64,000 nt of DNA. It comes from Methanolobus bombayensis. GTDB lineage: Archaea > Halobacteriota > Methanosarcinia > Methanosarcinales > Methanosarcinaceae. The position numbers and the translations under genes are program-made. The notes beneath the pieces are model-generated. The model was not told the origin of the DNA and made no database searches. It saw only the letters and a list, made by a program, of their open reading frames with translations. The DNA is taken from positions 1 through 64,000 of the forward strand of contig NZ_JAGGKD010000006.1 in the NCBI RefSeq assembly GCF_017873415.1. Direction: 5' to 3'. Shown here one piece after another: positions 1-64,000 of this stretch (position 1 is the first letter of the stretch; every line of letters starts with the position of its first letter).

Positions 1-19
1 ACACGATGAACTCATTTTC

Positions 20-56
20 GTGATGCAGTAACCGCATCACAAGGCTCGTCGCGAGC
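20..56. other. Two adjacent small hairpins near the window edge
   Basis: Bases 20-26 (GTGATGC) pair with 34-40 (GCATCAC) around a 7-base loop, and 44-48 (GCTCG) pair with 52-56 (CGAGC) around a 3-base loop. No open frame covers them. They lie about 100 bases upstream of the TATA box of the next gene, so they more likely belong to a transcript entering from outside the window (the end of an RNA gene or a terminator) than to the synthase leader. The rest of 57-160 shows nothing recognisable. Confidence 0.25.
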
Positions 57-160
57 ACCCTTACATAACAGGCTTACTATAAAAACATTGCGGAGAAACT
101 GATAATCATACTATCAATGAAACAACATAAATAGAAATGTTCATCTTCTTTGCGGAGAAT

Positions 161-168
161 ATTTATAT
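161..168 (+). promoter_or_regulatory. TATA box of the citramalate/isopropylmalate synthase gene
   Basis: ATTTATAT lies 28-35 bases before the ATG at 196. Archaeal initiation about 25 bases downstream would give a very short leader. A weak ribosome site (AAGTGA, 185-190) precedes the ATG. Confidence 0.4.
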
Positions 169-195
169 GATAAATAACAAGGCGAAGTGATTAAC

Positions 196-1759
196 ATGAA
201 TTCAACCGTAGAACTGAGGGATCGCTTTTTACAGCGATAAACCGCTTATAGATAAACACAAGACTATTTTTGACACGACACTGCGCGACGGTGAACAAAC
301 ACCTGGCGTATCACTCACCAACGAGCAAAAACTCAAGATTGCCCGGCAACTGGATAAACTTGGTGTTGATGTGCTCGAAGCTGGTTTCCCAGTCTCTTCG
401 GAAGGCGAAAAGCAAAATGTGCGAGCCATAGCCAACGAAGGACTCAGTCTCGATGTCTGTGGTCTTGCCCGTGTCCTTACAAAAGATCTGGATGCATGTA
501 TAGATTGTAACGTTGACATGGTACACACTTTTGTATCCACATCCGACATACAGAGGATACATACTATCAAGAAAAGCAGGGAAGAAGTACTTACAATGGC
601 AGTAGACGCTGTTGAGTACATCAAGGACCATGGTGCCAAATGCATGTTCTCAGCAATGGATGCCACAAGGACCGACCTTGATTATCTTACAGAAGTGTAC
701 AAAGCCGTGGAAGATGCAGGCTGTGACATAGTAAATGTACCAGATACAGTCGGTGTAATGTCACCTTCATCCATGTACGAGCTTGTAAAGAACATCAACG
801 CTCATATAAATATACCAATTGACGTACACTGCCACAATGACTTTGGAATAGCAGTTGGCAACAGCCTAATGGCTGCAGAAGCAGGTGCCAGTCAGATACA
901 GGTAACTGTCAACGGTATCGGAGAACGTGCAGGAAATGCAAATCTTGCTGAAGTAGTAATGTGCCTGCATTCCATATATGGTGCAAAGACGAACATCAGG
1001 ACAGAATACCTCCTTGAGACCGCAAAGATGGTGGAAAACTACACAGGCATACACATGCCGGCAAACACACCAATTGTAGGAGATAACGCATTTGCCCATG
1101 AATCAGGTATACACACCCATGGAGTGCTCGAAAAATCCGACACCTTTGAACCCGGCATCATGACACCTGAGATGGTAGGTCACAGACGCCGCATAGTTCT
1201 TGGAAAGCACGCAGGAAAGCATGCAGTCAAAAAATCCCTGGAAGAAATGGGAATTGAAACAAACGAAGAACAGCTTGATGAAATTCTTGCAAAGATCAAG
1301 GACATTGCAAACAAAGGCAAACGTATATGTGACGCCGATCTTCGAGCAGTGGCCTCAGCAGTTCTTGGAAGAAATCTCGGAAGTGAGACAATTGTCCTGA
1401 AAGAGTTCTCCGTAATGACAGGTAACCTCACAACACCAACAGCAGTTGTCAGGGCCAATATCGGAGAAGAAGAAGCAGTTGCATCCAACTATGGTGTGGG
1501 ACCAATAGATGCCGCGCTTAAGGCAGTTGAGCTCATGATAGGAGGATATACAAAAGTAAAAGTGCGTGACTTCAGCCTTGAGGCAATTACCGGAGGAAGT
1601 GATGCTCTTGCAGAAGTAACGATCTCAGTTCAGGATGAAGAAGGGAGAGTTGCCAGTGCACAATCTGCCAGCGCAGACATTGCAACTGCATCAGTAGACG
1701 CACTCATAACAGCTATAAATCTGCTTCTTGATAAAAAGAAGCTCTGGAATATGGAATAA
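196..1759 (+). CDS. (R)-citramalate / 2-isopropylmalate synthase, with a one-base frame break at 226-230
   Basis: LeuA/CimA-type acyl transferase of branched-chain amino acid synthesis. It condenses acetyl-CoA with pyruvate (CimA) or with 2-ketoisovalerate (LeuA); sequence alone does not decide which. The HMGL-like TIM barrel carries the metal/substrate motif DTTLRDGEQTPG and the metal site HCHNDFG. The C-terminal leucine/isoleucine-binding regulatory domain is present (GVGPIDAALKA, EAITGGSDALAEV). The plain open frame begins with a GTG at 371, which would remove DTTLRDGEQ and so cannot be right. The ATG at 196 opens MNSTVELRDRF but reaches TAA at 238. Removing one T from the T5 run at 226-230 joins it in frame to YSDKPLIDKHKTIFDTTLRDGE and gives about 520 residues, the usual family length. 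A hairpin terminator follows. Confidence 0.85.
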
Positions 1760-1772
1760 ACTTATTTTTCCT

Positions 1773-1803
1773 GAACCGTGTACTCACGGTTCTTGCTTTT
1801 TCT
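1773..1803 (+). terminator. Hairpin terminator of the synthase gene
   Basis: GAACCGTG (1773-1780) pairs perfectly with CACGGTTC (1785-1792) around a 4-base loop, followed by a T-rich tail at 1797-1803. It starts 13 bases after the stop codon. The remaining 1804-2031 is AT-rich, with a TATA-like stretch around 1916-1930 that would give the next gene a leader of roughly 85 bases. Confidence 0.65.
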
Positions 1804-2031
1804 CAATAGAACCTGTAATAACTGTTATTTTGAAGTCACTTAGATGAAATCTTATTATTTTAGTAAGAAAACAAATTATTCAGATATTCCTTAAGAAATA
1901 TGGAGAAAAAGATTAAATTTATATATAAATATATTTGTATCTTTTATATATGATTATTTGTTGCACATAACTACATTCATAATCAACTCAAATTAACATC
2001 GCTTTATGCGACAAAAGGGAGAGGATCTTTA

Positions 2032-3468
2032 GTGTACATATTAAAAAACATAAGTATGGAACAAAAAATAATAAGTATTATGTTAGCAGTAAGTTTGATT
2101 CCTTTACTAATTGTCTCGACAATCAGCTATACCCAGGCAAGTTACGCAATTGAAGAAGGATCATTAGAAAAACTGACTGCCCTTAGAAATATGTATATAA
2201 TCGGCCTGGTCCTTACAGGATTTCTCGTTGTATATGTTGCACACTATTTTGCTCGAACCATAACAAAACCCATTGAGAACATGGTTGATGTTACAGAAAG
2301 AATTGCATCCGGAGACCTTACAGTTGACATTGAAAATGACTCAAAGGACGAGATAGGCCTTCTGGCAGAATCAGTAAGATCAATGCAAGGCAACCTCAAA
2401 GAAATTATTGACGAGATGTATTCAGGTTCGTCAATTCTTTCCAGCACTGTAGAGGGAGTAGCAGCTTCATCAGAAGAGATATCTGCATCATCTAGCGAAA
2501 TATCAAATTCAATAATTGAAATATCAAATGGCATCACAGTCCAGTCATCCAAATCCGAAGATGTCGCAAAAGCAATGTTTGATCTGACAGAAGTTGTCCA
2601 GGAGGTAGCCAATAACTCCCAAAGAGCCGCAGATGATGCAAAAGAATGCAATGATGTCATCGGCAGCCTAAGAACAATCACAGAAGATCTTTTATATAAA
2701 ATGGATAAAATCAAAACAGCATCATCCGAATCAGCAGAAGCCATCATGGATCTGGACGGTAAATCAAAACAGATAGGCGAAATAGTCAACCTCATAACAA
2801 GTATTGCAGATCAGACAAACCTGCTTGCATTGAATGCCGCCATTGAAGCTGCGCGTGCCGGAGAACATGGCAAAGGTTTTGCTGTTGTTGCCGATGAGGT
2901 CAGAAAACTTGCAGAAAATTCAGGAAATGCTGCAAATCAGATAGCAGACCTGATACATGAGATACAGGAAGGAACAAATAATGCTGTAGACTCAATGCAA
3001 CATGGAACCGAAGAAGTATCAAATGGTTCAGAAGCACTGAATGAAGCTGCTAATGTAATTGAAAAAGTAGTAGAATCAGGAAACAATATCGCAATCATGG
3101 TACAGGATATTGCTGCTGCTGCGCAGGAACAATCTGCATCAATACAGGAGATATCTTCTTCCATCGATGAAGTTGCATCTATTACACAACAATCTGCATC
3201 AGGCATGGAAAGCACCACTTATGCAATCAATCAACAGAGTACTATAATGGAAGGACTTGCACAATCCGCGCAAGTACTTTCAGATATGACCGAAAACCTC
3301 ATGAATACAATTGTAAGGTTCAAAATTGATGGAGGAGAGAAGACAATTCCTGAAACTAAACCGGAAAATATAGAAGAAAAACCGGAAAATGAAAACATAG
3401 AAATGAGAGAATATTCAGAAGAGGAACTAGAGCTTGAACTTGAAAATGCAGAAAAGATTTTGATATAA
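2032..3468 (+). CDS. Methyl-accepting chemotaxis transducer lacking an extracytoplasmic sensor domain
   Basis: Signalling part of a chemoreceptor. TM1 lies at about residues 12-32 and TM2 at about 53-70, followed by a HAMP domain ([12 protein letters not shown] onward, about 70-125) and a long coiled-coil MCP signalling domain. The hairpin tip contains the conserved stretch [22 protein letters not shown] and the following [10 protein letters not shown], which bind CheA/CheW. The acidic C-terminus (about 440-478) has no recognisable CheR tether. Only about 20 residues separate TM1 from TM2, where related methanogen receptors hold a Cache sensor, so this one has no outside ligand domain. The start is GTG at 2032 with GGGAGAGGATC just upstream. 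No che genes lie nearby. Confidence 0.88.
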
Positions 3469-3596
3469 AGATGTCCATTCATCAATATCGGGCATATTAA
3501 ATCCTCTCTATTTTAAACTTCATTATTTCTAACCATTAAAACAGGTTCATATCTATAATATCTATATAATGAGCTCATAATCATGAAAAGATACAC

Positions 3597-4355
3597 ATGA
3601 ACTATGAAGTTATAGATTCTCATTGTCATCTTGATTTCCCTAAATTCAACAAAGATAGACATGAGACAATCATGAGAGCGAAAGAAAGTGGAATCGCCTT
3701 AATGATCAACTCCGGCATAGATTACAAAACCAATATCAATTCTCTTGAACTTGCCAAAAAGTATGATTTCATCCATGCAACCTTAGGCCTCAGTCCCCAG
3801 ATGGTTCCTGAAGCTAATGAAGAAAAAATTAACCAGATACTTGCTCAGATGGAACGCAATGTTGACAAAGCAGTTGGAATCGGTGAAGCGGGTCTGGACT
3901 TTTATTACTGTAAAGATGAAACAGGAAAACAAAAGCAAAAAGAGGTTTTTGAGAAGGTCATTGACATTGCAGACCGATATAACAAAACCCTTGTAATACA
4001 CGGCAGAGACGGAGAAGAACTTGCACTGGAAATGACAAGGGATCTTGACAGGGTTATATTCCATTGTTATGGTGGCAGTGTCGAAACTATGAGAGAAATA
4101 GTTGATGCAGGTCACTACATTTCAGTTCCGACCCTTGTATGCTTTTCAGACCATCACAAAGAGATAGCAAAGAATCTCCCTCTTGAAAATATGCTCATTG
4201 AAACTGACAGCCCGTACCTCTCACCACGCAAAGGCCGCAACGAACCTGCCTTTGTCAGGGACTCAGTCCCTGTCATAGCACAACTAAAAGAAACAGATGA
4301 GGCCGAGATCGCCAGGGCGACAATGCAAAATACCCGCAGTGCATTTGAACTCTAA
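3597..4355 (+). CDS. TatD-family metal-dependent hydrolase (deoxyribonuclease-like)
   Basis: Amidohydrolase-fold TIM barrel of the TatD family, whose members are divalent-metal nucleases acting on DNA ends; the substrate here is unknown. All expected ligands are visible: HCH of DSHCHLDFP near residue 8, the glutamate of GIGEAGLDFYY, the histidines of VIHGRDG and FHCYGG, and the aspartate of ETDSPYLSP. The length of 252 residues is normal. The gene heads a plus-strand run with the MBL-fold and YgiQ genes, with 29 bases or fewer between them, so a shared transcript is likely. Confidence 0.9.
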   Translation: MNYEVIDSHCHLDFPKFNKDRHETIMRAKESGIALMINSGIDYKTNINSLELAKKYDFIHATLGLSPQMVPEANEEKINQILAQMERNVDKAVGIGEAGLDFYYCKDETGKQKQKEVFEKVIDIADRYNKTLVIHGRDGEELALEMTRDLDRVIFHCYGGSVETMREIVDAGHYISVPTLVCFSDHHKEIAKNLPLENMLIETDSPYLSPRKGRNEPAFVRDSVPVIAQLKETDEAEIARATMQNTRSAFEL

Positions 4356-4384
4356 AATTGACTTTTCTGTACGGGAGAATACAC

Positions 4385-5023
4385 ATGCAGGTCAAACATT
4401 TTATTATCGGACTTTATGACGCTAACTCATACCTCATTAACGGAAAAATACTGGTAGATACCGGAATGAGCACTGAAGGCCTTATTTCTGCCATCAAAGA
4501 GAACATAGACATAGAAGATCTTGAACTCATAATACTTACACACTGCCACTATGACCACACAGCATCTGCACAGGCAATTGCAGATATGACTGGTGCAAAA
4601 ATAGCAATTCACAAAAACGATGAACCACTTCTGAGCAATGACACCGTAAGTGCAGCGGCAATGTTCGGATATAAGGCACCTGCAATAAAACCCGATATGA
4701 TTCTGGAAGAGGGTGACAGGATACCCATAGGAAATGACGAGGAACTGGAAGTCATACACACACCAGGACACACACCGGGAGGAATCTGCCTCTATGAAGC
4801 AAATTCAAAGAGCCTTTTTTCAGGTGACACAGTATTTCCCAACGGAAGTATAGGACGTACTGATTTCCAGGGCGGCAACCGTGATCAATTAACAGCTTCT
4901 ATAAATAAGCTTATAGAACTGGATGTCAAAACACTTTATCCAGGACACGGTGAAGTAACCTCAAATGACGTTAACAAGCAGATACAACTCTCCCTGCGCA
5001 TGTCTAAAAGCATGTTGCTTTAA
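4385..5023 (+). CDS. MBL-fold metallohydrolase, glyoxalase II-like
   Basis: Metallo-beta-lactamase-fold hydrolase of about 212 residues. The dinuclear zinc site is clear: THCHYDHTAS (HxHxDH), TPGHTPGG, the aspartate in FSGDTVFP and the final histidine in YPGHGE. It resembles the small hydroxyacylglutathione hydrolase-like proteins of archaea, which cleave thioesters or similar substrates; the true substrate is unknown. I choose the ATG at 4385, preceded by GGGAG (4374-4378), over the in-frame ATG at 4358, because the fold begins at MQVKHFIIGLYDANSYLI. It follows tatD and precedes ygiQ by 9 bases. Confidence 0.88.
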   Translation: MQVKHFIIGLYDANSYLINGKILVDTGMSTEGLISAIKENIDIEDLELIILTHCHYDHTASAQAIADMTGAKIAIHKNDEPLLSNDTVSAAAMFGYKAPAIKPDMILEEGDRIPIGNDEELEVIHTPGHTPGGICLYEANSKSLFSGDTVFPNGSIGRTDFQGGNRDQLTASINKLIELDVKTLYPGHGEVTSNDVNKQIQLSLRMSKSMLL

Positions 5024-5032
5024 GGATAGAAC

Positions 5033-6901
5033 ATGAGACATAAAAGAAATAAGGGTGGCAATAAAGGCAAAAAAGCAGCTCCTTCAAAGTTTCTTCCCAT
5101 GAGCCTTGAGAATGCAAAAAAGAAAGGCTGGGATGAACTTGATGTTATTATTGTCACAGGTGACGCATATGTGGACCATCCGGGATTTGGAACCAGCATC
5201 ATTGGCAGAGTTCTGGAAGATGCAGGTTACAGAGTAGGAGTTATTTCACAGCCAAAATGGGATGATGTTGAAAATTTCAAGAAACTTGGAAAACCACGTC
5301 TTTTCTTTGCCATCAGTGCAGGAAACACAGATTCGATGGTGAGCAACTACACACCATCAAAACGACTCAGACACGATGATGCATATTCACCCGGAAGCAA
5401 GGCGGGACTGCGACCTAACCGTGCAACCATTGTTTATTCTAACCGCCTGAAGGAAGCTTACCCTGATACTCCAAGAGTTATTGGAGGAATTGAAGCATCT
5501 TTACGCCGTTTCGCACAATATGATTACTGGTCCGACAAGGTACGCCAGTCAATACTTGCAGATGCTCCCGCAGACATGATAGTATACGGAATGGGAGAAC
5601 TCCAGATAGTTGAAATAGCAGACAGACTCAATAAAGGAATTCCTGTTTCAGATATCACGGATATTGACGGAACTGTCTGGAAAATGGACATCAAAACCTG
5701 GAAAGCGAAAAAAGAAGAATTGCTTGAGACTTGTATAGAAATACCACCTTATATCGAAGTTTCAAAGAACAAGGAACTCTATGCAAACACATTCAAGACT
5801 GTTTACCATGAACAGAACCACATTAGCGGGCATGCCATTATTCAGGTTCATCCAAAAACAGTAATAATACAAAATAAACCTATGCGTCCGCTCAAAACAG
5901 AAGAGCTGGACCATGTTTATGAACTTCCATTCACCAGAGAATCACACCCATCATACGATGAACCAGTCCCTGCTCTTGACATGGTGAGATTCTCTATCAA
6001 CACTCACAGAGGTTGTTTCGGTGCATGTTCGTTCTGCGCCATTGCCCTGCACCAGGGAAGGATGATACGCAGCCGCAGTATGGAATCTATCCTGAGAGAA
6101 GCAGAAGGTTTCACACAAATAAAAGAATTCAAAGGAACTATTAACGGACTTGGCGGCCCATCAGCCAACATGTACGGAATGGACTGCAAGAACTGGGAAG
6201 ATAAAGGCGTATGTAAAGAGAAAATCTGCATCTACCCAAAAGCCTGCCCTTCACTTAATACAAGCCATAAGAAACTCATTGAGCTTATGCGCAGGCTCAG
6301 GGAACTGCCCGGGATCAAAAAGGTCTTTGTCGGCTATGGAGTGCGCTATGACCTTGCGCTTCTTGATGAGGAATACATGGAAGAGCTGTGTGCTCATCAC
6401 GTCAGCGGTCAATTGAAGGTTGCTCCGGAACATTATTGCGATAAAGTCACTGATGCTATGAAGAAACCTGACAGGGAAGTATTCGAAAGATTCGAGGAGA
6501 AATACAAGGAAATAAACCAGAAACTTGGAAAAGACCAGTATCTTGTGGCTTTCCTCATGTCAGGTCATCCGGGTTGCACACTTAATGACATGATAGAAAC
6601 TGCTGAATACATCCGGGATACAGGACGCTATACCAAACAGGTGCAGGATTTCACACCCACTCCTATGACAGCGGCAACATGTATGTTCCACACAGGGATC
6701 GATCCTTTCACTGGAAAAAAAACCTACGTGGCAACTTCTCAGAAAGAGAAAAGCATCCAGAGAGCAATGCTACATTACCGTGAGCCCAGAAATTATAATC
6801 TGGTTTATGAAGGATTGAAACGTGCCAACCGGCTTGACCTTGTTGGAAATTCATGGAATTGCCTGATAAGAAGAAAGAAAGGTAGAAAAGGCGGATGGTA
6901 A
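5033..6901 (+). CDS. YgiQ-family radical SAM protein
   Basis: Large radical SAM enzyme of the YgiQ/UPF0313 family, 622 residues. The N-terminal part carries the family signature (VTGDAYVDHPGFGTSII, IGGIEASLRRFAQYDYW) and precedes a central radical SAM domain with the cluster motif CFGACSFC inside NTHRGCFGACSFCAIALHQG. The C-terminal part ends in a basic tail. The basic N-terminus (HKRNKGGNKGKK) hints at nucleic-acid contact. The family reaction is not established to my knowledge. It is the last gene of the tatD-MBL-ygiQ run. Confidence 0.9.
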   Translation: MRHKRNKGGNKGKKAAPSKFLPMSLENAKKKGWDELDVIIVTGDAYVDHPGFGTSIIGRVLEDAGYRVGVISQPKWDDVENFKKLGKPRLFFAISAGNTDSMVSNYTPSKRLRHDDAYSPGSKAGLRPNRATIVYSNRLKEAYPDTPRVIGGIEASLRRFAQYDYWSDKVRQSILADAPADMIVYGMGELQIVEIADRLNKGIPVSDITDIDGTVWKMDIKTWKAKKEELLETCIEIPPYIEVSKNKELYANTFKTVYHEQNHISGHAIIQVHPKTVIIQNKPMRPLKTEELDHVYELPFTRESHPSYDEPVPALDMVRFSINTHRGCFGACSFCAIALHQGRMIRSRSMESILREAEGFTQIKEFKGTINGLGGPSANMYGMDCKNWEDKGVCKEKICIYPKACPSLNTSHKKLIELMRRLRELPGIKKVFVGYGVRYDLALLDEEYMEELCAHHVSGQLKVAPEHYCDKVTDAMKKPDREVFERFEEKYKEINQKLGKDQYLVAFLMSGHPGCTLNDMIETAEYIRDTGRYTKQVQDFTPTPMTAATCMFHTGIDPFTGKKTYVATSQKEKSIQRAMLHYREPRNYNLVYEGLKRANRLDLVGNSWNCLIRRKKGRKGGW

Positions 6902-7005
6902 GCTAATTACCATTAAATACAATAATAAAATCGTTATCTTTTTAACATATACTAGTTTACTGTACTTCAAACGTATATTTTTCAAATAAAAATGGAAGTT
7001 ATACT

Positions 7006-7851
7006 ATGAAGTATAAGTTGTTGGCACCAATATTATTATTGATTATTATCCAGGCATGTGCTGTTCTGGCGAGCCCGGTCATAAGCATTGATGAGACTGT
7101 AACTGAGAATATGTTCTATTCTAAATCATACACTAATCCTGATAGTATAGAGGCACATCAGATAGTCGTGTATAGCGAGGATGGAGAACATTCACAGATA
7201 CACCTGCACTATAGACTTACTCCAAGAACAACTACAAGTCCTGATGGCAATTACAGTGTGTATAAGAAGGCACTGGATTCAGAAAAGGGAGTGGGTGTTG
7301 AAGATTATGTCATTAACGACACAGTTGCAGGAACCGAGACAAATATCAAGAACATAATTACAATGAGCTACTATGGAGTTGCTTTTTCACCGGACAGTAA
7401 AATGTACGCAGCACCAAGGGCAGTTTTCTTCGATGAAGGTCGAAATGCACAATATGCTATCGATATCTGTTCTGTCCACAATAATACTCTACTGCACAGA
7501 GAACTCACTCCTTTCTATATAGAAAGTACTAAAGCTACACCAATGGAGTGGGAGAAGTCAGTTATTTATGAAGTTTACTGGTCTGATGATGGTTCCTGCA
7601 TAGTATACGAAGTTCTTGGAGGAAATACTGAGGCTGGACAATATCCTGCATACCTTGTGAGCAAAAGACTCAATCTGGACTATGCAGAGCTCAGAAAAAT
7701 GAATGGGTATGATAATACAGAAATGGAAGCCATGAGTGAAGAAACAGAAGATACAAATACAGCTGCTGAAAACAGTCTTCCAATTCCAGGATTTAAAGCT
7801 ATTGGAGTAGTATTTGCTCTGGCATTGGCTGGGAGAATAAAGAGAGCATGA
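7006..7851 (+). CDS. Secreted protein with a C-terminal PGF-CTERM anchor
   Basis: A 281-residue exported protein of unknown function. The N-terminus is a signal peptide (hydrophobic run LLAPILLLIIIQACAVLA, then SP). The C-terminus has the tripartite archaeosortase signal: PIPGF, a hydrophobic stretch and the basic end RIKRA. Proteins of this kind are cleaved by archaeosortase A and attached to a membrane lipid, so it is probably displayed at the cell surface. The body is rich in short beta-type segments, and the linker before the signal is acidic and Thr-rich (SEETEDTNTAAEN). It stands alone, with its own AT-rich upstream region. Confidence 0.75.
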   Translation: MKYKLLAPILLLIIIQACAVLASPVISIDETVTENMFYSKSYTNPDSIEAHQIVVYSEDGEHSQIHLHYRLTPRTTTSPDGNYSVYKKALDSEKGVGVEDYVINDTVAGTETNIKNIITMSYYGVAFSPDSKMYAAPRAVFFDEGRNAQYAIDICSVHNNTLLHRELTPFYIESTKATPMEWEKSVIYEVYWSDDGSCIVYEVLGGNTEAGQYPAYLVSKRLNLDYAELRKMNGYDNTEMEAMSEETEDTNTAAENSLPIPGFKAIGVVFALALAGRIKRA

Positions 7852-7911
7852 ACTACATGCTCACATCTTTTTTAAAAACAATAATTAAAAAACCGAGAAA
7901 AGAATAAACTA

Positions 7912-7934
7912 AAATGGCTATTCCATAGCCATTT
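7912..7934 (-). terminator. Hairpin terminator of the glcD/HdrD-like operon
   Basis: A ten-base stem runs from 7912 to 7934, with ATGGCTAT (7914-7921) pairing with ATAGCCAT (7925-7932) and flanking A/T pairs. It overlaps the last codons and stop of the minus-strand gene. The tail on that strand is T-rich. Confidence 0.5.
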
Positions 7935-8976
7935 CAAGCAGGTCGATGATATCAAGCACATCAACTCTCGGGCCCCCACGTTTGAGATTTGTGAGGCATA
8001 GAGGGCATGCAGTTACCAGATAGTCAACGTCCCCTGGTATCTCTTCAAGTCTGTTCTTTGAAAGTTCAAGTGAGAGTTCAGGATAACCTTTAAGGACCCC
8101 TCCACCAGCTCCACAACATTTGGATTTCTCCCTGTTGCTCTTCATTTCCTCAAGATAACAAACTGCTTTTATGAGTTGTCTTGGAGCATCGAATACACCA
8201 TTGCACCTTCCGAGGTGACATGGGTCATGATAGGTAACCTTAAGGTCAAGCTTCTTTAGATCCATTTCAGCAAGACGGTCTGCAAGGAACTCTGTTACAT
8301 GGAGAACATTCAGTTCTCCAGGGAAATCATTCTTAAGAGTTGTGTAGCAGCCTGCACAACCTGTGATAACTGTGTGAGCACCTGTCTTTTTTATCTGCTC
8401 AAGGTTCTTTGAAATAAGTTCAGATGGGTCAGAGCCGGTTCTCAGAAGTGGGGAGCCACAGCAAACCTCATCCTCAAGTACGGTAACTCCGAACTTTCTC
8501 AGGATATCAAAAGTTTTCTTTGTGATCTCAGGATACCGGTAAGATGCAAGACAGCCTGCAAAGAACACATATTCTGACCTTTCAGGAAGATCATTTCTGG
8601 AATCCCCAAGCCATGCCATCCTGTCCCTGGATTCACCAAGAGGATTCCCTTTTTCAAGAGCTTCTGTGCGCAGAAGTTTCTGGGCATCTGTCATCTTACC
8701 CTGAAGCACGAGTTGGTGCCTTATATTTTCTATTACTTTAACAGGAGATGCTCCAGAAGGACATATTTCCTCACAAAGTCCGCATGTAGTACAGGTGTTA
8801 ATACTATCGAAAACACCCTTATCAACTTCAAGCCCCTGGGAAATACCGTGAGCTACAAGCATACGACCACGTGAGCTTGATGATTCCCAGCCTTTAACGT
8901 CAAAAACAGGACATACTGAACGACATGTACCGCAACGTACACATTTCAGTATTGAACGCATATCTTCATCGTTCAT
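7918..8976 (-). CDS. Fe-S and CCG-domain subunit of a 2-hydroxyacid dehydrogenase (HdrD/GlpC-like)
   Basis: Iron-sulfur electron-transfer partner of the FAD oxidase encoded just upstream. The N-terminal part has two 4Fe-4S motifs (CVRCGTCRSVCP near residue 12 and CTTCGLCEEICP near 63). Two CCG (cysteine-rich) domains follow, with CCGSPLL, GCAGCY, CCGAGGG and CPLC motifs, as in heterodisulfide reductase HdrD and GlpC. Length 352. It probably passes electrons from lactate or another 2-hydroxyacid to a membrane acceptor; substrate and acceptor are inference. Its ATG lies 2 bases after the stop of the FAD gene, so the two are co-translated. Confidence 0.88.
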   Translation of the reverse strand: MNDEDMRSILKCVRCGTCRSVCPVFDVKGWESSSSRGRMLVAHGISQGLEVDKGVFDSINTCTTCGLCEEICPSGASPVKVIENIRHQLVLQGKMTDAQKLLRTEALEKGNPLGESRDRMAWLGDSRNDLPERSEYVFFAGCLASYRYPEITKKTFDILRKFGVTVLEDEVCCGSPLLRTGSDPSELISKNLEQIKKTGAHTVITGCAGCYTTLKNDFPGELNVLHVTEFLADRLAEMDLKKLDLKVTYHDPCHLGRCNGVFDAPRQLIKAVCYLEEMKSNREKSKCCGAGGGVLKGYPELSLELSKNRLEEIPGDVDYLVTACPLCLTNLKRGGPRVDVLDIIDLLEMAME

Positions 8977-8978
8977 TT

Positions 8979-10361
8979 TCAGACCCCCATCTTTCCCGGA
9001 TTCAGAATACCCTTTGGGTCCAGTGCGTTTTTGATCAATACCATTACATCGAGAGCTTTTCCAAGTTCAAGACCAAGATAATCTGCCCTGGCACTGCCAA
9101 CTCCATGCTCGGCAGTAACAGTTCCACCAATACCTATGGCTGTGCGGTGTATCTTATCTGCAGCCTTGTTCAGCTTTTCCCATTCTTCATCACTGAGCAC
9201 GTCAATGCACATTCCTGTGTGAAGATTTCCATCACCGATGTGACCGTAGGTCATGATCGGAAGCTTGAACTCATCTGAGATCTCACGTACCTTGTGCAGC
9301 ATTCCCGGAAGCTCTTTTATCGGAACTCCAATATCCTCTCCGACATAAACACGGGTGCGGAGTGGGTCCAGTCTGGAAACCGCTGCACCTACAAGTCTTC
9401 TGGCAGCCCATATCTCATCCCTTTCCTTCTTGTCCGAAGCTGCCCTGATACTTGTTGCAAGGGTGCTGCATGCATCCTTAATCATCTCTATTCCTTCGCG
9501 AACCGTGTTCTCTGTTCCATCCACCTCGAACATCAGAATAGCACCGGCTTCCGGCAATCCGATGTGTGGATCATAAGTGTTAATTGCCTCTATTATGTTC
9601 CTGTCAAGAATTTCACACGCAGAAGGAACAATTCCTGAGGAGAGGACTTTTACTACTGCCTGTCCTGCAAGTTCAGGATCATCAAAAGAAGCAAGTAATA
9701 CAGAGCGCTCCTTTGGAAGTGCTCTGAGTCTCAGCGTTGCCTTTGTGATAATACCAAGAGTACCCTCTGAACCTACAAAAAGATCAGTAAGAGAATAACC
9801 AGCAACTGATTTTGATGCCTTGGAACCAGTATTGATCACAGTTCCGTCTGCAAGGACGACTTCAAGTCCCAGTACATAATTTCGAGTAGTACCGTATTTT
9901 ACAGAGCGCATTCCGCTTCCGTTGTTTGCAATAAGACCACCAAGGGTGCACATTGCGGAACTTCCCGGATCAGGAGGGAAGAAAAGACCTGATGGTTCAA
10001 GCGCTTGATTCAGTTTTTCCTGGACAATACCAGGTTCGATGGTTACCTGAAGGTTGTCCAGATCAGTTTCAAGTATCCTGTTCATTGATGACATATCAAG
10101 TACAATGCCACCTTCTACCGGAACAGCTCCTCCGGCAAGTCCTGTACCTGCGCCTCTTGCAGTCACAGGAATCTCATTATCGTTTGCAAGACTGACTATC
10201 TTTGAAACCTGTTCAGTGCTTGCTGGCCTGACAACAAAATCAGGCATGCCTCTTATCTGTGAGGCGTCACATGAATAACAATAAAGTTCTGCAGATGACG
10301 CGGAAACATACTCTTCTCCGACTATTTTCTGCAGATTATTAAGTAAATCGGATTTTTGCAT
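8979..10361 (-). CDS. FAD-binding 2-hydroxyacid dehydrogenase (GlcD / D-lactate dehydrogenase type)
   Basis: Flavoprotein subunit of 460 residues of the vanillyl-alcohol-oxidase/PCMH family. The FAD-binding PCMH domain is seen in VRPASTEQVSKIVSLA, TARGAGTGLAGGAVP and GSSAMCTLGGLIANNGSG. The FAD-linked oxidase C-terminal domain contains TYGHIGDGNLH and ends in the typical NPGKMG. These enzymes oxidise D-lactate, glycolate or related acids. It is the first gene of a two-gene minus-strand operon. The promoter region (10362-10446) is shared with the divergent arcS gene. Confidence 0.9.
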   Translation of the reverse strand: MQKSDLLNNLQKIVGEEYVSASSAELYCYSCDASQIRGMPDFVVRPASTEQVSKIVSLANDNEIPVTARGAGTGLAGGAVPVEGGIVLDMSSMNRILETDLDNLQVTIEPGIVQEKLNQALEPSGLFFPPDPGSSAMCTLGGLIANNGSGMRSVKYGTTRNYVLGLEVVLADGTVINTGSKASKSVAGYSLTDLFVGSEGTLGIITKATLRLRALPKERSVLLASFDDPELAGQAVVKVLSSGIVPSACEILDRNIIEAINTYDPHIGLPEAGAILMFEVDGTENTVREGIEMIKDACSTLATSIRAASDKKERDEIWAARRLVGAAVSRLDPLRTRVYVGEDIGVPIKELPGMLHKVREISDEFKLPIMTYGHIGDGNLHTGMCIDVLSDEEWEKLNKAADKIHRTAIGIGGTVTAEHGVGSARADYLGLELGKALDVMVLIKNALDPKGILNPGKMGV

Positions 10362-10446
10362 GGAATCGTTTTTTAAGTGGGATAGGATAATTTATAGTTT
10401 TTGGTGAAGGCAAACATTTACATCTGACTACACCTATTACACAGCA

Positions 10447-12291
10447 ATGACACGATATTTTGAGGTACAGCAACGGGACGGTGCTGCAAGGATAGGAAAG
10501 TTCCTTTTGAAGGAAGATATCCGGACACCTTATATTATAGATACCAGAAGCCTGGATAATCCTGATAGTGCAATCATAGACGGCGGATCACTCTGGAAAT
10601 ATCCAAATTTTGAAGAAGCTCAGGAACATCTCAGGGAAATAAGACAAAAGGCCGGAGAAGATTCTCTTATTATACTTCCACATCAGGACCTGACACCGGA
10701 AGCTCCCCGGAAAATTACGATAAGACTGGCTGAAAAAGCAGAAGAGATGGAAGACACAGGTGCAACCGGAACTATTTACATATCCGGACAGCAGGTAAAA
10801 GAACATGACCTGTATGTCATGGAAGGAGCCGGATGTTTTGAAAAGAATGCAAGAAATCTTCTCAGCCTGCTTTTTGAAATGAAAAAGGACATAGCTCCTG
10901 ACACTGCAATTTATGCACCAAATATAGCCACTCCCGAAAATCTGGCAATGTTGATCTACCTTGGAATCGATGTTTTAGATAATACTAAAGCAATAATTGC
11001 CGGACATAACAATATATACCTTACAACTGCCGGACAGTTCTATCTTGACTCACTTGCAGAATTACCATGCAGATGCAGCGCATGTTCATCCACAGACCTG
11101 AAAGGTCTCAGGGAGATGGATAAAAAGAGTCGTGCAGCAATTCTGGAAAAACACAATATCAATACAATGGAAGCAGAAACTGCACTTGTAAGGGAAAGGA
11201 TACGTGCAGGAACATTACGTGAGTATATTGAGGGACAATGCAGAGTACACCCATGGCTTACAGCACTTATGAGACTTGCAGATGACGAATATGACTTTAT
11301 GGAAAGTCAGAATGCTATTGCAAGAAATAACACACTTGTTGCCACCTGTGGAGAATCACAGAACAGATCAGAAATTGTTAGGTACGCTAAAAGGATTCAG
11401 GAAAGATACACACCACCTGCAGCTGATGTACTTCTACTTTTGCCATGTTCTGCCAGGAAACCATATTCCACATCCAATTCACACTGGAAATTCATCAAAG
11501 CGCTTGGAAAAAGCAGAAAATTTGTCCATGAAGTAATAATAACATCCCCGCTTGGGATAGTCCCTAGGGAACTGGAACTCACATACCCTGCTGCACATTA
11601 TGATACTACTGTGACAGGTTACTGGGATGCAGAGGAAAAGGAATGGGTGGCATCCTGTCTTGAGGATTACCTGAAAAAACATAAATACACAAGTATCGTT
11701 GCACATGTCGAGGATGCCTATCGTGTAATTTGCGAAATGGTCGCAGAAAAACTTGACATAGATATAACATATACCAGTCTTGGAAATGTCACATCCAGAG
11801 AATCACTGAAAAACCTCAGCACTACAATGTCTGGACTTTGCACCGGAAGAAAGCGCAGTCATGAGAAGACACAGAAAGATCTTATGAAAGCTGTTGCAGA
11901 TTATCAGTTTGGCACAGGTTCAGGGGATATACTTGTACCCAAAGATTCAACTGTCAAAGGACCATTCCCCAAGCATCAGATATTTGTCGGAAAGAAGCAA
12001 CTTGTAACACTTATACCTCAGTATGGTACGCTGGCTGTTACTATAGATGGCGCAAGAGCCTTACTTGAAAAGGGAAGATACATCGTAAAGATTGACGATT
12101 TTGTCCCACGCGGCTCGCTTCTGGCACCCGGGGTAATTGATGCAGACCCTCAGATCAGACCAAATGATGAGGTTCTTATCAGTGGGAATAAAGCAATTGC
12201 AGTCGGTAGAGCAAATATGAGCGGAGATGAGATGAAAAGATCAAAACGTGGAGTTGCAGTGGATCTGCGCCATGTGAAAAAGATTGACTAA
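10447..12291 (+). CDS. arcS: Archaeosine synthase ArcS
   Basis: Enzyme of archaeosine (G+) synthesis at position 15 of archaeal tRNA; it converts preQ0-modified tRNA made by TGT. The 614-residue protein has a degenerate TGT-like N-terminal barrel, a zinc-type cysteine group (PCRCSACSSTD), the hallmark PCSARKPYSTS motif of the central domain, and a C-terminal PUA RNA-binding domain (VDPQIRPNDEV-like region, ending RGVAVDLRHVKK). A radical SAM partner (RaSEA) is needed in many archaea; I do not see it here. The gene starts almost leaderless, a few bases after a TACACCTATTACACAGCA stretch. Confidence 0.9.
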   Translation: MTRYFEVQQRDGAARIGKFLLKEDIRTPYIIDTRSLDNPDSAIIDGGSLWKYPNFEEAQEHLREIRQKAGEDSLIILPHQDLTPEAPRKITIRLAEKAEEMEDTGATGTIYISGQQVKEHDLYVMEGAGCFEKNARNLLSLLFEMKKDIAPDTAIYAPNIATPENLAMLIYLGIDVLDNTKAIIAGHNNIYLTTAGQFYLDSLAELPCRCSACSSTDLKGLREMDKKSRAAILEKHNINTMEAETALVRERIRAGTLREYIEGQCRVHPWLTALMRLADDEYDFMESQNAIARNNTLVATCGESQNRSEIVRYAKRIQERYTPPAADVLLLLPCSARKPYSTSNSHWKFIKALGKSRKFVHEVIITSPLGIVPRELELTYPAAHYDTTVTGYWDAEEKEWVASCLEDYLKKHKYTSIVAHVEDAYRVICEMVAEKLDIDITYTSLGNVTSRESLKNLSTTMSGLCTGRKRSHEKTQKDLMKAVADYQFGTGSGDILVPKDSTVKGPFPKHQIFVGKKQLVTLIPQYGTLAVTIDGARALLEKGRYIVKIDDFVPRGSLLAPGVIDADPQIRPNDEVLISGNKAIAVGRANMSGDEMKRSKRGVAVDLRHVKKID

Positions 12292-12300
12292 CAGATTTGC

Positions 12301-12759
12301 ATGATAATAATAAGGAACTTTGAACCATCCGATTTTGAAGAGGTACTGGAAATCGAATCACAGGCTTTTTCGGAGCATAATCCTTTCCTTTACATGAACT
12401 TCTATGAGATGAACAATGAAGGATTCCTTGTTGCAGAATACAACAATTATGTTGTAGGTTTTGTTGTAGGATATAAATTATCAGAAATGGAAGGACGGAT
12501 TTTTTCCCTTGCAGTCAGGGAAGGTTTCAGAAGTATGGGAATTGGTGCCAGGCTTATGAATTCCATCCTTACTATATTTGTATGTAAGCTTCTTCCATAT
12601 GCAAGCCTTGAGGTAAGAATTACAAATACCCGGGCCCAGGATTTTTATGAACGTATGAATTTCATAAACTGCTGGGTTCAAAAAGAATATTATTCGGATG
12701 GAGAAGATGGAATCATAATGAAAAAAAGGTTGATACCATCTAATTCAGTATCATTTTAA
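12301..12759 (+). CDS. GNAT-family N-acetyltransferase (RimI-like)
   Basis: A 152-residue GNAT-fold acetyltransferase. The acetyl-CoA-binding motif A is visible (LAVREGFRSMGIGARLMNSI), as is the C-terminal motif B region (LEVRITNTRAQDFYERMNF) typical of RimI/Ard1-like enzymes that acetylate protein N-termini. The substrate is unknown. It lies 9 bases after arcS on the same strand and is probably co-transcribed. Confidence 0.85.
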   Translation: MIIIRNFEPSDFEEVLEIESQAFSEHNPFLYMNFYEMNNEGFLVAEYNNYVVGFVVGYKLSEMEGRIFSLAVREGFRSMGIGARLMNSILTIFVCKLLPYASLEVRITNTRAQDFYERMNFINCWVQKEYYSDGEDGIIMKKRLIPSNSVSF

Positions 12760-12816
12760 ATCCAGTTCAATCCAGATATTTGTCTCCTAAAATGGAATTA
12801 AAGGATTTGAATTCCT

Positions 12817-13101
12817 TTAATTGGTGTTTGCTAAATGACTGCCTGTCTTTATGGCAAGCTCATGCATCCTTTCGGAAGTCCTGCCAATCCCTGAAGTATC
12901 GTCCTGTGACAGAGCTTCTGCAATATCATTACCAAGAACAAATATCGCATGTTTGTGCTCAGCCTTACTCCTGTGAACATGCAGAGGGCTTATAGCCAAC
13001 GAATCATACTCATTAAAGGTATTATCCATACCCATATGTTCAAAATGTCTCCTGATCTGTGCCATCAATGTGTGCAATTGTATTAATTCATCTTTATGCA
13101 T
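12817..13101 (-). CDS. UPF0058 family protein
   Basis: Small archaeal protein of 94 residues matching the UPF0058 pattern: MHKDELIQLHTLMAQIRRHFE, then YDSLAISPLHVHRSKAEHKHAIFVLG. The histidine-rich core suggests a metal site but the function is unknown. I place the start at the ATG at 13101 rather than the TTG at 13110, because the family begins with MHKxELIxLH. Confidence 0.88.
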   Translation of the reverse strand: MHKDELIQLHTLMAQIRRHFEHMGMDNTFNEYDSLAISPLHVHRSKAEHKHAIFVLGNDIAEALSQDDTSGIGRTSERMHELAIKTGSHLANTN

Positions 13102-13344
13102 ACCAACCAACCTGTATGTAAAATTAATTATTTGCTGTTATTTTGTGCACTCTTTAAAATAATGCACTACATTTAGTTGGTTAATTTCCTAATAAAGCCA
13201 TTTCCCCCGGAAATTGATGCCTTGTGTATTGTATATAAAATTTGCTTTCTAATGTTAATGATTAAACATTAAGTAAAGAGGAAATAATTTCAAATTAAAT
13301 CAGAACAAGCAAAAAGAAAATCAATAAAAAATATTAAATATATA

Positions 13345-13364
13345 TACTGTGCGCAAGCACAGTA
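13345..13364 (-). terminator. Hairpin terminator of dnaG
   Basis: TACTGTGC (13345-13352) pairs perfectly with GCACAGTA (13357-13364) around a GCAA tetraloop. On the minus strand it follows the dnaG stop by 8 bases and is followed by an A/T-rich, T-containing tail. Nothing else is recognisable in 13111-13344 beyond the AT-rich promoter region of the UPF0058 gene. Confidence 0.6.
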
Positions 13365-13371
13365 CACAACA

Positions 13372-14730
13372 TTATAATGAAGCAGCAGTAAGGACCTTTA
13401 CAGAAGCAGGTCTTTTGGTCACACTACCCACTTTTGCACCTATAAGGCGTTCTATACCCTTATCAGCGGCGATATCAAGAATCCTTTGAGTGACCACACC
13501 ATCAAATACAACAGTCTTGACTTCATCCTCATAGGCCTTAAGAGTGCTCACAAGATCCCTTACAGCAGTTTCATTTACAACATTATCTCCACCATCGAGA
13601 AAACGTGCACTGAAAGTGCCTATCAGATCATTTGCGTGATTTTTGAATCTCTTATTCTCAGGAGACACCGGCACTTTTGACTTCGGAGTTTCAGTCTTTC
13701 GTGCATCGGATTGTTTATTACCATTGGGCTGTTTCTCTCTCGAATCCTGCTTTCTCTTATTTCTGCGAGGTTCCCTTGCATTTCTTTTAACAGCAGCGGG
13801 AGAAATACGCTTAGCATCTGCAGCAGGAGATGGTCTTCTTTCTTTGCGTTTTGAAATACGTTGCTTGCGACCATCGTCAGCGGATGAGGGTTGGTCATTA
13901 CTAACATACTTATCGATCACCTGCTCAACAGGAACCTTCTGCCTGAGTGACCTGACAATCTCCTTCTGTACAAGATCCTCAACACTCTTGCCATCCGGTG
14001 CCCGTGCAATGTAGTCGATGTTAGCAACCTGAACAAGTTCCTTGATAATGAGTTCTCCTCCACGGTCACCATCGGTAAAAGCAGTCACTGTGTCTTTTTT
14101 CCTTGTAAATTCTGCAACTTCAGGAGGAACATTTGTACCACCAACACAAATGGTATTCTTAATACCGTATTTCAAAAGGTTAAGAACATCAGCACGCCCT
14201 TCAACAACGATTATAGCATCTGAATCGAAAACCGTAGGACCGCATGGAATCTTGTTCTTGCCATAGTACTGCATCTCCTCTACCCTGACAGACTGACGCA
14301 CTTCATCAGCGATCTCCTGGGACTCAGGAAGATTCTCATCGAACATACCTTTAAAAATGAACTTAGCCCTTTCAATGATCTGGTGACGTTTTGTCGCCCT
14401 TACATCCTCTATATGAGATATCTCTATTTTGGCACTGCAGGGACCAACCCTGTCTATGGTCTCCAGTGAAGCTGCAAGGATCGAGGTCTCAACTTTGTCA
14501 AGACTTGAAGGAATAAGGATAGTACCTTTGGTCTTACCACCTTTTGCATTGACCACGACCTCGATTCTGCCGATACGTCCTGTCTTTTGAAGGTCACGAA
14601 GATCAAGATCGGAACCAAGAAGACCCTCTGTCTGACCAAAGATAGCACCTACAATATCAGGGCGTTCTATTATTCCATCTGCACTTATTTTTGAATGAAT
14701 TATATATTTAGTGGTATCTGCATTCTGCAT
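13372..14730 (-). CDS. dnaG: Archaeal DnaG-type primase (exosome-associated)
   Basis: Archaeal DnaG homologue of about 452 residues. The N-terminal archaeal domain has [32 protein letters not shown]. The TOPRIM domain has the catalytic acids in [13 protein letters not shown] and [10 protein letters not shown] long, highly basic linker (about residues 270-350, rich in K, R, P and S) precedes a C-terminal exosome-binding-type domain. Archaeal DnaG has primase activity in vitro and is a structural part of the RNA exosome. The start is at 14730, preceded by GGAGACT; the longer frame to 14817 lacks homology. Confidence 0.92.
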
Positions 14731-14956
14731 ATGATAGTCTCCAAATTTGTGTAATGACGATACCGGAACAATTCGGAATACAAAAATAGAAAAGTTGTAA
14801 TGAACACCCAAAGTCATCTTATCAAAAGTCTGAAATTGTGGAAACTTAAGTTAAACTCTAATCTCAATGAATAAACATGAAGATTTCCACTTAATCCAAA
14901 CCAACGCCAAGCTAATAACAACAGTAACTAGATGTCCTGCATCAAATGCATTTTTG

Positions 14957-15097
14957 CTACTGAAACTGTTTTATGGCATGGTCAATAAGCAGTATTTCCA
15001 AATCCCTCATTGTAATAACTGCAGCTTTTGACCTGTAAGCACCTTGTGATGTTATGAATACCTCTTCGGTAAATGATTCTTTTTGAATCTGTAGTGA
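14957..15097 (-). pseudogene. Possible gene remnant, 46 codons without a start
   Basis: On the minus strand an open frame runs from just after an in-frame TAA to a TAG at 14957-14959, with protein-like composition: ESFTEEVFITSQGAYRSKAA and then VITMRDLEILLIDHAIKQ. There is no start codon apart from an internal ATG. I do not recognise the family. It may be the C-terminal stub of a decayed gene or a chance open frame. The flanks, 14731-14956 and 15098-15346, hold no other gene; 15150-15190 is very AT-rich. Confidence 0.25.
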
Positions 15098-15346
15098 TTA
15101 CGAATGACTAAACTATATTTGTATTATTGAAAGATACCCTCGTTCACAGTATCTATATTATATCGATTATGTAATCATATAATCATGACTACACTAGGTA
15201 ATAGAATTCAAAGTCTTATAAACTTATGGGTTGACATTTTTGAACAATCACAAGATATTTTAAACAGAAAACGCAAATTCTTTTAATCCGCCCATATTGA
15301 TTTTTCAGGGAACATAGTTAATATTCATGCGAGCTTATAAAACAAC

Positions 15347-16714
15347 ATGCCCTTCAAAAATAACCAAAATAATAAAAAAGTAATAATTATAGGCGGAGGT
15401 GCTGTTGGCATGGCTGTTGCCACAAGCCTCACACGCCACAGTGACTATTCAATAACCGTTTTTTCTGCTGATACCCACACAGCATACAGTCAGTGTGGAA
15501 TGCCCTTTGTGATCGGAGGAGAAATTGAAGATTTCGAATCATTGGTTCTCAGAAGTAACAAATACTTTGAGGAGATTGGCATAGACCTTCATTTGGGAAC
15601 AACAGTTGATTCAATAAATATAGAAGATAACAGCATATCATCAGGTGGAAATGACTATCATTTTGACAGGCTGGTCATTGCAACAGGAAGCAAAGCAAAA
15701 ATTCCTGCAGCAATTCCCGGAACATCCCTTGGAAACATATTCACACTCAGAACACTATCAGACGCAATGACAATTGAAGAAGCACTCCAAAAAGCATCTT
15801 CAGTTGTCATAGTTGGTGGTGGATCCATTGGTGCTGAGATGGCAGCAGCAATCTCAAGTAGAAATATAAATACAGTACTTTTGAACAGAAGCCCATCAAT
15901 ACTTTCACACAATATAGATTCTGATATGGCTGAAGTTGTGCAGGAACATCTCGAATCCCTGGGAGTTAAAGTAATTACAGGATACGTTCCCTCTGCAATG
16001 AACGGAGAAAAAGATATCAGCTCAGTTACAGTGGGTTCAACCGAGTTTCCTTCTGATCTTGTGATTTTTGCCACAGGAGTTGAACCGGACAACGAACTGG
16101 CTTCAAATGCAGGCATAGATATTGGAGATACCGGCGGGATCATAGTTGATGATTACCTGCATCCTTCGATATCAGGCACATTCCACCCCGACATCTACTG
16201 CGGCGGTGAATGTATAGAAGTTACGGATCTCATAACCGGAAAAGCAATGTTGAGCCAGCTGGCAAGCACTGCGAGGAGAATGGCAGGAATAATAACAAAT
16301 AATCTCACATCCGGACCGGCTGAATTCGATCCCATACTCAATCCATGGGTAGCAGTAATAGGAAACATCCAGGTAGGAACAACAGGAATCACCTCAAAAA
16401 AGGCGGAAGAAAACAATATAAAAATAGTAACAGGACTTGCAACCGGATCAACAAGGGCTGATTATTATCCCGGAGGAAGCAAACTTTTCATCAAACTCAT
16501 ATTCAGTGAAAGATATCTTGTAGGTGCACAAGTAGTTGGGAGGGAGGGGATCAAAGAACGTATCGATGCCCTTACACTTGCTATCAAAAAGAAAACAACT
16601 GCACAGGAACTTGTAAAGATGGAAACCTGTTATGCACCTCCTGTATCCACACTGCAGGATCCCACTGTTTTTGCTGCAAAAGGTGCATTGAAAAAGATGA
16701 GAAGAAAGATATGA
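15347..16714 (+). CDS. CoA-disulfide reductase / NADH oxidase-like flavoprotein
   Basis: Pyridine nucleotide-disulfide oxidoreductase of the single-cysteine class, 455 residues. It has an N-terminal FAD site (VIIIGGGAVGMAVATSL), the redox cysteine in YSQCGMPFVIGG near residue 50, an NAD(P)H site (VVIVGGGSIGAEMAAA), a second FAD motif in the region DIYCGGECIE, and a C-terminal dimerisation domain. Relatives reduce CoA disulfide, polysulfide or oxygen, so a role in thiol or oxidative defence is likely. Its last codons overlap the start of rtcA (ATGA), so the two are co-translated. Confidence 0.87.
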   Translation: MPFKNNQNNKKVIIIGGGAVGMAVATSLTRHSDYSITVFSADTHTAYSQCGMPFVIGGEIEDFESLVLRSNKYFEEIGIDLHLGTTVDSINIEDNSISSGGNDYHFDRLVIATGSKAKIPAAIPGTSLGNIFTLRTLSDAMTIEEALQKASSVVIVGGGSIGAEMAAAISSRNINTVLLNRSPSILSHNIDSDMAEVVQEHLESLGVKVITGYVPSAMNGEKDISSVTVGSTEFPSDLVIFATGVEPDNELASNAGIDIGDTGGIIVDDYLHPSISGTFHPDIYCGGECIEVTDLITGKAMLSQLASTARRMAGIITNNLTSGPAEFDPILNPWVAVIGNIQVGTTGITSKKAEENNIKIVTGLATGSTRADYYPGGSKLFIKLIFSERYLVGAQVVGREGIKERIDALTLAIKKKTTAQELVKMETCYAPPVSTLQDPTVFAAKGALKKMRRKI

Positions 16715-17730
16715 TTGAAATAGACGGCTCATACGGAGAAGGTGGTGGCCAGATTCTCAGAACTGCCATAGCCCTCTCTGCAATTATCGGAGAAGAAATA
16801 CATATAACAAACATACGTCGCAACCGTCCAAAAGAAGGACTGAAACCACAGCATCTAATGTCAATCAAAACTGCTGCAATGTTATGCAATGCGGAAATCA
16901 AAGGAGTAGCCTCCGGCTCAACTGATATATACTTTTCTCCATCGGAAATAAGGGGGATTGACAGAAAAATATCTATTGGGACCGCAGGGAGCATTCCTCT
17001 TTTGATGCAGGCCATCATGCCCATGGCAGCCTTTGCAAAGAAAAAGACAAAACTCACCATAAACGGTGGAACTGATGTTGCATGGTCCCCTTCCATAGAT
17101 TACCTGAAAGAAGTAACATTAAAAGCGCTTCGCATAATGGGATATCAGGCAGACATAAAGCTCATTGAACGAGGATACTATCCTAAAGGCGGGGGAGTAG
17201 CAGAAATTGAAATCGAGCCGTCTAAACTTATTGGATATCATTATGCAACTGAAAATCAGAATGAAAAGAAAATAATCTGTGGAATGTCACACTGCTCAGG
17301 TTTACCTGAACATGTTGCAGAAAGACAGGCAGAATCTGCAAAAAAGATACTGGAAGAAATGAGGAAGGAAACTGATATTTCCGTATTTACAGATAATTTC
17401 AGGTCTACAGGAAGTGGTATCACTTTATGGTCCGGCCTTTCAGGCGCAGTCAGCATCGGTAAAAGAGGTTTGCCTGCTGAAAAAGTAGGAGAATGTGCTG
17501 CAAATGAAATGCTTGATGAACTATTGTGCGGGGCAGCAGTAGACAGTCATCTTGCAGACCAGCTCATACCATATATGGGACTTGCGGGAAAAGGTTCTTT
17601 CACAGTAAGAGAAGTTTCAAAACACTGTCTTACAAATATGCATATCACTGAAAAAATGCTTGATGTTAAATTCAGCATAGACTACAATAACAAAAACAAA
17701 AAAAGACCAATAAAGATTACCGTGGAATGA
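16711..17730 (+). CDS. rtcA: RNA 3'-terminal phosphate cyclase RtcA
   Basis: Converts RNA 3'-phosphate ends to 2',3'-cyclic phosphates using ATP. The 339-residue protein has the family start IDGSYGEGGGQILRTAIALS, the RPKEGLKPQH signature and the region with the adenylated histidine, AAVDSHLADQLIPYMGLA. Its stop lies 3 bases from the stop of the facing kptA gene, and a short palindrome spans both. The neighbouring kptA, and the RNA ligase 5 kb away, also act on RNA ends. Confidence 0.93.
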   Translation: MIEIDGSYGEGGGQILRTAIALSAIIGEEIHITNIRRNRPKEGLKPQHLMSIKTAAMLCNAEIKGVASGSTDIYFSPSEIRGIDRKISIGTAGSIPLLMQAIMPMAAFAKKKTKLTINGGTDVAWSPSIDYLKEVTLKALRIMGYQADIKLIERGYYPKGGGVAEIEIEPSKLIGYHYATENQNEKKIICGMSHCSGLPEHVAERQAESAKKILEEMRKETDISVFTDNFRSTGSGITLWSGLSGAVSIGKRGLPAEKVGECAANEMLDELLCGAAVDSHLADQLIPYMGLAGKGSFTVREVSKHCLTNMHITEKMLDVKFSIDYNNKNKKRPIKITVE

Positions 17731-17739
17731 GATCATTCC
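17724..17739. terminator. Palindrome spanning the facing stops of rtcA and kptA
   Basis: GGAATGA (17724-17730) pairs with TCATTCC (17733-17739) around GA. It contains the stop codons of both convergent genes and could end both transcripts, though there is no long T tract. Confidence 0.3.
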
Positions 17740-18386
17740 CCGGATTCTACTACGCTGATATACTCAGGCGGAATTCCCCTTGCAAGAACAATATCATCGT
17801 TTACAGCAACGATGTCAACTCCGTCCTGCTGGGCCCCTTCTGCATCAACTTCAAGAATTACAGGATTATCTGTGTGAACTGAAGCTGCTTCTTTTGCTTT
17901 AGAAAATGATGTGCTCAGGTGCACATAACATTGCCTGATAGGATAAATACCATTATCAAGAAGCATGTCTACTTCTTCCTGGCTTACGCCATAATACAGA
18001 TAAGAAAGATCGTTCTCAGGATAATCGGACATAAGGTCAACTTCTACAGAGTGTCCATATCTTGCCCTGATAAAACCGTCCTCTATTTCGTAACGTCCTT
18101 TCCTGTCAGACTCAACAAGAGAAATAAGACGTTCCATGGTTCCCCACTTATAGCGCTTTTTCATAACTCTGGAGAGCTGGTCCAGTTCGACCCATCCCTG
18201 GGGGTCCATGTCTATGCCCACATCTTCAGGGAAGTGTCTTAGTGCACCGGAAACAAACCTTCCAAGTCTCTCTTCCCGATCATCATCCAGCACATAACGT
18301 CCTTCTTCTCCACAGTCAGGGCAACTTTCTCCCCTGAAATAGCCATGCTCTTTACATTTACGGATCATGATATCTTGCAAATACAT
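17733..18386 (-). CDS. kptA: RNA 2'-phosphotransferase (KptA/Tpt1 family)
   Basis: Transfers the 2'-phosphate of a spliced RNA junction to NAD+. The 217-residue protein has an N-terminal zinc-ribbon-like segment (CKEHGYFRGESCPDCG). The KptA core follows: LSRVMKKRYKW, VESDRKGRYEI and the conserved IRARYGHSVEV, then YVHLSTSFSKA and the C-terminal VILEVDAEGA and ARGIPPEYI. Start may instead be the ATG at 18368 (MIRKCKEHG). Archaeal tRNA splicing does not obviously leave a 2'-phosphate, so the natural substrate is an open question. It faces rtcA. Confidence 0.9.
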   Translation of the reverse strand: MYLQDIMIRKCKEHGYFRGESCPDCGEEGRYVLDDDREERLGRFVSGALRHFPEDVGIDMDPQGWVELDQLSRVMKKRYKWGTMERLISLVESDRKGRYEIEDGFIRARYGHSVEVDLMSDYPENDLSYLYYGVSQEEVDMLLDNGIYPIRQCYVHLSTSFSKAKEAASVHTDNPVILEVDAEGAQQDGVDIVAVNDDIVLARGIPPEYISVVESGE

Positions 18387-18637
18387 CTCATAATTAATAT
18401 AAGTTATTAAAATAACGCAAGAAACACTGAACTATCTTAAAAAGATAAGAAAGATATACATTCAAGAGATACAAAAGAAAATGGAGTAAATATTAGAGAA
18501 ACGGGAAAGTTTTCGTTACATTAATTTATCTGGAACGATACTATGTCTAGTTTAGTAAAGAAGGATGAATACTTAAGATAAAAGTAATTAATTACATTAG
18601 GACTTTAAATCACTTTACTCATTTTCAGGGTATTATT

Positions 18638-19768
18638 ATGGACGAGATCAACGAAATATATGAAAAACTGGGTGGCGTCATCAGCAAAGATGATTTTACA
18701 AGCAAGGTGGAAGAAAAAGTAGAACAGATGAGCGGCCTCTGTGACACCAAAACTGCAGCTATGTTGGTTGCACACGACCTTGGTGTCAGTGACACAGGCG
18801 GGGAACAGCAAATAAATAAAGTTTCAGATATAACCCCAAACAGCGGTAATGTAAAGCTCATAGCCAAAATAATGACTGTATTCCCTGCAAAGGAATTCAA
18901 CAGGAACGATGGTACAATAGGCAGGGTTGCAAACCTTATAGTTGCAGATGACACAGGATCAATACGTCTTACCTTATGGGACGAAAGAGCAGATCTTGTA
19001 AAGAACGGACAGATAGAGATTGGCCAGAACTATCAGATCGCAGGATACGTAAAGGAAGGCTACTCTGGTGTAGAGGTTAATATTGGTAACAACGGTGTAT
19101 TCTGTGAAACTGATGAAAAGGTCGAAGCCCGCATCGAGTCAAAACAGATCAAAGATATAACTAACGGAATGGGAGACATCAATCTTCGTGCTAGGGTACT
19201 TGATATCTCAGATATCAGAACCTTTAATAAGAGAGATGGGGGCACAGGCAGAGTTGCAAATCTGCTCATTGGTGATGAGACCGGTAAAATCAGAGTGACC
19301 CTCTGGGATGAACTCACTGATTTCACACAACAGATAGAAGTCGATGATTCTGTGGAGATCCTTAATGCCTATGCAAGAGAGAATAATTTCAACCAGCAGG
19401 TGGAAATGCAGGTTGGAAACCGCGGAACTATTAAAAGAACAGAACAAGAGGTTGAGTTCAAAGAAAGCTTCACTCCGATCTCTGACATAATTCCTGGAGA
19501 ATCATATTCAATCACAGGACAGGTTTCAGGTCTTGGAGAGCTCAGGGAATTCACACGTGATGATGGAACAGAAAATATGGTTTCCAACATCTATGTATCA
19601 GATGATACCGGCAGGATACGTATCGCACTGTGGGGGGATCATGCAACACTTGTAGAGGAAGTTGACATCGATACTGACATTGAGATAATAGATGCATATT
19701 CCAAATCAGGATTCAATGATGAGATCGAACTCAGTGCAGGAAACCGTACAAGAATAAACATTCTTTAA
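18638..19768 (+). CDS. Replication protein A, three OB folds
   Basis: Single-stranded DNA-binding protein of 376 residues. After a short helical N-terminus come three tandem OB folds (about residues 60-155, 165-260 and 270-370). Each has the repeated core F(N/T)R(N/R/D)DGT..(R/N)(V)ANL..(A/G)D(D/E)TG.IR(L/V/I)(T/A)LW. I see no zinc finger. Methanosarcina species carry several RPA types with two or four OB folds, so the three-fold arrangement is worth noting. It acts in replication and repair. A strong terminator follows. Confidence 0.9.
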   Translation: MDEINEIYEKLGGVISKDDFTSKVEEKVEQMSGLCDTKTAAMLVAHDLGVSDTGGEQQINKVSDITPNSGNVKLIAKIMTVFPAKEFNRNDGTIGRVANLIVADDTGSIRLTLWDERADLVKNGQIEIGQNYQIAGYVKEGYSGVEVNIGNNGVFCETDEKVEARIESKQIKDITNGMGDINLRARVLDISDIRTFNKRDGGTGRVANLLIGDETGKIRVTLWDELTDFTQQIEVDDSVEILNAYARENNFNQQVEMQVGNRGTIKRTEQEVEFKESFTPISDIIPGESYSITGQVSGLGELREFTRDDGTENMVSNIYVSDDTGRIRIALWGDHATLVEEVDIDTDIEIIDAYSKSGFNDEIELSAGNRTRINIL

Positions 19769-19784
19769 TAATTTATACCACCTG

Positions 19785-19829
19785 TTTCCGGAAGGCTGGC
19801 AAAGCTTATCCGGAAAGGCAAATTTTTTT
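19785..19829 (+). terminator. Hairpin and T7 terminator of the RPA gene
   Basis: TTTCCGGA (19785-19792) pairs perfectly with TCCGGAAA (19809-19816), followed by a run of seven T at 19823-19829. It starts 17 bases after the stop codon. Confidence 0.7.
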
Positions 19830-19986
19830 AAAAAACGCCATCTTTTGACTTACTTAGCAGTACCTGCTGCACAGTGTATTTAGACCTTGTAATCCACGAA
19901 CACCTATATATACAATAAAAGTCCAATTTTATTTAGTGGACTATAGGTAATTGATTCCTTTAATCCAGGATTCTGGGGTACGTCTT

Positions 19987-20595
19987 ATGGTCTTGAATGT
20001 TCATGATGATATGGAAACCGATGTCTCCATAATGGAGATTCAAAATGAGATGTCGGTCAGGGAAATAATGTCCAAGGATACTTTTGACATTGATGTCAAT
20101 GCCAGTGTTCTAGATGTTGCGAACAAAATGGCAGGAAGTGGAACTGGATGCATTATCGTAAAAGAGAATGATGACAGCATCGGCATCATTACTGAGCATG
20201 ATATTTTAATAAAGACCGTATCCAGGAACGTATTGCCCTCTGAGATGACAGCCGGTGAGATTATGTCATCCCCTATCATAGCAACAAAGCCTGTGACAAA
20301 TATAATCGAGGCTGCTGAAATGATGGTCAAGTCTGAAATCAGAAGACTTGCTGTGATGGAAGGAGATGCAATAGTGGGAATGATAACGGACAGGGACATA
20401 CTAGCCATAGCTCCGGGTCTGAACACTATTCTGGAAGGACTTATCGAACTGCATCATGAAAACAACATCCAGCATCAACCGGAACTTGAACGTGGCATTT
20501 GCCAGCGTTGCGGAACTCTGGTAGACAGCCTGACGGATGTAAACGGATTGATGTTGTGCGAAGACTGTAAAGAGGAAGAAGGTTACTATGACTAG
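19987..20595 (+). CDS. Two-CBS-domain protein with a C-terminal zinc ribbon
   Basis: A Bateman-type regulator of about 202 residues. Two CBS motifs (each with VxDVANKMxxxxxGCIIV-like and IGIITEHDIL / VGMITDRDILA ends) form one adenylate-binding module. A zinc ribbon follows at the C-terminus (CQRCGTLVDSLTDVNG, then LCEDC). CBS pairs bind AMP, ATP or SAM-type ligands and the ribbon may contact DNA, RNA or a partner, but the role is unknown. I prefer the ATG at 19987, after CTGGGGTACG, over the upstream TTG at 19951. It precedes the two larger CBS proteins. Confidence 0.85.
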   Translation: MVLNVHDDMETDVSIMEIQNEMSVREIMSKDTFDIDVNASVLDVANKMAGSGTGCIIVKENDDSIGIITEHDILIKTVSRNVLPSEMTAGEIMSSPIIATKPVTNIIEAAEMMVKSEIRRLAVMEGDAIVGMITDRDILAIAPGLNTILEGLIELHHENNIQHQPELERGICQRCGTLVDSLTDVNGLMLCEDCKEEEGYYD

Positions 20596-20853
20596 TTCTG
20601 ACTGGTCAACTGATAAAGGACACTTCAAGCTGGTGAAACAAATGTCTGTCCCGATATATACTAAAAAAATAAATGTATCGATCTTCAAAGCAACACCTGT
20701 GTTTCGGCCGGGAAAAATTATGATATTCTGGCATTCAGTGTTAGCTGGATTTACTGTTATTGCAGGCAGACACAGTATAGTACCTGAATACTAAAGCAAT
20801 ATCTAATTGCATATCAGGTAAGATAATTGTTAACCAAGAGGTTTGAATGTCTT
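20596..20853. other. Gene-free stretch after the CBS/zinc-ribbon gene
   Basis: No supported gene. A 68-codon plus-strand frame (20588-20794) overlaps the stop of the CBS gene but has no family resemblance and no ribosome site of its own. I see no clear hairpin terminator here. Confidence 0.4.
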
Positions 20854-20902
20854 TCACAAAACATCTGGACATTATATAATAAAAATTCCAGTTATTTTGT
20901 GA
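20854..20902 (+). promoter_or_regulatory. Promoter of the CBS-RNA ligase operon: TATA box inside an inverted repeat
   Basis: ATTATATAAT (20871-20880) is a good TATA box. It is flanked symmetrically by TCACAAAA (20854-20861) and TTTTGTGA (20895-20902), perfect 8-base inverted arms. This is an operator-like arrangement around the site of TBP binding and initiation (expected near 20900). If it is the operon promoter, the leader is about 410 bases long. Confidence 0.45.
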
Positions 20903-21104
20903 TGTTATGGAGCGCAGTGGTTTAGTTGAAAATCAGAAAACAGGTCAAAGAACTGGAAAAGATAAACATTCGACCCCGGACAAAAGACCAAAAAACACAA
21001 AACTCCATAGCCATAGCTATGCCTTTTGGAATTATAATCAGCAGACAGAAAGACGCTGCTGTATCAGTTCACGCTAATTGTTAATCAGGAGGTGAAGAAG
21101 AAAA

Positions 21105-21290
21105 CCCGGTATTAAGCGGGAATACCACAATAAGTGGTGGTGAAAAACAACGGGCATAATCATTTGGGAATTGTCCGAAAAGGCAGAGTTGAGATCAAAG
21201 AGCAGGCAAAAAGCCAGAGGAAAGAGGCAGAAGCTCTTTGCAGAACAATAATTTAAAAATATCCTGCAGGTCTGGACGTTTTTAAGTTCA
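21105..21290 (+). ncRNA. Candidate structured leader RNA upstream of the tandem CBS genes
   Basis: Several stems lie in order before the first CBS gene. CCCG (21105-21108) can pair with CGGG (21117-21120), while GGTATT (21108-21113) can pair with AATACC (21121-21126), and ACCAC (21124-21128) with GTGGT (21134-21138). These three share bases, so they cannot all form together. CGGGCA (21151-21156) pairs with TGTCCG (21172-21177). AAAGAGC (21197-21203) pairs with GCTCTTT (21233-21239) and encloses GGC(A)5GCC. CTGGAC pairs with GTTCAG at about 21272-21289, just before AAGGAGG. There is also an AGGAGGTGA at 21088-21096 with no start codon after it. The pattern looks like a switch or an independent RNA; I recognise no known class. 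Confidence 0.45.
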
Positions 21291-21313
21291 GGCTTCAAAA
21301 AAGGAGGAACAAC

Positions 21314-22159
21314 ATGAATGTGAAGGACATTATGAGTTCACCGGTCTTTACCATAGCACCGGAAGAAACCGTAGCACATGCAAGAAAACTTATGCTCAAG
21401 CATAAGATCAGTACCCTTGTGGTAGCTGAAAAGGAAGAGATGGTTGGTATTGTCACAAAGACAGACCTCGGAAGGAGACTCGCACAGGCCGAACCAATGT
21501 GGAGAAGGAGGCCAATTGACAAGATACCGGTGAGAATGGTAATGAATGAAAATCCTATTACGATATACCCAGGGGCAACACCAGCTCAGGCCAGTGAACT
21601 GATGATAGAGAATGGAATAAACTCACTTGCTGTTGTAAACAGAGGAGTGCTTGGAATAGTAACAGGAACGGACATTATGAAGTATTACTCCGGGCAGGAT
21701 ATTAAAACAAAGGTTTCTGAAGTAATGTCAGATGACATTGTGTTCGTTCACAGGCACCATACCATAAACCATGTGATGCATGAAATGGAGGAAAACCAGA
21801 CCAGACATGTAATAGTCAATGACGATGCTGATGAAGCAGTGGGAATCATAACAACAGGCAGTGTTGCATTCAATCTCATGTCAGATAATGAAGGAAAACT
21901 CCCTTCAAAGAACATCAAGATGACAAGACGTTCAACACCTGCAGGGGTAAAAGAATATCGTTATGTAAAGGAAGTACCTCTTGTTGCGGAAGATATCATG
22001 TCAGAGCTACCACATATAATTGACATAAATAACAAGGCAACAAATGCAGCAAGAATAATGCTTTCAGAATATACTATTGCCCTTCCTGTTGCTAACGGCG
22101 ATAACATCATAGGCCTGATCAGCAGGCGTGATATAATCAGGGCAGTACAGCAAGCATAA
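21314..22159 (+). CDS. Four-CBS-domain regulatory protein
   Basis: A 281-residue protein made of two Bateman modules. Each of the four CBS motifs starts with a line such as VKDIMSSPVFTIAPEETV, IPVRMVMNENPITIYPG, VSEVMSDDIVFVHRHH or EDIMSELPHIIDINN, and ends in GI(V/I)T or GLISRRDI. No catalytic domain is fused. CBS pairs bind adenine nucleotides or related ligands, so this is probably an energy or ligand sensor acting on a partner. Perfect ribosome site AAGGAGG at 21301-21307. It is followed after 36 bases by a second four-CBS protein, then by an RNA ligase. Confidence 0.88.
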   Translation: MNVKDIMSSPVFTIAPEETVAHARKLMLKHKISTLVVAEKEEMVGIVTKTDLGRRLAQAEPMWRRRPIDKIPVRMVMNENPITIYPGATPAQASELMIENGINSLAVVNRGVLGIVTGTDIMKYYSGQDIKTKVSEVMSDDIVFVHRHHTINHVMHEMEENQTRHVIVNDDADEAVGIITTGSVAFNLMSDNEGKLPSKNIKMTRRSTPAGVKEYRYVKEVPLVAEDIMSELPHIIDINNKATNAARIMLSEYTIALPVANGDNIIGLISRRDIIRAVQQA

Positions 22160-22195
22160 GCAGACCATAGAAACAAACAAAGAAGAGGAATTAAA

Positions 22196-22972
22196 ATGGA
22201 AGTAAAGGAAATTATGTCAGAACCGCTGACCGTAGATAAGTCAGACACTATTTCCCATGCACTTGACATTATGGACAAGAAGGGAACCAGACGTCTTCTG
22301 GTAAAACACGATGGGAAGCTGCTTGGAGTGCTTACTATGAGAAACCTTACAAAGGAGCTCGGAACACGAAAGAAGGGAAGTAAGCCTGCTTCCTCCCTGC
22401 ATGTTGCCACAGCAGTCTCTGATAATTTCATAAAGGTACTGCCAGACACAAAGGTAACTGATGCTATCACACTTATGATCAAGAACGGTGGTGTGATAGT
22501 TGTCGTAGAAAATGAGCAGATAGTTGGATGGGTCACTCCTAACGAAATACTCATGAATAACAACTTCAGCGGATTTGCAGGAGAGATCATGCAGAAGAAT
22601 CCGATTGTTGCAGGGCCTGCAGACCGTGTCAGTCATGTCAGGAGAATAATGCTTGACAACAATATCGGAAGACTTCCTATTATAGAAGGGGACAGACTTG
22701 TGGGAATGGTTACTGAAAAGGATATTGCAAAGGCAATGCGCTCTTTCCGCGACCTTGTTGAAGGAAGCAAGCAGGAAGCCCGCATAAAGAATCTCATTGT
22801 AGAGGACATCATGAAGATGGGAGTAAAAACTGTTTACACCAATGACACTACAAGTGATGTAGCTAAGAAGATGCTCGAAGAAAATCTTGGCGGACTTCCG
22901 GTTGTGAACCTTGAAGGACATCTTGTAGGACTTATAACAAGGAGGAGCATCATCCGGGGAATGGCAGAGTAA
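22196..22972 (+). CDS. Second four-CBS-domain regulatory protein
   Basis: A 258-residue paralogue of the preceding gene, again with four CBS motifs ([17 protein letters not shown], an atypical second unit around [33 protein letters not shown] and [16 protein letters not shown]). Repeats end in phrases such as [11 protein letters not shown] and [11 protein letters not shown]. No enzyme domain. It ends 16 bases before the RNA ligase start, which makes a shared transcript and a functional link likely. The nature of the ligand is unknown. Confidence 0.87.
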
Positions 22973-22988
22973 AACCAGGAGTTTGGTG

Positions 22989-24155
22989 ATGAAAAACAGC
23001 AAAATATCAGAACTGGATGTTGAAAAGGTGGCGGAGTTCCTTGAACTCCCACCTTCTAAAATTTCCGAACTCATAGAAAAAGGGAATCTGAAACGTAACT
23101 GGGACGAATATTACGACATTTACAGGTTTCAGGGACATGCACCTCAAATGGAAGATGGGACAGTTCTCATCGACCACCATGGAAGTTTTGAGCTGGTCCG
23201 CGGTTTTCCAAAGATCAAAAGGGCAATGCTTCTTGAACCTGCTATTCTTAAAAACTTCAAAGAAATACCCTCTGTTGTCGTTGAAGAGAAAATGAACGGC
23301 TATAATGTCCGAGTAATAGAATTCAGAGGAAAACTAATTGCATTTACACGCAGCGGTCATGTGTGCCCTTATTCTACAGAAAGGGTACAGAACTTTTTAG
23401 AACCGGATTTTTTCAGGGAACATCCAGACCTTGTGGTCTATGGAGAAATGGCAGGACCGGAGAACCCATACGTTCAAAAAGATGCTTATGGAATAGAATC
23501 TCTTGATTTCTTTGTTTTTGACATACGTCACAAGGATACAGGAGAAGCTCTGCCAGTCAACCAGAGAAGAGAAATTGCAGAGAATTATGGTTTCAACCAA
23601 GTAAGGCTCTTTGGAGATTTCAGCATCAAGAGCGCTTCTTCAAAAATAACAGAAATTATACGTGATCTTGGAAAAGAAGGACGGGAAGGAGTTGTTATCA
23701 AAGATCAGGCAATGGTATTGCAACCAGTGAAATACACATGTTCCGAAAGTAATTGTTCTGATCTAAGGCAGGCATTTAAATTCTACAATGAAGCAGGAAG
23801 GGATTATCTCTATTCACGGGTTATTCGTGAAGGATTCCAGTCCCATGAGTGGAATGAAAACGAAGATGAATTCACACAGAGATGTCTGAGGCTCGGAGAA
23901 AGTATACTCCGCCCCATGAAAAAAACTATTGAAGAGGTAGAAAGTGGAGATAGGATATCCGATGATTTCCGCATACGTGTGAAAGACCGGGAAATTATTT
24001 TCAAATTCAGAGATTATCTCGACAGATTCGGACTCTATGTTGCCCTTGAAAAAATAGAGAGAATCGGAGACGAATATGTGGCTGAGATCAGAAAAGTGAA
24101 CAAAAGCACAAATGATAAGACACTTGCAATGCTAGAAGGACAGTTGTGGTCATGA
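22989..24155 (+). CDS. ATP-dependent RNA ligase (archaeal Rnl3 type)
   Basis: Nucleotidyltransferase-fold ligase of 388 residues, of the homodimeric archaeal family first described from Pyrococcus/Methanothermobacter. Motif I is EEKMNGYNVR with the AMP-accepting lysine near residue 101. Further motifs are VYGEMAGPENPY, FFVFDIR, and EGVVIKD with a later VKYT lysine region. A C-terminal helical domain follows. These enzymes join or circularise RNA 5'-phosphate and 3'-OH ends. I start at ATG 22989 (AGGAG 9 bases upstream). It is preceded by two CBS proteins and followed by a SelB-like GTPase. Confidence 0.9.
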   Translation: MKNSKISELDVEKVAEFLELPPSKISELIEKGNLKRNWDEYYDIYRFQGHAPQMEDGTVLIDHHGSFELVRGFPKIKRAMLLEPAILKNFKEIPSVVVEEKMNGYNVRVIEFRGKLIAFTRSGHVCPYSTERVQNFLEPDFFREHPDLVVYGEMAGPENPYVQKDAYGIESLDFFVFDIRHKDTGEALPVNQRREIAENYGFNQVRLFGDFSIKSASSKITEIIRDLGKEGREGVVIKDQAMVLQPVKYTCSESNCSDLRQAFKFYNEAGRDYLYSRVIREGFQSHEWNENEDEFTQRCLRLGESILRPMKKTIEEVESGDRISDDFRIRVKDREIIFKFRDYLDRFGLYVALEKIERIGDEYVAEIRKVNKSTNDKTLAMLEGQLWS

Positions 24156-24206
24156 AAAAGACATATATCCGAATAGATTAATTCGTAAACCACACAAGGT
24201 GCCTAT

Positions 24207-25244
24207 ATGACAAAGATTGCTATCATCGGAAGTGAGAAAAGCGGTAAGACAACTCTTGCCGGAAAGCTCGGAAAGAAAGGAAACGTCACTGACATAACAA
24301 TGTATGATTATGCCAAGAATGACAGGATACTCACAACCATTGATGCCACAGGTTATCCGACATCTGTAAAGTCACTTATCACAGCACTAAACCTTTCTGA
24401 TATCGCACTTTTATGCATCCCTCCGGAAGGACTTGACCCTCTGGCAGCGGAATGTATCATTGCTCTTGACCTTATGCAATACAAACATGGTATTGTGGTC
24501 CTCACAAAGGCTGATACTACATATCCCTATGCTGTTGATGAACTGAAAGCCAAGCTTCAGAATGTCACCAGGGGAACAGCTCTTGAGAACTGGGATTACA
24601 TCTCAATATCCACAACTTCTTTTGAGGGAATGGAAGAGATCAAAGAGCTCATTTTTGACATCGGTGCTAAAGTAGAAACTGAGCAAAGAGAACTTGACGG
24701 ACTCAGTCCCAGAATTATGATAGACCAGTCATTCAACGTGACAGGTATCGGATGTGTGGTACTGGGTGTTGTAGAACAGGGAACTATCAACATTAAAGAC
24801 AAAATGCTTGCTTATCCCACTAAGAAAGAACTTGAGATCAGGTCAATACAAATGCATGATGTCGATGTCAAGTCCGCTCCTGCAGGTGCAAGGGTAGGAC
24901 TTGCACTGAAAGGTATTCAGTCCAAGGACATTGACAGAGGATATGTTGTGTCAAATGAAGAGACCGTTGCAACAGATTTTATACTCAAATGCGGAGTTTC
25001 TCCTCTTGCAAAGCCTTTCAACGTAAATGATATGTTGCATCTCTACGTAGGGCTCCAGTCCTCACCTGTGAGAGTTACAGAAATACTGGAAGAAGACAGC
25101 CCAGTTGAGACAGCAAGTCCTGGAAAACAATATACATTAAAACTTGAAGGTTCCAAAGAAGTATCTTACATTAAAACCGACAGGTTCATTCTTTCAAACC
25201 TGGATGAAAAACAAAGGTTCATTGCCTACGGGCATGAACAATAA
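24207..25244 (+). CDS. SelB-like translational GTPase (EF-Tu/SelB family paralogue)
   Basis: A 345-residue GTPase resembling archaeal SelB but shorter. The G domain has the P loop GSEKSGKT (residues 8-15), the switch II remnant DATG (near 46-49) and LTKAD in place of NKxD. Switch I is nearly absent, because only about 30 residues separate G1 from G3. Domains II and III follow (FNVTGIGCVVLGVVEQGTI is the EF-Tu domain II signature). A SelB role needs a selenocysteine system, which this window does not show. It may instead deliver or sense another tRNA or RNA. It lies 51 bases after the RNA ligase. Confidence 0.8.
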   Translation: MTKIAIIGSEKSGKTTLAGKLGKKGNVTDITMYDYAKNDRILTTIDATGYPTSVKSLITALNLSDIALLCIPPEGLDPLAAECIIALDLMQYKHGIVVLTKADTTYPYAVDELKAKLQNVTRGTALENWDYISISTTSFEGMEEIKELIFDIGAKVETEQRELDGLSPRIMIDQSFNVTGIGCVVLGVVEQGTINIKDKMLAYPTKKELEIRSIQMHDVDVKSAPAGARVGLALKGIQSKDIDRGYVVSNEETVATDFILKCGVSPLAKPFNVNDMLHLYVGLQSSPVRVTEILEEDSPVETASPGKQYTLKLEGSKEVSYIKTDRFILSNLDEKQRFIAYGHEQ

Positions 25245-25273
25245 ATATCTTTTTTGAGCTTACATCGGATAAT

Positions 25274-25783
25274 TCACTTTTTCCTGGGTGTCAGGTGTTT
25301 GGCACCATTGAGAAATGAAGGTCTGTCCACAACTTTGGCTCTTTCTATATTATCCGGCAGTTCCACGAGATCCGGTTGTTTTATCATATCTGATGAACTG
25401 GAAAAAGTATAATCTGCCCTGTTGAATCCGGAATTAATATTTGATATCGCATACTCTTTTTTGTTCCTTTCAATTGTGAAATTTGGAGAAACTTCCGGTT
25501 CTTCAGTAGAGACAACCTTAGAGAGACCTGATTTAGTATCGCGATCCTTTGCCTTTGAACCTTCATCTTTTCCGATATTATAATGTTCTTGTACAAAATC
25601 CTTGAGATCATATTCTTCAGCATAGTTGTACAGATACATCAGCTTATCCCGAACCCATCCGATCTCAGAATGGCGATGATAACCTACTTCATACCCCAGC
25701 CTACGTGAAGCCTCCGCTAACTGCATTTTGTAATCATGAGGAAGTTCTTTCTTCTCATCCGGTTTTTTGAATATTCTTACCAT
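25274..25783 (-). CDS. Conserved hypothetical partner of the KaiC-like ATPase
   Basis: A 169-residue soluble protein I do not recognise. The N-terminal part (MVRIFKKPDEKKELPHDYKM) is charged and helical, with a YEVGYHRHSEIGWVRDKLMYLY segment. The middle is polar and low in complexity. The C-terminus is basic (GAKHLTPRKK). I prefer the ATG at 25783; the frame opens with TTG at 25801, overlapping the KaiC-like gene. It follows that gene directly on the same strand, so the two probably form a co-expressed pair. Confidence 0.7.
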   Translation of the reverse strand: MVRIFKKPDEKKELPHDYKMQLAEASRRLGYEVGYHRHSEIGWVRDKLMYLYNYAEEYDLKDFVQEHYNIGKDEGSKAKDRDTKSGLSKVVSTEEPEVSPNFTIERNKKEYAISNINSGFNRADYTFSSSSDMIKQPDLVELPDNIERAKVVDRPSFLNGAKHLTPRKK

Positions 25784-25793
25784 AGTACAACCA

Positions 25794-26537
25794 TCATTCA
25801 AGATAGCCTTCTACTTTCAGTCCTTTTTCCGAGAAAGCAACGCTTCTCATATTACAGTCATGTTTTGTACCACGCATCTTGATAACCTGTAAAGCACGGG
25901 TCATGGTCTTATCATAAAGGAAATTATGCATGAAAATCACACCATGTGCGGCGAACTGCTCAGTAGAATAGGCAGTTGGGTCGGTCATCTCAGATAGTAT
26001 AAGTGTGGTGCATCCCAGTTTCTTGAGATTACGCATGAATCTGTTCATTTCTTTCTCTTGGAGAGAAAGATCCCTTGTTGTAAAACGAATTGCAGATACG
26101 GAATCAATTACAAGCCGCTTAACATCGTATTCTGAAACATATGCGGCTATCTCATTGAAAACAATTGAAGGAGAAGGTGCATCACTTTCAATTGATGTTG
26201 TGCCTACATCATAATCCGTAGTTATGAACTCATTGACTTCATCCATATATCCGTATTCCATACGTGGACCAAGATCAGCAAACAAAAGTTTCTTCATCTT
26301 GATCAGCCCTGGAACATTCATTTCATAATTTGACATATCGTTAATGATGTTCTGAGGACATTCCAGAAGGGTAACATATAACCCTACCTCTCCTTCACTT
26401 GCGCCCTGTGCGAGGAACTGAACTCCAAAAGTTGTTTTTCCGCTTCCGGGAGGACCGCTGAGTACGTAAACCCTTTCCGTAAGCAAGCCGCCCTGTACCA
26501 GGTCATCAAAACCCTCTATTCCTGTAGGTATTCGCAT
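25794..26537 (-). CDS. KaiC-like / RAD55-family ATPase
   Basis: Single-domain RecA-fold ATPase of 247 residues. It starts MRIPTGIEGFDDLVQGG and has Walker A in SGPPGSGKTTFG (about residues 28-35), the catalytic glutamate region LLECPQN, Walker B in RLVIDSVSAIRF and ATPase motifs up to the C-terminus. Archaeal single KaiC domains are thought to act in signalling rather than in a clock. The ATG at 26537 follows GGGAAG; the longer frame to 26597 only reads through the promoter. It heads an operon with the small downstream protein. Confidence 0.87.
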   Translation of the reverse strand: MRIPTGIEGFDDLVQGGLLTERVYVLSGPPGSGKTTFGVQFLAQGASEGEVGLYVTLLECPQNIINDMSNYEMNVPGLIKMKKLLFADLGPRMEYGYMDEVNEFITTDYDVGTTSIESDAPSPSIVFNEIAAYVSEYDVKRLVIDSVSAIRFTTRDLSLQEKEMNRFMRNLKKLGCTTLILSEMTDPTAYSTEQFAAHGVIFMHNFLYDKTMTRALQVIKMRGTKHDCNMRSVAFSEKGLKVEGYLE

Positions 26538-26562
26538 TGATATACTTCCCAAACTTGATGAA

Positions 26563-26608
26563 TAGTAATATACTAGTGTAGTAATATAGTAATACAATTA
26601 TATAATGT
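26563..26608 (-). promoter_or_regulatory. Promoter of the KaiC-like operon with repeated TAGTAATA motif
   Basis: Read on the plus strand, TAGTAATATA occurs at 26563-26572 and 26579-26588, and TAGTAATAC at 26587-26595. A TATA-like ATTATATAAT lies at about 26598-26607 for the minus-strand gene. The repeats therefore sit between the TATA box and the start codon, a usual place for an archaeal repressor. The same ten bases occur before the histidine kinase at 54817-54826. Confidence 0.4.
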
Positions 26609-26658
26609 ATAAAGTATTTCAATGCATCGATGAATAGAAATAATTAAAAGTGCCGCAC

Positions 26659-27693
26659 ATGATAAATGAGGAAAATAAAAATATTAACAGATTCAAGATC
26701 GGTGCAAAGGATATCAAGTGGACAATAAAAGTGTTCCTGTTGTCCGTTCTTTCTGCATTTATCCTTGCAATGATCGCTTACATCCTTACATTCATGACTG
26801 CAGAACCTGAACCTGCAAGTGAAGTAATAAGTGATGTTATCATGGGCACAGCTTCAGCCGCAACATCCAAAGTGACAGTAACTTCCACCTACATCAATCC
26901 CATGTGGGCAATCTTTTTCTTTAATAGTCTTGCAGCAGGCTGTGCAGTTATTGGTACAGGACTTTTCATTATGGTCCATAAGCTGTTACTTGGCGATATA
27001 GCAATGAGGCCGAAGAACCGGTATTATGCCGGCCTTTCTATTCTTATGGAGAAAGCCATGATGCCCTTATACCGGGCACTCATTACAATCGCATCAAGGC
27101 TTGACAGAGATTTGTTACTGATAAAAAATGAGAAAAACAATAACGAAGGTACGATCTGGCAGTATTGTGGTTACGGAAAATATGAGTACCGCATGTTCTC
27201 ATACATCCTTCCATTCACAGTTCCTCTCCTGATATTACTTGTCAACGGAGTAATTATGGGAATACTCCTGGCATTCTTTACTTTCAACGGAGCACTGACC
27301 GGATTTGAACTGTTTGGAGAGAAGGGAGCAATAATCGGACTACTCTACAATGTTGTCTATTTCTTTATTTCAATACTACCACATGGAATTATAGAAATTC
27401 CAGTAATATTGTTGGCAGCCACTGTTGGATACCATTTCGCATACATCCAGTCACATGATGTAGTCAAAAAGGAACTTTTTAACGGAGACAAAATTGAAAG
27501 TCTGCTTGAGGATTACGGGTACGTTGAGAAGAGCATAAAAGAATACCTTTTTTCAGCATACGCATGGAAGATGGTTGTTTTCATCACCCTGACACTTCTT
27601 GTTGCAGCGTATATAGAGACCTATGTTACACTTGGAATAGTGGACAGAATTATGACGGTGATGGATTCTATTATTGAACCATACATCGCATAA
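26659..27693 (+). CDS. SpoIIM/DUF95-type membrane protein
   Basis: Integral membrane protein of about 344 residues with roughly five or six membrane segments. It has the family hallmarks NSLAAGCAVIGTG in the first half and LPHGIIEIPVILLAATVGY in the second, as in stage II sporulation protein M-like proteins found widely in archaea. The molecular function is not known; members have been linked to membrane organisation. The frame opens with GTG at 26650 but the ATG at 26659 is an equally good start. It is divergent from the KaiC-like gene. Confidence 0.8.
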   Translation: MINEENKNINRFKIGAKDIKWTIKVFLLSVLSAFILAMIAYILTFMTAEPEPASEVISDVIMGTASAATSKVTVTSTYINPMWAIFFFNSLAAGCAVIGTGLFIMVHKLLLGDIAMRPKNRYYAGLSILMEKAMMPLYRALITIASRLDRDLLLIKNEKNNNEGTIWQYCGYGKYEYRMFSYILPFTVPLLILLVNGVIMGILLAFFTFNGALTGFELFGEKGAIIGLLYNVVYFFISILPHGIIEIPVILLAATVGYHFAYIQSHDVVKKELFNGDKIESLLEDYGYVEKSIKEYLFSAYAWKMVVFITLTLLVAAYIETYVTLGIVDRIMTVMDSIIEPYIA

Positions 27694-27727
27694 AAAACAA
27701 AATATGAACTAAAAGAGAGCAGAAAAA

Positions 27728-28765
27728 TTATTTAGAAGATTGCCTAAAATCAGCCATACCTTCTGCAACATTATTCAATAACTGAGCAGCGATCTCCTGT
27801 GATGGCCATGAACCCAGACCGCAATCCGGACCTGCGTATTTTATACTCTCACCGAACATGGAATATGCCTTTGAAAGTCTCTTTGAGATAATTTCTGGTG
27901 TTTCCATGTCAGTTATGATCTCAGGGAAATACTGGGTTTCTTTCCAGACATTGGTATTGTATTTGTCATTGAGGACTGCAACCAGGTTGAATACATCTGT
28001 CCTTGCAATTCCCACTCTCAAGTAGGAACCACTGTCCTCAAGTTCTTTTTTGTCGATAAGATCAAGATAAGAAGGTGTTGCTGCGGATTCAACACCTATG
28101 ACACTGATATTCTCGGCCTGAGCTGCAAGCTTATAGTGGAGTGGGGAATGCAGGTGTATCTCAACATCACAGCCGGCTTTTCTGGCAGATTCACAGGCAA
28201 TATCCATGGCTTTAATAAGATCATTGTCAGAGAACATTACCTGAGGATTGATACCTATACTGGGTTCATCAATTGAAACAGTTCTTATGTTGAAGTTCTT
28301 TGCACCAGAAAGTGAGTTCTTAACAAAACGGTCAACGCTCTCACCCAGAAGGTTAAGTATATCCACATATTCGGTTCCACCGAATTCCTTGAGATAAAGT
28401 TCAAGTGGACCAGTAACACAGACACGGACATCAAGTTTCTCACCGTGTTCTTCCCTGTATGTTCTCGCAACTGTTTCAATGGCTTCGAGTTCAATGATGC
28501 GGGCAGAGTCAGTTTTAACCTTAAAAGGTTCTTCTGTACATTCAGGATCCCTGATTATAGAAAGAAACTGCTCGTTCATGTCCTGATATTGAGGATAAGT
28601 CGATACTTCGACTCCTGATTCAACTTTCATCATGAAAGCATCATTTATGACCTTGAAAAGGTCTGTATCATTTCTATTTTCTGAGAACTTTCCATTCATC
28701 CATTCTTTGGATATACCTTTCGGAAGAGGAAAACTGCCAATGTCATCATAGATTATCTCTGCCAT
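27728..28765 (-). CDS. Core methionine synthase (MetE C-terminal-like, methylcorrinoid-dependent type)
   Basis: TIM-barrel methyltransferase of 345 residues resembling only the catalytic half of MetE. The zinc/homocysteine ligands are visible: the histidine in EIHLHSPLHY, the glutamate in GVESAATP and the cysteine in GPDCGLGSWPS. The N-terminal IGSFPLP is typical. Short archaeal MetE-like enzymes use a methylated corrinoid protein rather than methyl-tetrahydrofolate, so in a methanogen the methyl group probably comes from the methanogenic pathway. That donor is inference. Confidence 0.87.
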   Translation of the reverse strand: MAEIIYDDIGSFPLPKGISKEWMNGKFSENRNDTDLFKVINDAFMMKVESGVEVSTYPQYQDMNEQFLSIIRDPECTEEPFKVKTDSARIIELEAIETVARTYREEHGEKLDVRVCVTGPLELYLKEFGGTEYVDILNLLGESVDRFVKNSLSGAKNFNIRTVSIDEPSIGINPQVMFSDNDLIKAMDIACESARKAGCDVEIHLHSPLHYKLAAQAENISVIGVESAATPSYLDLIDKKELEDSGSYLRVGIARTDVFNLVAVLNDKYNTNVWKETQYFPEIITDMETPEIISKRLSKAYSMFGESIKYAGPDCGLGSWPSQEIAAQLLNNVAEGMADFRQSSK

Positions 28766-28889
28766 GCCATTCTTATTTGCCTGTATTTCACTTATAATTT
28801 TTGAGTGTAGATCCTAAAGTCAGAGTCTGGCATAAATATTGTTAAAAAACGAAAAGATAGAAAAGAGAAAGAGACTGACAAAAAGCCAG

Positions 28890-29195
28890 TTATTTTTTGA
28901 GAGTAGCAGATATCTTTGATACGTAATAATTGACACACATCTGGGAATAGTCCAGAGATTTAGGTGACATGTGGGAGATAATCTCATCTGCACCTCTTTT
29001 TGGAGTCTGGCTGCTATCTGGCATCCCATACTTTTCACGATGATTTGAAACTTTTTCAAGCATTACATTCTGAAAATCAATAACATCCAGTTTTTCTTCT
29101 GAGCTCAGCTCATCAAAACCCTTTTTTAAAGAAGTGAGTTGTTCCCTGTTCTCTTCGGTCATTTCAATATCTAATATAGGATTTTTTAGTTCCAT
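28890..29195 (-). CDS. Hypothetical small acidic protein
   Basis: A 101-residue soluble helical protein that I do not recognise. It starts MELKNPILDIEMTEENREQ, contains FDELSSEEKLDVIDFQN and ends ISATLKK. I choose the ATG at 29195 instead of the in-frame GTG at 29204. It sits alone between the methionine synthase and the symporter on the same strand. An AT-rich gap (29205-29365) upstream holds nothing else that I can support. Confidence 0.5.
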   Translation of the reverse strand: MELKNPILDIEMTEENREQLTSLKKGFDELSSEEKLDVIDFQNVMLEKVSNHREKYGMPDSSQTPKRGADEIISHMSPKSLDYSQMCVNYYVSKISATLKK

Positions 29196-29365
29196 AGGTA
29201 CCACAAAAGAATATATTTGAGTTACATTAGATATACTTTTGGTAATTATATTTATTTAATATATATGAAGTGAATATTTACATGGCATACTAATTTTTGA
29301 AATGAATGCAATGAGTGAGAGAAAAATAATACAGGATTTGTAATAAAAGAAGAAATCAATAATAC

Positions 29366-29401
29366 ACAAAAAAATAATTGCTTCGGATAAAATACCGAAG
29401 C
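29366..29401 (-). terminator. Hairpin terminator of the sodium symporter gene
   Basis: GCTTCGG (29380-29386) pairs with CCGAAGC (29395-29401). On the minus strand the tail, 29379 down to 29366, reads as a run rich in T. It lies 28 bases after the stop codon. Confidence 0.6.
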
Positions 29402-29428
29402 TTAAAGTTTTTAGAACTATTTCTCAGT

Positions 29429-31360
29429 TTAATTCTCTGCTGGCAATGTCAACAGTAATCCGATGTTTGCAAATGCCTCTGCTGCCTGCTTGAAAGCGAT
29501 AAGGAATTCCTTTTCACTCAGATCAAGGTCAGAAGCCAATGGTTCTGCTGCAAACCATATTTCCTTTTCAGTGTCACCACGGGTAAGTGAAACACAGGCA
29601 AGCATGTCAGCCTTGGTAAGCCTGTAAACAGAATCTCTTCCAGTTGGAGTTACCCAGGATGGGTGTATATTTTTGAGTTCGTTTACAAACCTGTCCCAGT
29701 TGATCGTTGCAGATGCTTCAAGATTCAGTTTGACAATTGCACGGTCTCCTGTAACTTCCTTCTCAATTATCTTGACAAGCTTCTTGTATTCAGGATCTGA
29801 CTCATCAACGATCATAGCTTCTTTCTCAAGCTTCTCTGCTTCATCCGCAAAGAACGGAGCAAGGTTTACTGCACTGGATGGTTTGGTTGCCAGTGACACA
29901 CCAAAGAAAGCTATTCCACTAAGAAGCATACCAACTATCACACCGTGGTTTGAAAGCACCGGGTGGATAGTATCAAGATAAGCAGGTGAGAGTGGCGGAG
30001 TGTTTGCCAGGTCAACTGCTGTTAATGATATCTGTGCCACTGCACCAACGATAAGTCCGGCAAGAGCACCTTCCTTTGTTGCACGCTTCCAGAAAAGACC
30101 TCCCATGAGAGGGAAGAAGTAGGATGCACTGGCAATGAAGGTTGCAATGTGGATAACATCGATTATACTCTGAATATAGAATGAAAGTACGGTTGCAAGA
30201 GCCACAATAATAAGAACACTGATCCTGTTTATCGTCATCATCTGCTTCATTGTAGCTTCAGGGTTTATGTATCTCTGGTAAATGTCACGAGAGATACAGG
30301 AACCACCTGATGTTGCAAATGTATCTGCAGAGGACATTGCTGCCGCTGCAAGACCAACAGCACAAAGACCAATTGCTATTGGTGAAAGAGTGCTCACAAT
30401 GTAGACAAGTAGAGCAGGTTCTGCTGCTGCCATTGCACCCATTCCGATCTCTGAGAATGAAGCCGGTATCTCAGGATAAATATGGTTAAGACTTATTGCA
30501 ATTGCTGTACAGGCAACTCCGAAAATGAGGAAGATAAGGAATGAACCAAGAATCATACCGTTCCTTGCAGATTTCTCATCCTTTGCCGCCCATATTCTCT
30601 GCCACGGATCCTGTTCTGTGATCCAGCCGGGAATTATGGCAAAAATGGCTATAAGCACTGCCGGAACACCAATTACAAAGGGATTCCACCATCCTGAAGG
30701 TACGTCACCGAAAAGGTCTGAAGTTGTCATTGCAGGTGCATCAGCGGCCCCGGATGTTGCTGCACTTACAAGTACAAATGCAATGATAAGTGAGAATGTT
30801 GCAAGCATGATGAACTGTATCATATCAGTCCAGATAACCGCGGAGAAACCTCCGAGTGTTACATAAATTGAGATGGCAAGAGCCACAATTGCTGCTGCGT
30901 ATATTGGTTCAAGACCGAAAAATACGCTGAGTACAAGTGAGAAACCTTTGATGTCGGCAACAGCGAAAAGAGCCATTACTATTGCAATAACAATGGCTAC
31001 CGGCGCACGAATTGAACTGCTGAATCTCTGTTCAAGAAGTTCAGGTTGTGTAATTGCAGGCAGATGCTTGATTTTACCTACAAGCAGGGCGATCAACAAC
31101 AATGCAAGAATGTTCGGGGCTACAAAACTCCAGATGGAGCCCATTCCAAGCAGCATGTAAAGTGCAATAACTGATAGAATTCCACCAGCAGTCATCCACG
31201 AAGATGCTGCTGAAAAACCAACGCCTACAAAACTGATCTTACGGCCTGCGAGCCAGAAATCAGTTATGGATTTCTGTTTTTTTGTGAAATAGAATCCTAT
31301 ACCTACCAGCCCAAGCAAATAGACTGCCATTAATATAAGGAATATCTGATAACTTTCCAT
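29429..31360 (-). CDS. Sodium:solute symporter (SSS family) with a C-terminal soluble domain
   Basis: Transporter of 643 residues with about 13 membrane helices. The family core is visible: YFTKKQKSITDFWLAGR, SAASSWMTAGG, WPTDMIQF-like IWTDMIQFIML, and AAAAMSSADTFATSGGSCISRDIYQ. It uses the sodium gradient to take up a small solute such as proline, betaine or an organic acid; the substrate cannot be told. About 130 C-terminal residues form a soluble tail (KLNLEASATINWDRFVNEL onward) that I do not recognise. The start at 31360 follows GAGGTAG; the extra N-terminal residues up to 31411 are not needed. Confidence 0.87.
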   Translation of the reverse strand: MESYQIFLILMAVYLLGLVGIGFYFTKKQKSITDFWLAGRKISFVGVGFSAASSWMTAGGILSVIALYMLLGMGSIWSFVAPNILALLLIALLVGKIKHLPAITQPELLEQRFSSSIRAPVAIVIAIVMALFAVADIKGFSLVLSVFFGLEPIYAAAIVALAISIYVTLGGFSAVIWTDMIQFIMLATFSLIIAFVLVSAATSGAADAPAMTTSDLFGDVPSGWWNPFVIGVPAVLIAIFAIIPGWITEQDPWQRIWAAKDEKSARNGMILGSFLIFLIFGVACTAIAISLNHIYPEIPASFSEIGMGAMAAAEPALLVYIVSTLSPIAIGLCAVGLAAAAMSSADTFATSGGSCISRDIYQRYINPEATMKQMMTINRISVLIIVALATVLSFYIQSIIDVIHIATFIASASYFFPLMGGLFWKRATKEGALAGLIVGAVAQISLTAVDLANTPPLSPAYLDTIHPVLSNHGVIVGMLLSGIAFFGVSLATKPSSAVNLAPFFADEAEKLEKEAMIVDESDPEYKKLVKIIEKEVTGDRAIVKLNLEASATINWDRFVNELKNIHPSWVTPTGRDSVYRLTKADMLACVSLTRGDTEKEIWFAAEPLASDLDLSEKEFLIAFKQAAEAFANIGLLLTLPAEN

Positions 31361-31658
31361 AATAACTACCTCTTGTGATTGAAAGACACCGACAGATACT
31401 GCCGAAGTCATTTATATATGTGTATTAACTCTTATTATAGTAAGTATATAAGGGTTTTCAAAAAATAGAGTTTATGTTTAGACAATTTTATTTACCTTTT
31501 ATAATGAAGATTTATCTCATGATAGCGATTTATGAAAAAATATTCAGAAATAGGAAATTAAATTGATTTAATAAAATTATCAAAATCACCCAATTTCATA
31601 GTTTGTAATTCCACTTCCTATCCAAAATAATATTATCATTCAGATACTATTATGATTC

Positions 31659-32942
31659 ATGACCCTTGAGCCGGTTCACATTAAAGAGATACATGAAATA
31701 GTCGACCGAATTGATACCTGTTTTAAAAAAGACGATGATGACTGCGAGGATATTGAAAATATATCGAATATCCTGAAGCGGCTCAGAAAACTGGAATACA
31801 ACGGAAAAGTTGTACTTAGATCCATCGGACCTGTCAGACGTGGGAAAGCAAGTATCGAAAGGATGCTTCAGTCTGAAGACCCGTTCCCTCTTTCTTATTC
31901 CTGTGACAGCGGCAGCACAACTGCAAAAACATTCGATAACGGTCTTTATGTTGATTTCTGTCATTGTGCCATGGCAAGCACACCTTCTGACCTTGAGATA
32001 CATAGCAAAAGGACTATCGTGGCAGCAGCTTACACTGCCAGTGACAAGGTGTACATAAATACCAGCAGAAACTGGGAATTGTTTGATGAGGGCTCAGGGA
32101 GAAAGAAAATAATACGTATCCAGCCCGGTCTGCTGAACAAAAAAGTAACAGATATACTTCACGATGTAGCCCTTTACCTGAGTGAATCTGAGCACATACT
32201 CTGGATGCTGGATAAGATAAAAAGTGAGGGTTTCTTCATAATGGATGGTCCCATCTATCCTAAAAGAGTGATGTACTGGATGGTTGTTAATTCCGAGGAT
32301 GTAAACATCCGTATTGATCCAAGCAGCAACAAAATAATCCAGAATTATATCGATATAATGGACTATCATATTGAGAATATGAGACCTCTTGTTGGTTTTG
32401 TTAAAAATCCAGAGGACATGCAAATCATGCTTGCCCTGAAAAAACAGGATGCAGAAATTGATCTGCCATGGCTTGTTGATGCACAGTTTTTCAAAAATGC
32501 ACTCTCGCTTGAAAAAACCGGCATGGATAGAAGAAAAGCAGAGAAATACATAACCTATACCAACTGGTTCATCCAGCCAAACCAGTTCTATGAGAAAATG
32601 CTTAAATCCACCTCTCCTCTGGTTGCTGAAATGGCAAGTGGTAAATTTGAACCGGAGGATTATGCCCTTAGTTTCTTCATGGCGTATGTTCCGAAGCTTA
32701 ATACCATTTTTAAAATTGAATCTCCATATGGATTGATAAAAAGCGATGAAATGAGAATCAGGATCACAAGAAAAGTGCTCTATGACCTGGCAATGAACAG
32801 CATACCAAAAACATTGTCAAAAGCAGATTCAATTGCAAAAATACCTGTATCTGAAAGGCGTCACATCATAGACAGGTTCAGGAATTCAAAGATAGATATT
32901 AATTATAACGAAATCAGATGGGATGAAAAGGATGAGAGATGA
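31659..32942 (+). CDS. nurA: NurA-domain 5'-3' nuclease
   Basis: Nuclease of archaeal double-strand break resection, 427 residues. NurA acids are seen in SYSCDSGST (near residue 83) and IMDGPIYP (near 195), each followed by beta-strand segments of the RNase H-like core. NurA works with the HerA helicase, usually with Mre11-Rad50. The gene overlaps herA by 20 bases. The upstream gap (31361-31658) is AT-rich and the gene looks almost leaderless; it starts ATGACCCTTGAG. Confidence 0.85.
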   Translation: MTLEPVHIKEIHEIVDRIDTCFKKDDDDCEDIENISNILKRLRKLEYNGKVVLRSIGPVRRGKASIERMLQSEDPFPLSYSCDSGSTTAKTFDNGLYVDFCHCAMASTPSDLEIHSKRTIVAAAYTASDKVYINTSRNWELFDEGSGRKKIIRIQPGLLNKKVTDILHDVALYLSESEHILWMLDKIKSEGFFIMDGPIYPKRVMYWMVVNSEDVNIRIDPSSNKIIQNYIDIMDYHIENMRPLVGFVKNPEDMQIMLALKKQDAEIDLPWLVDAQFFKNALSLEKTGMDRRKAEKYITYTNWFIQPNQFYEKMLKSTSPLVAEMASGKFEPEDYALSFFMAYVPKLNTIFKIESPYGLIKSDEMRIRITRKVLYDLAMNSIPKTLSKADSIAKIPVSERRHIIDRFRNSKIDINYNEIRWDEKDER

Positions 32943-34761
32943 GGATATACTTTCTTTTGCCAGCAAGGGTGAAGAGAAAACAAAAAGTGAGAGTTATTCT
33001 GCTGAATCCACTGGCCTGGATAATTCAGAAAAAGATGATCTATTTGAGGAATTCGAACCCGAAATATCGGCTTCACCTAAAGAGAACGGAGTTTCAGATG
33101 ATGCCTTCGGAATAATTACCACTGGAATTGACCCACTTGAGATAACAGAAGCCGGAGCAAGGATCACAGGATATATTACTACATCCCAGCGCCGGAAAGT
33201 GAGACTTGGTAAATATGCAATAGTACCATACGGTGACGAAGACCTTTTTGCAAGAATATGGAAACTCCAGTACCTTCAGGAGTTTGCAGTTGATGATGCA
33301 ACCGAGATTCATTCCCGCAGGATGCTTCAATCCAATACAACTGAAGAGGTTGATTACAAATTCCTGGCTTACCTTGACCCAATCTGCATCCTTTACGAAT
33401 CAAATGACAAAGAAGGTGTTCTTTCCAGAAGAATGAGCGACAGAATACCACGTCCAAATACTCCGATCCTCCCTGTAACTGATAAAAAGAAGATACAGAC
33501 AGGTCTTAATATTCCTGAAGAAGGAATCTTCATGGGACACCTGAGCGTTGGCGGTGAACTTGTCAAGACACATGCTGTGCCCCCCACAGTTCCGTATTAC
33601 CTGAGAAATGATTACTCAATGGGTGACCCACTGATCTTCAGGCACATGCTGGTGTGTGGAAGTACTGGAACCGGAAAAACATTCCTGACAAAGAACATCC
33701 TGCGACAATTCATAAGTGAAAATAACCGTTACAAGCTCCGTGGGTCAGAGGAAAGGAAAAATCCATGTCTTGTGATAATGGACCCTCAGGACGAGTATTC
33801 TCAGCTTTTTGAGGACAATCCTGAGATAACAGAAAGTGATGAGTTCACATTTGAAGTTGAGGATGTCAATTTTGGAGCCTGCAGGAACACTAAAACCTTT
33901 GTTTCAAAGGTCAATGGTGAAGCTTACACCGGCAGGTCAAGGGCAGAACAGATAGAGTTCACAATTCCTTTTGAAATGGTAAAGAATAATTCATGGCTCA
34001 TTGCACCTGTTGGTATGACAGAATTGCAATACGTAGGAGTTGACCTGCTGCTGGAGGATTACTTCAAGAAACCCGGACAGCATACTTATAGCGGTTTCAT
34101 GGACTTTATCGATAATGATGTTACCAGAGACCTGTATGTTGAAAGCGGCAAGATACACGAATCATCCTACGATGGTATCGTGCGCAGAGTAAAGAATCGT
34201 GCTCTTGCAAGAGTGTTTGACCAGCCTGCAAGACCGATAAGTGAGATTCTGGGACAGATTTTCAAACCCGGACAGGTTAGTGTGTTCCCAACCGAATACA
34301 TCACAAACTCACGAATACGTGACATTATTACTCTCACTTTGATGAGCACAATAGTCGATAACAAACTGAACACTTCAGGAGAAGCTGCTGTAAAGGAAAC
34401 TCCGATTATCCTGGGACTTGATGAAGCCCACCGCTATCTCGCAAAAGCAGGAGGAGAACACTCAAGAAGACTCATCTCCAAGTTTGCCGATGCTGCACGT
34501 CAGGGAAGAAAAGAAGGACTTGGTCTTTTCCTTATCACACAGGACCCACAGGATATTGATGATACCATTTTCAAGCAGATCAACACGCGTGTGATTCTTA
34601 ATCTCAGTAATGATGCGGCAATCAGTACAATGAAGGTGAAAAAGGAATTTGAGAAGAGAATTCCTTACCTGAAAAAAGGACAGATGATCGTGCAGAGTCC
34701 TGATAACAGTGATATGGTTGAGATTATGGGACTTTCACGGTGTGTTGTGAAGCATGTATGA
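32923..34761 (+). CDS. herA: HerA DNA helicase/translocase
   Basis: Hexameric FtsK/HerA-type ATPase of 612 residues. An acidic N-terminal extension of about 65 residues precedes the HAS-barrel (ITTGIDPLEITEAGARI). Walker A is in VCGSTGTGKTFL (about 245-253), Walker B in LGLDEAHRYL (near 499), and the C-terminal sensor region has DAARQGRKEGLGLFLITQ. HerA drives DNA through NurA during end resection. It overlaps the end of nurA; an alternative ATG at 32932 is possible. Mre11 and Rad50 are not in this window. Confidence 0.9.
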   Translation: MKRMRDEDILSFASKGEEKTKSESYSAESTGLDNSEKDDLFEEFEPEISASPKENGVSDDAFGIITTGIDPLEITEAGARITGYITTSQRRKVRLGKYAIVPYGDEDLFARIWKLQYLQEFAVDDATEIHSRRMLQSNTTEEVDYKFLAYLDPICILYESNDKEGVLSRRMSDRIPRPNTPILPVTDKKKIQTGLNIPEEGIFMGHLSVGGELVKTHAVPPTVPYYLRNDYSMGDPLIFRHMLVCGSTGTGKTFLTKNILRQFISENNRYKLRGSEERKNPCLVIMDPQDEYSQLFEDNPEITESDEFTFEVEDVNFGACRNTKTFVSKVNGEAYTGRSRAEQIEFTIPFEMVKNNSWLIAPVGMTELQYVGVDLLLEDYFKKPGQHTYSGFMDFIDNDVTRDLYVESGKIHESSYDGIVRRVKNRALARVFDQPARPISEILGQIFKPGQVSVFPTEYITNSRIRDIITLTLMSTIVDNKLNTSGEAAVKETPIILGLDEAHRYLAKAGGEHSRRLISKFADAARQGRKEGLGLFLITQDPQDIDDTIFKQINTRVILNLSNDAAISTMKVKKEFEKRIPYLKKGQMIVQSPDNSDMVEIMGLSRCVVKHV

Positions 34762-34795
34762 CCGGATTTGTAAATTGAATTCCATTCCTTAAGAT

Positions 34796-34837
34796 ATATA
34801 TTTGCTTTTTGAATTTTATTTAGAAAAGCAAATATAT
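34796..34837 (+). terminator. Perfect 14-base inverted repeat after herA
   Basis: ATATATTTGCTTTT (34796-34809) is the exact reverse complement of AAAAGCAAATATAT (34824-34837), with a 14-base loop. It starts 34 bases after the herA stop. The stem is AT-rich but long. It could be a terminator, a processing signal or a miniature element. Confidence 0.45.
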
Positions 34838-34942
34838 TGTTTGGTGCCCAATTTAATTTAAGCAGATGGCAATTAGTGTTTACTCAGATTAATGTATAAA
34901 AAATTCTCAAATTGCAAGTCTGAATTTGGGAAGGGGGAAAAT

Positions 34943-35818
34943 ATGACCAACGTACCAACTGTAGAAGCAATTTTGGCTTTCATAGCCTTGTTGACCTTCC
35001 TTCCTTTTGTGGTGGGGTTTGTTTTTTCCTACATCTTTTTTAGAAATACGAAAATATCATTTTTAGGAGGAATTATTTCACTACCCCTATCCATTTTAAT
35101 ATGGTTCATTATTAATCTACCGATTTTTTTCGATGCACTGTTTGCAGGACTCCTTTCCAGCATATTAATAGGATTTATACTTTACAAATTTAAAAATTGG
35201 GAAATATCCACCATAAAATCGAATGTAAAGGGTACATTAAAAGTTTTTAATAGAAGAAATCTTTCTCTTTTGATCATTGCAATTTTAGTGCTAATTTCAA
35301 TAGTTGTGTATGGTTTAAATCAGGAAAAAGAACTTGAATTCAAAGTAAATGACCCGAAAGGTGATATGAGTTACCGCGAGCTGAATGGGTCAGAATACGA
35401 ACTTAGAGGATATGACCATATAGATATTACTCGGTTGGAATCAAAAATCGTAGGTGATTCGGTAGTTCTGGAAATGGAGCTTGCCGGAAACGTGTCTGAA
35501 AAAAAAGCTGCAGAATATGATTTTTTTATCTATACAACGCGTTATAGTTCCCCTGACACATCAATTTCCCGCAGAGAAATGGAAGAAAATAGCAATATTC
35601 TAAGAGGGTATATCCCTTTAAAATCGCTAGAAGGACGCAATATCTTTGTCGTCACAGCAGTTTCTTCAGATTACACCTACAATCCTAATCTTAGTAGAGA
35701 AGGAGTTTTTGACAGATGCTCTAAAAAGAGGACATTAGGTGGTTATCTGCAATCAGCAGAATATTTACAGAAAATACTGTTGACACCTTTAGGCAGTACT
35801 CTGTACATAGTTAGGTGA
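34943..35818 (+). CDS. Hypothetical membrane protein with an extracytoplasmic beta-rich domain
   Basis: A 291-residue protein that I do not recognise. Four hydrophobic segments lie in the first half (around ILAFIALLTFLPFVVGF, GGIISLPLSILIWFI, LFAGLLSSILIGFIL and LSLLIIAILVLISIVVY). A C-terminal domain of about 150 residues follows, with NDPKGDMSYRE and DHIDITRLESKIVGDSVVL, which resembles surface domains that follow a DPxGD motif. The start at 34943 has GGGAAGGGGG before it; the ATG at 34892 is weaker. The last 40 residues (from FDRCSKKRT) look less ordered and could reflect an altered end. Its neighbours do not suggest a function. Confidence 0.6.
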   Translation: MTNVPTVEAILAFIALLTFLPFVVGFVFSYIFFRNTKISFLGGIISLPLSILIWFIINLPIFFDALFAGLLSSILIGFILYKFKNWEISTIKSNVKGTLKVFNRRNLSLLIIAILVLISIVVYGLNQEKELEFKVNDPKGDMSYRELNGSEYELRGYDHIDITRLESKIVGDSVVLEMELAGNVSEKKAAEYDFFIYTTRYSSPDTSISRREMEENSNILRGYIPLKSLEGRNIFVVTAVSSDYTYNPNLSREGVFDRCSKKRTLGGYLQSAEYLQKILLTPLGSTLYIVR

Positions 35819-35914
35819 AAAATCCCGAGAATATTACATTCCGGCCCTTCTAACCGAAACGTATATATGAAGCCAGTACGTATGGGTGTCTCGCTCAACT
35901 GAGCAGAACAACGC

Positions 35915-35988
35915 GGGCCGGTAGCTTAGCCAGGCAGAGCGACGGACTCTTAATCCGTAGGCCAGGGGTTCAACTCCCTTCCGGCTCG
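35915..35988 (+). tRNA. tRNA-Lys (anticodon CTT)
   Basis: A 74-base cloverleaf. The acceptor stem is GGGCCGG with CCGGCTC (one G-T pair), the D arm contains GCTTAGCCAGGCAGAGC, the anticodon stem ACGGA/TCCGT encloses CTCTTAA with anticodon CTT at 35949-35951, and the T arm reads GGGGTTCAACTCCC. The discriminator is G and CCA is not encoded. A TATA-like GTATATATGA lies about 55 bases upstream. Confidence 0.95.
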
Positions 35989-36081
35989 CATTTTACAATC
36001 TCTTTTTGACTAATTCTTTGATACTTCTAAAAGATTAAATCCTATCAGATTAATCTATCTTCGTTCTCAAAAGGTGAAACA

Positions 36082-36252
36082 ATGCCAAAAGTGAGTCTTG
36101 ACATTCCCCAGGAGCTTCTTGAAGACCTCAACAAACATGTCGGAGATAACAAGAAGTTCGTCACACAGGCTGATGCTATAAGAACAGCCGTGCGTAAGAT
36201 GCTTGACCAGCTCGACGATATCGACCGCAGGCACGGCAGGCTGGAAGAGTAA
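36082..36252 (+). CDS. Ribbon-helix-helix (CopG-like) DNA-binding protein
   Basis: A 56-residue protein starting MPKVSLDIPQELLEDLNKHV, which gives the beta strand and first helix of a ribbon-helix-helix fold. The second helix is around TQADAIRTAVRKMLDQLDD. Such small proteins bind DNA as dimers and regulate nearby promoters. The ATG has AAGGTGA at the right distance. It follows the tRNA by about 90 bases and has its own hairpin terminator. The target is unknown; no toxin partner is adjacent. Confidence 0.78.
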   Translation: MPKVSLDIPQELLEDLNKHVGDNKKFVTQADAIRTAVRKMLDQLDDIDRRHGRLEE

Positions 36253-36257
36253 AAATA

Positions 36258-36283
36258 AAAAACAGAAATCAAATCCTGTTTTT
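36258..36283. terminator. Hairpin between convergent genes
   Basis: AAAAACAG (36258-36265) pairs with CTGTTTTT (36276-36283). It ends both the ribbon-helix-helix gene (T tail on plus) and the minus-strand isomerase gene (T tail on minus). Confidence 0.55.
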
Positions 36284-36306
36284 GTGCTTGGTAATTATTT
36301 TAAGAT

Positions 36307-37080
36307 TCAGAGATTCTTCAAATACTCAATACACTGCCTTCCCTCATCGACACTGCCCATCTCCGTGACCATGAGTCCCTTGTAATCGGACAGGCTTTCC
36401 ATGAGTTTTTTCCAGTTTATATTTCCCTGTCCCAGCGGGAGATGCTCGTCATGTGCTCCGTTGTTATCATGTATATGCATGTGTGAGAGCTTGCTCTTAC
36501 ACTTTTGCACGAACTCATCCAGGAGTCCCATGGTGTTCGCGTGTCCCACATCAAGGGTCATACCCACGTTATCCCTGTCCACCTGTTCAAGTATATCCAG
36601 CATCTCATCGGGATAGCGACCGAATATCTTGGGGAAATTAGGCATGTTCTCAACAGCTATTGTAATGCCCATGTCTGCTGAGTGGTCACACAGGATCTGA
36701 ATAGATTCTATGCATCTATCCCATGCCTTCTCAGGCAGTTTGGAACCGTAAGGTGAAAGATAACCCGGGTGCAGCACGGCCACTTCAACAAGACCTGATG
36801 CCATGCTGAGGTAATGCTTCATCTGCATTATGACCTCACCGTGAATTCCTGAATTCAGGCCTGCAAGGTTCATATCTGAGAAGGGTAGATGCATACTCAG
36901 TTTCAGGTTCGTGGTCTCTTTGATGTCCCTGACCTTTGGCAGATTCTCTTCTGTAAGGCACTGTGAGCCCTCCTGGACCATCTCCCAGCCTGTGTATCCG
37001 ACATCTTCAAGATTGTAAGCCCACTTGAAAGGGTCCTCCACAACTGCACGTGATGAAAAACTCAGATTCCTTACATCCAT
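36307..37080 (-). CDS. Xylose isomerase-like TIM-barrel protein (sugar phosphate isomerase/epimerase family)
   Basis: A TIM-barrel protein of about 257 residues of the AP endonuclease 2/IolE family. Metal-binding motifs are visible: the histidines of HPGYLSPYG, the glutamate in ITIAVENMPN, the DVGHAN site, HMHIHDNNGAHDEHLPLG and the final glutamate in MVTEMG. It could act on a sugar or on DNA ends; which of these is unknown. I prefer the ATG at 37080 (GAGATG upstream); the frame also has an ATG at 37089 overlapping the UPF0201 gene. It belongs to a minus-strand run with the UPF0201 and UPF0200 genes. Confidence 0.82.
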   Translation of the reverse strand: MDVRNLSFSSRAVVEDPFKWAYNLEDVGYTGWEMVQEGSQCLTEENLPKVRDIKETTNLKLSMHLPFSDMNLAGLNSGIHGEVIMQMKHYLSMASGLVEVAVLHPGYLSPYGSKLPEKAWDRCIESIQILCDHSADMGITIAVENMPNFPKIFGRYPDEMLDILEQVDRDNVGMTLDVGHANTMGLLDEFVQKCKSKLSHMHIHDNNGAHDEHLPLGQGNINWKKLMESLSDYKGLMVTEMGSVDEGRQCIEYLKNL

Positions 37081-37081
37081 A

Positions 37082-37525
37082 TTAAACATCTCTTATATCC
37101 ATCTCAAAATCAGGAACTCCATCCTGTGTTGGCGGCGTCAGCCAGTCGAAGAACCTTTGCATTTCCGTTTCATTGTCGGCTGTGACGGTAATATTAATAG
37201 AACCAAGAGGTTCTTCCTGTGCAGGATAATTCAGGCGGCCAACAGTTGCTACCTGCTTACTGATGATAAAAGAAGTTGACAGGCCATCTTCTGACAGACC
37301 AACATTAAGCCTTGTATGCGATGTATCAATGATCTCTTCCTCTCTAATCTGGAAGTGGACATTCTTCAGCGCATAGATGTCACTCTCACCAGTGAACACT
37401 CCGGTATACTCTGAAGTGCCCTGGTAATCAAAATCAATCTCAGGGAAAAGCTGGTCCAGAGCAGAGAATACTTTGTCCTTACTCTCTGTAGGGTTCACGA
37501 CTGCTGAAACTTTAACTTTTATCAT
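37082..37525 (-). CDS. UPF0201 family RNA-binding-like protein
   Basis: A 147-residue archaeal protein of the UPF0201 family (MIKVKVSAVVNPTESKDKV, then DTSHTRLNVGLSEDGLSTSF). The fold is related to ribosomal protein L5-like RNA-binding domains. It is very often next to, or fused with, a UPF0200 nucleotide kinase-like protein, as here with 51 bases between them. Its function is unknown; the pairing suggests RNA or nucleotide metabolism. Confidence 0.87.
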   Translation of the reverse strand: MIKVKVSAVVNPTESKDKVFSALDQLFPEIDFDYQGTSEYTGVFTGESDIYALKNVHFQIREEEIIDTSHTRLNVGLSEDGLSTSFIISKQVATVGRLNYPAQEEPLGSINITVTADNETEMQRFFDWLTPPTQDGVPDFEMDIRDV

Positions 37526-37576
37526 GATAATTTTCCTTCTGATAATTTTGGATAACTCTTCCTTTATATCTGTTCC

Positions 37577-38113
37577 TTACTGTACAAGTGCCAGAATCCT
37601 GTCCCTGAACTCATCAAGAGTGCCATTGTTCTCAACAACAACATCTGCAACTTCCATTGCTTCACCCATTCCCCAGCCAAGTTCACGCTCATCCCTGACC
37701 TTAAGTTCACTTATATCCTTCATGTCATCGCTTCTTTTGCGTGCAAGCACACGCTCGAATCTTATTTCCAGTGGAGAATCCACGGACACAAGAGTGAAAT
37801 CCGAGCCAAACGCCTCTTTGAATCTCTCAACTTCAGGAACGCTGCGAACACCATCAATTCCGATGAAATCCTCATTTGTAGCCTGTATCTTCGGGATACA
37901 TCTCTTTGCAACAGCATCCCTGCCTTCCTTTTCACGGAGGTCGCTGCCTACACCGCCTGTATTTGCATCGGTCGGCTCAAGTCCCCTGCGGACAACCTCT
38001 TCCCTGATAACATCGCCCATATTGATAACAGTGATACCTTCCTGGCGCATAACAGATGCTGCCTCTGATTTGCCCGAGGCCGGCATTCCAACAAAAGCTA
38101 AAATCTTAGTCAT
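37577..38113 (-). CDS. UPF0200 family P-loop kinase-like protein
   Basis: A 178-residue P-loop protein similar to dephospho-CoA kinase and adenylate kinase. Walker A is in FVGMPASGKSEAASV near residue 8; GIDGVRSVPEVE and the lid-type RFERVLARKRSDD follow. The substrate is not known. It is the first gene of the minus-strand run with UPF0201 and the TIM-barrel gene. It is divergent from the dihydrouridine synthase gene, with about 120 bases of promoter region. Confidence 0.87.
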   Translation of the reverse strand: MTKILAFVGMPASGKSEAASVMRQEGITVINMGDVIREEVVRRGLEPTDANTGGVGSDLREKEGRDAVAKRCIPKIQATNEDFIGIDGVRSVPEVERFKEAFGSDFTLVSVDSPLEIRFERVLARKRSDDMKDISELKVRDERELGWGMGEAMEVADVVVENNGTLDEFRDRILALVQ

Positions 38114-38233
38114 AAATGAACCTGTCTTCTTTTATTAAGTAAAGATGAGTTTCAAAATGTTAATGAATGGTTTAATAGATTTTTCCATACATTCTACTTA
38201 TATATTAGTATACCCTTCGATAGGACAATTCCC

Positions 38234-39190
38234 ATGAAAATTGCTAACATCAAGATTCCCGGAAATATCCTGCTTGCACCTATGTCAAATGTGACGAACC
38301 TGCCATTTCGTCTCATGTGCAAAAAATACGGTGCATCACTTACATACTCAGAAATGATAAGTTCAGATGCTGTCATATATGAGAACGAGAAGACCATTAA
38401 CCGTGGAATGAGTTGCGAAGAAGAGCGACCACTTGGAATCCAGATATTTGGTAATTCTCCTGAAATTATGGTAAAGGCGGCTCTTAAGATAGAAGAGATA
38501 TACCAGCCAGAGATAATCGATGTCAATTTTGGATGTCCTGCAAGACTCCTGACAAAAGACGGCTGCGGATCTGCACTACTTAGGTCACCTGAACTTATTC
38601 ATGAAATCATTAAAGGCCTTTCAGATAACCTGTCTACTCCTGTGACAGCAAAGATTCGCATTCTTGAAGATATGCAAAAAACCCTGAAAGTAGCTCACCT
38701 GATAGAAGAGGCAGGAGCAGATGCGTTAACAGTTCATGGAAGAACAAGACAACAGCAGTATTCAGGAAAAGCCGATCATTCATATGTGAAAAAGATAAAA
38801 CAGGAACTCTGTATTCCTGTTATTGCCAATGGTGACATCGTTGATGAGAAATCTGCCCGGGAGGTTCTGGACTATACTGAATGTGACGGAATAATGATAG
38901 GCAGAGCTGCAATGGGTAATCCTTTCCTTTTCAAAAGGATATTCCACTTTCTTGGAACCGGGGAAATGCTTGATTATAAACCATGCAATCAGAGGATTGC
39001 AGACCTCAAAGAGTACTTTGGACTTATGGAAGAATATAACCTGATGCATACAATCAACGTTAAGGCACAAGCACAATGGTTCACCCGTGGAATGAGAAAT
39101 GGCAGGCATATAAGGAGAAATATTGCAGCTTCCAAAAGTTTAAAATATATTTTTGAAAGTCTTGATGAAATGTGCAGACGTGCCTACTGA
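38234..39190 (+). CDS. tRNA-dihydrouridine synthase
   Basis: FMN-dependent enzyme that reduces uridine to dihydrouridine in tRNA, 318 residues. Family motifs are LLAPMSNVTNLPFR at the start, QIFGNSPEIM, the catalytic cysteine in DVNFGCPARLLTKDGCGSA, HGRTRQQQYSGKADH and the phosphate-binding IANGDIVD and GIMIGRAAMGNP. A TATA-like TTATATATTAG about 30 bases before the ATG makes it nearly leaderless. Confidence 0.9.
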   Translation: MKIANIKIPGNILLAPMSNVTNLPFRLMCKKYGASLTYSEMISSDAVIYENEKTINRGMSCEEERPLGIQIFGNSPEIMVKAALKIEEIYQPEIIDVNFGCPARLLTKDGCGSALLRSPELIHEIIKGLSDNLSTPVTAKIRILEDMQKTLKVAHLIEEAGADALTVHGRTRQQQYSGKADHSYVKKIKQELCIPVIANGDIVDEKSAREVLDYTECDGIMIGRAAMGNPFLFKRIFHFLGTGEMLDYKPCNQRIADLKEYFGLMEEYNLMHTINVKAQAQWFTRGMRNGRHIRRNIAASKSLKYIFESLDEMCRRAY

Positions 39191-39303
39191 CACCAATTAT
39201 ACCAAAATGTTTATTTTATATTTATCTGGATTTAATTGAATTGTAATGATTTAACGGTGTAAATTACCGAAAGACTAAATAGTAATTAACCGATTCTACA
39301 CAA

Positions 39304-39386
39304 TTAAACATTGCATTTAACGTCAGTTGACGAAAAATCTGATGCTTTTTAGTATCAATTTTCGACACCTTACGCGCAATGTTAAA
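39304..39386 (+). repeat. Long imperfect inverted repeat upstream of the por operon
   Basis: TTAAACATTGC (39304-39314) and GCAATGTTAAA (39376-39386) form the outer arms with one mismatch. The inner parts also match partly (GACGAAAAATCTGATGC against AGTATCAATTTTCGAC), so an 83-base foldback is possible. It ends 68 bases before porC. A TATA-like ATTTTATATTTA at about 39212-39223 would place it in the leader; another at about 39415 would place it upstream of the promoter. No other feature is visible in 39191-39454. Confidence 0.45.
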
Positions 39387-39454
39387 GATAAAACATATGA
39401 AACCGGATCAAATTGTTATAGCTATTATTACACATGGTTTATGGAGAATTCTAG

Positions 39455-40003
39455 ATGAAAGAAATACGAATACACGGTCGAGGCGGTCAGGGCTCTGTCA
39501 CAGCTGCTGAACTTCTGGCCGTTGCTGCTTTTGCAGACGGTAAATTCAGCCAGGCCTTCCCCGCATTTGGAGTAGAAAGAAGGGGAGCACCGGTCCAGGC
39601 ATTCACAAGGATCAACGATGAACCCATCAGACTCAGAAGCCAGATCTATGAGCCTGACTATGTTATCGTACAGGACCCAACACTTCTAGAGGTTGTAGAT
39701 GTTGCCAGTGGTCTCAAGGACGATGGTATACTTATCATCAACAGTGACTTTGACGCTGACAAGTTTGACCTTGATACAAAGGCAAAGATAATGACAGTCA
39801 ATGCAACAAAGATCGCACTGGACATTATAGGCAGACCTATCGTTAACACAGTACTCCTGGGAGCTTTTGCAGGTGCAACAGGCGAGATCCAGCCAGAATC
39901 CATTATGGAAGCCGTTAAGGAAAGGTTCCCTGGTAAAGTAGGAGACAGGAATGCTGAAGCTATCAAGGAAGCATACACTATGATGAAGGAGGCTAAGAAA
40001 TGA
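39455..40003 (+). CDS. porC: Pyruvate:ferredoxin oxidoreductase, gamma subunit
   Basis: Gamma subunit of POR, 182 residues, typical start [21 protein letters not shown] and the pattern [21 protein letters not shown] interconverts acetyl-CoA plus CO2 and pyruvate using ferredoxin, and in methanogens supplies pyruvate for biosynthesis. It is the first of four genes (porC-D-A-B), with ATGA overlap to porD. GGAG precedes the ATG. Confidence 0.93.
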
Positions 40004-40260
40004 AGATTCTTCCAGGTGGAGCCTGCGAGGCAGGCACAACCAGAGTAAACAAGACTGGTGGATGGAGAACTTTTAAGCCGGTTTACGATTACGACAAATG
40101 TATTAAATGCAAGTTGTGCGAACTCTTGTGCCCGGACATGGCAGTAAACCCAAGGGATGACGGATACTTTGAATTTGATTATGATTACTGCAAAGGTTGC
40201 GGAATCTGTGCAAATGAATGTCCAAAGAGCGCAATTGAAATGGTTCTGGAGGAAAAGTAA
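40000..40260 (+). CDS. porD: Pyruvate:ferredoxin oxidoreductase, delta (ferredoxin) subunit
   Basis: An 86-residue 2x[4Fe-4S] subunit with [13 protein letters not shown] and [13 protein letters not shown]. It passes electrons between the catalytic subunits and free ferredoxin. It overlaps porC by 4 bases, and porA begins at the next base after its stop. Confidence 0.93.
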
Positions 40261-41475
40261 ATGGCACCGGAAAACAAACTTGACAAAAGCAAGATGGTCG
40301 TTGTCGAAGGTTCATACGCTGTTGCACACGCTGTGAAGACCTGCAGACCAAATGTAATTTCAGCATACCCAATAACACCACAGACTCACATTGTTGAGGA
40401 TCTCTCACAATTCATGGCAGATGGTGAGATACCAAACTGTGAATACATCAATGTGGAATCTGAGTTCTCAGCTCTCTCTGCACTTGTCGGTTCTTCAGCT
40501 GCAGGAGCAAGATGTTACTCAGCAACAACCTCACAGGGTCTTGAACTAATGCACGAGGTACTTTTCAATGTATCCGGAATGAGATTACCAGTTGTTATGA
40601 CCATTGTGAACAGAGCCGTCAGCGCACCTATCAGCATATGGAACGATCAGCAGGATTCCATATCCCAGAGAGATACGGGATGGATACAGCTCTATGCAGA
40701 GAACATCCAGGAAATCTCCGATATGACCGCACAAGCATACAAGATATCAGAGGACAAAGATATACTCATGCCTGCAATGACCTGTATGGACGGTTTTATA
40801 CTTTCACACGTATATGAACCTGTAGTGCTTCTGGAACAGGATCTCACAGATGAATTCCTGCCAGCATACGAACCGGAGAGAATACTTGATCCTAAAAACC
40901 CATTGAGCTTTGGTGCATTTGCAGACCCTAATTACTATGCAGAGTTCAGGTACCTGCAGGAACAGGCAATGCAGAAAGCCCTTAAGAAAATAGAGGATGT
41001 AGCAAATGAATTCTACGACATATACGGAAGATACTACGGAGGACTTATTGACGAGTATCGGACAGATGACGCAGACATCATCATCATGGCAATGGGATCC
41101 ATTGTCGGAACCATTAAGGACCTCATTGATAAACTCAGGGACAGGAATGTAAAAGTCGGTCTTCTGAAGGTCAGGGCATTCAGACCATTCCCTGCAGAAG
41201 CTATCAAGGAAGTTATAAAGGATTCAAAGGTCATTGTAACACTTGACAAGAATATATCACTTGGTCTGAACGAAGGTGCACTCTGTACCGAAACAAAGTC
41301 CGTACTTTACAATTCTGACATAAGAGTACCTGTTATTGGTTACATGATAGGACATGGAGGACGTGACATCAAGGTCGACACAATAGAGAAGATTGTCGAT
41401 GATGCAGAAGAAGTTATAAAGACTGGTATCAGAATCGAAAGCCAGTTTGCCGACCTGAAGGAGGAACTACTATGA
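40261..41475 (+). CDS. porA: Pyruvate:ferredoxin oxidoreductase, alpha subunit
   Basis: A 404-residue subunit with the PP-type and transketolase C-terminal domains. Recognisable parts are [47 protein letters not shown] and [16 protein letters not shown], and in the C-terminal half [15 protein letters not shown] and [14 protein letters not shown]. It binds CoA and forms the active site with porB. Its end overlaps porB by 4 bases. Confidence 0.93.
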
Positions 41476-42344
41476 AAAATCTATTTGATTCCGGTCACAG
41501 AGGATGTGCAGGTTGCTGTGACGCAATGGCTGCAAAGTTCACACTTATGGGTGCCGGAGAGGATAGTATAGTCATTAATCCTACCGGATGCCTTGAAGTT
41601 ATGACAACACCTTTCCCGGAGACTTCATGGAATGTACCCTGGATTCACTCACTTTTTGAAAATGCAGCTGCAGTAGGAGCAGGTGTTGAAGCTGCCCTTA
41701 AGTCACTTGGAAAAGAGAATACCAAGGTGGTTGTAATGGGTGGAGACGGTGCAACGCTGGATATCGGAATGCGTTCCATCTCCGGAACATTTGAGAGAGG
41801 GCATGACCTCACTTATGTTTGTATTGACAACGAAGCTTACATGAACACCGGTGTTCAGAGAAGTGGTGCAACACCATACAATGCTTCAACCACTACAAGT
41901 CCTTCAGGAAAGGTCTCATTCGGAAACCCAAGACCAAAGAAGAACATGCCGGCTATCATGGCTGCACACGGTGCTCCATACGTAGCTACAACTTCCATTG
42001 GTTTCCCAAAGGACATGATCAAAAAGGTCGCAAAAGCTACTGAGATCGAAGGTCCAACCTACGTCCATGCACATGCTCCATGTACAACCGGATGGGGTTT
42101 TGACACATCAAAAACAGTTGAAGTTGCAAAGATGGCAGTCCAGACCGGTCTCTGGCCACTTTATGAAATGGAGGATGGCGAGGTCACAAAGGTCAGGAAG
42201 ATTGGCAAGAACGTTAAGCCTGTTGAGGATTACCTCAAAATGCAGCGCCGTTTCAAGCACCTATTCACCATGGAAGGTGGCGAGGAAGAGATTGCAAAGA
42301 TCCAGGCCATCGCTGATAAGAACATTGAAGATTTCGGGCTCTAA
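41472..42344 (+). CDS. porB: Pyruvate:ferredoxin oxidoreductase, beta subunit
   Basis: Thiamine diphosphate-binding subunit of 290 residues. N-terminal [15 protein letters not shown] carries cluster cysteines, the ThDP motif is [13 protein letters not shown] (near residue 91) followed by [15 protein letters not shown], and a further cysteine lies in HAPCTTGW. Last gene of the operon. No clear hairpin follows, only T-rich sequence. Confidence 0.93.
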
Positions 42345-42599
42345 ACCCGTATCTTTTCTTATTTTTATTTCTCATTTTATTCGTAATCTTTATAACTCAA
42401 TACTCACTCTTTGTGGGTTCCCATTATGTCTGATCCAGATATATTATGGTAAATAATTATACACTAAGTTGTATTAATAGCAATATATCGAAAAAGATCT
42501 ATTCTTTGAGAAATATTTTCCCCGTTATTATTTTTAGTTCTAGTGGAAACACTGGGGTTCTCAATAAAGCTAAAAAGTATCATGCCATAATTCATTCTC

Positions 42600-43253
42600 A
42601 TGACCATGCAATCTCCTGTTCCGGACAATCGAGATAATTTTGATAATATATTCGAACTTCTGCAAGAAGAATATCCCAATGCAGAACCTATGCTTCATTT
42701 CAAGAATCCACTGGAACTACTGGTTGCAACAATTCTCTCCGCCCAGTGTACAGACAAACAGGTAAATAAGGTCACACAGGTTTTATTCAAAAAGTATCAA
42801 AACGTAGAAGATTTTGCCAACGCAGATCTCACTGAGCTTGGAAAAGACATCTACACCACTGGATTCTATCGTCAGAAAGCAAAGCACATTATTGGTAGTG
42901 CACAGCTCATCCTTACAGATTTTGATGGCAGAGTTCCCGATAATATGGAAGACCTGCTTAAACTTCCTGGTGTTGGCAGAAAAACCGCTAATATTGTCCT
43001 GGCCAGAGGGTACAATATTATTGTGGGAATTGCAGTGGACACCCATGTAACAAGATTATCTCAGAAGCTTGGGTTTACGAAGAACAGCGACCCGAAAAAG
43101 ATAGAGATAGACCTCATGGCTCTTGCTGAAAGAAAAGACCTTGAGAACCTTTCCATGACGTTAATCCTTCACGGTCGAAATGTGTGTATCGCAAGAAGAC
43201 CGAAGTGTGGGAATTGTGTTGTGAGCGAATTGTGTCCTTCGAGTGAAGTTTGA
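42600..43253 (+). CDS. nth: Endonuclease III (DNA glycosylase/AP lyase)
   Basis: Base-excision repair enzyme of 217 residues that removes oxidised pyrimidines. The helix-hairpin-helix LPGVGRKTANIVLARG contains the catalytic lysine, VDTHVTRLSQ the catalytic aspartate, and CIARRPKCGNCVVSELC the four cysteines of the 4Fe-4S loop. Start at 42600 or at the next ATG (42606). The upstream gap 42345-42599 is AT-rich and holds no gene that I support. Confidence 0.92.
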   Translation: MTMQSPVPDNRDNFDNIFELLQEEYPNAEPMLHFKNPLELLVATILSAQCTDKQVNKVTQVLFKKYQNVEDFANADLTELGKDIYTTGFYRQKAKHIIGSAQLILTDFDGRVPDNMEDLLKLPGVGRKTANIVLARGYNIIVGIAVDTHVTRLSQKLGFTKNSDPKKIEIDLMALAERKDLENLSMTLILHGRNVCIARRPKCGNCVVSELCPSSEV

Positions 43254-43411
43254 AATTCTATTTTTATCATTCTTAGTAGAGGTTCCTGTTTTTCAAAATC
43301 AGAAAATATTTACTTAAATTATATTTAAATTCTTTTGTTTCTTCAACTAATAAATATGTGGCATGCATATAATAAATTATCAAAAAGAGCAAAATTAAAG
43401 GAGGGTGGAAA

Positions 43412-43696
43412 ATGCGATTCATGGATATTATGACGTGGGATCCAAAAGATAACGAGGAAATAGAAAAGCGATATCTTTCATGGGAATACCCAAAAGGCTA
43501 CAATGTAATAGCAGAGTGGTCTGACGTATCATCATGCAGGGTCTTTATCGTTTATGACCTAGACAATGAAGAAGCATATGCCAGAGCTACATTCCCATGG
43601 AGAGATATCTCAAAGCTTGAGACCATTCCTATAATGGAAACAAAAAAAGCTGTTGAGCTCGGTGAAAAGATGATAGCAGAAATGGCACTAGCTTAA
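43412..43696 (+). CDS. DUF3303-type small protein
   Basis: A 94-residue protein matching the DUF3303 pattern of methanogens and bacteria (MRFMDIMTWDPKDNEEIEKR, ECSDVSSCRVF-like AEWSDVSSCRVFIVYD, then TFPWRDI). The fold is probably a ferredoxin-like dimeric alpha-beta barrel. The function is unknown. An excellent ribosome site (AAGGAGGGTGG) precedes the ATG, which suggests high expression. It ends in a strong terminator. Confidence 0.8.
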   Translation: MRFMDIMTWDPKDNEEIEKRYLSWEYPKGYNVIAEWSDVSSCRVFIVYDLDNEEAYARATFPWRDISKLETIPIMETKKAVELGEKMIAEMALA

Positions 43697-43715
43697 TTGT
43701 TAAAGAAATGAATTA

Positions 43716-43743
43716 CCTGACATTCCTGTCAGGATTCTTTTTT
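43716..43743 (+). terminator. Hairpin and T6 terminator of the DUF3303 gene
   Basis: CCTGACA (43716-43722) pairs with TGTCAGG (43727-43733) around TTCC, followed by six T at 43738-43743. Confidence 0.7.
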
Positions 43744-43789
43744 ATGATAGAGAAAACGGAATAACTGAGGTTTGAACTTATTTTAGTTA

Positions 43790-44497
43790 CTATTTTTCCA
43801 TAGCCTTAACTCTCAATTCCTTCGGCATTTTCTCAATAGCATACCTGAGAGCTGTCCGTGGCATAACTTCCTTGTTCACCACCACGTAGTCAAACACTTC
43901 CTTCTGGTGCTGCTTGCTCGCTTCCTTGAGCATCCATCCATATCCTTTCTGAACCAGATCATCCTCATCGGTCAGCAATAAATCAGCAATCTCAAAAATA
44001 TCATCAAGGAAATCTCCTCTGCGGGCTGCTAAAATGAGAGTTACTGCAGCAGCACGCCTGTACCAGCTATTCTCAGATGCAGTCCACTTTTTGAGGGAAT
44101 CAATATACTGAGGATACATGTCGATGAACATGCCTATAGTATGGTTGCAGAGAGTATCGCATTTCGCCCAGTTGTTGACATAATCCCCGACCCATCTCTC
44201 AAACATGGGAAAATCCTCAGGTTCGTATTGCTTTCGCAGGTTGTACGACCATTCGAATGCAATGAACGCTTCCTCCATGTAATCTGAACTGAGGAGTTCT
44301 TCGCAAAGAGCAAATATCTCCTGCTTGTTTTTGCCGGATACTTGCTTGTAATAGGTCTTTGCTATTTTTCTGGCAACGGGAGTTTTCATGCCGTAGCACT
44401 TTATTGGTTCTTTGAAGAAACGGTTTGAGCTAGCTTTGGCTTCTTCGTCTGAATTTTGTTCAAGGTCATTTCTTAGCAGGGAGATGATAGAATTCAT
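43790..44497 (-). CDS. DNA alkylation repair protein (AlkD-like HEAT-repeat)
   Basis: A helical-repeat protein of 235 residues similar to AlkD/AlkC. It has FFKEPIKCYGMKTPVARKIAK near the start, then WVGDYVNNWAKCDTLCNHTIG, which contains the conserved aspartate-containing segment, and SENSWYRRAAAVTLILAARRG. Such proteins excise bulky or charged alkyl bases. It stands alone on the minus strand. Confidence 0.88.
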   Translation of the reverse strand: MNSIISLLRNDLEQNSDEEAKASSNRFFKEPIKCYGMKTPVARKIAKTYYKQVSGKNKQEIFALCEELLSSDYMEEAFIAFEWSYNLRKQYEPEDFPMFERWVGDYVNNWAKCDTLCNHTIGMFIDMYPQYIDSLKKWTASENSWYRRAAAVTLILAARRGDFLDDIFEIADLLLTDEDDLVQKGYGWMLKEASKQHQKEVFDYVVVNKEVMPRTALRYAIEKMPKELRVKAMEK

Positions 44498-44626
44498 TAA
44501 AAGTTTATTATGAGAATTAGAAGATAACGTTAGTGGCTAAGTACAGAACATATAAATGATCAATAGCTATGTTCCGTATCTACAGAAAGCTGCATAATAT
44601 ACACTTAAACAAAGACTAGAAAAAAT

Positions 44627-44791
44627 CTAAAAGAAATTGGGATTGCTGAACAGATACAGCCACAAGCCACCTATTGCCACAGTTTCAACCACGGGAATAC
44701 CGGTATGAAGGGGATTGGTCATTGCATAAAGGATTAAACCTCCCATAAAACCAATGGCAAGACATGAAAGAACAAGATCTTCGATTTCCAT
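44627..44791 (-). CDS. Small membrane protein, 54 residues
   Basis: A short gene: MEIEDLVLSCLAIGFMGG, then LILYAMTNP and a second hydrophobic stretch ending GGLWLYLFSNPNFF. Two membrane helices (about residues 6-24 and 36-49) are linked by a polar turn. The ATG has AGGTG 5 bases upstream, and the codon use looks coding. I do not recognise the family. It stands alone between the AlkD-like gene and the aldo/keto reductase. Confidence 0.55.
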   Translation of the reverse strand: MEIEDLVLSCLAIGFMGGLILYAMTNPLHTGIPVVETVAIGGLWLYLFSNPNFF

Positions 44792-45146
44792 TTTTACACC
44801 TGATGAGAACAGACAATAAGCCTCTTTTTTTAACTATTCTATTTATATCAGAACTAGTGAATATGTACAAATAGCATTTATTGTATAAAAGAATTAGCAA
44901 ATTATCCTCAAATAGAATTTCAGGTTTATTCAATCACAATTCCACCATCATCACGTACCCACACTCTGCCGCACTAAATGTTAAAAAGAATAAATCATGG
45001 CTCTGTAGAGATCTTTGAAATACAAATGTAACGTAACTACAATTATCTACATTGGTGCACGATCAGATATTTGCTAAATTCATCTATATTGATTTCACCA
45101 GAACTTCTACATAGACAAGTTGTTACATGCAAATAAAGGAAGAAGA
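44792..45146. other. Gene-free stretch
   Basis: AT-rich region with no supported gene. On the minus strand a short frame ending in GRVWVRDDGGIVIE and a stop near 44934 looks protein-like but is only about 15 codons long, so it may be the stub of a lost gene or chance. Confidence 0.3.
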
Positions 45147-45171
45147 AGATGCTCTCAAAATTAAAGCATCT
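45147..45171 (-). terminator. Hairpin at the end of the aldo/keto reductase gene
   Basis: AGATGCT (45147-45153) pairs with AGCATCT (45165-45171), overlapping the stop codon. The minus-strand tail is TC-rich (TTCTTCTTCC). Confidence 0.4.
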
Positions 45172-46376
45172 CAGCAACTGTCATCAGAAAATAGCTTCTT
45201 TGCAAAGGCCATTCTCTCTTGAAGATCCGGACCTTCAAATTCCTCTGCGACCTTTTCAAGCATGGCAGGTATTGGAATATTCTGAGGACAGGCATCCAGG
45301 CACTGACCGCACTGCACACACTGTGAAGCGAAGTTTGTCCCGGCTCCCCTGAGAATTCCACCCAGTTTTGCTGCGTACATCATCTTAAGTCTGTCCTCAT
45401 CACCGAACATGTGAAGGTTGTTGTATGTATCGAAACATGCAGGGATATCAACATCTTCCGGACATGGCATACAATATCTGCATCCGGTACAGTTAATCGG
45501 CATCATTTTTCCATACTTCTCAGCCACTCTTTCCACAAGTTGCAGCTCTTTTTCACTTAATGATTCAGGAAGACCTTCGTCTGCGATCCTCAGATTCTCT
45601 TCAACATGTGCAGGTGCACTCATACCTGAAAGAACAACAGTAACTTCAGGGTGGTTCCATACCCATCTCAAAGCCCATTCAACCGGACTGCGTTTTTTTT
45701 CGGCAGCATTCCAGATATCCATAACTTCCTGTGGGACAGGATCTGCAAGATTCCCACCACGCAAAGGCTCCATTATAATAACACCAAGACCTTTGGAAGC
45801 AGCATATTCAAGGCCTGCTTTTCCTGCCTGAACATTAGTATCAAGGAAATTGTACTGTATCTGACAGAAATCCCAATTATAAGCGTCAACTATCGGTGCA
45901 AAATCTTCAGGTGTACCATGATATGAAAAACCTGCATTTATTATACGCCCATCGGCTTTGGCCCTGTCAAGGAACTCAAGTACTCCAAGATCCCTGATGT
46001 TTTCCCAGCTGCTGGACACAAGACTGTGTATAAGATAATAATCGATATGATCGGTGTTGAGTTTCTCAAGCTGTGCATTCAGGAACTTATCCATATCCTC
46101 TGGTTTTTTAACTATCCACTGAGGTTGCTTTGTAGCAAGCTTCACTTTCTCCCTGTATCCATGTGCAAGTGCCCTGGCAAGGAAAGGCTCACTTTCTCCC
46201 ATGTGATAAGGCCAGGCTGTATCAACATAATTAACTCCATTATCGATGGAATAGCGAACCATATCAGTTGCAGTCTTCTCATCGATGCTTCCGTCCTCTT
46301 TTGTTGGAAGACGCATGGCCCCGAAACCCAGTATTGAAAGTTCATCGCCGTTCTTTGGCATTTTCCTGTATAACAT
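45171..46376 (-). CDS. Aldo/keto reductase with C-terminal 4Fe-4S domain
   Basis: NAD(P)H-type aldo/keto reductase TIM barrel of about 290 residues joined to a ferredoxin domain, total 401. The barrel has the catalytic tetrad region (VDTAWPYHMGESEPFL, LATKQPQWI, DYYLIHSLV). The C-terminal part has CTGCRYCMPCPEDVDIPAC, with another CVQCGQCLDACPQNIPIP group. The ferredoxin part suggests that it takes electrons from ferredoxin rather than only NADPH. The substrate is unknown. Confidence 0.9.
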   Translation of the reverse strand: MLYRKMPKNGDELSILGFGAMRLPTKEDGSIDEKTATDMVRYSIDNGVNYVDTAWPYHMGESEPFLARALAHGYREKVKLATKQPQWIVKKPEDMDKFLNAQLEKLNTDHIDYYLIHSLVSSSWENIRDLGVLEFLDRAKADGRIINAGFSYHGTPEDFAPIVDAYNWDFCQIQYNFLDTNVQAGKAGLEYAASKGLGVIIMEPLRGGNLADPVPQEVMDIWNAAEKKRSPVEWALRWVWNHPEVTVVLSGMSAPAHVEENLRIADEGLPESLSEKELQLVERVAEKYGKMMPINCTGCRYCMPCPEDVDIPACFDTYNNLHMFGDEDRLKMMYAAKLGGILRGAGTNFASQCVQCGQCLDACPQNIPIPAMLEKVAEEFEGPDLQERMAFAKKLFSDDSC

Positions 46377-46496
46377 TAAATTTCTCCTCTTAATCTCTAA
46401 TTTCTGATTGTTTATGATTTAAACTATTCCTTATCCAATACTACACATAGTTTCTGCAAAGGAAATATAAATAAGAAAAATAGTCCAATTTCCTGC

Positions 46497-47198
46497 ATGC
46501 CTCCTGCAGAAACCTCAAAAAATAAGACACCTCATCTTCCAGAGGATTATGATACTAAGATATCTGCTGTTCTTCCATATTACAGGACCTTTCATCAGGA
46601 AACGATTAATCTTATAAAATCACTTCCTCAAGCACCTACTGTCTGGATGGACACCGGATGCGGTACAGGAACGTTTGTCTCAAAAGCCATCGAACATTTT
46701 CCTGATACAAAGTTCCTGATGATTGATCCTTCCGAGGGAATGCTGAAGCACACAAAGAAAAAACTCTCATCATTTTCCAGTGGTAAAGTGAAAATACTTG
46801 AAGCATCCACAACTCAGGACTTCACTCAGGAACTCAATGAAAAACCGGATGTCATCACTGCTATCCAGTGCCATCACTATCTTGACATGGAAAACAGGAA
46901 AAAAGCAGTAAAGAAATGCTATGAACTGCTGAAAAAAGGAGGATTTTTTATCACTTTCGAGAATATCAACCCTCTTACTGAAGAGGGTATCAGCGTTGGA
47001 AAGCGATACTGGGGCGATTTCCAGAGAGTTCATGCAAGAACTGAGGATGAAATAGAGATTCACCTTGAACGATTTGGAACTGAATATTTCCCCATCACAG
47101 TTGAGGAACATCTCAAGCTGCTAAGGGAAACCGGATTCAGAACCGTTGAGCTGTTCTGGTATTCTTACATGCAGGCTGGTTTCTACTGCATTAAGTAG
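46497..47198 (+). CDS. Class I SAM-dependent methyltransferase
   Basis: A 233-residue Rossmann-fold methyltransferase. Motif I is VWMDTGCGTGTFVSKAI, motif II is around FLMIDPSEGMLKH and post-I KVKILEAS; VITAIQCHHYLD and LLKKGGFFITFENINPL correspond to motifs III-IV. The substrate is unknown. It appears leaderless (ATG about 50 bases after an AT-rich TATA-like region) and converges with the psiE-like gene, sharing a hairpin. Confidence 0.88.
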   Translation: MPPAETSKNKTPHLPEDYDTKISAVLPYYRTFHQETINLIKSLPQAPTVWMDTGCGTGTFVSKAIEHFPDTKFLMIDPSEGMLKHTKKKLSSFSSGKVKILEASTTQDFTQELNEKPDVITAIQCHHYLDMENRKKAVKKCYELLKKGGFFITFENINPLTEEGISVGKRYWGDFQRVHARTEDEIEIHLERFGTEYFPITVEEHLKLLRETGFRTVELFWYSYMQAGFYCIK

Positions 47199-47200
47199 TC

Positions 47201-47232
47201 AAAAAGTGAAACATTATTTTGCTTCACTTTTT
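47201..47232. terminator. Bidirectional terminator between the methyltransferase and the PsiE-like gene
   Basis: AAAAAGTGAA (47201-47210) is the exact reverse complement of TTCACTTTTT (47223-47232). It lies 3 bases after the methyltransferase stop and includes the stop of the facing gene. Confidence 0.65.
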
Positions 47233-47687
47233 TCCTCTGATGTAAACATGGAATCCTGATGTTCAAATGGATGAAACTTAACAGCAATTCCACGTACTAT
47301 ACCCAGAACTAAAAGTAATGCTGCAAATACAAGCAAAGTTTCTGTGTCAAATTCCTGTCCATATATGAGTACGGTTATCTCACGCATGACTATCAGAATG
47401 GTCGCATCGGTCACATATGTGAGCCTGATTCTTTCATGGACCTGGTAATCTGCAAAAGCCTTAAAAAAATCAATAAGCACAAAGATTGTCAGTACACTGT
47501 ATACTACCTGACTGAAACCACCTTTTTTAAGCCATACCAGTCCGATATTCTGGAAAACATTGAACATTCCTACTATTATCGCTAGCAGAAGTATGTACAG
47601 GATAACAATTGTCACAATATTGATAACTTTTCTGAATATCCTATCGTGTGTAAACATATTATATGCCATAAACCCAGCCAATTTCAT
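47214..47687 (-). CDS. PsiE-type membrane protein
   Basis: A 157-residue protein with four membrane helices, of the phosphate-starvation-inducible PsiE family (VINIVTIVILYILLLAIIVGMF, VVYSVLTIFVLIDFF, VTDATILIVMREITVLIYG, then LLVFAALLLVLGIVRGIAVKF). The biochemical role is not known. No phosphate gene is adjacent. Confidence 0.85.
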   Translation of the reverse strand: MKLAGFMAYNMFTHDRIFRKVINIVTIVILYILLLAIIVGMFNVFQNIGLVWLKKGGFSQVVYSVLTIFVLIDFFKAFADYQVHERIRLTYVTDATILIVMREITVLIYGQEFDTETLLVFAALLLVLGIVRGIAVKFHPFEHQDSMFTSEEKSEAK

Positions 47688-47781
47688 TATAAAATAGAGT
47701 TAGTTCATTATATGCATATCATGTATTTCTTTTCTGCCATTGATGATTGTCTTAAAAGACTATATGCAGAAAAATTCCAAT

Positions 47782-48939
47782 TTAGTATCTCAGCAGCGCA
47801 CCCACAACATCATCGGAATCCAGAAAATCTTCTTTTTCCACAAACTCAACATTTGCACCTGTGCGCTGTGCCAGTTCATAGAGTTCTTCAACCACATCCA
47901 CAGTTGATGTTGGACCTCCACACCTTTCACATTCTTTCGGAGGTTTAGAATTTGACTGCAGGTTCTGGCATCTTTCACATAGCCAACCCGGAACCGATGA
48001 GTCCTTAATTATCAGCAGAGTGTTAACTCTTGCCTGTTCAAGTGACGCTTTTACATCTTCAATTCCATAGACTGCCAGCCCACCTTTGAGGATCTCACTT
48101 TTCAGTTCTTCAGCAGCACTTCTTGATTTAGATTTTTCATTTTCCTGCAGCACGGCATCTCCAGCTTCAACCAGTTCATCCTCAGGAATATCAATAGGAA
48201 CATCAACAACACCCAGAACCTTTTGCTGAACTTCCTGTGGAAGAATTTCCATAAGGTGCTGTTTTGCTTCTCCAGGTCCTGCAAGAACAAAGCCTCTTGT
48301 TTGTAACTGGTCACAGGTTCCCTGAACATTATCGGCAACTTCAGAAAGGAAGGATTTGATAGCTCCTTTTCTCAGATGATTGAAACGCATCTGACTCCAA
48401 CCTCCTTTTTTGTGCTTATTCATCAGGTCGGTTGAGAGGTGTTTTTTCTCCTCTGCAATATCGGAACGTATACATGTGAACCTGGCTTCACGGGAATCCA
48501 CCAGAAGCACACCGTAGTCTTCATAATCTGCCCTGAGTTTTGCCAGTGGAAGCAGATACGGTGACGTGTCAAGGACAAAGGACTGCTCTGGTTCCACTGC
48601 AAGCCTGTAAACATGCAGGAATGATTCTTTTGAGCTTGCAAAAATGATTCTGCCCTTTTCACCTGAGATTGGCTCATCAAAAACAGAGGATTCTGCCATT
48701 TCAAAGGTCTTTTCAAATTCAGACCTAAGGTCAGGATCTAAAGCCTTTTTGATGGCACTGAACCTTGAATCTACAAAGATGCGGTTAAGATGCTCATTTT
48801 CCCTTCCGGATACAGGCAGGTAAACGGAAAGATAGACATCCTGCTCATCATATATCTCAGCCAGTGCCCTGATATCAATATCCGTAACAGGAGACAACTC
48901 TTCACTTATCATCTTATTATGACCTTCAAACGATTGCAT
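47782..48939 (-). CDS. Vms1/eRF1-like (VLRF1-type) protein with zinc ribbon
   Basis: A 385-residue protein related to eRF1 and to Vms1/ANKZF1, which release nascent chains from stalled ribosomes. The central domain has KKGGWSQMRFNHLRKGAI (GG at 180-181, Q at 184), matching the release-factor-like loop with a catalytic glutamine. A downstream GFVLAGPGEAKQHL and an eRF1 domain 3-like GLAVYGIEDVKASLEQARV follow. A zinc ribbon (CERCQNLQ and ECERCGG) lies near the C-terminus. Start may be at 48912 (MISEELSPV), after GAAGGTCAT. The assignment to ribosome quality control is inference. Confidence 0.8.
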   Translation of the reverse strand: MQSFEGHNKMISEELSPVTDIDIRALAEIYDEQDVYLSVYLPVSGRENEHLNRIFVDSRFSAIKKALDPDLRSEFEKTFEMAESSVFDEPISGEKGRIIFASSKESFLHVYRLAVEPEQSFVLDTSPYLLPLAKLRADYEDYGVLLVDSREARFTCIRSDIAEEKKHLSTDLMNKHKKGGWSQMRFNHLRKGAIKSFLSEVADNVQGTCDQLQTRGFVLAGPGEAKQHLMEILPQEVQQKVLGVVDVPIDIPEDELVEAGDAVLQENEKSKSRSAAEELKSEILKGGLAVYGIEDVKASLEQARVNTLLIIKDSSVPGWLCERCQNLQSNSKPPKECERCGGPTSTVDVVEELYELAQRTGANVEFVEKEDFLDSDDVVGALLRY

Positions 48940-49317
48940 AAAATATCTAATATCGAGTTCTATTTAAATTTATTTAGTAGATTTCATTGATAGAAATAGA
49001 ATCAAAAAGAGGATATAGATATTATTTTAGATTTAGTACATCAAACTGTGGAATTAAGATGAAAATAACCATTTATGACTCTCTACTGGAAATAAAGGGG
49101 TCTTAGATTGCTCTACGTCCTAATAGAAGTATTATGCTCACAGATATTAGTATTTATGATGACATGAAAGCAATTCTCTGCTAGTAGCTTCAAAGATTTT
49201 AAATGCAATTATATTTAATCATATTATGGGCTTGTTAAAAGTGGGTACTGCTATATGCAGTTATACTTTTGGGATGAAACTTTACGCATAAAAATAGAAC
49301 TTTAACAGAGAAGGTGT
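48940..49317. other. Gene-free stretch before cysE
   Basis: AT-rich, with several TATA-like words but no supported gene. A 15-codon frame after ATGAAAATAACC is too short to call. Confidence 0.4.
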
Positions 49318-49332
49318 GTTAACGCTGTTAAC
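49318..49332 (+). promoter_or_regulatory. Twin GTTAAC site upstream of cysE
   Basis: GTTAAC-GCT-GTTAAC, where each half is itself a palindrome. It ends 37 bases before the ATG at 49370. A regulator site for the cysteine operon is possible. Confidence 0.3.
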
Positions 49333-49369
49333 ATTGAAAACAAGAGAATATTGATAAGATGTGACAAAT

Positions 49370-50332
49370 ATGGAAAAAACATCAACTGAACAGAGAAGAT
49401 GCACGATACTGAACTCCATGGTCGATAACATATATAGCCCGGAAATTCCGGAAATAGTAGACCTTGTCGTCAACAGTTGCTCGGACAGAGGATGTTTTGA
49501 CCACCTGGAAGCTGCTGTAATACCATCCCGGGAAGCACTTATAGAAATTATCGACCTGATAAAAGACATTCTCTTTCCCGGTTATTTCGGAGACCAGACA
49601 GTTGACAGAAATACTTTGCCCTATCATCTGGGAAACGAAATAACCGAATTGTTCAGAAAGCTGTCAGAGCAGATCACTAACAGTATTATACATGAGTGCA
49701 AGCGCTGCGATGAGGAATGCACTGATTGTATCGACCAGGGACACGAAGAGACATTGCGATTCCTGAGAAAGATACCTGATATAAGATCCATGCTGGCTTC
49801 AGATATCATTGCCACATATGAAGGTGATCCTGCAGCCAAGAACTATGATGAGATTATCTTCAGCTATCCGGGAATATTTGCCATGACCGTTTACAGGTCA
49901 GCACATGAACTGCACAAACAGGGAATATCAATAATTCCCAGAATAATGACAGAGTATGCTCATAGTGTTGTGGGAATAGACATACATCCAGGTGCAAAGA
50001 TCGGAAAAGGATTTTTTATTGACCATGGTACTGGTGTTGTTATCGGGGAAACCTGTGAGATAGGGGACAATGTCCGCATCTATCAGGGAGTTACCCTTGG
50101 TTCCCTGAGTTTTCCAAAAGATGAATTAGGTAAAATAATCAGGGATCAGAAAAGACATCCTACAATTGAGGATGATGTTATAATCTATTCTAATGCAACC
50201 ATTCTTGGTGGAGATACCATAATTGGAACAAGATCAGTGATAGGTGGTAATGTATGGATAACAAAATCTGTTCCACCTGATACAAAGGTCATTATCGAAG
50301 AACCAAGACTCATTTTCAAGGAGAAAAAATGA
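49370..50332 (+). CDS. cysE: Serine O-acetyltransferase with long N-terminal part
   Basis: Acetylates serine with acetyl-CoA, the first step of cysteine synthesis; 320 residues. The C-terminal half is a left-handed beta helix of hexapeptide repeats with the catalytic histidines in [11 protein letters not shown] and [11 protein letters not shown], and [17 protein letters not shown]. The N-terminal helical part includes a cysteine cluster ([12 protein letters not shown], near residues 105-120) that is not typical of short CysE forms and may bind metal. ATG at 49370 with GTGA just upstream; GTG at 49361 is an alternative. The next gene is cysK. Confidence 0.9.
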
Positions 50333-51284
50333 ACATAATAAGGGAGTTGGTAAAATTCGCATTTATGAGGATATAACAAAAACTGTTGGAAACACGCCAC
50401 TTGTAAGGCTGAACAAGATAACTGAAGGCTGCCATGCAACTGTAGTCGGCAAGGTTGAATCCTTTAATCCTTTAAGTTCAGTCAAGGACCGTATTGCTCT
50501 TAATATGATAGAAACGGCTGAAAATGATGGGATCCTCAAAAAGGATTCTGTAATAATAGAACCAACATCAGGAAACACAGGAATAGGACTTGCGTTTGTC
50601 TGTGCTGCTAAAGGATATCGCCTCATCCTCACAATGCCTGAAACCATGAGCATTGAAAGAAGGAAGATACTCAGGATGCTGGGCGCTGAAATCGTTCTCA
50701 CCCCTGGTAGCAAAGGTATGAACGGAGCCATCAGTGAAGCTGAAGAGATGGCAAAGAAAACTGAGAACTCTTTTGTTCCTCACCAATTTATGAACCCTGC
50801 AAATCCAGATATCCATCGCCGTACCACCGCCGAAGAGATATGGAAGGATACGGATGGTAAAATAGATTATCTTGTGGCAGGTGTCGGTACAGGAGGAACG
50901 ATTACCGGAATCTCTGAAGTTATCAAAGACCGGAAGCCTTCTTTTAAAGCAATAGCTGTTGAACCGGAAGATTCACCTGTAATATCGGGTGGAAATCCCG
51001 GACCTCATAAGATACAGGGGATTGGTGCCGGTTTTATCCCTGATGTCCTGAATACTGAAATTATTGACGAGGTTGTAAAAATCAGCAATGAGGATGCTTT
51101 TGAAACTGCAAGACAGATGGCAAAAAAGGAAGGAATACTTGTTGGAATCTCATGTGGTGCAGCTCTTCACGCAGCCCTGGAACTTGCCAGGAGGGAAGAG
51201 AATATCGGAAAAATGATAGTTGTGATATTGCCGGATACCGGTGAGAGATATCTTAGTACAGCACTTGCTGAATTTGATGAATAA
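50329..51284 (+). CDS. cysK: O-acetylserine sulfhydrylase (cysteine synthase), frame break near the start
   Basis: PLP enzyme that makes cysteine from O-acetylserine and sulfide. The PLP lysine is in [11 protein letters not shown] (codon 50484-50486). [22 protein letters not shown] and the C-terminal [12 protein letters not shown] and PDTGERYLS are clear. The ATG at 50329 overlaps the cysE stop and has GGAG 5 bases upstream, but its frame ends at a TAA near 50374. The enzyme frame ([19 protein letters not shown]) has no ATG, GTG or TTG until 50505, which lies after the PLP lysine. One extra G in the GGG run at 50342-50344 would restore a single frame. Confidence 0.88.
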
Positions 51285-51497
51285 AATCAGAAACAACTTT
51301 TCACTTAAGAGATTTGTAGCTGTTCTTGAATCTTTTATCATCATTTTTTTATTTTAATCCAAAACCTATATATCCAATCAAATTCAATTTTTATTTGGGA
51401 GTAGTAGAATTCAAAACCTGTGACACGGAGTTATGACTCTGTTTTTCCGGGTTTCCTTGTTATTGGAATATCTGATAAAAGATACCGGAGTGATTGC

Positions 51498-52556
51498 ATG
51501 GTCAATATAAGACCTTTTAGGGAAGAGGACAACGATACCCTGTTGGACATTGAAAGGCTATGTCCTCAGGGAAATGAAGAATGTGCAATAATCATTGACA
51601 AGGGACCGGATATAACAGCAAGATATGAGATTTATGACAACTGGGAGATCCGTGTCGCAGAGAAGAATGCCGCCGCTGTGGGGTGGATAGGGTGGACAAT
51701 AAAACAAGGATTGGATGAACCATATCTTTACATTGTAGAAGTTATGGTTCATCCTGGCCACAAAGATCTGGGAATTGAAGTCGAACTTATAGGGGAAGCA
51801 GAAAAAGCTGCATCTGAAATAAAGGCTTCTTATATCTATTGTTATGCTTATGAACCAAATGAAGAGTTCATCGATCTTTTTGAAAAACTGGGCTACATGA
51901 AGGAGAAAACCATACAGGCCATTTCAATTTCAGCTTATAAAAAGGAAAAGATAGAAAGCGGATATGAAATTGAGAGAATAAATCCTGATGATATCCATGA
52001 AACCATCAAGCTGATCAATAGCTATTACCATGGAAATGCTCAATTCTACCCATTTACCACAGAGAAATTCAGGGACTATACTGAAAGAATACTTGGATAC
52101 GGTCTTGAGAATTTCATTGTGGCAAAATGGAAAGGATATATTGTCGCATGCGCAGGTTTCTGGGACTGCTCGGTCCTTATGGAAGTCACATACACAAAAG
52201 AACCGATGATGTGGAAGATCATGGCAAATGCATATGGAATACTCAGACACTTGGCCAGGATGCCGGATATTCCATCGGAAGGCGAGGTGTGCAAATTGCA
52301 TTCGATTGTTGATTTCGCATTTGAACAGGACCACAGTCTTGCAATGGAAGAGATAATTGACTACTTCAATAACCTGATGTTCGATACAAACTGCAAGTTC
52401 TTCGGAGCATACATCGATCCTGATGATCCGATCCATGGAATAATGAAGAAGTTCAAGCCCATGTATGAGAATCTATACCTCTACGCAAAACCAATCTCAG
52501 GAAAAGTGCCTGATCTTAGCCGGACATACGTAGATTGCAGAGATACTATACTATAA
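51498..52556 (+). CDS. Tandem GNAT acetyltransferase-like protein
   Basis: A 352-residue protein with an N-terminal GNAT domain (VNIRPFREEDNDTLLDIERL; acetyl-CoA site around VEVMVHPGHKDLGIEVELI) and a second GNAT-like half (from YEIERINPDDIHETIKLIN). The second half keeps the fold but I cannot see a good acetyl-CoA loop there. Start at 51498 after GGAGTGAT; the extra residues up to 51420 have no support. It lies alone between cysK and dinB. The substrate is unknown. Confidence 0.8.
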   Translation: MVNIRPFREEDNDTLLDIERLCPQGNEECAIIIDKGPDITARYEIYDNWEIRVAEKNAAAVGWIGWTIKQGLDEPYLYIVEVMVHPGHKDLGIEVELIGEAEKAASEIKASYIYCYAYEPNEEFIDLFEKLGYMKEKTIQAISISAYKKEKIESGYEIERINPDDIHETIKLINSYYHGNAQFYPFTTEKFRDYTERILGYGLENFIVAKWKGYIVACAGFWDCSVLMEVTYTKEPMMWKIMANAYGILRHLARMPDIPSEGEVCKLHSIVDFAFEQDHSLAMEEIIDYFNNLMFDTNCKFFGAYIDPDDPIHGIMKKFKPMYENLYLYAKPISGKVPDLSRTYVDCRDTIL

Positions 52557-52632
52557 ATATGAATCCTCTAATTCATTTTTCAATCAATTTTTCAGTTAAC
52601 CATAAAAGGCTCCTGAACATTCTTACTCAGTA

Positions 52633-53721
52633 ATGGAACGTGTGATAATTCATGTGGACATGGACTACTTCTATGCTGCAATAGAAGAGAGAGAAGACCC
52701 GGCACTCAAAGGGAAGGCTGTTGTTGTCTGCATGTATTCCAACCGTGGCGAATCAGGTGGAGCTGTAAGCACATCTAATTACATTGCAAGGGATGCCGGA
52801 ATACGTTCTGCAATGCCATGTAAACTTGCAATATCCAAAAAGCCTGATGCTGTTTTTCTTCCAGTACGCAAAGCCTTTTATGAAGAGGTTTCTGAAAATG
52901 TGATGGAGATCCTCAGATCTAATGCAGACAGCGAGGAAGCTTTTGAAAAGATAAGCATTGATGAGGCTTTTCTGGAGATCACCGAATCCTGCAACGGTGA
53001 TTATGATATTGCAAAGGAGATCGGTCTGAGGATAAAAGAAGAAGTGAAACTCAAGGAAAGAATAACCTGCTCAGTTGGCATCGGTCCCAACAAACTAATT
53101 GCCAAAATGGCATCTTCTTTCCGCAAGCCCGATGGAATAACTGTAATAAGACAGGAAGAAACTGAGGATTTTCTTAAATCGATGCCTGTGAAGAAATTAT
53201 GGGGAATCGGCAAGGTAACTGAGGATAAGCTGGCTGAAATGGAAATCACAACTGTTGAAGAACTGGCAGCTTTTGATGTTATGGAACTTATTTCTGTTTT
53301 TGGAAAAAAGAAAGGTATGTGGCTGAAAAAAGCTGCATCAGGTCAGGATGACAGTCCAGTGAAGGAGAGAACTGCAAGTGACCAGATAGGCAGGATGGCA
53401 TCACTAAAAAATGACAGCAGGAACGAGAATATGATATTTTCGTTGCTTGATGAGCTTATGGAGGATGTAATCGGCAAAGTCAAAAAAAGGAAAGTATCAT
53501 TCCGTTCTGTAACAGTAACCGTTATATTCTCAAATTTTAAAACTTCAACAAAAAGCAAAACCTTCAACCATGCTGTGAACGACAGGGAAATCCTTGATGA
53601 AAATGCTGTGGAACTGATGAAACAGTTCCTTGAAGAAAGCACTATTAACTTCAGACGCATCGGCGTGAGGGTTGGAAACCTGCAGGAAAGCACAGGACAA
53701 AAGAGCCTTTTTGATTTCTGA
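52633..53721 (+). CDS. dinB: DNA polymerase IV (Y family)
   Basis: Translesion DNA polymerase of 362 residues. Catalytic acids are in HVDMDYFYAAIE and SIDEAFLE. The helix-hairpin-helix region is at VKKLWGIGKVTEDKL and the little finger domain follows. The last residues GQKSLFDF form a PCNA-interacting (PIP) motif. The next gene starts 8 bases after its stop. Confidence 0.93.
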   Translation: MERVIIHVDMDYFYAAIEEREDPALKGKAVVVCMYSNRGESGGAVSTSNYIARDAGIRSAMPCKLAISKKPDAVFLPVRKAFYEEVSENVMEILRSNADSEEAFEKISIDEAFLEITESCNGDYDIAKEIGLRIKEEVKLKERITCSVGIGPNKLIAKMASSFRKPDGITVIRQEETEDFLKSMPVKKLWGIGKVTEDKLAEMEITTVEELAAFDVMELISVFGKKKGMWLKKAASGQDDSPVKERTASDQIGRMASLKNDSRNENMIFSLLDELMEDVIGKVKKRKVSFRSVTVTVIFSNFKTSTKSKTFNHAVNDREILDENAVELMKQFLEESTINFRRIGVRVGNLQESTGQKSLFDF

Positions 53722-53729
53722 GGATTACA

Positions 53730-54584
53730 ATGGCTGTATATGAGGAAAAATATTCAGAGAACAAGCCGGATGAAAATAACTGGAAAAGCCATCTCTACGA
53801 AATTATATTTGAGGCTGACACTCCTGCCGGGAAGAATTTCGATATAGTCCTGATAGTGAGCATCCTCCTGAGTGTACTTGTTGTCATGATAGACAGCGTA
53901 AAATCATTAAGACTTGCACACGGTGACCTGCTCCATGATATAGAATGGTTCTTCACCATACTTTTTACAATTGAATATGTTCTTCGAATGATTTGCGTCA
54001 AAAGCAAGACCAGATATGCAACCAGCATTTTAGGGATAATTGACCTGCTGGCCATCATGCCTACATACCTGAGCCTCTTCCTTCCGGGAAGCCAGTTCCT
54101 TCTGGTTATCAGGATACTCAGAGTGCTGAGAATATTCCGTATACTCAAACTTGTGAAATACCTGAACGAAGCTGAGCTGCTGATAACCGCATTAAAAGCA
54201 AGCAGCAGGAAAATTACTGTTTTCCTGTTTACGGTACTCACACTTGTTGTGATCCTTGGTTCCCTGATGTATCTTATAGAGGGAGAAGAGAACGGTTTTA
54301 CCAGCATACCCATGAGCATTCACTGGGCTATTGTTACACTTACAACAGTTGGTTATGGTGACATTGTACCGAAAACACCGCTTGGGATTGCGCTTTCTTC
54401 AGTTGTCATGATAATTGGTTACAGCATAATTGCTGTTCCAACAGGTATTGTAACAGCCGAGATAAGTTTTGCTTCAATTGAAGACAGGGAAAAGAAAAGA
54501 CCAAGGAATGTATGCAATAATTGTGGAAATGATAGAAACGATAGCGACGCCCTATTTTGTAAGCATTGTGGAACAAAATTATAA
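53730..54584 (+). CDS. Voltage-gated K+ channel-type protein with a C-terminal zinc ribbon
   Basis: Six-helix ion channel of 284 residues. S4 carries regular arginines (LLVIRILRVLRIFRILKLVKY). The pore has the K+ filter TTVGYGD (about residues 203-209) after MSIHWAIVTL. After S6 a short linker leads to a zinc ribbon (CNNCGNDRN, then FCKHCGTKL). A soluble zinc ribbon on a channel end is unusual and may sense redox state or metal or bind a partner. It follows dinB by 8 bases, which suggests a shared transcript. Confidence 0.88.
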   Translation: MAVYEEKYSENKPDENNWKSHLYEIIFEADTPAGKNFDIVLIVSILLSVLVVMIDSVKSLRLAHGDLLHDIEWFFTILFTIEYVLRMICVKSKTRYATSILGIIDLLAIMPTYLSLFLPGSQFLLVIRILRVLRIFRILKLVKYLNEAELLITALKASSRKITVFLFTVLTLVVILGSLMYLIEGEENGFTSIPMSIHWAIVTLTTVGYGDIVPKTPLGIALSSVVMIIGYSIIAVPTGIVTAEISFASIEDREKKRPRNVCNNCGNDRNDSDALFCKHCGTKL

Positions 54585-54806
54585 GATAAATATCAGATAT
54601 TGACTTTATAGTAAATATATGAGATTGGATATATTACGACTTTATAATATTATTGAGTCTCTGCACATAGATTTTGTGCATAATTTTTTAGAAGTATATG
54701 AATAATGAGGTGATATATCACACTCATGCTCATCATCATATACGCACATCCCGGATACATATAAATAGCAGAATTCTAGACAGTTTTCATCGTGATTTGG
54801 TCTTAT

Positions 54807-54831
54807 AACATTATACTAGTAATATAATGTT
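54807..54831 (+). promoter_or_regulatory. Palindrome upstream of the histidine kinase gene
   Basis: AACATTATA (54807-54815) and TATAATGTT (54823-54831) are exact inverted arms around CTAGTAA. It overlaps the TATA-like region and contains TAGTAATATA (54817-54826), the word repeated before the KaiC-like operon. It ends 35 bases before the kinase frame. The rest of 54585-54806 holds no gene that I support. Confidence 0.4.
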
Positions 54832-54866
54832 CCAATAACAAGCTAACCGTGCCCGAATCACAATAA

Positions 54867-56501
54867 TTGAAAGTCATCCGGAGGATTCACATTTCAATCT
54901 GTGACACAAAAAACGATGAGCTGAACAATATTAAGCTCAGTATCTTGAAAAAAACCCTGTCATCGGTACAGGACCTCATAGTCGTAATAGACCGGGATAT
55001 GAGGATTGTAACCAGTAACTGGAAGAATTGTGATTCTGTACCTGCAAATGTAAAAATGGGACATCCTTTATGCTATAGTTGCCTCATGAAACAGGTAAAA
55101 CCCTGTGAATCATGCCGTTTACTTGAAGTTTTTGCTACCGGTGAATGCTGTAAATTCGAGATTGAAGATCCTCTTGACAACAAAACAAAACTCATTGAGC
55201 TTTCTCCGCTTTTTGATGATGATGGTAGCGTCTCCATGGTAGTAAGACACGCAAAAGACATCAGTGATTGTAAAACCATTGAGAATACCCTGAAAATGAG
55301 AGAAAAACAACAGGCAGTAGTTGCAAAACTCGGACAGGAAGGACTTGCAGGAGCAGATCTTGATGAGCTCATGCAGGAATCTGTGAGACTTGTGACAGAT
55401 ACCCTTGGTGTTGAATACTGCCGTATCATGAAAAAAGAAAAAGATAGTGCTGTTATGGTTGCAGGCGTTGGATGGGAAAAAGATGACAACAGCAAAAAAG
55501 AGAGCGAAAACAGCAAGAATGACATTGTTTGCTATACTTTGTATTCAGATACCGAAGAAGACTCACTTATACGGGAAAACAGATCACAGGATAAATTCAA
55601 CGGATTGTCACTGCTAAAAGAGCATGGTATCGTCAGCGGAATGGATGTTACTATCGGCAGCAGAGAAGATCCTTACGGTGTTATGAACGTACACACTACT
55701 CAAAAAAGAGTATTTACTAAAGATGACATGCACTTCATGCAATCTGTGGCTAATGTACTTGCAGAGGCTCTGAGCAGGAAAGAAGCTGAAGAAAATCTCA
55801 AAAGATATGCAAACCAGCTTGAGGATGCAAATCACCTTAAAGTACTTTTCACAGATATACTTACACACGATCTTCTAAATCCTGCGAACATAATACGTGG
55901 CTTTACCGAAGAGCTGATAATTATCGAAGATGAGGACAGCAAGCAGAATCTGCTCGACAAGATACATAAGAACAATGAAAGAATGATCTATATGATCGAA
56001 TCAGCTTCAAAGTTCATAAAACTGGAATCTGTCGATGATATCAAGTTTGAAGAGCAGGACTTTTTACCTGTACTGGAAAAAGTTGTCAGGAATCTCAGTT
56101 CTGAAATGAATAAAAAGGATATCCATTTTGACATGAAGGCAACAGGACCTTATCCCTCATTCATCAACCCTATCATAGAAGAAGTGTTCCTTAACATGCT
56201 TTCCAATGCTATCAAATTCACACCTCCGAAAGGAAGAATATCAATAGTCATATCAGATGCCATGGACAAATGGAAAGTACAGGTCACTGACAACGGACCG
56301 GGTATCAATAATAGTGACAAGGAAATGATATTCGAACGTTTCAGACGGGCAGAAAAAGGAAGCATAAAAGGAAGCGGACTTGGACTTGCAATCGCAAAAA
56401 GAATAGTGGAACTTCACGGCGGAGAAATTGGAGTAGAAAACAATTCAATTGGCCATGGAAGTGTTTTCTGGTTCACAATCAGAAAAGCTTCATGCTTATG
56501 A
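54867..56501 (+). CDS. Sensor histidine kinase, PAS-GAF type, soluble
   Basis: A 544-residue cytoplasmic kinase without membrane segments. A PAS-like domain (about 20-140) contains a cysteine cluster (CYSCLMKQVKPCESCRL), then a GAF domain (about 155-310), and the C-terminal kinase core. The H box is around LFTDILTHDLLNPANII, followed by the N box FLNMLSNAIKFTP, the G1 box VTDNGPGI and GSGLGLAIAKRI. The cysteine-rich PAS suggests redox, metal or heme sensing. The start is uncertain: TTG at 54867 is the only usable codon before the PAS domain, and GGAGG at 54879-54883 lies inside the frame. No response regulator is adjacent. Confidence 0.85.
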   Translation: MKVIRRIHISICDTKNDELNNIKLSILKKTLSSVQDLIVVIDRDMRIVTSNWKNCDSVPANVKMGHPLCYSCLMKQVKPCESCRLLEVFATGECCKFEIEDPLDNKTKLIELSPLFDDDGSVSMVVRHAKDISDCKTIENTLKMREKQQAVVAKLGQEGLAGADLDELMQESVRLVTDTLGVEYCRIMKKEKDSAVMVAGVGWEKDDNSKKESENSKNDIVCYTLYSDTEEDSLIRENRSQDKFNGLSLLKEHGIVSGMDVTIGSREDPYGVMNVHTTQKRVFTKDDMHFMQSVANVLAEALSRKEAEENLKRYANQLEDANHLKVLFTDILTHDLLNPANIIRGFTEELIIIEDEDSKQNLLDKIHKNNERMIYMIESASKFIKLESVDDIKFEEQDFLPVLEKVVRNLSSEMNKKDIHFDMKATGPYPSFINPIIEEVFLNMLSNAIKFTPPKGRISIVISDAMDKWKVQVTDNGPGINNSDKEMIFERFRRAEKGSIKGSGLGLAIAKRIVELHGGEIGVENNSIGHGSVFWFTIRKASCL

Positions 56502-56540
56502 TCAGGTAAATCTGAAGCTCCGATAAATATTAATTTTTGA

Positions 56541-57335
56541 TTATTTTTTTCTCTTTTTACTGAGTTCAATATCAACTTTGACCTTCCTGATAGCAAGGTC
56601 TGTAGCAAGCCCTCTCAGCATCCACCTTAGTGCTGAAGCTTGCTGACTTGAATTTTTGGGGAATTCCTTTCTAACAACAGACGAAGCTTTTGGACCTGCT
56701 TCCTTCTGTAAAGTCTCAAGTTTTTTTCTTGAAAATGAGTCAAATCCTCCAACCTTAAGTTGTGCAAAGGACTTAAAACCAGGTGATGGAGAAGTATTAA
56801 GTTCATTTATCTTAAGTCTTAGTTTTGAAGAAACAGAAGATGAGTTCACATCCGCAACGAACTTTCTATTCTCAGGTTTTACAGAACTTCCTTTTGAAGT
56901 CTTTGAATCAGATTTTGATAGTTTGCTGCGTCTGGATTCAGGCAACGCAAGTCTGTCAGCAATACTGTTCTGCTCCCTGGGAACCCATGTGAATTTGACC
57001 TTCAGATTATGTTTTTTGATTATGGAATCAGTTTCTTCTTTTATCTTTGCAAGGTTCTGGTTATTTACTTTCCATTTTCCTGACATCTGGCTAATTACAA
57101 GTTTGCTGTCACCGCAGACCTGGAGAGGACCTTTTCCTCCGAGTTTGAGGTAATTCTTTATACCTTCCTTAAGGGCTGTATACTCGGCAACGTTATTAGT
57201 ATTGGATTTTGAAGGTTTCTTTTCTTTGCTTCCTTCAGTTGGTTTTTTTCCACTGCTCCAGTTGATTATCCATCCAAATCCCATTATTCCTCCGGGATTC
57301 GGGTCGCATGAGCCGTCAAAGTTCAGTGTATCCAT
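56541..57335 (-). CDS. Ribonuclease HI with a long basic C-terminal extension
   Basis: RNase HI-type domain in the first 140 residues: MDTLNFDGSCDPNPGG (first aspartate), NTNNVAEYTALKEG (glutamate), QVCGDSKLVISQM (aspartate) and NSIADRLAL (last aspartate). It cleaves RNA in RNA-DNA hybrids. A lysine- and serine-rich linker follows and then about 90 residues (KLRLKINELN onward, ending ELSKKRKK) that I do not recognise. Start at 57335; the longer frame to 57413 overlaps the upstream gene. Confidence 0.85.
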   Translation of the reverse strand: MDTLNFDGSCDPNPGGIMGFGWIINWSSGKKPTEGSKEKKPSKSNTNNVAEYTALKEGIKNYLKLGGKGPLQVCGDSKLVISQMSGKWKVNNQNLAKIKEETDSIIKKHNLKVKFTWVPREQNSIADRLALPESRRSKLSKSDSKTSKGSSVKPENRKFVADVNSSSVSSKLRLKINELNTSPSPGFKSFAQLKVGGFDSFSRKKLETLQKEAGPKASSVVRKEFPKNSSQQASALRWMLRGLATDLAIRKVKVDIELSKKRKK

Positions 57336-57405
57336 ATTTAGTTTCCAAGGTTGGTCATTGCTTTTGTATCTGCCGGGATATAATAAAAGAGAAAAAGAAA
57401 AAGAA

Positions 57406-58035
57406 TCATGCACCTTTTGCGGATTTTTTAAAACTCAGTGCATCCTTCGGGCAGACATCAATGCATCTTCCGCATTTTATACAATCAGGATTGTGTGTTA
57501 TTTCCACGATATTCAGGTGCATTGGACATACCTTTTCACATTTATGACACTTTATGCACTTATCAATATCAACCTGGAGTGGATATTTGTTTACTCCCAC
57601 TATGCTTTGCAGTGTACCCATCGGGCAGAAAGTACACCATGTTCTTGGAGCAATTGTAATTCCCAGAATAACTGCAATTGAAGATGTGGTCAGACACATT
57701 ATTACAAGCACCATGCCTATCTGATTCACAAGTCCATGGGTATTCATGAATCTGTAGCCCATAAAGACTATCATGAATATGAAAAGAGGAACTCTTATCC
57801 AATAGCTTTTGAGAAACTTGGGTATCTTTCTTTTTTCTGAGACTTTGCCTACCCAGAAATCCATGAAGCTTCCCCTGGGACAGAGATTCCCACAGAACCA
57901 GCGGCCTCGGAATGGAGCTATTAAAAATATGGCACCAAAAACCAGCAGCATGAAGTAACCAAGCAGAGGGAACCATAATCCTGCTATTGAAACGATGATA
58001 ACAAGTGGTCCCATATAGGGAGTTATCTTTAACAT
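57406..58035 (-). CDS. Membrane-bound 4Fe-4S ferredoxin protein (NapH/CcoG-like)
   Basis: A 209-residue protein with about four membrane helices and CxxxCP-type motifs near the membrane (FCGNLCPRGSF and WCTFCPMGTL). Two C-terminal 4Fe-4S motifs follow (CIKCHKCEKVCPMH and CIKCGRCIDVCPKD). Such proteins carry electrons across or along the membrane; the partner is unknown. It overlaps nothing upstream, and the RNase HI gene follows on the same strand. Confidence 0.87.
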   Translation of the reverse strand: MLKITPYMGPLVIIVSIAGLWFPLLGYFMLLVFGAIFLIAPFRGRWFCGNLCPRGSFMDFWVGKVSEKRKIPKFLKSYWIRVPLFIFMIVFMGYRFMNTHGLVNQIGMVLVIMCLTTSSIAVILGITIAPRTWCTFCPMGTLQSIVGVNKYPLQVDIDKCIKCHKCEKVCPMHLNIVEITHNPDCIKCGRCIDVCPKDALSFKKSAKGA

Positions 58036-58218
58036 GATTTCACCTTTATTCTATTTTTAGATTCATGTTTTATTAATCATTGTTGACTTCAAATAAGTGA
58101 AAACAGAGTATTGACTATATTTAGTAGAAGTCCTACTTTTCTGGAAATTATATGAAGTAATTCTGATATTTGATCCGGGTTCCAGGTTCCTTTAATTAAT
58201 GAACCCTATAAAAGCGAA

Positions 58219-58238
58219 AGTGCAGATTTCACTGCACT
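58219..58238 (-). terminator. Hairpin after the CAP-domain gene
   Basis: AGTGCA (58219-58224) pairs with TGCACT (58233-58238). On the minus strand the tail contains TTTCGCTTTTAT. The rest of 58036-58295 is AT-rich without a gene. Confidence 0.4.
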
Positions 58239-58295
58239 ATTATTATTTTAATATGTTTTACTGCATTGTACAGCTAGGAATTGCCGAATTACTAA

Positions 58296-59252
58296 TCAGT
58301 CTTCATACACTCCTGCAAACTCCACGAAATCATCAAAATCAACATTGCCGTCATCATCAAAATCGAATATTGGAGAATAGTTCCAATCACTTGATGTTGA
58401 TTCATATACTTCGGCAAATTCTACAAAATCATCAAAATCAACATCCATATCGCCGTCAAAATCACCTTTCATGTTTTCGGAAGCTTCCACTTCCAGCGAC
58501 CAGCTTACAGAATCATTTTCACTGGAACCGGTGACAGTTACTTCAATATCGTGCTCACCTGCTGAAGCTGATTTCATACTATAGTAGGATCTGGTCACAT
58601 CTTCTTCTGTTTTGACAATACTTCCATCAACTGACCAGGTGGCATCACATACATCATTTGTTCGTATGGTGAAAAACATATCAGCACTATCAGAAACGAT
58701 ATTTCTTGATGCAGGTTCAAATGAGCTTATTGAAAGTGTAATTTCCGGAACCACTGCATCAGGATTCCAGCCAAAATCCTGTGTGTACATAGCAGTATTT
58801 GAGTATGAAGAATATTCACCTACCCATATACCGATGCCTATCTCATTGTAGCTGGAGCTCAGTATGTTTGCCCTGTGACCGGGTGAATTCATGAGATTCT
58901 CGTGAGCCTTCACAACATCAGGAGGATAGTTCATGGCAATGTTCTCTCCAATGCGGTAGATGACATAACCTGAATCCCTTATCCTTTCCGAAAAAAGTGT
59001 GCCATCAAAAGAATCATGTGAAAAATAGTCGTTTTCGATCATATCTCTACTGTGTTCCCTTGCAACCTGAGTAAGTATAGGATTGATATTTAATGGTTCA
59101 AGACCAAGGTCGTTCCTTTCTTCATTTATAAGATCAAGCATCTGCTGTTCCTGTTCTGCATACGTATCTGCTGCGGATACGATAGATGTAAAACAGGACA
59201 GAATTAGGATAAATACAAAGAAATATCCTGAAAAATAATACGTTTTATTCAT
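58296..59252 (-). CDS. Secreted CAP-domain protein with C-terminal dockerin-like EF-hand repeats
   Basis: A 318-residue exported protein. A signal peptide (YFFVFILILSCFTSIVSAA) leads to a CAP/SCP domain (about 35-165) with MLDLINEERNDLGLEPL, AREHSRDMIENDYFSH, IGENIAM and NSPGHRANILS. A beta-sandwich-like middle part (LSISSFEPASRNIV onward) follows. Two repeats with calcium-loop motifs end the protein (GDFDGDMDVDFDDFVEFAEVY and then DFDDDGNVDFDDFVEFAGVY), resembling a type I dockerin. It probably binds a cohesin-type surface partner or calcium at the cell surface. Confidence 0.88.
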   Translation of the reverse strand: MNKTYYFSGYFFVFILILSCFTSIVSAADTYAEQEQQMLDLINEERNDLGLEPLNINPILTQVAREHSRDMIENDYFSHDSFDGTLFSERIRDSGYVIYRIGENIAMNYPPDVVKAHENLMNSPGHRANILSSSYNEIGIGIWVGEYSSYSNTAMYTQDFGWNPDAVVPEITLSISSFEPASRNIVSDSADMFFTIRTNDVCDATWSVDGSIVKTEEDVTRSYYSMKSASAGEHDIEVTVTGSSENDSVSWSLEVEASENMKGDFDGDMDVDFDDFVEFAEVYESTSSDWNYSPIFDFDDDGNVDFDDFVEFAGVYED

Positions 59253-59450
59253 TCTATATCCCTCGTAGGAACTTTTAGGGAATTGTTCCCAAAGAGGGAA
59301 GGCATTTTCTATATTATATACATTCTTATATAATAAGTTATAAAAGATAATTATGTCTTCCGGATTTTAAAATATAAAAAAATACATACTGATCTGAAAA
59401 TGTTAGCCGAAAAGATATCTTCCAAAGACTTTTTATCTGCTGTCCTCACC

Positions 59451-59475
59451 ATATATAGTATGGATCTTTAGATCC
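59451..59475 (+). promoter_or_regulatory. TATA box and palindrome of the cooS-copB promoter
   Basis: ATATATAGTA (59451-59460) is a TATA box. GGATCT-TT-AGATCC (59462-59475) follows directly as a perfect palindrome, in the region between the TATA box and the expected initiation site (about 59479). That is a usual place for an archaeal repressor. The rest of 59253-59450 is AT-rich without a gene. Confidence 0.5.
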
Positions 59476-59498
59476 GAACTTAATAATGGGGAATTAAT

Positions 59499-61403
59499 GT
59501 GGAAGATGACAGAATATCGTATCATGATTCAGTGCGTACAGTATATAAAAGGATAAAAGAAGACGGTATGACCAACATATGGGACCGCTATGAAGCTCAG
59601 GGAATGGGTAGTAGTCCGGACAGGAGATGTACCTTCTGCCAGGGAGGCATGCGTTGCGACCTTTGTTCCAATGGTCCCTGCCGTGGAGACGCATCAAAGG
59701 ATAAAAGGGGAGTTTGCGGCATAACTGCCGATGGAATGGCCATGAGAATGATGCTTTTACGCAACGTCATGGGCGCTTCGACCTACCAGTATCACACCAA
59801 CCAGACAATAAAGACACTTCGAGCAACAGCAAAAGGCGAGACTCCTTTTAAGATAACCGAAGAGGAAAAACTTAGAAATTTCGCCGGAAGACTGGGGATA
59901 GATTCCAGTGGAAATATAGGAGATGTTGCCCTGAAACTCTGTGACTTTGTAGAAGAAGATTTTACAAGGGAATACGGACAGCCAAGTAAGATCGTGGAAA
60001 TGCTTGCTCCAGAGGAAAGACAGGTTTTATGGAAGGAGACAGGAATCTTTCCAGGAGGAATCCAGACAGAGATCCTCAGGTCAACAAGTTCATCCCTTAC
60101 AAACGTAGATGGAGATTACGTCAGTCTCGCACTGAAAGCCATGAAACTCGGAGTGGCAATGGCTTACCAGAGCCAGATAGTCAATGAGTACTGCCAAGAC
60201 ATCATATTCGGATTACCCAAACCTCACAACATGAGAGTGGACCTTGGAGTCCTTGACCCTGATTACGTGAATATTCTGCCAAACGGACATGAGCCTTTCC
60301 TGGGATTTGCTATGGTCCAGCTTGCAAGAAAAGCGGAGTGGCAGGATAAGGCCAAGAAAGTTGGAGCCAAAGGTCTCAGAATTATTGCCAATATTGAGAC
60401 CGGACAGGAAATGATCCAGCGCTGGGAGATGGATGATGCTTTCTATGGCTTCACCGGTAACTGGATCATGCAGGAGGCTGTTCTTGCAAGCGGTTGTGTT
60501 GATGTTTTTGTTGCGGACATGAATTGTTCTATGCCGATAGACCCGATGTACGCTGAAAAATATAAATTCAAACTTATCCCTGTAAGCGATCTTGTTTCAT
60601 TTGAAGGAGTCAGCGAACGTCTTGAATATATTCCTGAAAAAGCCAGTGAACAGGCGGCAAAACTACTCCAGATGGGTATTGATAATTTCAAAGAGCGTAG
60701 TTCAAGTGTTAAACCAGTTACCGGGCTGCCGGTGAATGAGGCTGTTGTGGGGTTCTCAACTGAGAGTATACTGGAGGCTCTTGGAGGAAAACTTGATCCG
60801 CTTCTGGATGCCATCAAAGACGGAACCCTGCGTGGAGTAGCGGGACTTGTTTCCTGTACAACCTTAAGAGATACAGGTCAGGATAGTCACAGTATTGCCG
60901 TTGCAAAAGAACTTATTAAAAATGATATACTGGTGCTTTCCATGGGATGTGGAAACGCAGCCATGCAGGTTGGAGGACTCTGCAGTCCCGAAGCAAAAGA
61001 ACTTGCAGGACCCGGACTTAAGGCAATCTGTGAAGCACTTGGAATTCCTCCGGTACTCAGTTACGGAACCTGTACCGATACGGGCAGGATCGCTGATCTG
61101 ATAGCTGCTGTGTCTGCAGCTCTGGGTGATGTCGCGGTACCCGATCTGCCAGTTGTTGCCACTGCACCTGAGTATATGGAACAGAAAGCAACGATAGATG
61201 CAGTATTTGCACTGGCATTCGGACTTTATACACACGTAAATCCTGTTCCAACAGTAACAGGAGCACCGAATCTTGTAAAGCTCCTCACCGAGGACTGTAA
61301 AGATGTCACAGGCGGTGTGATGAATGTGGAAACAGATGCTGTAAAAGCAGTGGAACTCATGCTTGAACACATTGAGAACAACCGTAAGAAGCTTGGAATC
61401 TAA
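59499..61403 (+). CDS. CooS-type carbon monoxide dehydrogenase paralogue lacking one C-cluster cysteine
   Basis: Monofunctional Ni-CODH-like protein of 634 residues. N-terminal cysteines for the B and D clusters are C44, C47, C53, C56, C61 and C73 (RCTFCQGGMRCDLCSNGPC). Active-site residues by comparison with bacterial CODH II are His264 (NGHEPF), Cys343 (DMNCSMP), Cys453 (LVSCTTL), Cys484 (MGCGNA), Cys525 (GTCTDT) and Lys563 (MEQKA). The position equal to Cys295 is Glu300 (NIETGQE), so one ligand of the Ni-Fe cluster is absent. It may therefore not be a normal CO oxidiser. No cooF or cooC is adjacent. The start is GTG at 59499. A CopB ATPase follows after 24 bases. Confidence 0.85.
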   Translation: MEDDRISYHDSVRTVYKRIKEDGMTNIWDRYEAQGMGSSPDRRCTFCQGGMRCDLCSNGPCRGDASKDKRGVCGITADGMAMRMMLLRNVMGASTYQYHTNQTIKTLRATAKGETPFKITEEEKLRNFAGRLGIDSSGNIGDVALKLCDFVEEDFTREYGQPSKIVEMLAPEERQVLWKETGIFPGGIQTEILRSTSSSLTNVDGDYVSLALKAMKLGVAMAYQSQIVNEYCQDIIFGLPKPHNMRVDLGVLDPDYVNILPNGHEPFLGFAMVQLARKAEWQDKAKKVGAKGLRIIANIETGQEMIQRWEMDDAFYGFTGNWIMQEAVLASGCVDVFVADMNCSMPIDPMYAEKYKFKLIPVSDLVSFEGVSERLEYIPEKASEQAAKLLQMGIDNFKERSSSVKPVTGLPVNEAVVGFSTESILEALGGKLDPLLDAIKDGTLRGVAGLVSCTTLRDTGQDSHSIAVAKELIKNDILVLSMGCGNAAMQVGGLCSPEAKELAGPGLKAICEALGIPPVLSYGTCTDTGRIADLIAAVSAALGDVAVPDLPVVATAPEYMEQKATIDAVFALAFGLYTHVNPVPTVTGAPNLVKLLTEDCKDVTGGVMNVETDAVKAVELMLEHIENNRKKLGI

Positions 61404-61427
61404 AAAAGAAGTTACCGGTGAAAGAAA

Positions 61428-63554
61428 ATGGACCATGATGATTCTGTCATGAAAAAGGAAAAGGGAGCGCATGAACATGAAAGTCATGCTTCACATAACA
61501 AACATGGCAAGCATTCAGGACATGGAGAACACGAATCCCATCAGGGACATGAAGGTCACCAGGGTCATGGAGAACACTCTAACCACCATGCAATGATGGT
61601 GCAGGATTTCAGGAAAAGGTTCTGGATATCAATTGTCCTGACGATACCAATACTTCTCCTGTCTCCTATCATACAGGATTTCTTTGACTCAAATCTTGGA
61701 ATTATCATTCCATCTTTTTCCGGTGATACATACCTGTTGTTTGCGTTCTCAACTGTGGTCTTTTTCTATGGAGGCTGGCCTTTCCTTAAAGGTATAAAGG
61801 ATGAACTTACATCCAAAAATCCCGGGATGATGACACTTATTGCGGTTGCCATCACCGTTGCATACGGATACAGCAGTCTTGTTGTTTTCGGACTTGAAGG
61901 AAAGCTCTTTTTCTGGGAACTTGCAACCCTGATCGATATCATGCTCCTTGGTCACTGGATGGAAATGAAATCTGTCATGGGAGCTTCCATGGCCCTTCAG
62001 GAACTGGTTAAGCTCATGCCATCTGATGCTCATCTCATTAAATCCGACGGGAAAACAGATGATGTTCCAGTTGATGAACTTAAAATGGAAGATAAGGTTC
62101 TCGTCAAACCCGGAGAAAAGATACCTGTTGACGGTGTTGTGGTTGACGGACAGAGTTCTGTAAATGAGGCAATGCTTACAGGTGAATCAAATCCGGTTCC
62201 AATGGAAAAAGGGGACGAGGTTATTGCCGGTGCTATTAACGGAGAAGGTTCGCTGACCATTGAAGTCCGCAAAACCGGGAAAGATTCATTCCTGTCACAA
62301 ATGCTTGATCTCGTTTCTCAGGCACAGCAAAGCAAATCAAAAACCCAGAACCTTGCTGACAGAGCTGCTCTGTACCTTACGATAATTGCTCTGACAGCAG
62401 GTACACTCACTTTTTTTGCGTGGCTCAGACTGGCAAGCACCGATCTTGCATTTTCACTTGAAAGAGCTGTAACAGTTATGGTAATTACGTGTCCTCATGC
62501 CCTTGGACTTGCAATTCCTCTTGTAGTTGCCGTTTCCTCTGCAATTGGTGCACGTAACGGCCTGCTTATCAGGAACAGAGGACCATTTGAGAGAGCCAGA
62601 AATATTGATGCGATTGTTTTTGACAAGACAGGAACTCTCACTAAAGGAGAATTCGGAGTCAGTGACGTTGTTGTTTTTGATGAGAACATGCAAAAAGAGG
62701 AAATACTCAGTTATGCAGCATCCATTGAATCTGATTCCGAGCACCCGATAGCACAGGGAATCCTTAACTCTGCCGAACCTGAATATAAAGTGGAGAATTT
62801 CAGTGCTATTTCCGGAAAAGGAGCACAAGGTACTGTTAATGGTAAGGATGTGAAGGTTGTGAGTCCTGCATATCTGAGAGAAGAAGGAATCAGTTATCCA
62901 GAGGAAAAACTGGAGGAGATAAACAGTCAGGGAAAGACCACGGTTTTTGTTCTTATTGATGAAAATTCAGTGGGAGCTATTGCACTGGAAGACGTGGTCA
63001 GGCCCGAATCAAAGGAATCTGTAGGCAAACTGAAAGAAATGGGTATCAAATGTTTCATGCTTACAGGTGACCAGAAGCAGGTGGCTGAAAGAGTTGCGGA
63101 CCAGATCGGCCTTGATGAATACTTTGCAGGAGTTCTGCCTGATGAAAAAGCTTCCAGAATAAAGGAAGTTCAGGAAAGAGGACTAACTGTTGCGATGGTG
63201 GGAGATGGTATCAATGATGCGCCTGCCCTTGCACAGGCTGATGTGGGTATAGCCATCGGAGCCGGTACTGATGTTGCAGTGGAAACTGCGGACATTGTAC
63301 TTGTAAAAAGTAACCCTCTTGATGTACTGGCGATCATGAAACTCTCAAAAGCAACATACAGTAAAATGAAACAGAACCTTTTCTGGGCAACAGGTTACAA
63401 TGCCCTGGCGATTCCACTTGCAGCAGGGGTCTTATATCAGCAGGGAATTCTACTGTCACCAGCAGCAGGAGCGGTACTGATGTCAATGAGCACAATTATT
63501 GTTGCTGTAAATGCAAGACTTCTGTCCATAGACGGGGAACATAAGTCTGAATAA
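61428..63554 (+). CDS. copB: Copper-exporting P1B-type ATPase, CPH (CopB) subtype
   Basis: Heavy-metal P-type ATPase of 708 residues. The first 45 residues are rich in histidine (HEHESHASHNKHGKHSGHG and more), a metal-binding tail. The membrane motif is CPH (TVMVITCPHALGLAI, near 355-357), which marks the CopB/P1B-3 class that handles Cu2+ or Cu+. The phosphorylation site DKTGTLTKGEFG (near 399), TGES, and GDGINDAPALAQADVGIAIG are intact. It starts after GGTGA. It lies 24 bases after the CODH-like gene, so a common transcript is likely. Confidence 0.9.
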   Translation: MDHDDSVMKKEKGAHEHESHASHNKHGKHSGHGEHESHQGHEGHQGHGEHSNHHAMMVQDFRKRFWISIVLTIPILLLSPIIQDFFDSNLGIIIPSFSGDTYLLFAFSTVVFFYGGWPFLKGIKDELTSKNPGMMTLIAVAITVAYGYSSLVVFGLEGKLFFWELATLIDIMLLGHWMEMKSVMGASMALQELVKLMPSDAHLIKSDGKTDDVPVDELKMEDKVLVKPGEKIPVDGVVVDGQSSVNEAMLTGESNPVPMEKGDEVIAGAINGEGSLTIEVRKTGKDSFLSQMLDLVSQAQQSKSKTQNLADRAALYLTIIALTAGTLTFFAWLRLASTDLAFSLERAVTVMVITCPHALGLAIPLVVAVSSAIGARNGLLIRNRGPFERARNIDAIVFDKTGTLTKGEFGVSDVVVFDENMQKEEILSYAASIESDSEHPIAQGILNSAEPEYKVENFSAISGKGAQGTVNGKDVKVVSPAYLREEGISYPEEKLEEINSQGKTTVFVLIDENSVGAIALEDVVRPESKESVGKLKEMGIKCFMLTGDQKQVAERVADQIGLDEYFAGVLPDEKASRIKEVQERGLTVAMVGDGINDAPALAQADVGIAIGAGTDVAVETADIVLVKSNPLDVLAIMKLSKATYSKMKQNLFWATGYNALAIPLAAGVLYQQGILLSPAAGAVLMSMSTIIVAVNARLLSIDGEHKSE

Positions 63555-63599
63555 TTTCAATAAATATTTATATAAATACAAATCAACAATATAAAAGCC

Positions 63600-64000
63600 A
63601 TGGACATCCTCATACCTGATATCGTTGATACAGCTCTCATAAGCGGCGTAATATCACTTTTCCTTATTGCAGATATCCTTATCAAAAATTATTTGAAAAT
63701 CAACCTCAGGGATGTCGGAGCTGATCTTGCTATCGGTTCAGTGGTTATCCAGTTTGGTTACATTACTCTTATACTTGTGAACCAGCAAATGGATATTTTC
63801 TGGAGGAACGTTCTCCTTGCCATCTGTTTCGGACTTTTCTGGGCAGCCTGTCTCTGGCTTGCAAGTAAGAGAGATGCACTTACAGATATGTTCTCTTACA
63901 CCATCGGAACATTTGCCCTGGCAGCATCCATTATGCATTTTCTGGGAACTTTCAAACCCATTGGAATGATGATGTTATTTGTGTATTCACTCATTCTCTC
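63600..64000 (+). CDS. Membrane protein, truncated by the window end
   Basis: An open frame of 133 codons continues beyond the window. It encodes at least four hydrophobic helices: LISGVISLFLIADILI, VVIQFGYITLILV, VLLAICFGLFWAACLWLA and a run around FALAASIMHFLG. A TATA-like TTTATATAAA at about 63566-63575 suggests a very short leader. I do not recognise the family. It stands 45 bases after copB but probably has its own promoter. Confidence 0.65.
   Translation, partial: MDILIPDIVDTALISGVISLFLIADILIKNYLKINLRDVGADLAIGSVVIQFGYITLILVNQQMDIFWRNVLLAICFGLFWAACLWLASKRDALTDMFSYTIGTFALAASIMHFLGTFKPIGMMMLFVYSLIL

Follow-up and report, generated by a model that had tools for sequence, protein, structure and literature searches.

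The leader of a CBS-RNA ligase-GTPase operon in Methanolobus bombayensis is a gene relic that may act as a structured, bistable RNA

The locus

The window, by which we mean the whole stretch of 64,000 nucleotides of M. bombayensis DNA analyzed here, contains a CBS-domain gene at 19951-20595 and, farther downstream, an operon of two CBS genes (cbs1 and cbs2), an RNA ligase gene and a GTPase gene (Table 1). Archaeal SelB-like proteins, which the GTPase resembles, have been described (PMC3037878). Directly before cbs1 lies the subject of this study, a leader of approximately 410 bases. The stretch that follows the upstream CBS gene, 20570-20720, shows stronger conservation than the leader (p-distance 0.016-0.14). 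It holds an open reading frame of about 50 codons (MSVPIY..KRNVS.FKAT...) that is present in nearly all Methanolobus. Since its three codon positions change about equally (102/143/144), this stretch may be conserved as an RNA or DNA element and not for an encoded protein.

Table 1. Coordinates of features in and around the cbs1 leader.
Feature	Start	End	Strand	Basis
Dyad TCACAAAA...TTTTGTGA with TATA-like TTATATAATA; putative old cbs0 promoter/operator	20854	20902	+	
cbs0 relic, old TTG start to C-terminal codons	20926	21270	+	Slot in relatives; homology via relatives' relics
Orphan SD-like AGGAGGTGA, remnant of Gly-Gly-Gly codons	21087	21095	+	Alignments of relatives
CCCG/CGGG and ACCAC/GTGGT hairpins; overlapping GGTATT/AATACC in the window only	21105	21138	+	Alignment of relatives
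CGGGCA/TGTCCG hairpin	21151	21177	+	Single-sequence folds; relatives have a hairpin with other arms in the same place
Covarying hairpin AAAGAGC/GCTCTTT	21197	21239	+	Pair counts versus shuffles
Alternative helix, TGCAG (21239-21243) with CTGCA (21264-21268); predicted SD-free state	21239	21268	+	Fold energies
ATATCCTGCA, holding anti-SD TCCT (21262-21265)	21259	21268	+	Invariant in 16 species
Predicted SD clamp, TCCT (21262-21265) with AGGA (21305-21308) and C21267 with G21303	21262	21308	+	Local folds
cbs1 Shine-Dalgarno (SD) GGAGG	21303	21307	+	Invariant in alignment
cbs1, four CBS domains	21314	22159	+	Domain search
cbs2, four CBS domains	22196	22972	+	Domain search
RNA ligase, Pab1020 type	22989	24155	+	TIGR01209, 404 bits versus cut-off of 137
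EF-Tu/SelB-like GTPase	24207	25244	+	Profile matches

A first-pass annotation made from the sequence had described a TATA box inside an 8-base inverted repeat, and both are present, with the TATA-like element at 20872-20881 between arms at 20854-20861 and 20895-20902. The arms change together to TCGCAAAA...TTTTGCGA in six close relatives, with one arm mismatch in L054. The dyad is partly retained in the A2 species, and the TATA element is weaker in relatives than in the window. The dyad pattern TCRCAAAA-N-TTTTGYGA has a single other match in the genome, at G000:C1:419899-419955.

The leader was also said to lack a convincing gene, which agrees with our results: between 20907 and 21313 the + strand has no open reading frame longer than 56 amino acids, and the frames tested have no Pfam matches. 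A short reading frame, MKMLLYQLT..., was considered as a leader peptide and set aside, as by inspection it carries no codon signature. An SD-like site far from any start codon does exist, one base to the left of where it had been placed (21088-21096). Its GGAGGTG, which we take to match the usual 3' end of archaeal 16S rRNA, is invariant across 16 species and may bind ribosomes without initiation. The leader also contains an AT-rich segment, TTTAAAAATAT, at 21252-21262.

The leader is a relic of a lost CBS-domain gene

In relatives outside the window's own clade, an intact gene of approximately 310-330 codons with four CBS domains, which we call cbs0, fills the slot that separates cbs1 from the upstream CBS gene. 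Intact copies are present in Methanolobus halotolerans, in three further Methanolobus genomes, in Methanococcoides and Methanohalophilus, and in other Methanosarcinales. In the window's clade, which comprises 16 Methanolobus species and is referred to here as clade A, the leader occupies the same position as this former occupant. There the reading frame of cbs0 has been destroyed by stops, frameshifts and deletions, leaving about 345 of roughly 930-1000 bases.

The homology is recognizable and colinear in the clade-A relatives L060, L061, L062, L064 and L065. In L061 the leader retains a frame of 123 codons (...RRKDPELLSVAVT...RRLTVENAVNMQLEDIVTSVDVRSLSGGGNENP...) that matches cbs0 with a profile E-value of 8e-8 and a BLASTP E-value of 6e-9, and in this same comparison it matches neither of the paralogues cbs1 and cbs2. 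A frameshift-tolerant alignment to cbs0, scored against shuffled DNA with 12 shuffles per sequence, gives z-scores of 15.8, 13.6, 9.7, 5.6 and 5.4 for five clade-A relics, and of 26, 9.7, 6.4 and 5.0 for relics of other Methanolobus lineages. When the window's leader is compared directly to the cbs0 protein in this way, no similarity is detected (z -1.4), because this leader has decayed too far. Its DNA nevertheless aligns with the clade-A relics from the TTG at 20926, through the Gly-Gly-Gly codons that correspond to the orphan AGGAGGTGA, to the C-terminal codons at ATATCCTGCA. Thus, on the basis of DNA homology to recognizable clade-A relics, the window's leader is a cbs0 relic. It shares with intact cbs0 the slot, a colinear N-terminus, the GGG motif and C-terminal remnants, and differs from it in its disrupted frame. 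One caution that follows is that what looks like an orphan Shine-Dalgarno site in a leader can be left over from glycine codons.

A tree of cbs1, cbs2 and the ligase, some deep branches of which are weakly supported, implies at least three losses of cbs0 in the genus. Upstream of cbs0 in L069, L072 and L082, an inverted repeat, CTACAYATCTTC...GAAGRTATGTAG, with about 45 bases between its arms, sits where clade A has its TATA-dyad. In four loci of Methanococcoides and Methanohalophilus (L101 and L104-L106), an extra CBS-domain stretch lies after the upstream CBS gene and before cbs0, at about -1950 to -1300 relative to cbs1; Methanolobus shows no such stretch. CBS genes seem to have dropped out of the cluster repeatedly.

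Conservation, excess folding and covariation

Leader DNA was found in 16 of the 27 genomes of the genus, every time directly before cbs1. Two covariance models built from the leader, R1 and R2, each find one strong copy per genome in these 16 clade-A genomes. The next match of R1 in the genus (E 0.06) is the homologous cbs1 start of G017, R2 gives weak scores (best E 1.4e-4) at the homologous cbs1 starts where cbs0 is intact, and the genus holds no further strong copies, the best off-locus E-values being about 0.16 (R1) and 3.5e-4 (R2). An independent RNA had been suggested as an alternative; a dispersed RNA of this kind is therefore unlikely. G040, whose cbs1 has 69% identity, like that of clade B, lacks the clade-A leader.

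The relic is retained in all clade-A species, and its 3' part is nearly constant in length. Among the seven closest species, the leader has diverged by 0.18 and the four-fold sites in cbs1 and cbs2 by 0.28. The constrained blocks are 20840-20869, 20900-20929, 21050-21139 and 21260-21313, while 20930-20989 and the loop at 21200-21229 drift at close to the neutral rate.

The window's leader folds more stably than expected (z -3.4), and none of 100 dinucleotide shuffles folds equally well. In clade A the 3' half, taken from 25 bases 5' of GGAGGTG to the start codon, has a negative folding z-score against dinucleotide shuffles in 16 of 16 species, ranging from -0.9 to -4.3 with a mean of -2.8. The corresponding values are -0.06 on average for the relics of clade B and other lineages, -0.6 and -1.2 for intact cbs0, -1.0 for a cbs1 segment and -1.3 for the stretch after the upstream CBS gene. 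Folding of the alignment gives z-scores of -5.8 and -7.5 against column shuffles. Given that the z-scores are negative in clade A and near zero in other relics, the excess structure is seen in clade A alone, and there only once the gene had died.

At least six short stems had been described in the window, and all of them exist: CCCG/CGGG (21105-21120), GGTATT/AATACC (21108-21126), ACCAC/GTGGT (21124-21138), CGGGCA/TGTCCG, AAAGAGC/GCTCTTT and the hairpin just before AAGGAGG. The first three overlap and had been read as a switch. The outer two are retained in seven of the seven closest sequences, but the middle stem is specific to the window, with GATATC or GATACC facing AATACC in the six closest relatives, and the three-stem switch is therefore unsupported. 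For the CCAC/GTGG hairpin, covariation among the nine A2 species does not rise above that of shuffles.

Two hairpins, the one at 21197-21239 and the last one before cbs1, do covary in relatives. In the former, five of 12 pairs have changed on both sides, which is matched by two of 500 shuffles in a sequence-only alignment of nine species; in these species 88% of cells pair, compared to 27-61% in slid versions, and the value is 92% for 16 species in an alignment fitted to the structure. The last hairpin is 97.8% paired in a sequence-only alignment of nine sequences, where two of 500 shuffles match its covariation, and 96% paired in the structure-fitted alignment of 16 species, where none of 500 does. 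These shuffle counts overstate the significance since the species are related and kinship was left uncorrected.

Predicted alternative pairings at the cbs1 ribosome-binding site

In local folds of all 16 clade-A species, the UCCU of the invariant AUAUCCUGCA pairs with the AGGA of the cbs1 SD, forming a predicted clamp closed over the covarying hairpin 21268-21277/21286-21295. The five pairs of the clamp show no covariation of their own because they never vary; the compensatory changes lie in the upper stem. The same invariant bases can pair upstream instead, as UGCAG/CUGCA in the window and five close relatives, GGAUA/UAUCC in several others and CAGGA/UCCUG in L067. In 13 of 16 species the predicted energies of the clamped state and the SD-free state differ by no more than 2.3 kcal/mol (-17.1 and -16.8 kcal/mol, respectively, in the window). 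L058, L064 and L068 have no good upstream partner for the anti-SD, and several species fold best into a third state, in which a small UUCC/GGAA hairpin covers part of the SD. The orphan AGGA was also considered as a switch partner of TCCT and was ruled out, as L065 retains only GGA there.

When the folded context is extended to 290 bases, of which 260 lie upstream, the predicted accessibility of the SD is no different from that of controls. In most species the clamp then makes up only a small part of the predicted ensemble (mean probability 0.07, against 0.28 for the window). Occlusion is therefore one of several predicted states and not a proven default. From these folds we infer a cis-acting bistable element able to occlude the cbs1 ribosome-binding site. 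The proposal of a switch-like leader is thus supported in part: the data favor a structured leader that is conserved, acts in cis and has alternative pairings near the cbs1 SD, but they do not support the three-stem version.

In outgroups with intact cbs0, the cbs1 starts are mostly loosely folded (0 to -3.7, with two at -6.2). In clade B1, which lost cbs0 independently, the start codon of cbs1 is enclosed in a different hairpin (-6.8 to -8.8). A hairpin of the B1 type, AACATTT..ATGG/CCATGAATGTT, occurs in L070, L073, L079, L080, L081 and L146, with the SD in its loop.

Discussion

The reading that we prefer, with a probability of roughly 0.55, is that the leader is a dead cbs0 that now serves as a structured RNA with a bistable, SD-occluding end acting in cis on cbs1. 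It builds on what was observed: the slot, the homology via relatives, the excess folding, the covariation and the invariance of the anti-SD. According to this reading, cbs0 would have been the first gene of a cbs0-cbs1-cbs2-RNA ligase-GTPase operon, and its old promoter, the TATA-like element within the dyad, would now give rise to the leader transcript, which is probably a long, untranslated RNA. Once no longer translatable, this RNA would have gained conserved hairpins in the window's clade that keep it folded. Its invariant AUAUCCUGCA would pair either with the cbs1 SD, occluding it, or with a short upstream segment, leaving it freer, and the balance of the two would set ribosome access to cbs1 and perhaps also to the genes behind it. 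Selection appears to maintain the clade-A hairpins, including the one able to hide the cbs1 ribosome-binding site. A further step, that the rest of the operon came under a bistable translational switch exapted from its dead first cistron and that occlusion of the ribosome-binding site arose twice after independent losses of cbs0, as the SD clamp of clade A and the start-codon hairpin of clade B1, is one that we put forward only tentatively.

A mere decaying pseudogene, with hairpins of little meaning and an operon promoter close to cbs1, would account for the near-neutral drift of 20930-20989, for the AT-rich TTTAAAAATAT and for the relics of the other clade that have no excess structure. We nevertheless regard it as unlikely, given that every one of the 16 species retains the relic and that its 3' part hardly varies in length, and given a divergence below that of four-fold sites, the covariation, and the excess folding in 16 of 16. 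It is also rather improbable that the structured leader only stabilizes or processes an untranslated mRNA, protecting it from decay or termination, and has no part in a translational switch. Hairpin positions that persist while their sequences drift, and a clamp that is a minor state in long context, speak for such a leader, and long 5' UTRs are reported to stabilize the mtaA and mtaC mRNAs of a cold-adaptive methanogen (PMC5378194); mere stability, however, would need neither an invariant ATATCCTGCA nor the same local clamp in every one of the 16 species.

There is very little room for a leader peptide or attenuator, in which ribosomes on a short leader frame control the hairpins. By inspection, MKMLLYQLTLIVDKEVEKKTRYQREYHLKW* or a version of it can be read through the orphan SD in six of the seven closest species. 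In the window, however, the start codons of this frame are missing and an early stop interrupts it; third codon positions show no excess of changes (again by inspection); and no conserved frame of at least 25 codons reaches the SD clamp. Least probable of all are the ideas, raised in part by the first-pass annotation, of a riboswitch, of autoregulation by the CBS proteins or of cutting or joining of the leader by the operon's RNA ligase, for even though a bistable SD element invites a ligand and CBS proteins commonly sense adenosine nucleotides, an Rfam search reached no family at gathering thresholds and nothing credible at permissive ones, the element is confined to a single locus, relatives without the leader have the same proteins, the only tie to the ligase is the shared operon, and there is no evidence for any ligand, RNA-protein contact or joining.

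The end of the leader resembles known 5' UTR elements that occlude a ribosome-binding site, such as RNA thermometers and translational switches, in that an anti-SD lies a short way 5' of the SD, compensatory changes occur in the hairpin that closes the structure, and the anti-SD has an alternative pairing. It differs from them in being archaeal, in being made from the remains of a protein gene and in being unrelated to any Rfam family. The length predicted for the leader falls within the range mapped by RNA-seq in Methanolobus psychrophilus R15, where 5' UTRs of up to 497 nt are common and some have a proposed buried ribosome-binding site (PMC5378194). The main text of that start-site paper mentions no CBS gene (PMC5378194), and G040, which may be near R15, is without the clade-A leader. 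In the open-access literature we found nothing close to a prokaryotic leader made from a dead gene.

To our knowledge, few cis-regulatory RNAs are known in archaea. If the exapted switch is real, it would replace the control formerly given by translation of the lost cbs0. The origins of leader RNAs are rarely visible; here the stages stand side by side within one genus, as an intact gene, a relic that shows no excess structure (clade B and L082) and a relic with covarying hairpins (clade A). The genus thus offers a natural series in which the passage from dead gene to regulatory RNA can be tested.

Follow-up and report, generated by a model that had tools for sequence, protein, structure and literature searches.

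The 64,000-nucleotide window of Methanolobus bombayensis analyzed here contains a gene whose product matches the model for anaerobic CO dehydrogenase (CODH) and has a glutamate where CODH-II has the cluster ligand Cys295. Does such a protein act on CO, and if not, what might it do? The type of protein is already known; what is new is a conserved, multiphylum clade of it with partner gene families in common with hcp. A search of the open literature, with subscription papers mostly outside its range, returned no report of CooS-V-type genes having partner context in common with hcp. For a protein type whose structure is solved, the partners shared with hcp point to a concrete, testable role and a likely electron donor.

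Cluster ligands and fold of the window protein

The ORF list and translation show a real gene, a 634-amino-acid frame with a GTG start at positions 59499 to 61403 (+). The product matches NCBIfam TIGR01702, the anaerobic CODH catalytic subunit, at 746 bits (E = 2.6e-224; cutoff, 478 bits), and also Pfam Prismane. A first-pass annotation, made from the sequence alone, held that Glu300 replaces the Cys295 ligand. The GAG codon indeed lies at 60396 to 60398 (+), within IETGQE, and no alternative cysteine aligns there. A sequencing slip is not the cause, as Glu occupies the same place in all of the 80 best of 414 relatives. The other active-site residues named in that annotation are in place, all on the plus strand and numbered here with their CooS-V counterparts: the hybrid-cluster ligand His264 (His259; 60288 to 60290), Cys343 in the pair Asn342-Cys343 (Asn337-Cys338; 60522 to 60527), Cys453 (Cys449; 60855 to 60857), Cys484 (Cys480; 60948 to 60950), Cys525 (Cys521; 61071 to 61073), described as the persulfide-forming cysteine (PMC9311411), and Lys563. 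We add to these Asn342, Tyr96, and Glu561, which stands two residues before Lys563 (61179 to 61187 for both) and aligns with Glu556 of CooS-V, the reported counterpart of HCP Glu494 (PMC9311411, PMC6344411). Tyr96, matched by eye to the acid-base His of Ni-CODHs, is invariant in 19/19 rows.

Cys44 and Cys47 (59628 to 59639, +) align with the D-cluster cysteines, which in CooS-V hold a subunit-bridging 2Fe-2S cluster, and Cys53, Cys56, Cys61, and Cys73 (59655 to 59717, +) form the 4Fe-4S B-cluster motif. The spacing of C44, C47, and Arg52-C53 is as first described, but it stands out only when CODH-II is the reference: the motif is that of the known type III D-cluster, defined by a second Cys (Gly41Cys in CooS-V) and described for D-1 proteins and the Desulfovibrio vulgaris CODH (PMC6344411, PMC9311411).

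CooS-V of Carboxydothermus hydrogenoformans, which the first-pass annotation had mentioned, is the nearest solved protein (7b7q, 689 bits; runner-up, 414 bits) and has the same Glu, there numbered Glu295, reading IESGQE at this motif. The two proteins are 51% identical over 624 alignment columns and agree at 19/19 cluster and active-site positions, where the canonical CODHs in the set differ; the pattern is held by 139 rows, these two included, some rows being one gene fetched twice. An AlphaFold model (pLDDT 85, pTM 0.89; weak, with pLDDT below 50, at residues 46 to 66 in the B/D-cluster region) superposes most closely on 7b9a and 7b7q, both CooS-V structures (TM 0.95, rmsd 1.9 to 2.0).

The window protein therefore belongs, as a methanogen representative, to the CooS-V type already described (structural group D-1) and is not a new kind. 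Its likeness to CooS-V (7B7Q, 7B9A; Jeoung et al. 2022, PMC9311411) extends to the hybrid-cluster ligands, the Glu, the type III D-cluster, the B-cluster, length, and fold; it differs in that its clade is separate (SH-aLRT 100) and has about five extra residues before Cys44. The signature given for D-1 Ni-CODHs (Inoue et al. 2019, PMC6344411), namely, Glu for Cys295, a type III D-cluster, Tyr at the acid-base His, Lys, and Glu two before the Lys, is wholly present, the four other Cys included, with no difference at the defining positions, and archaeal members are already counted in that group (PMC6344411). A Ni,Fe-CODH has five Cys and one His at its C-cluster; here, Glu300 takes the place of one Cys. 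Hcp belongs to the same superfamily, probably holds the same kind of cluster, and has partner gene families in common with relatives of the window protein, which nevertheless has a CODH fold with a bridging D-cluster and, at 31.8 bits against a cutoff of 360.8 for the HCP model TIGR01703, is not an Hcp.

For CooS-V, the published account reports a Ni-free Fe/S/O hybrid cluster that opens upon reduction, undetectable CO oxidation and CO2 reduction, NO reduction not above background, and slow hydroxylamine reduction (kcat, 0.13/s); its authors propose a reductase role and describe a C295E variant of CODH-II as Ni deficient and inactive (PMC9311411). By analogy with that structure, we infer that the window protein carries an Fe/S/O cluster and lacks CO activity, and the original guess of a hybrid-cluster-like redox enzyme that would not oxidize CO agrees with these data.

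Spread of the glutamate clade

A scan of GTDB contigs gave 420 pattern matches and 414 relatives, of which the best 80 were kept. These 80 share 74 to 96% identity with the window protein; their sources are archaea (Methanosarcinaceae, Lokiarchaeota, Helarchaeota, Thermoplasmata, Methanofastidiosum, ANME-1, and Archaeoglobus) and bacteria (Chloroflexota, Actinomycetota, WOR-3, and Desulfobacterota). On a 72-row tree, Glu300 arose in one change, with 55 Glu rows, CooS-V among them, on one side of a branch with SH-aLRT 100 (quick method). The window clade comprises 39 rows with support of 100; CooS-V, on a long branch, groups with presumed Methanoperedens-type rows at only 83. The deep branches of this tree are poorly resolved; this, together with the high identity across phyla, suggests extensive gene transfer, although part of the apparent cross-phylum spread may stem from misbinned contigs.

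Over these many phyla the ligands are strictly conserved and the length is constant. Within the genus the gene is patchy, and one genome (G002) holds a 36-amino-acid remnant of 72% identity. Beside the Glu clade branches a group reading MCTGQE (L049, L051, L057, L059, L064, and L065), in which the cysteine is retained although both GQE and the additional Glu are present; it may be an intermediate state. One ortholog (L027, in G030), otherwise intact, has an in-frame TAG at codon 86, where its sister gene L026 has TTG; elsewhere the changes fall mainly at third codon positions. TAG is read through as pyrrolysine in some methanogens, and the codon reflects either a recent nonsense change or readthrough of this type.

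Partner genes in common with hcp

The commonest neighbor family in the 80 loci is a ferredoxin of about 260 amino acids with two N-terminal Fe-S motifs, for which NCBIfam has no model above cutoff. We call it FrdX-like from its linkage to hcp and the published description, rather than by comparing it with named FrdX sequences. An HMM built from 21 such ferredoxins detected it near the clade gene in 28/80 loci, and it adjoins the gene in distant phyla. It concentrates at gene ranks 1 and 2 (26/294 genes, against 3/480 at ranks 3 to 7; Fisher P of 6e-9, a rough value because rows are not independent, several Lokiarchaea being close kin). Where both flanks reach at least 2.5 kb, clustered ferredoxin occurs in 17 of 53 loci, 0/10 of the Methanosarcinaceae type and 17/43 of the others. 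Genome-wide, 35 of 43 clade genomes hold a match at E of 1e-30 or better; in 23 of all 43, and in 22 of those 35, the ferredoxin falls within the 6-kb flanks of the clade gene. A small cupin was found near the clade gene in 13/80 loci, weak HMM scores included. Close copies are found just upstream of the gene in four loci of Actinomycetota, and two Lokiarchaea have one within 2.4 kb; a second, weaker cupin type is near the gene in nine loci. Both HMMs were built partly from loci later counted; the independent tests are the hcp loci and the genome searches.

Those tests tie both families to hcp. On the Desulfobacterota side, the ferredoxin stands beside 15/30 hcp loci (E < 1e-37, two weak matches excluded). 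Among 97 relatives of one genome (G242), it is single copy in 69 of 70 genomes, and of 71 copies, 35 lie within 3 kb of hcp, 35 near neither hcp nor the clade gene, and one within 3 kb of the clade gene, in a genome without hcp (G344). This fits FrdX as described, a ferredoxin-like protein often found in operons with hcp in deltaproteobacteria and Clostridium (PMC1274295); in Clostridium difficile, NO is reported to induce frdX and hcp strongly, and each knockdown to be NO sensitive (PMC12915319). In 60 Methanosarcinaceae, 29 of 47 cupin copies lie within 100 bp of hcp, 14 near neither gene, and 4 within 150 bp of the clade gene (G027, G036, G049, and G058); the G036 pair runs cupin then CooS on one strand. 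The window's own genome has the cupin directly after one hcp (L148). In Desulfovibrio desulfuricans, the cupin Ddes_1828 and hcp Ddes_1829 belong to one of the two clusters described as most strongly induced by NO (PMC5701242). The hcp linkage of each partner is thus confined to a single group: the ferredoxin was beside 0/31 hcp loci, 30 of them from Methanosarcinaceae and one from elsewhere, and the hcp-type cupin beside 0/30 in Desulfobacterota-side genomes.

Canonical Cys-type CooS loci had neither ferredoxin (0/24) nor cupin (0/24), after removal of 7 clade members from the 31 given, and 11 Desulfobacterota loci of the clade had neither within 1.5 kb (0/11 each). The Glu group on the side of CooS-V and the presumed Methanoperedens rows had ferredoxin in 1/25 loci and cupin in 0/25, which limits the context argument to the window clade. 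The published link of D-1 is instead to a zinc-binding dehydrogenase and HypAB (PMC6344411).

Other upstream neighbors include Rrf2 regulators (4/55 genes) and rubredoxin-reductase-like proteins (8/55). In six Lokiarchaea (L081, L089, L099, L103, L104, and L142), a flavodiiron-like protein, recognized by eye, lies about 2.6 kb upstream of the CooS gene and near a rubredoxin-reductase-like gene, which would fit NO/O2 defense. Second cupin copies in two Methanosarcinaceae (G036:C1, 3036551 and 3037464; G027:C173, 24016 and 24947) are separated by no more than about 1 kb from a short ferredoxin (about 130 to 156 amino acids) akin to the FrdX-like N terminus.

Strict mutual exclusion of the clade gene and hcp was considered and rejected. 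Outside Methanosarcinaceae, true hcp scores above cutoff in 1 of 43 clade genomes, most of them MAGs from lineages that may be hcp free anyway. Coexistence is common elsewhere, with hcp in 7/11 clade genomes and 66/86 others among the relatives of G242 (Fisher P of 0.46) and in 15/18 clade genomes of the 60 Methanosarcinaceae, so replacement is not general. We tentatively suggest, at somewhat less than even chances, that the window clade represents a further hybrid-cluster enzyme of anaerobes, of independent evolutionary origin, that has taken up the operon partners of hcp (FrdX-like ferredoxin and NO-induced cupin), substitutes for Hcp in genomes without hcp, and forms a portable nitrosative-stress module spread widely between archaea and bacteria.

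Proposed role and its alternatives

We regard as probable, with appreciable doubt, that the window protein is a CooS-V-type homodimeric hybrid-cluster reductase, fed by ferredoxin, that serves in nitrosative or oxidative stress defense in parallel to HCP and does not oxidize CO. Electrons would pass from ferredoxin to the bridging 2Fe-2S D-cluster, then to the 4Fe-4S B-cluster, and on to a Ni-free Fe/S/O hybrid cluster presumably held by His264, Glu300, Cys343, Cys453, Cys484, Cys525, and Glu561. Reduction would yield an open 4Fe-3S form, at which a small oxidized molecule could bind and be reduced. NO or some similar nitrogen oxide is the likeliest substrate, with other oxidants as an alternative, and the enzyme may thereby shield the anaerobe alongside true HCP. 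Substrate, donor, and stress role are suggested by gene context. Partner genes in common with hcp support, but do not prove, an HCP-like nitrosative-stress role, and they give indirect backing to the earlier idea of a stress protein; a neighborhood reveals partners or regulons in common but does not show that the reaction is the same. Against the stress reading stand the poor turnover of hydroxylamine by CooS-V and its lack of NO reduction above background (PMC9311411), the many loci, a majority, that have no adjacent partner, and the window itself, where both ferredoxin and cupin are absent from the entire 64 kb and a copper ATPase lies downstream. Another HCP-like enzyme is also not obviously needed, given the two true HCPs that the window's own genome encodes.

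The very slow catalysis by CooS-V (PMC9311411) would also suit a CooS-V-type protein that acts as a redox sensor or a regulator of other CODHs rather than as a stress reductase, as would a cluster that rearranges with redox state. An eLife 2026 survey proposes that clade D serves in redox sensing or regulation and describes 64% of its genes as solitary, with no clear context pattern (PMC13056359). We consider this unlikely, though the most serious competitor, because profile scans with NCBIfam and Pfam models found no signaling or DNA-binding domain in the window protein, the ligands are strictly kept over many phyla, the ferredoxin adjoins the gene in distant phyla, and the window genome has CdhA only and no Cys-type CooS to regulate. 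Very improbable is a working CODH with Glu as an alternative ligand, as the TIGR01702 match would have it annotated: CooS-V lacks Ni and CO activity, as reported, and C295E CODH-II is inactive. A review citing Rother 2007 (PMC4652020; the same study is cited in PMC6344411) states that CooS proteins of Methanosarcina acetivorans help remove CO, which also counts against our preferred reading; several genomes of genus group g7, however, have a second, different CooS match, so the reported effect need not stem from the Glu type. One recent survey left CooS-V-type proteins out of its CODH counts (PMC13240472). The partners in common with hcp are also a warning that many archaeal and bacterial "CODH" annotations do not signify CO metabolism.

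A copper-translocating P-type ATPase (61428 to 63554, +; TIGR01511, E = 2.3e-192) starts 24 bp past the stop codon, and the same order in several Methanosarcinaceae could suggest a joint role in copper or metal homeostasis. We judge this improbable: the ATPase accounts for 7 of 53 downstream genes scanned, all seven in Methanosarcinaceae-type loci (L068 to L080), and other members have different downstream sequence, so that the putative link, real in the window and its close relatives, was rejected as a general feature. That the gene is a nonfunctional CODH copy in decay is hardly credible, despite its patchiness in the genus, the G002 remnant, and the in-frame TAG in G030; two relatives compared differ at 11, 9, and 65 sites in codon positions 1, 2, and 3, mostly the third, and length and ligands are constant over phyla.

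Elsewhere in the window, a secreted CAP-domain protein (58296 to 59252, −) is encoded divergently to the CooS gene. A beta-helix-like protein next to the genome's own hcp (L148, 7956 to 9530) carries the same acidic repeat units as the C terminus of this CAP-domain protein, so the two seem to have a surface or dockerin-like tail in common. A NapH-like polyferredoxin gene overlaps an RNase H-like gene nearby (57406 to 58035 and 56541 to 57413, both −).
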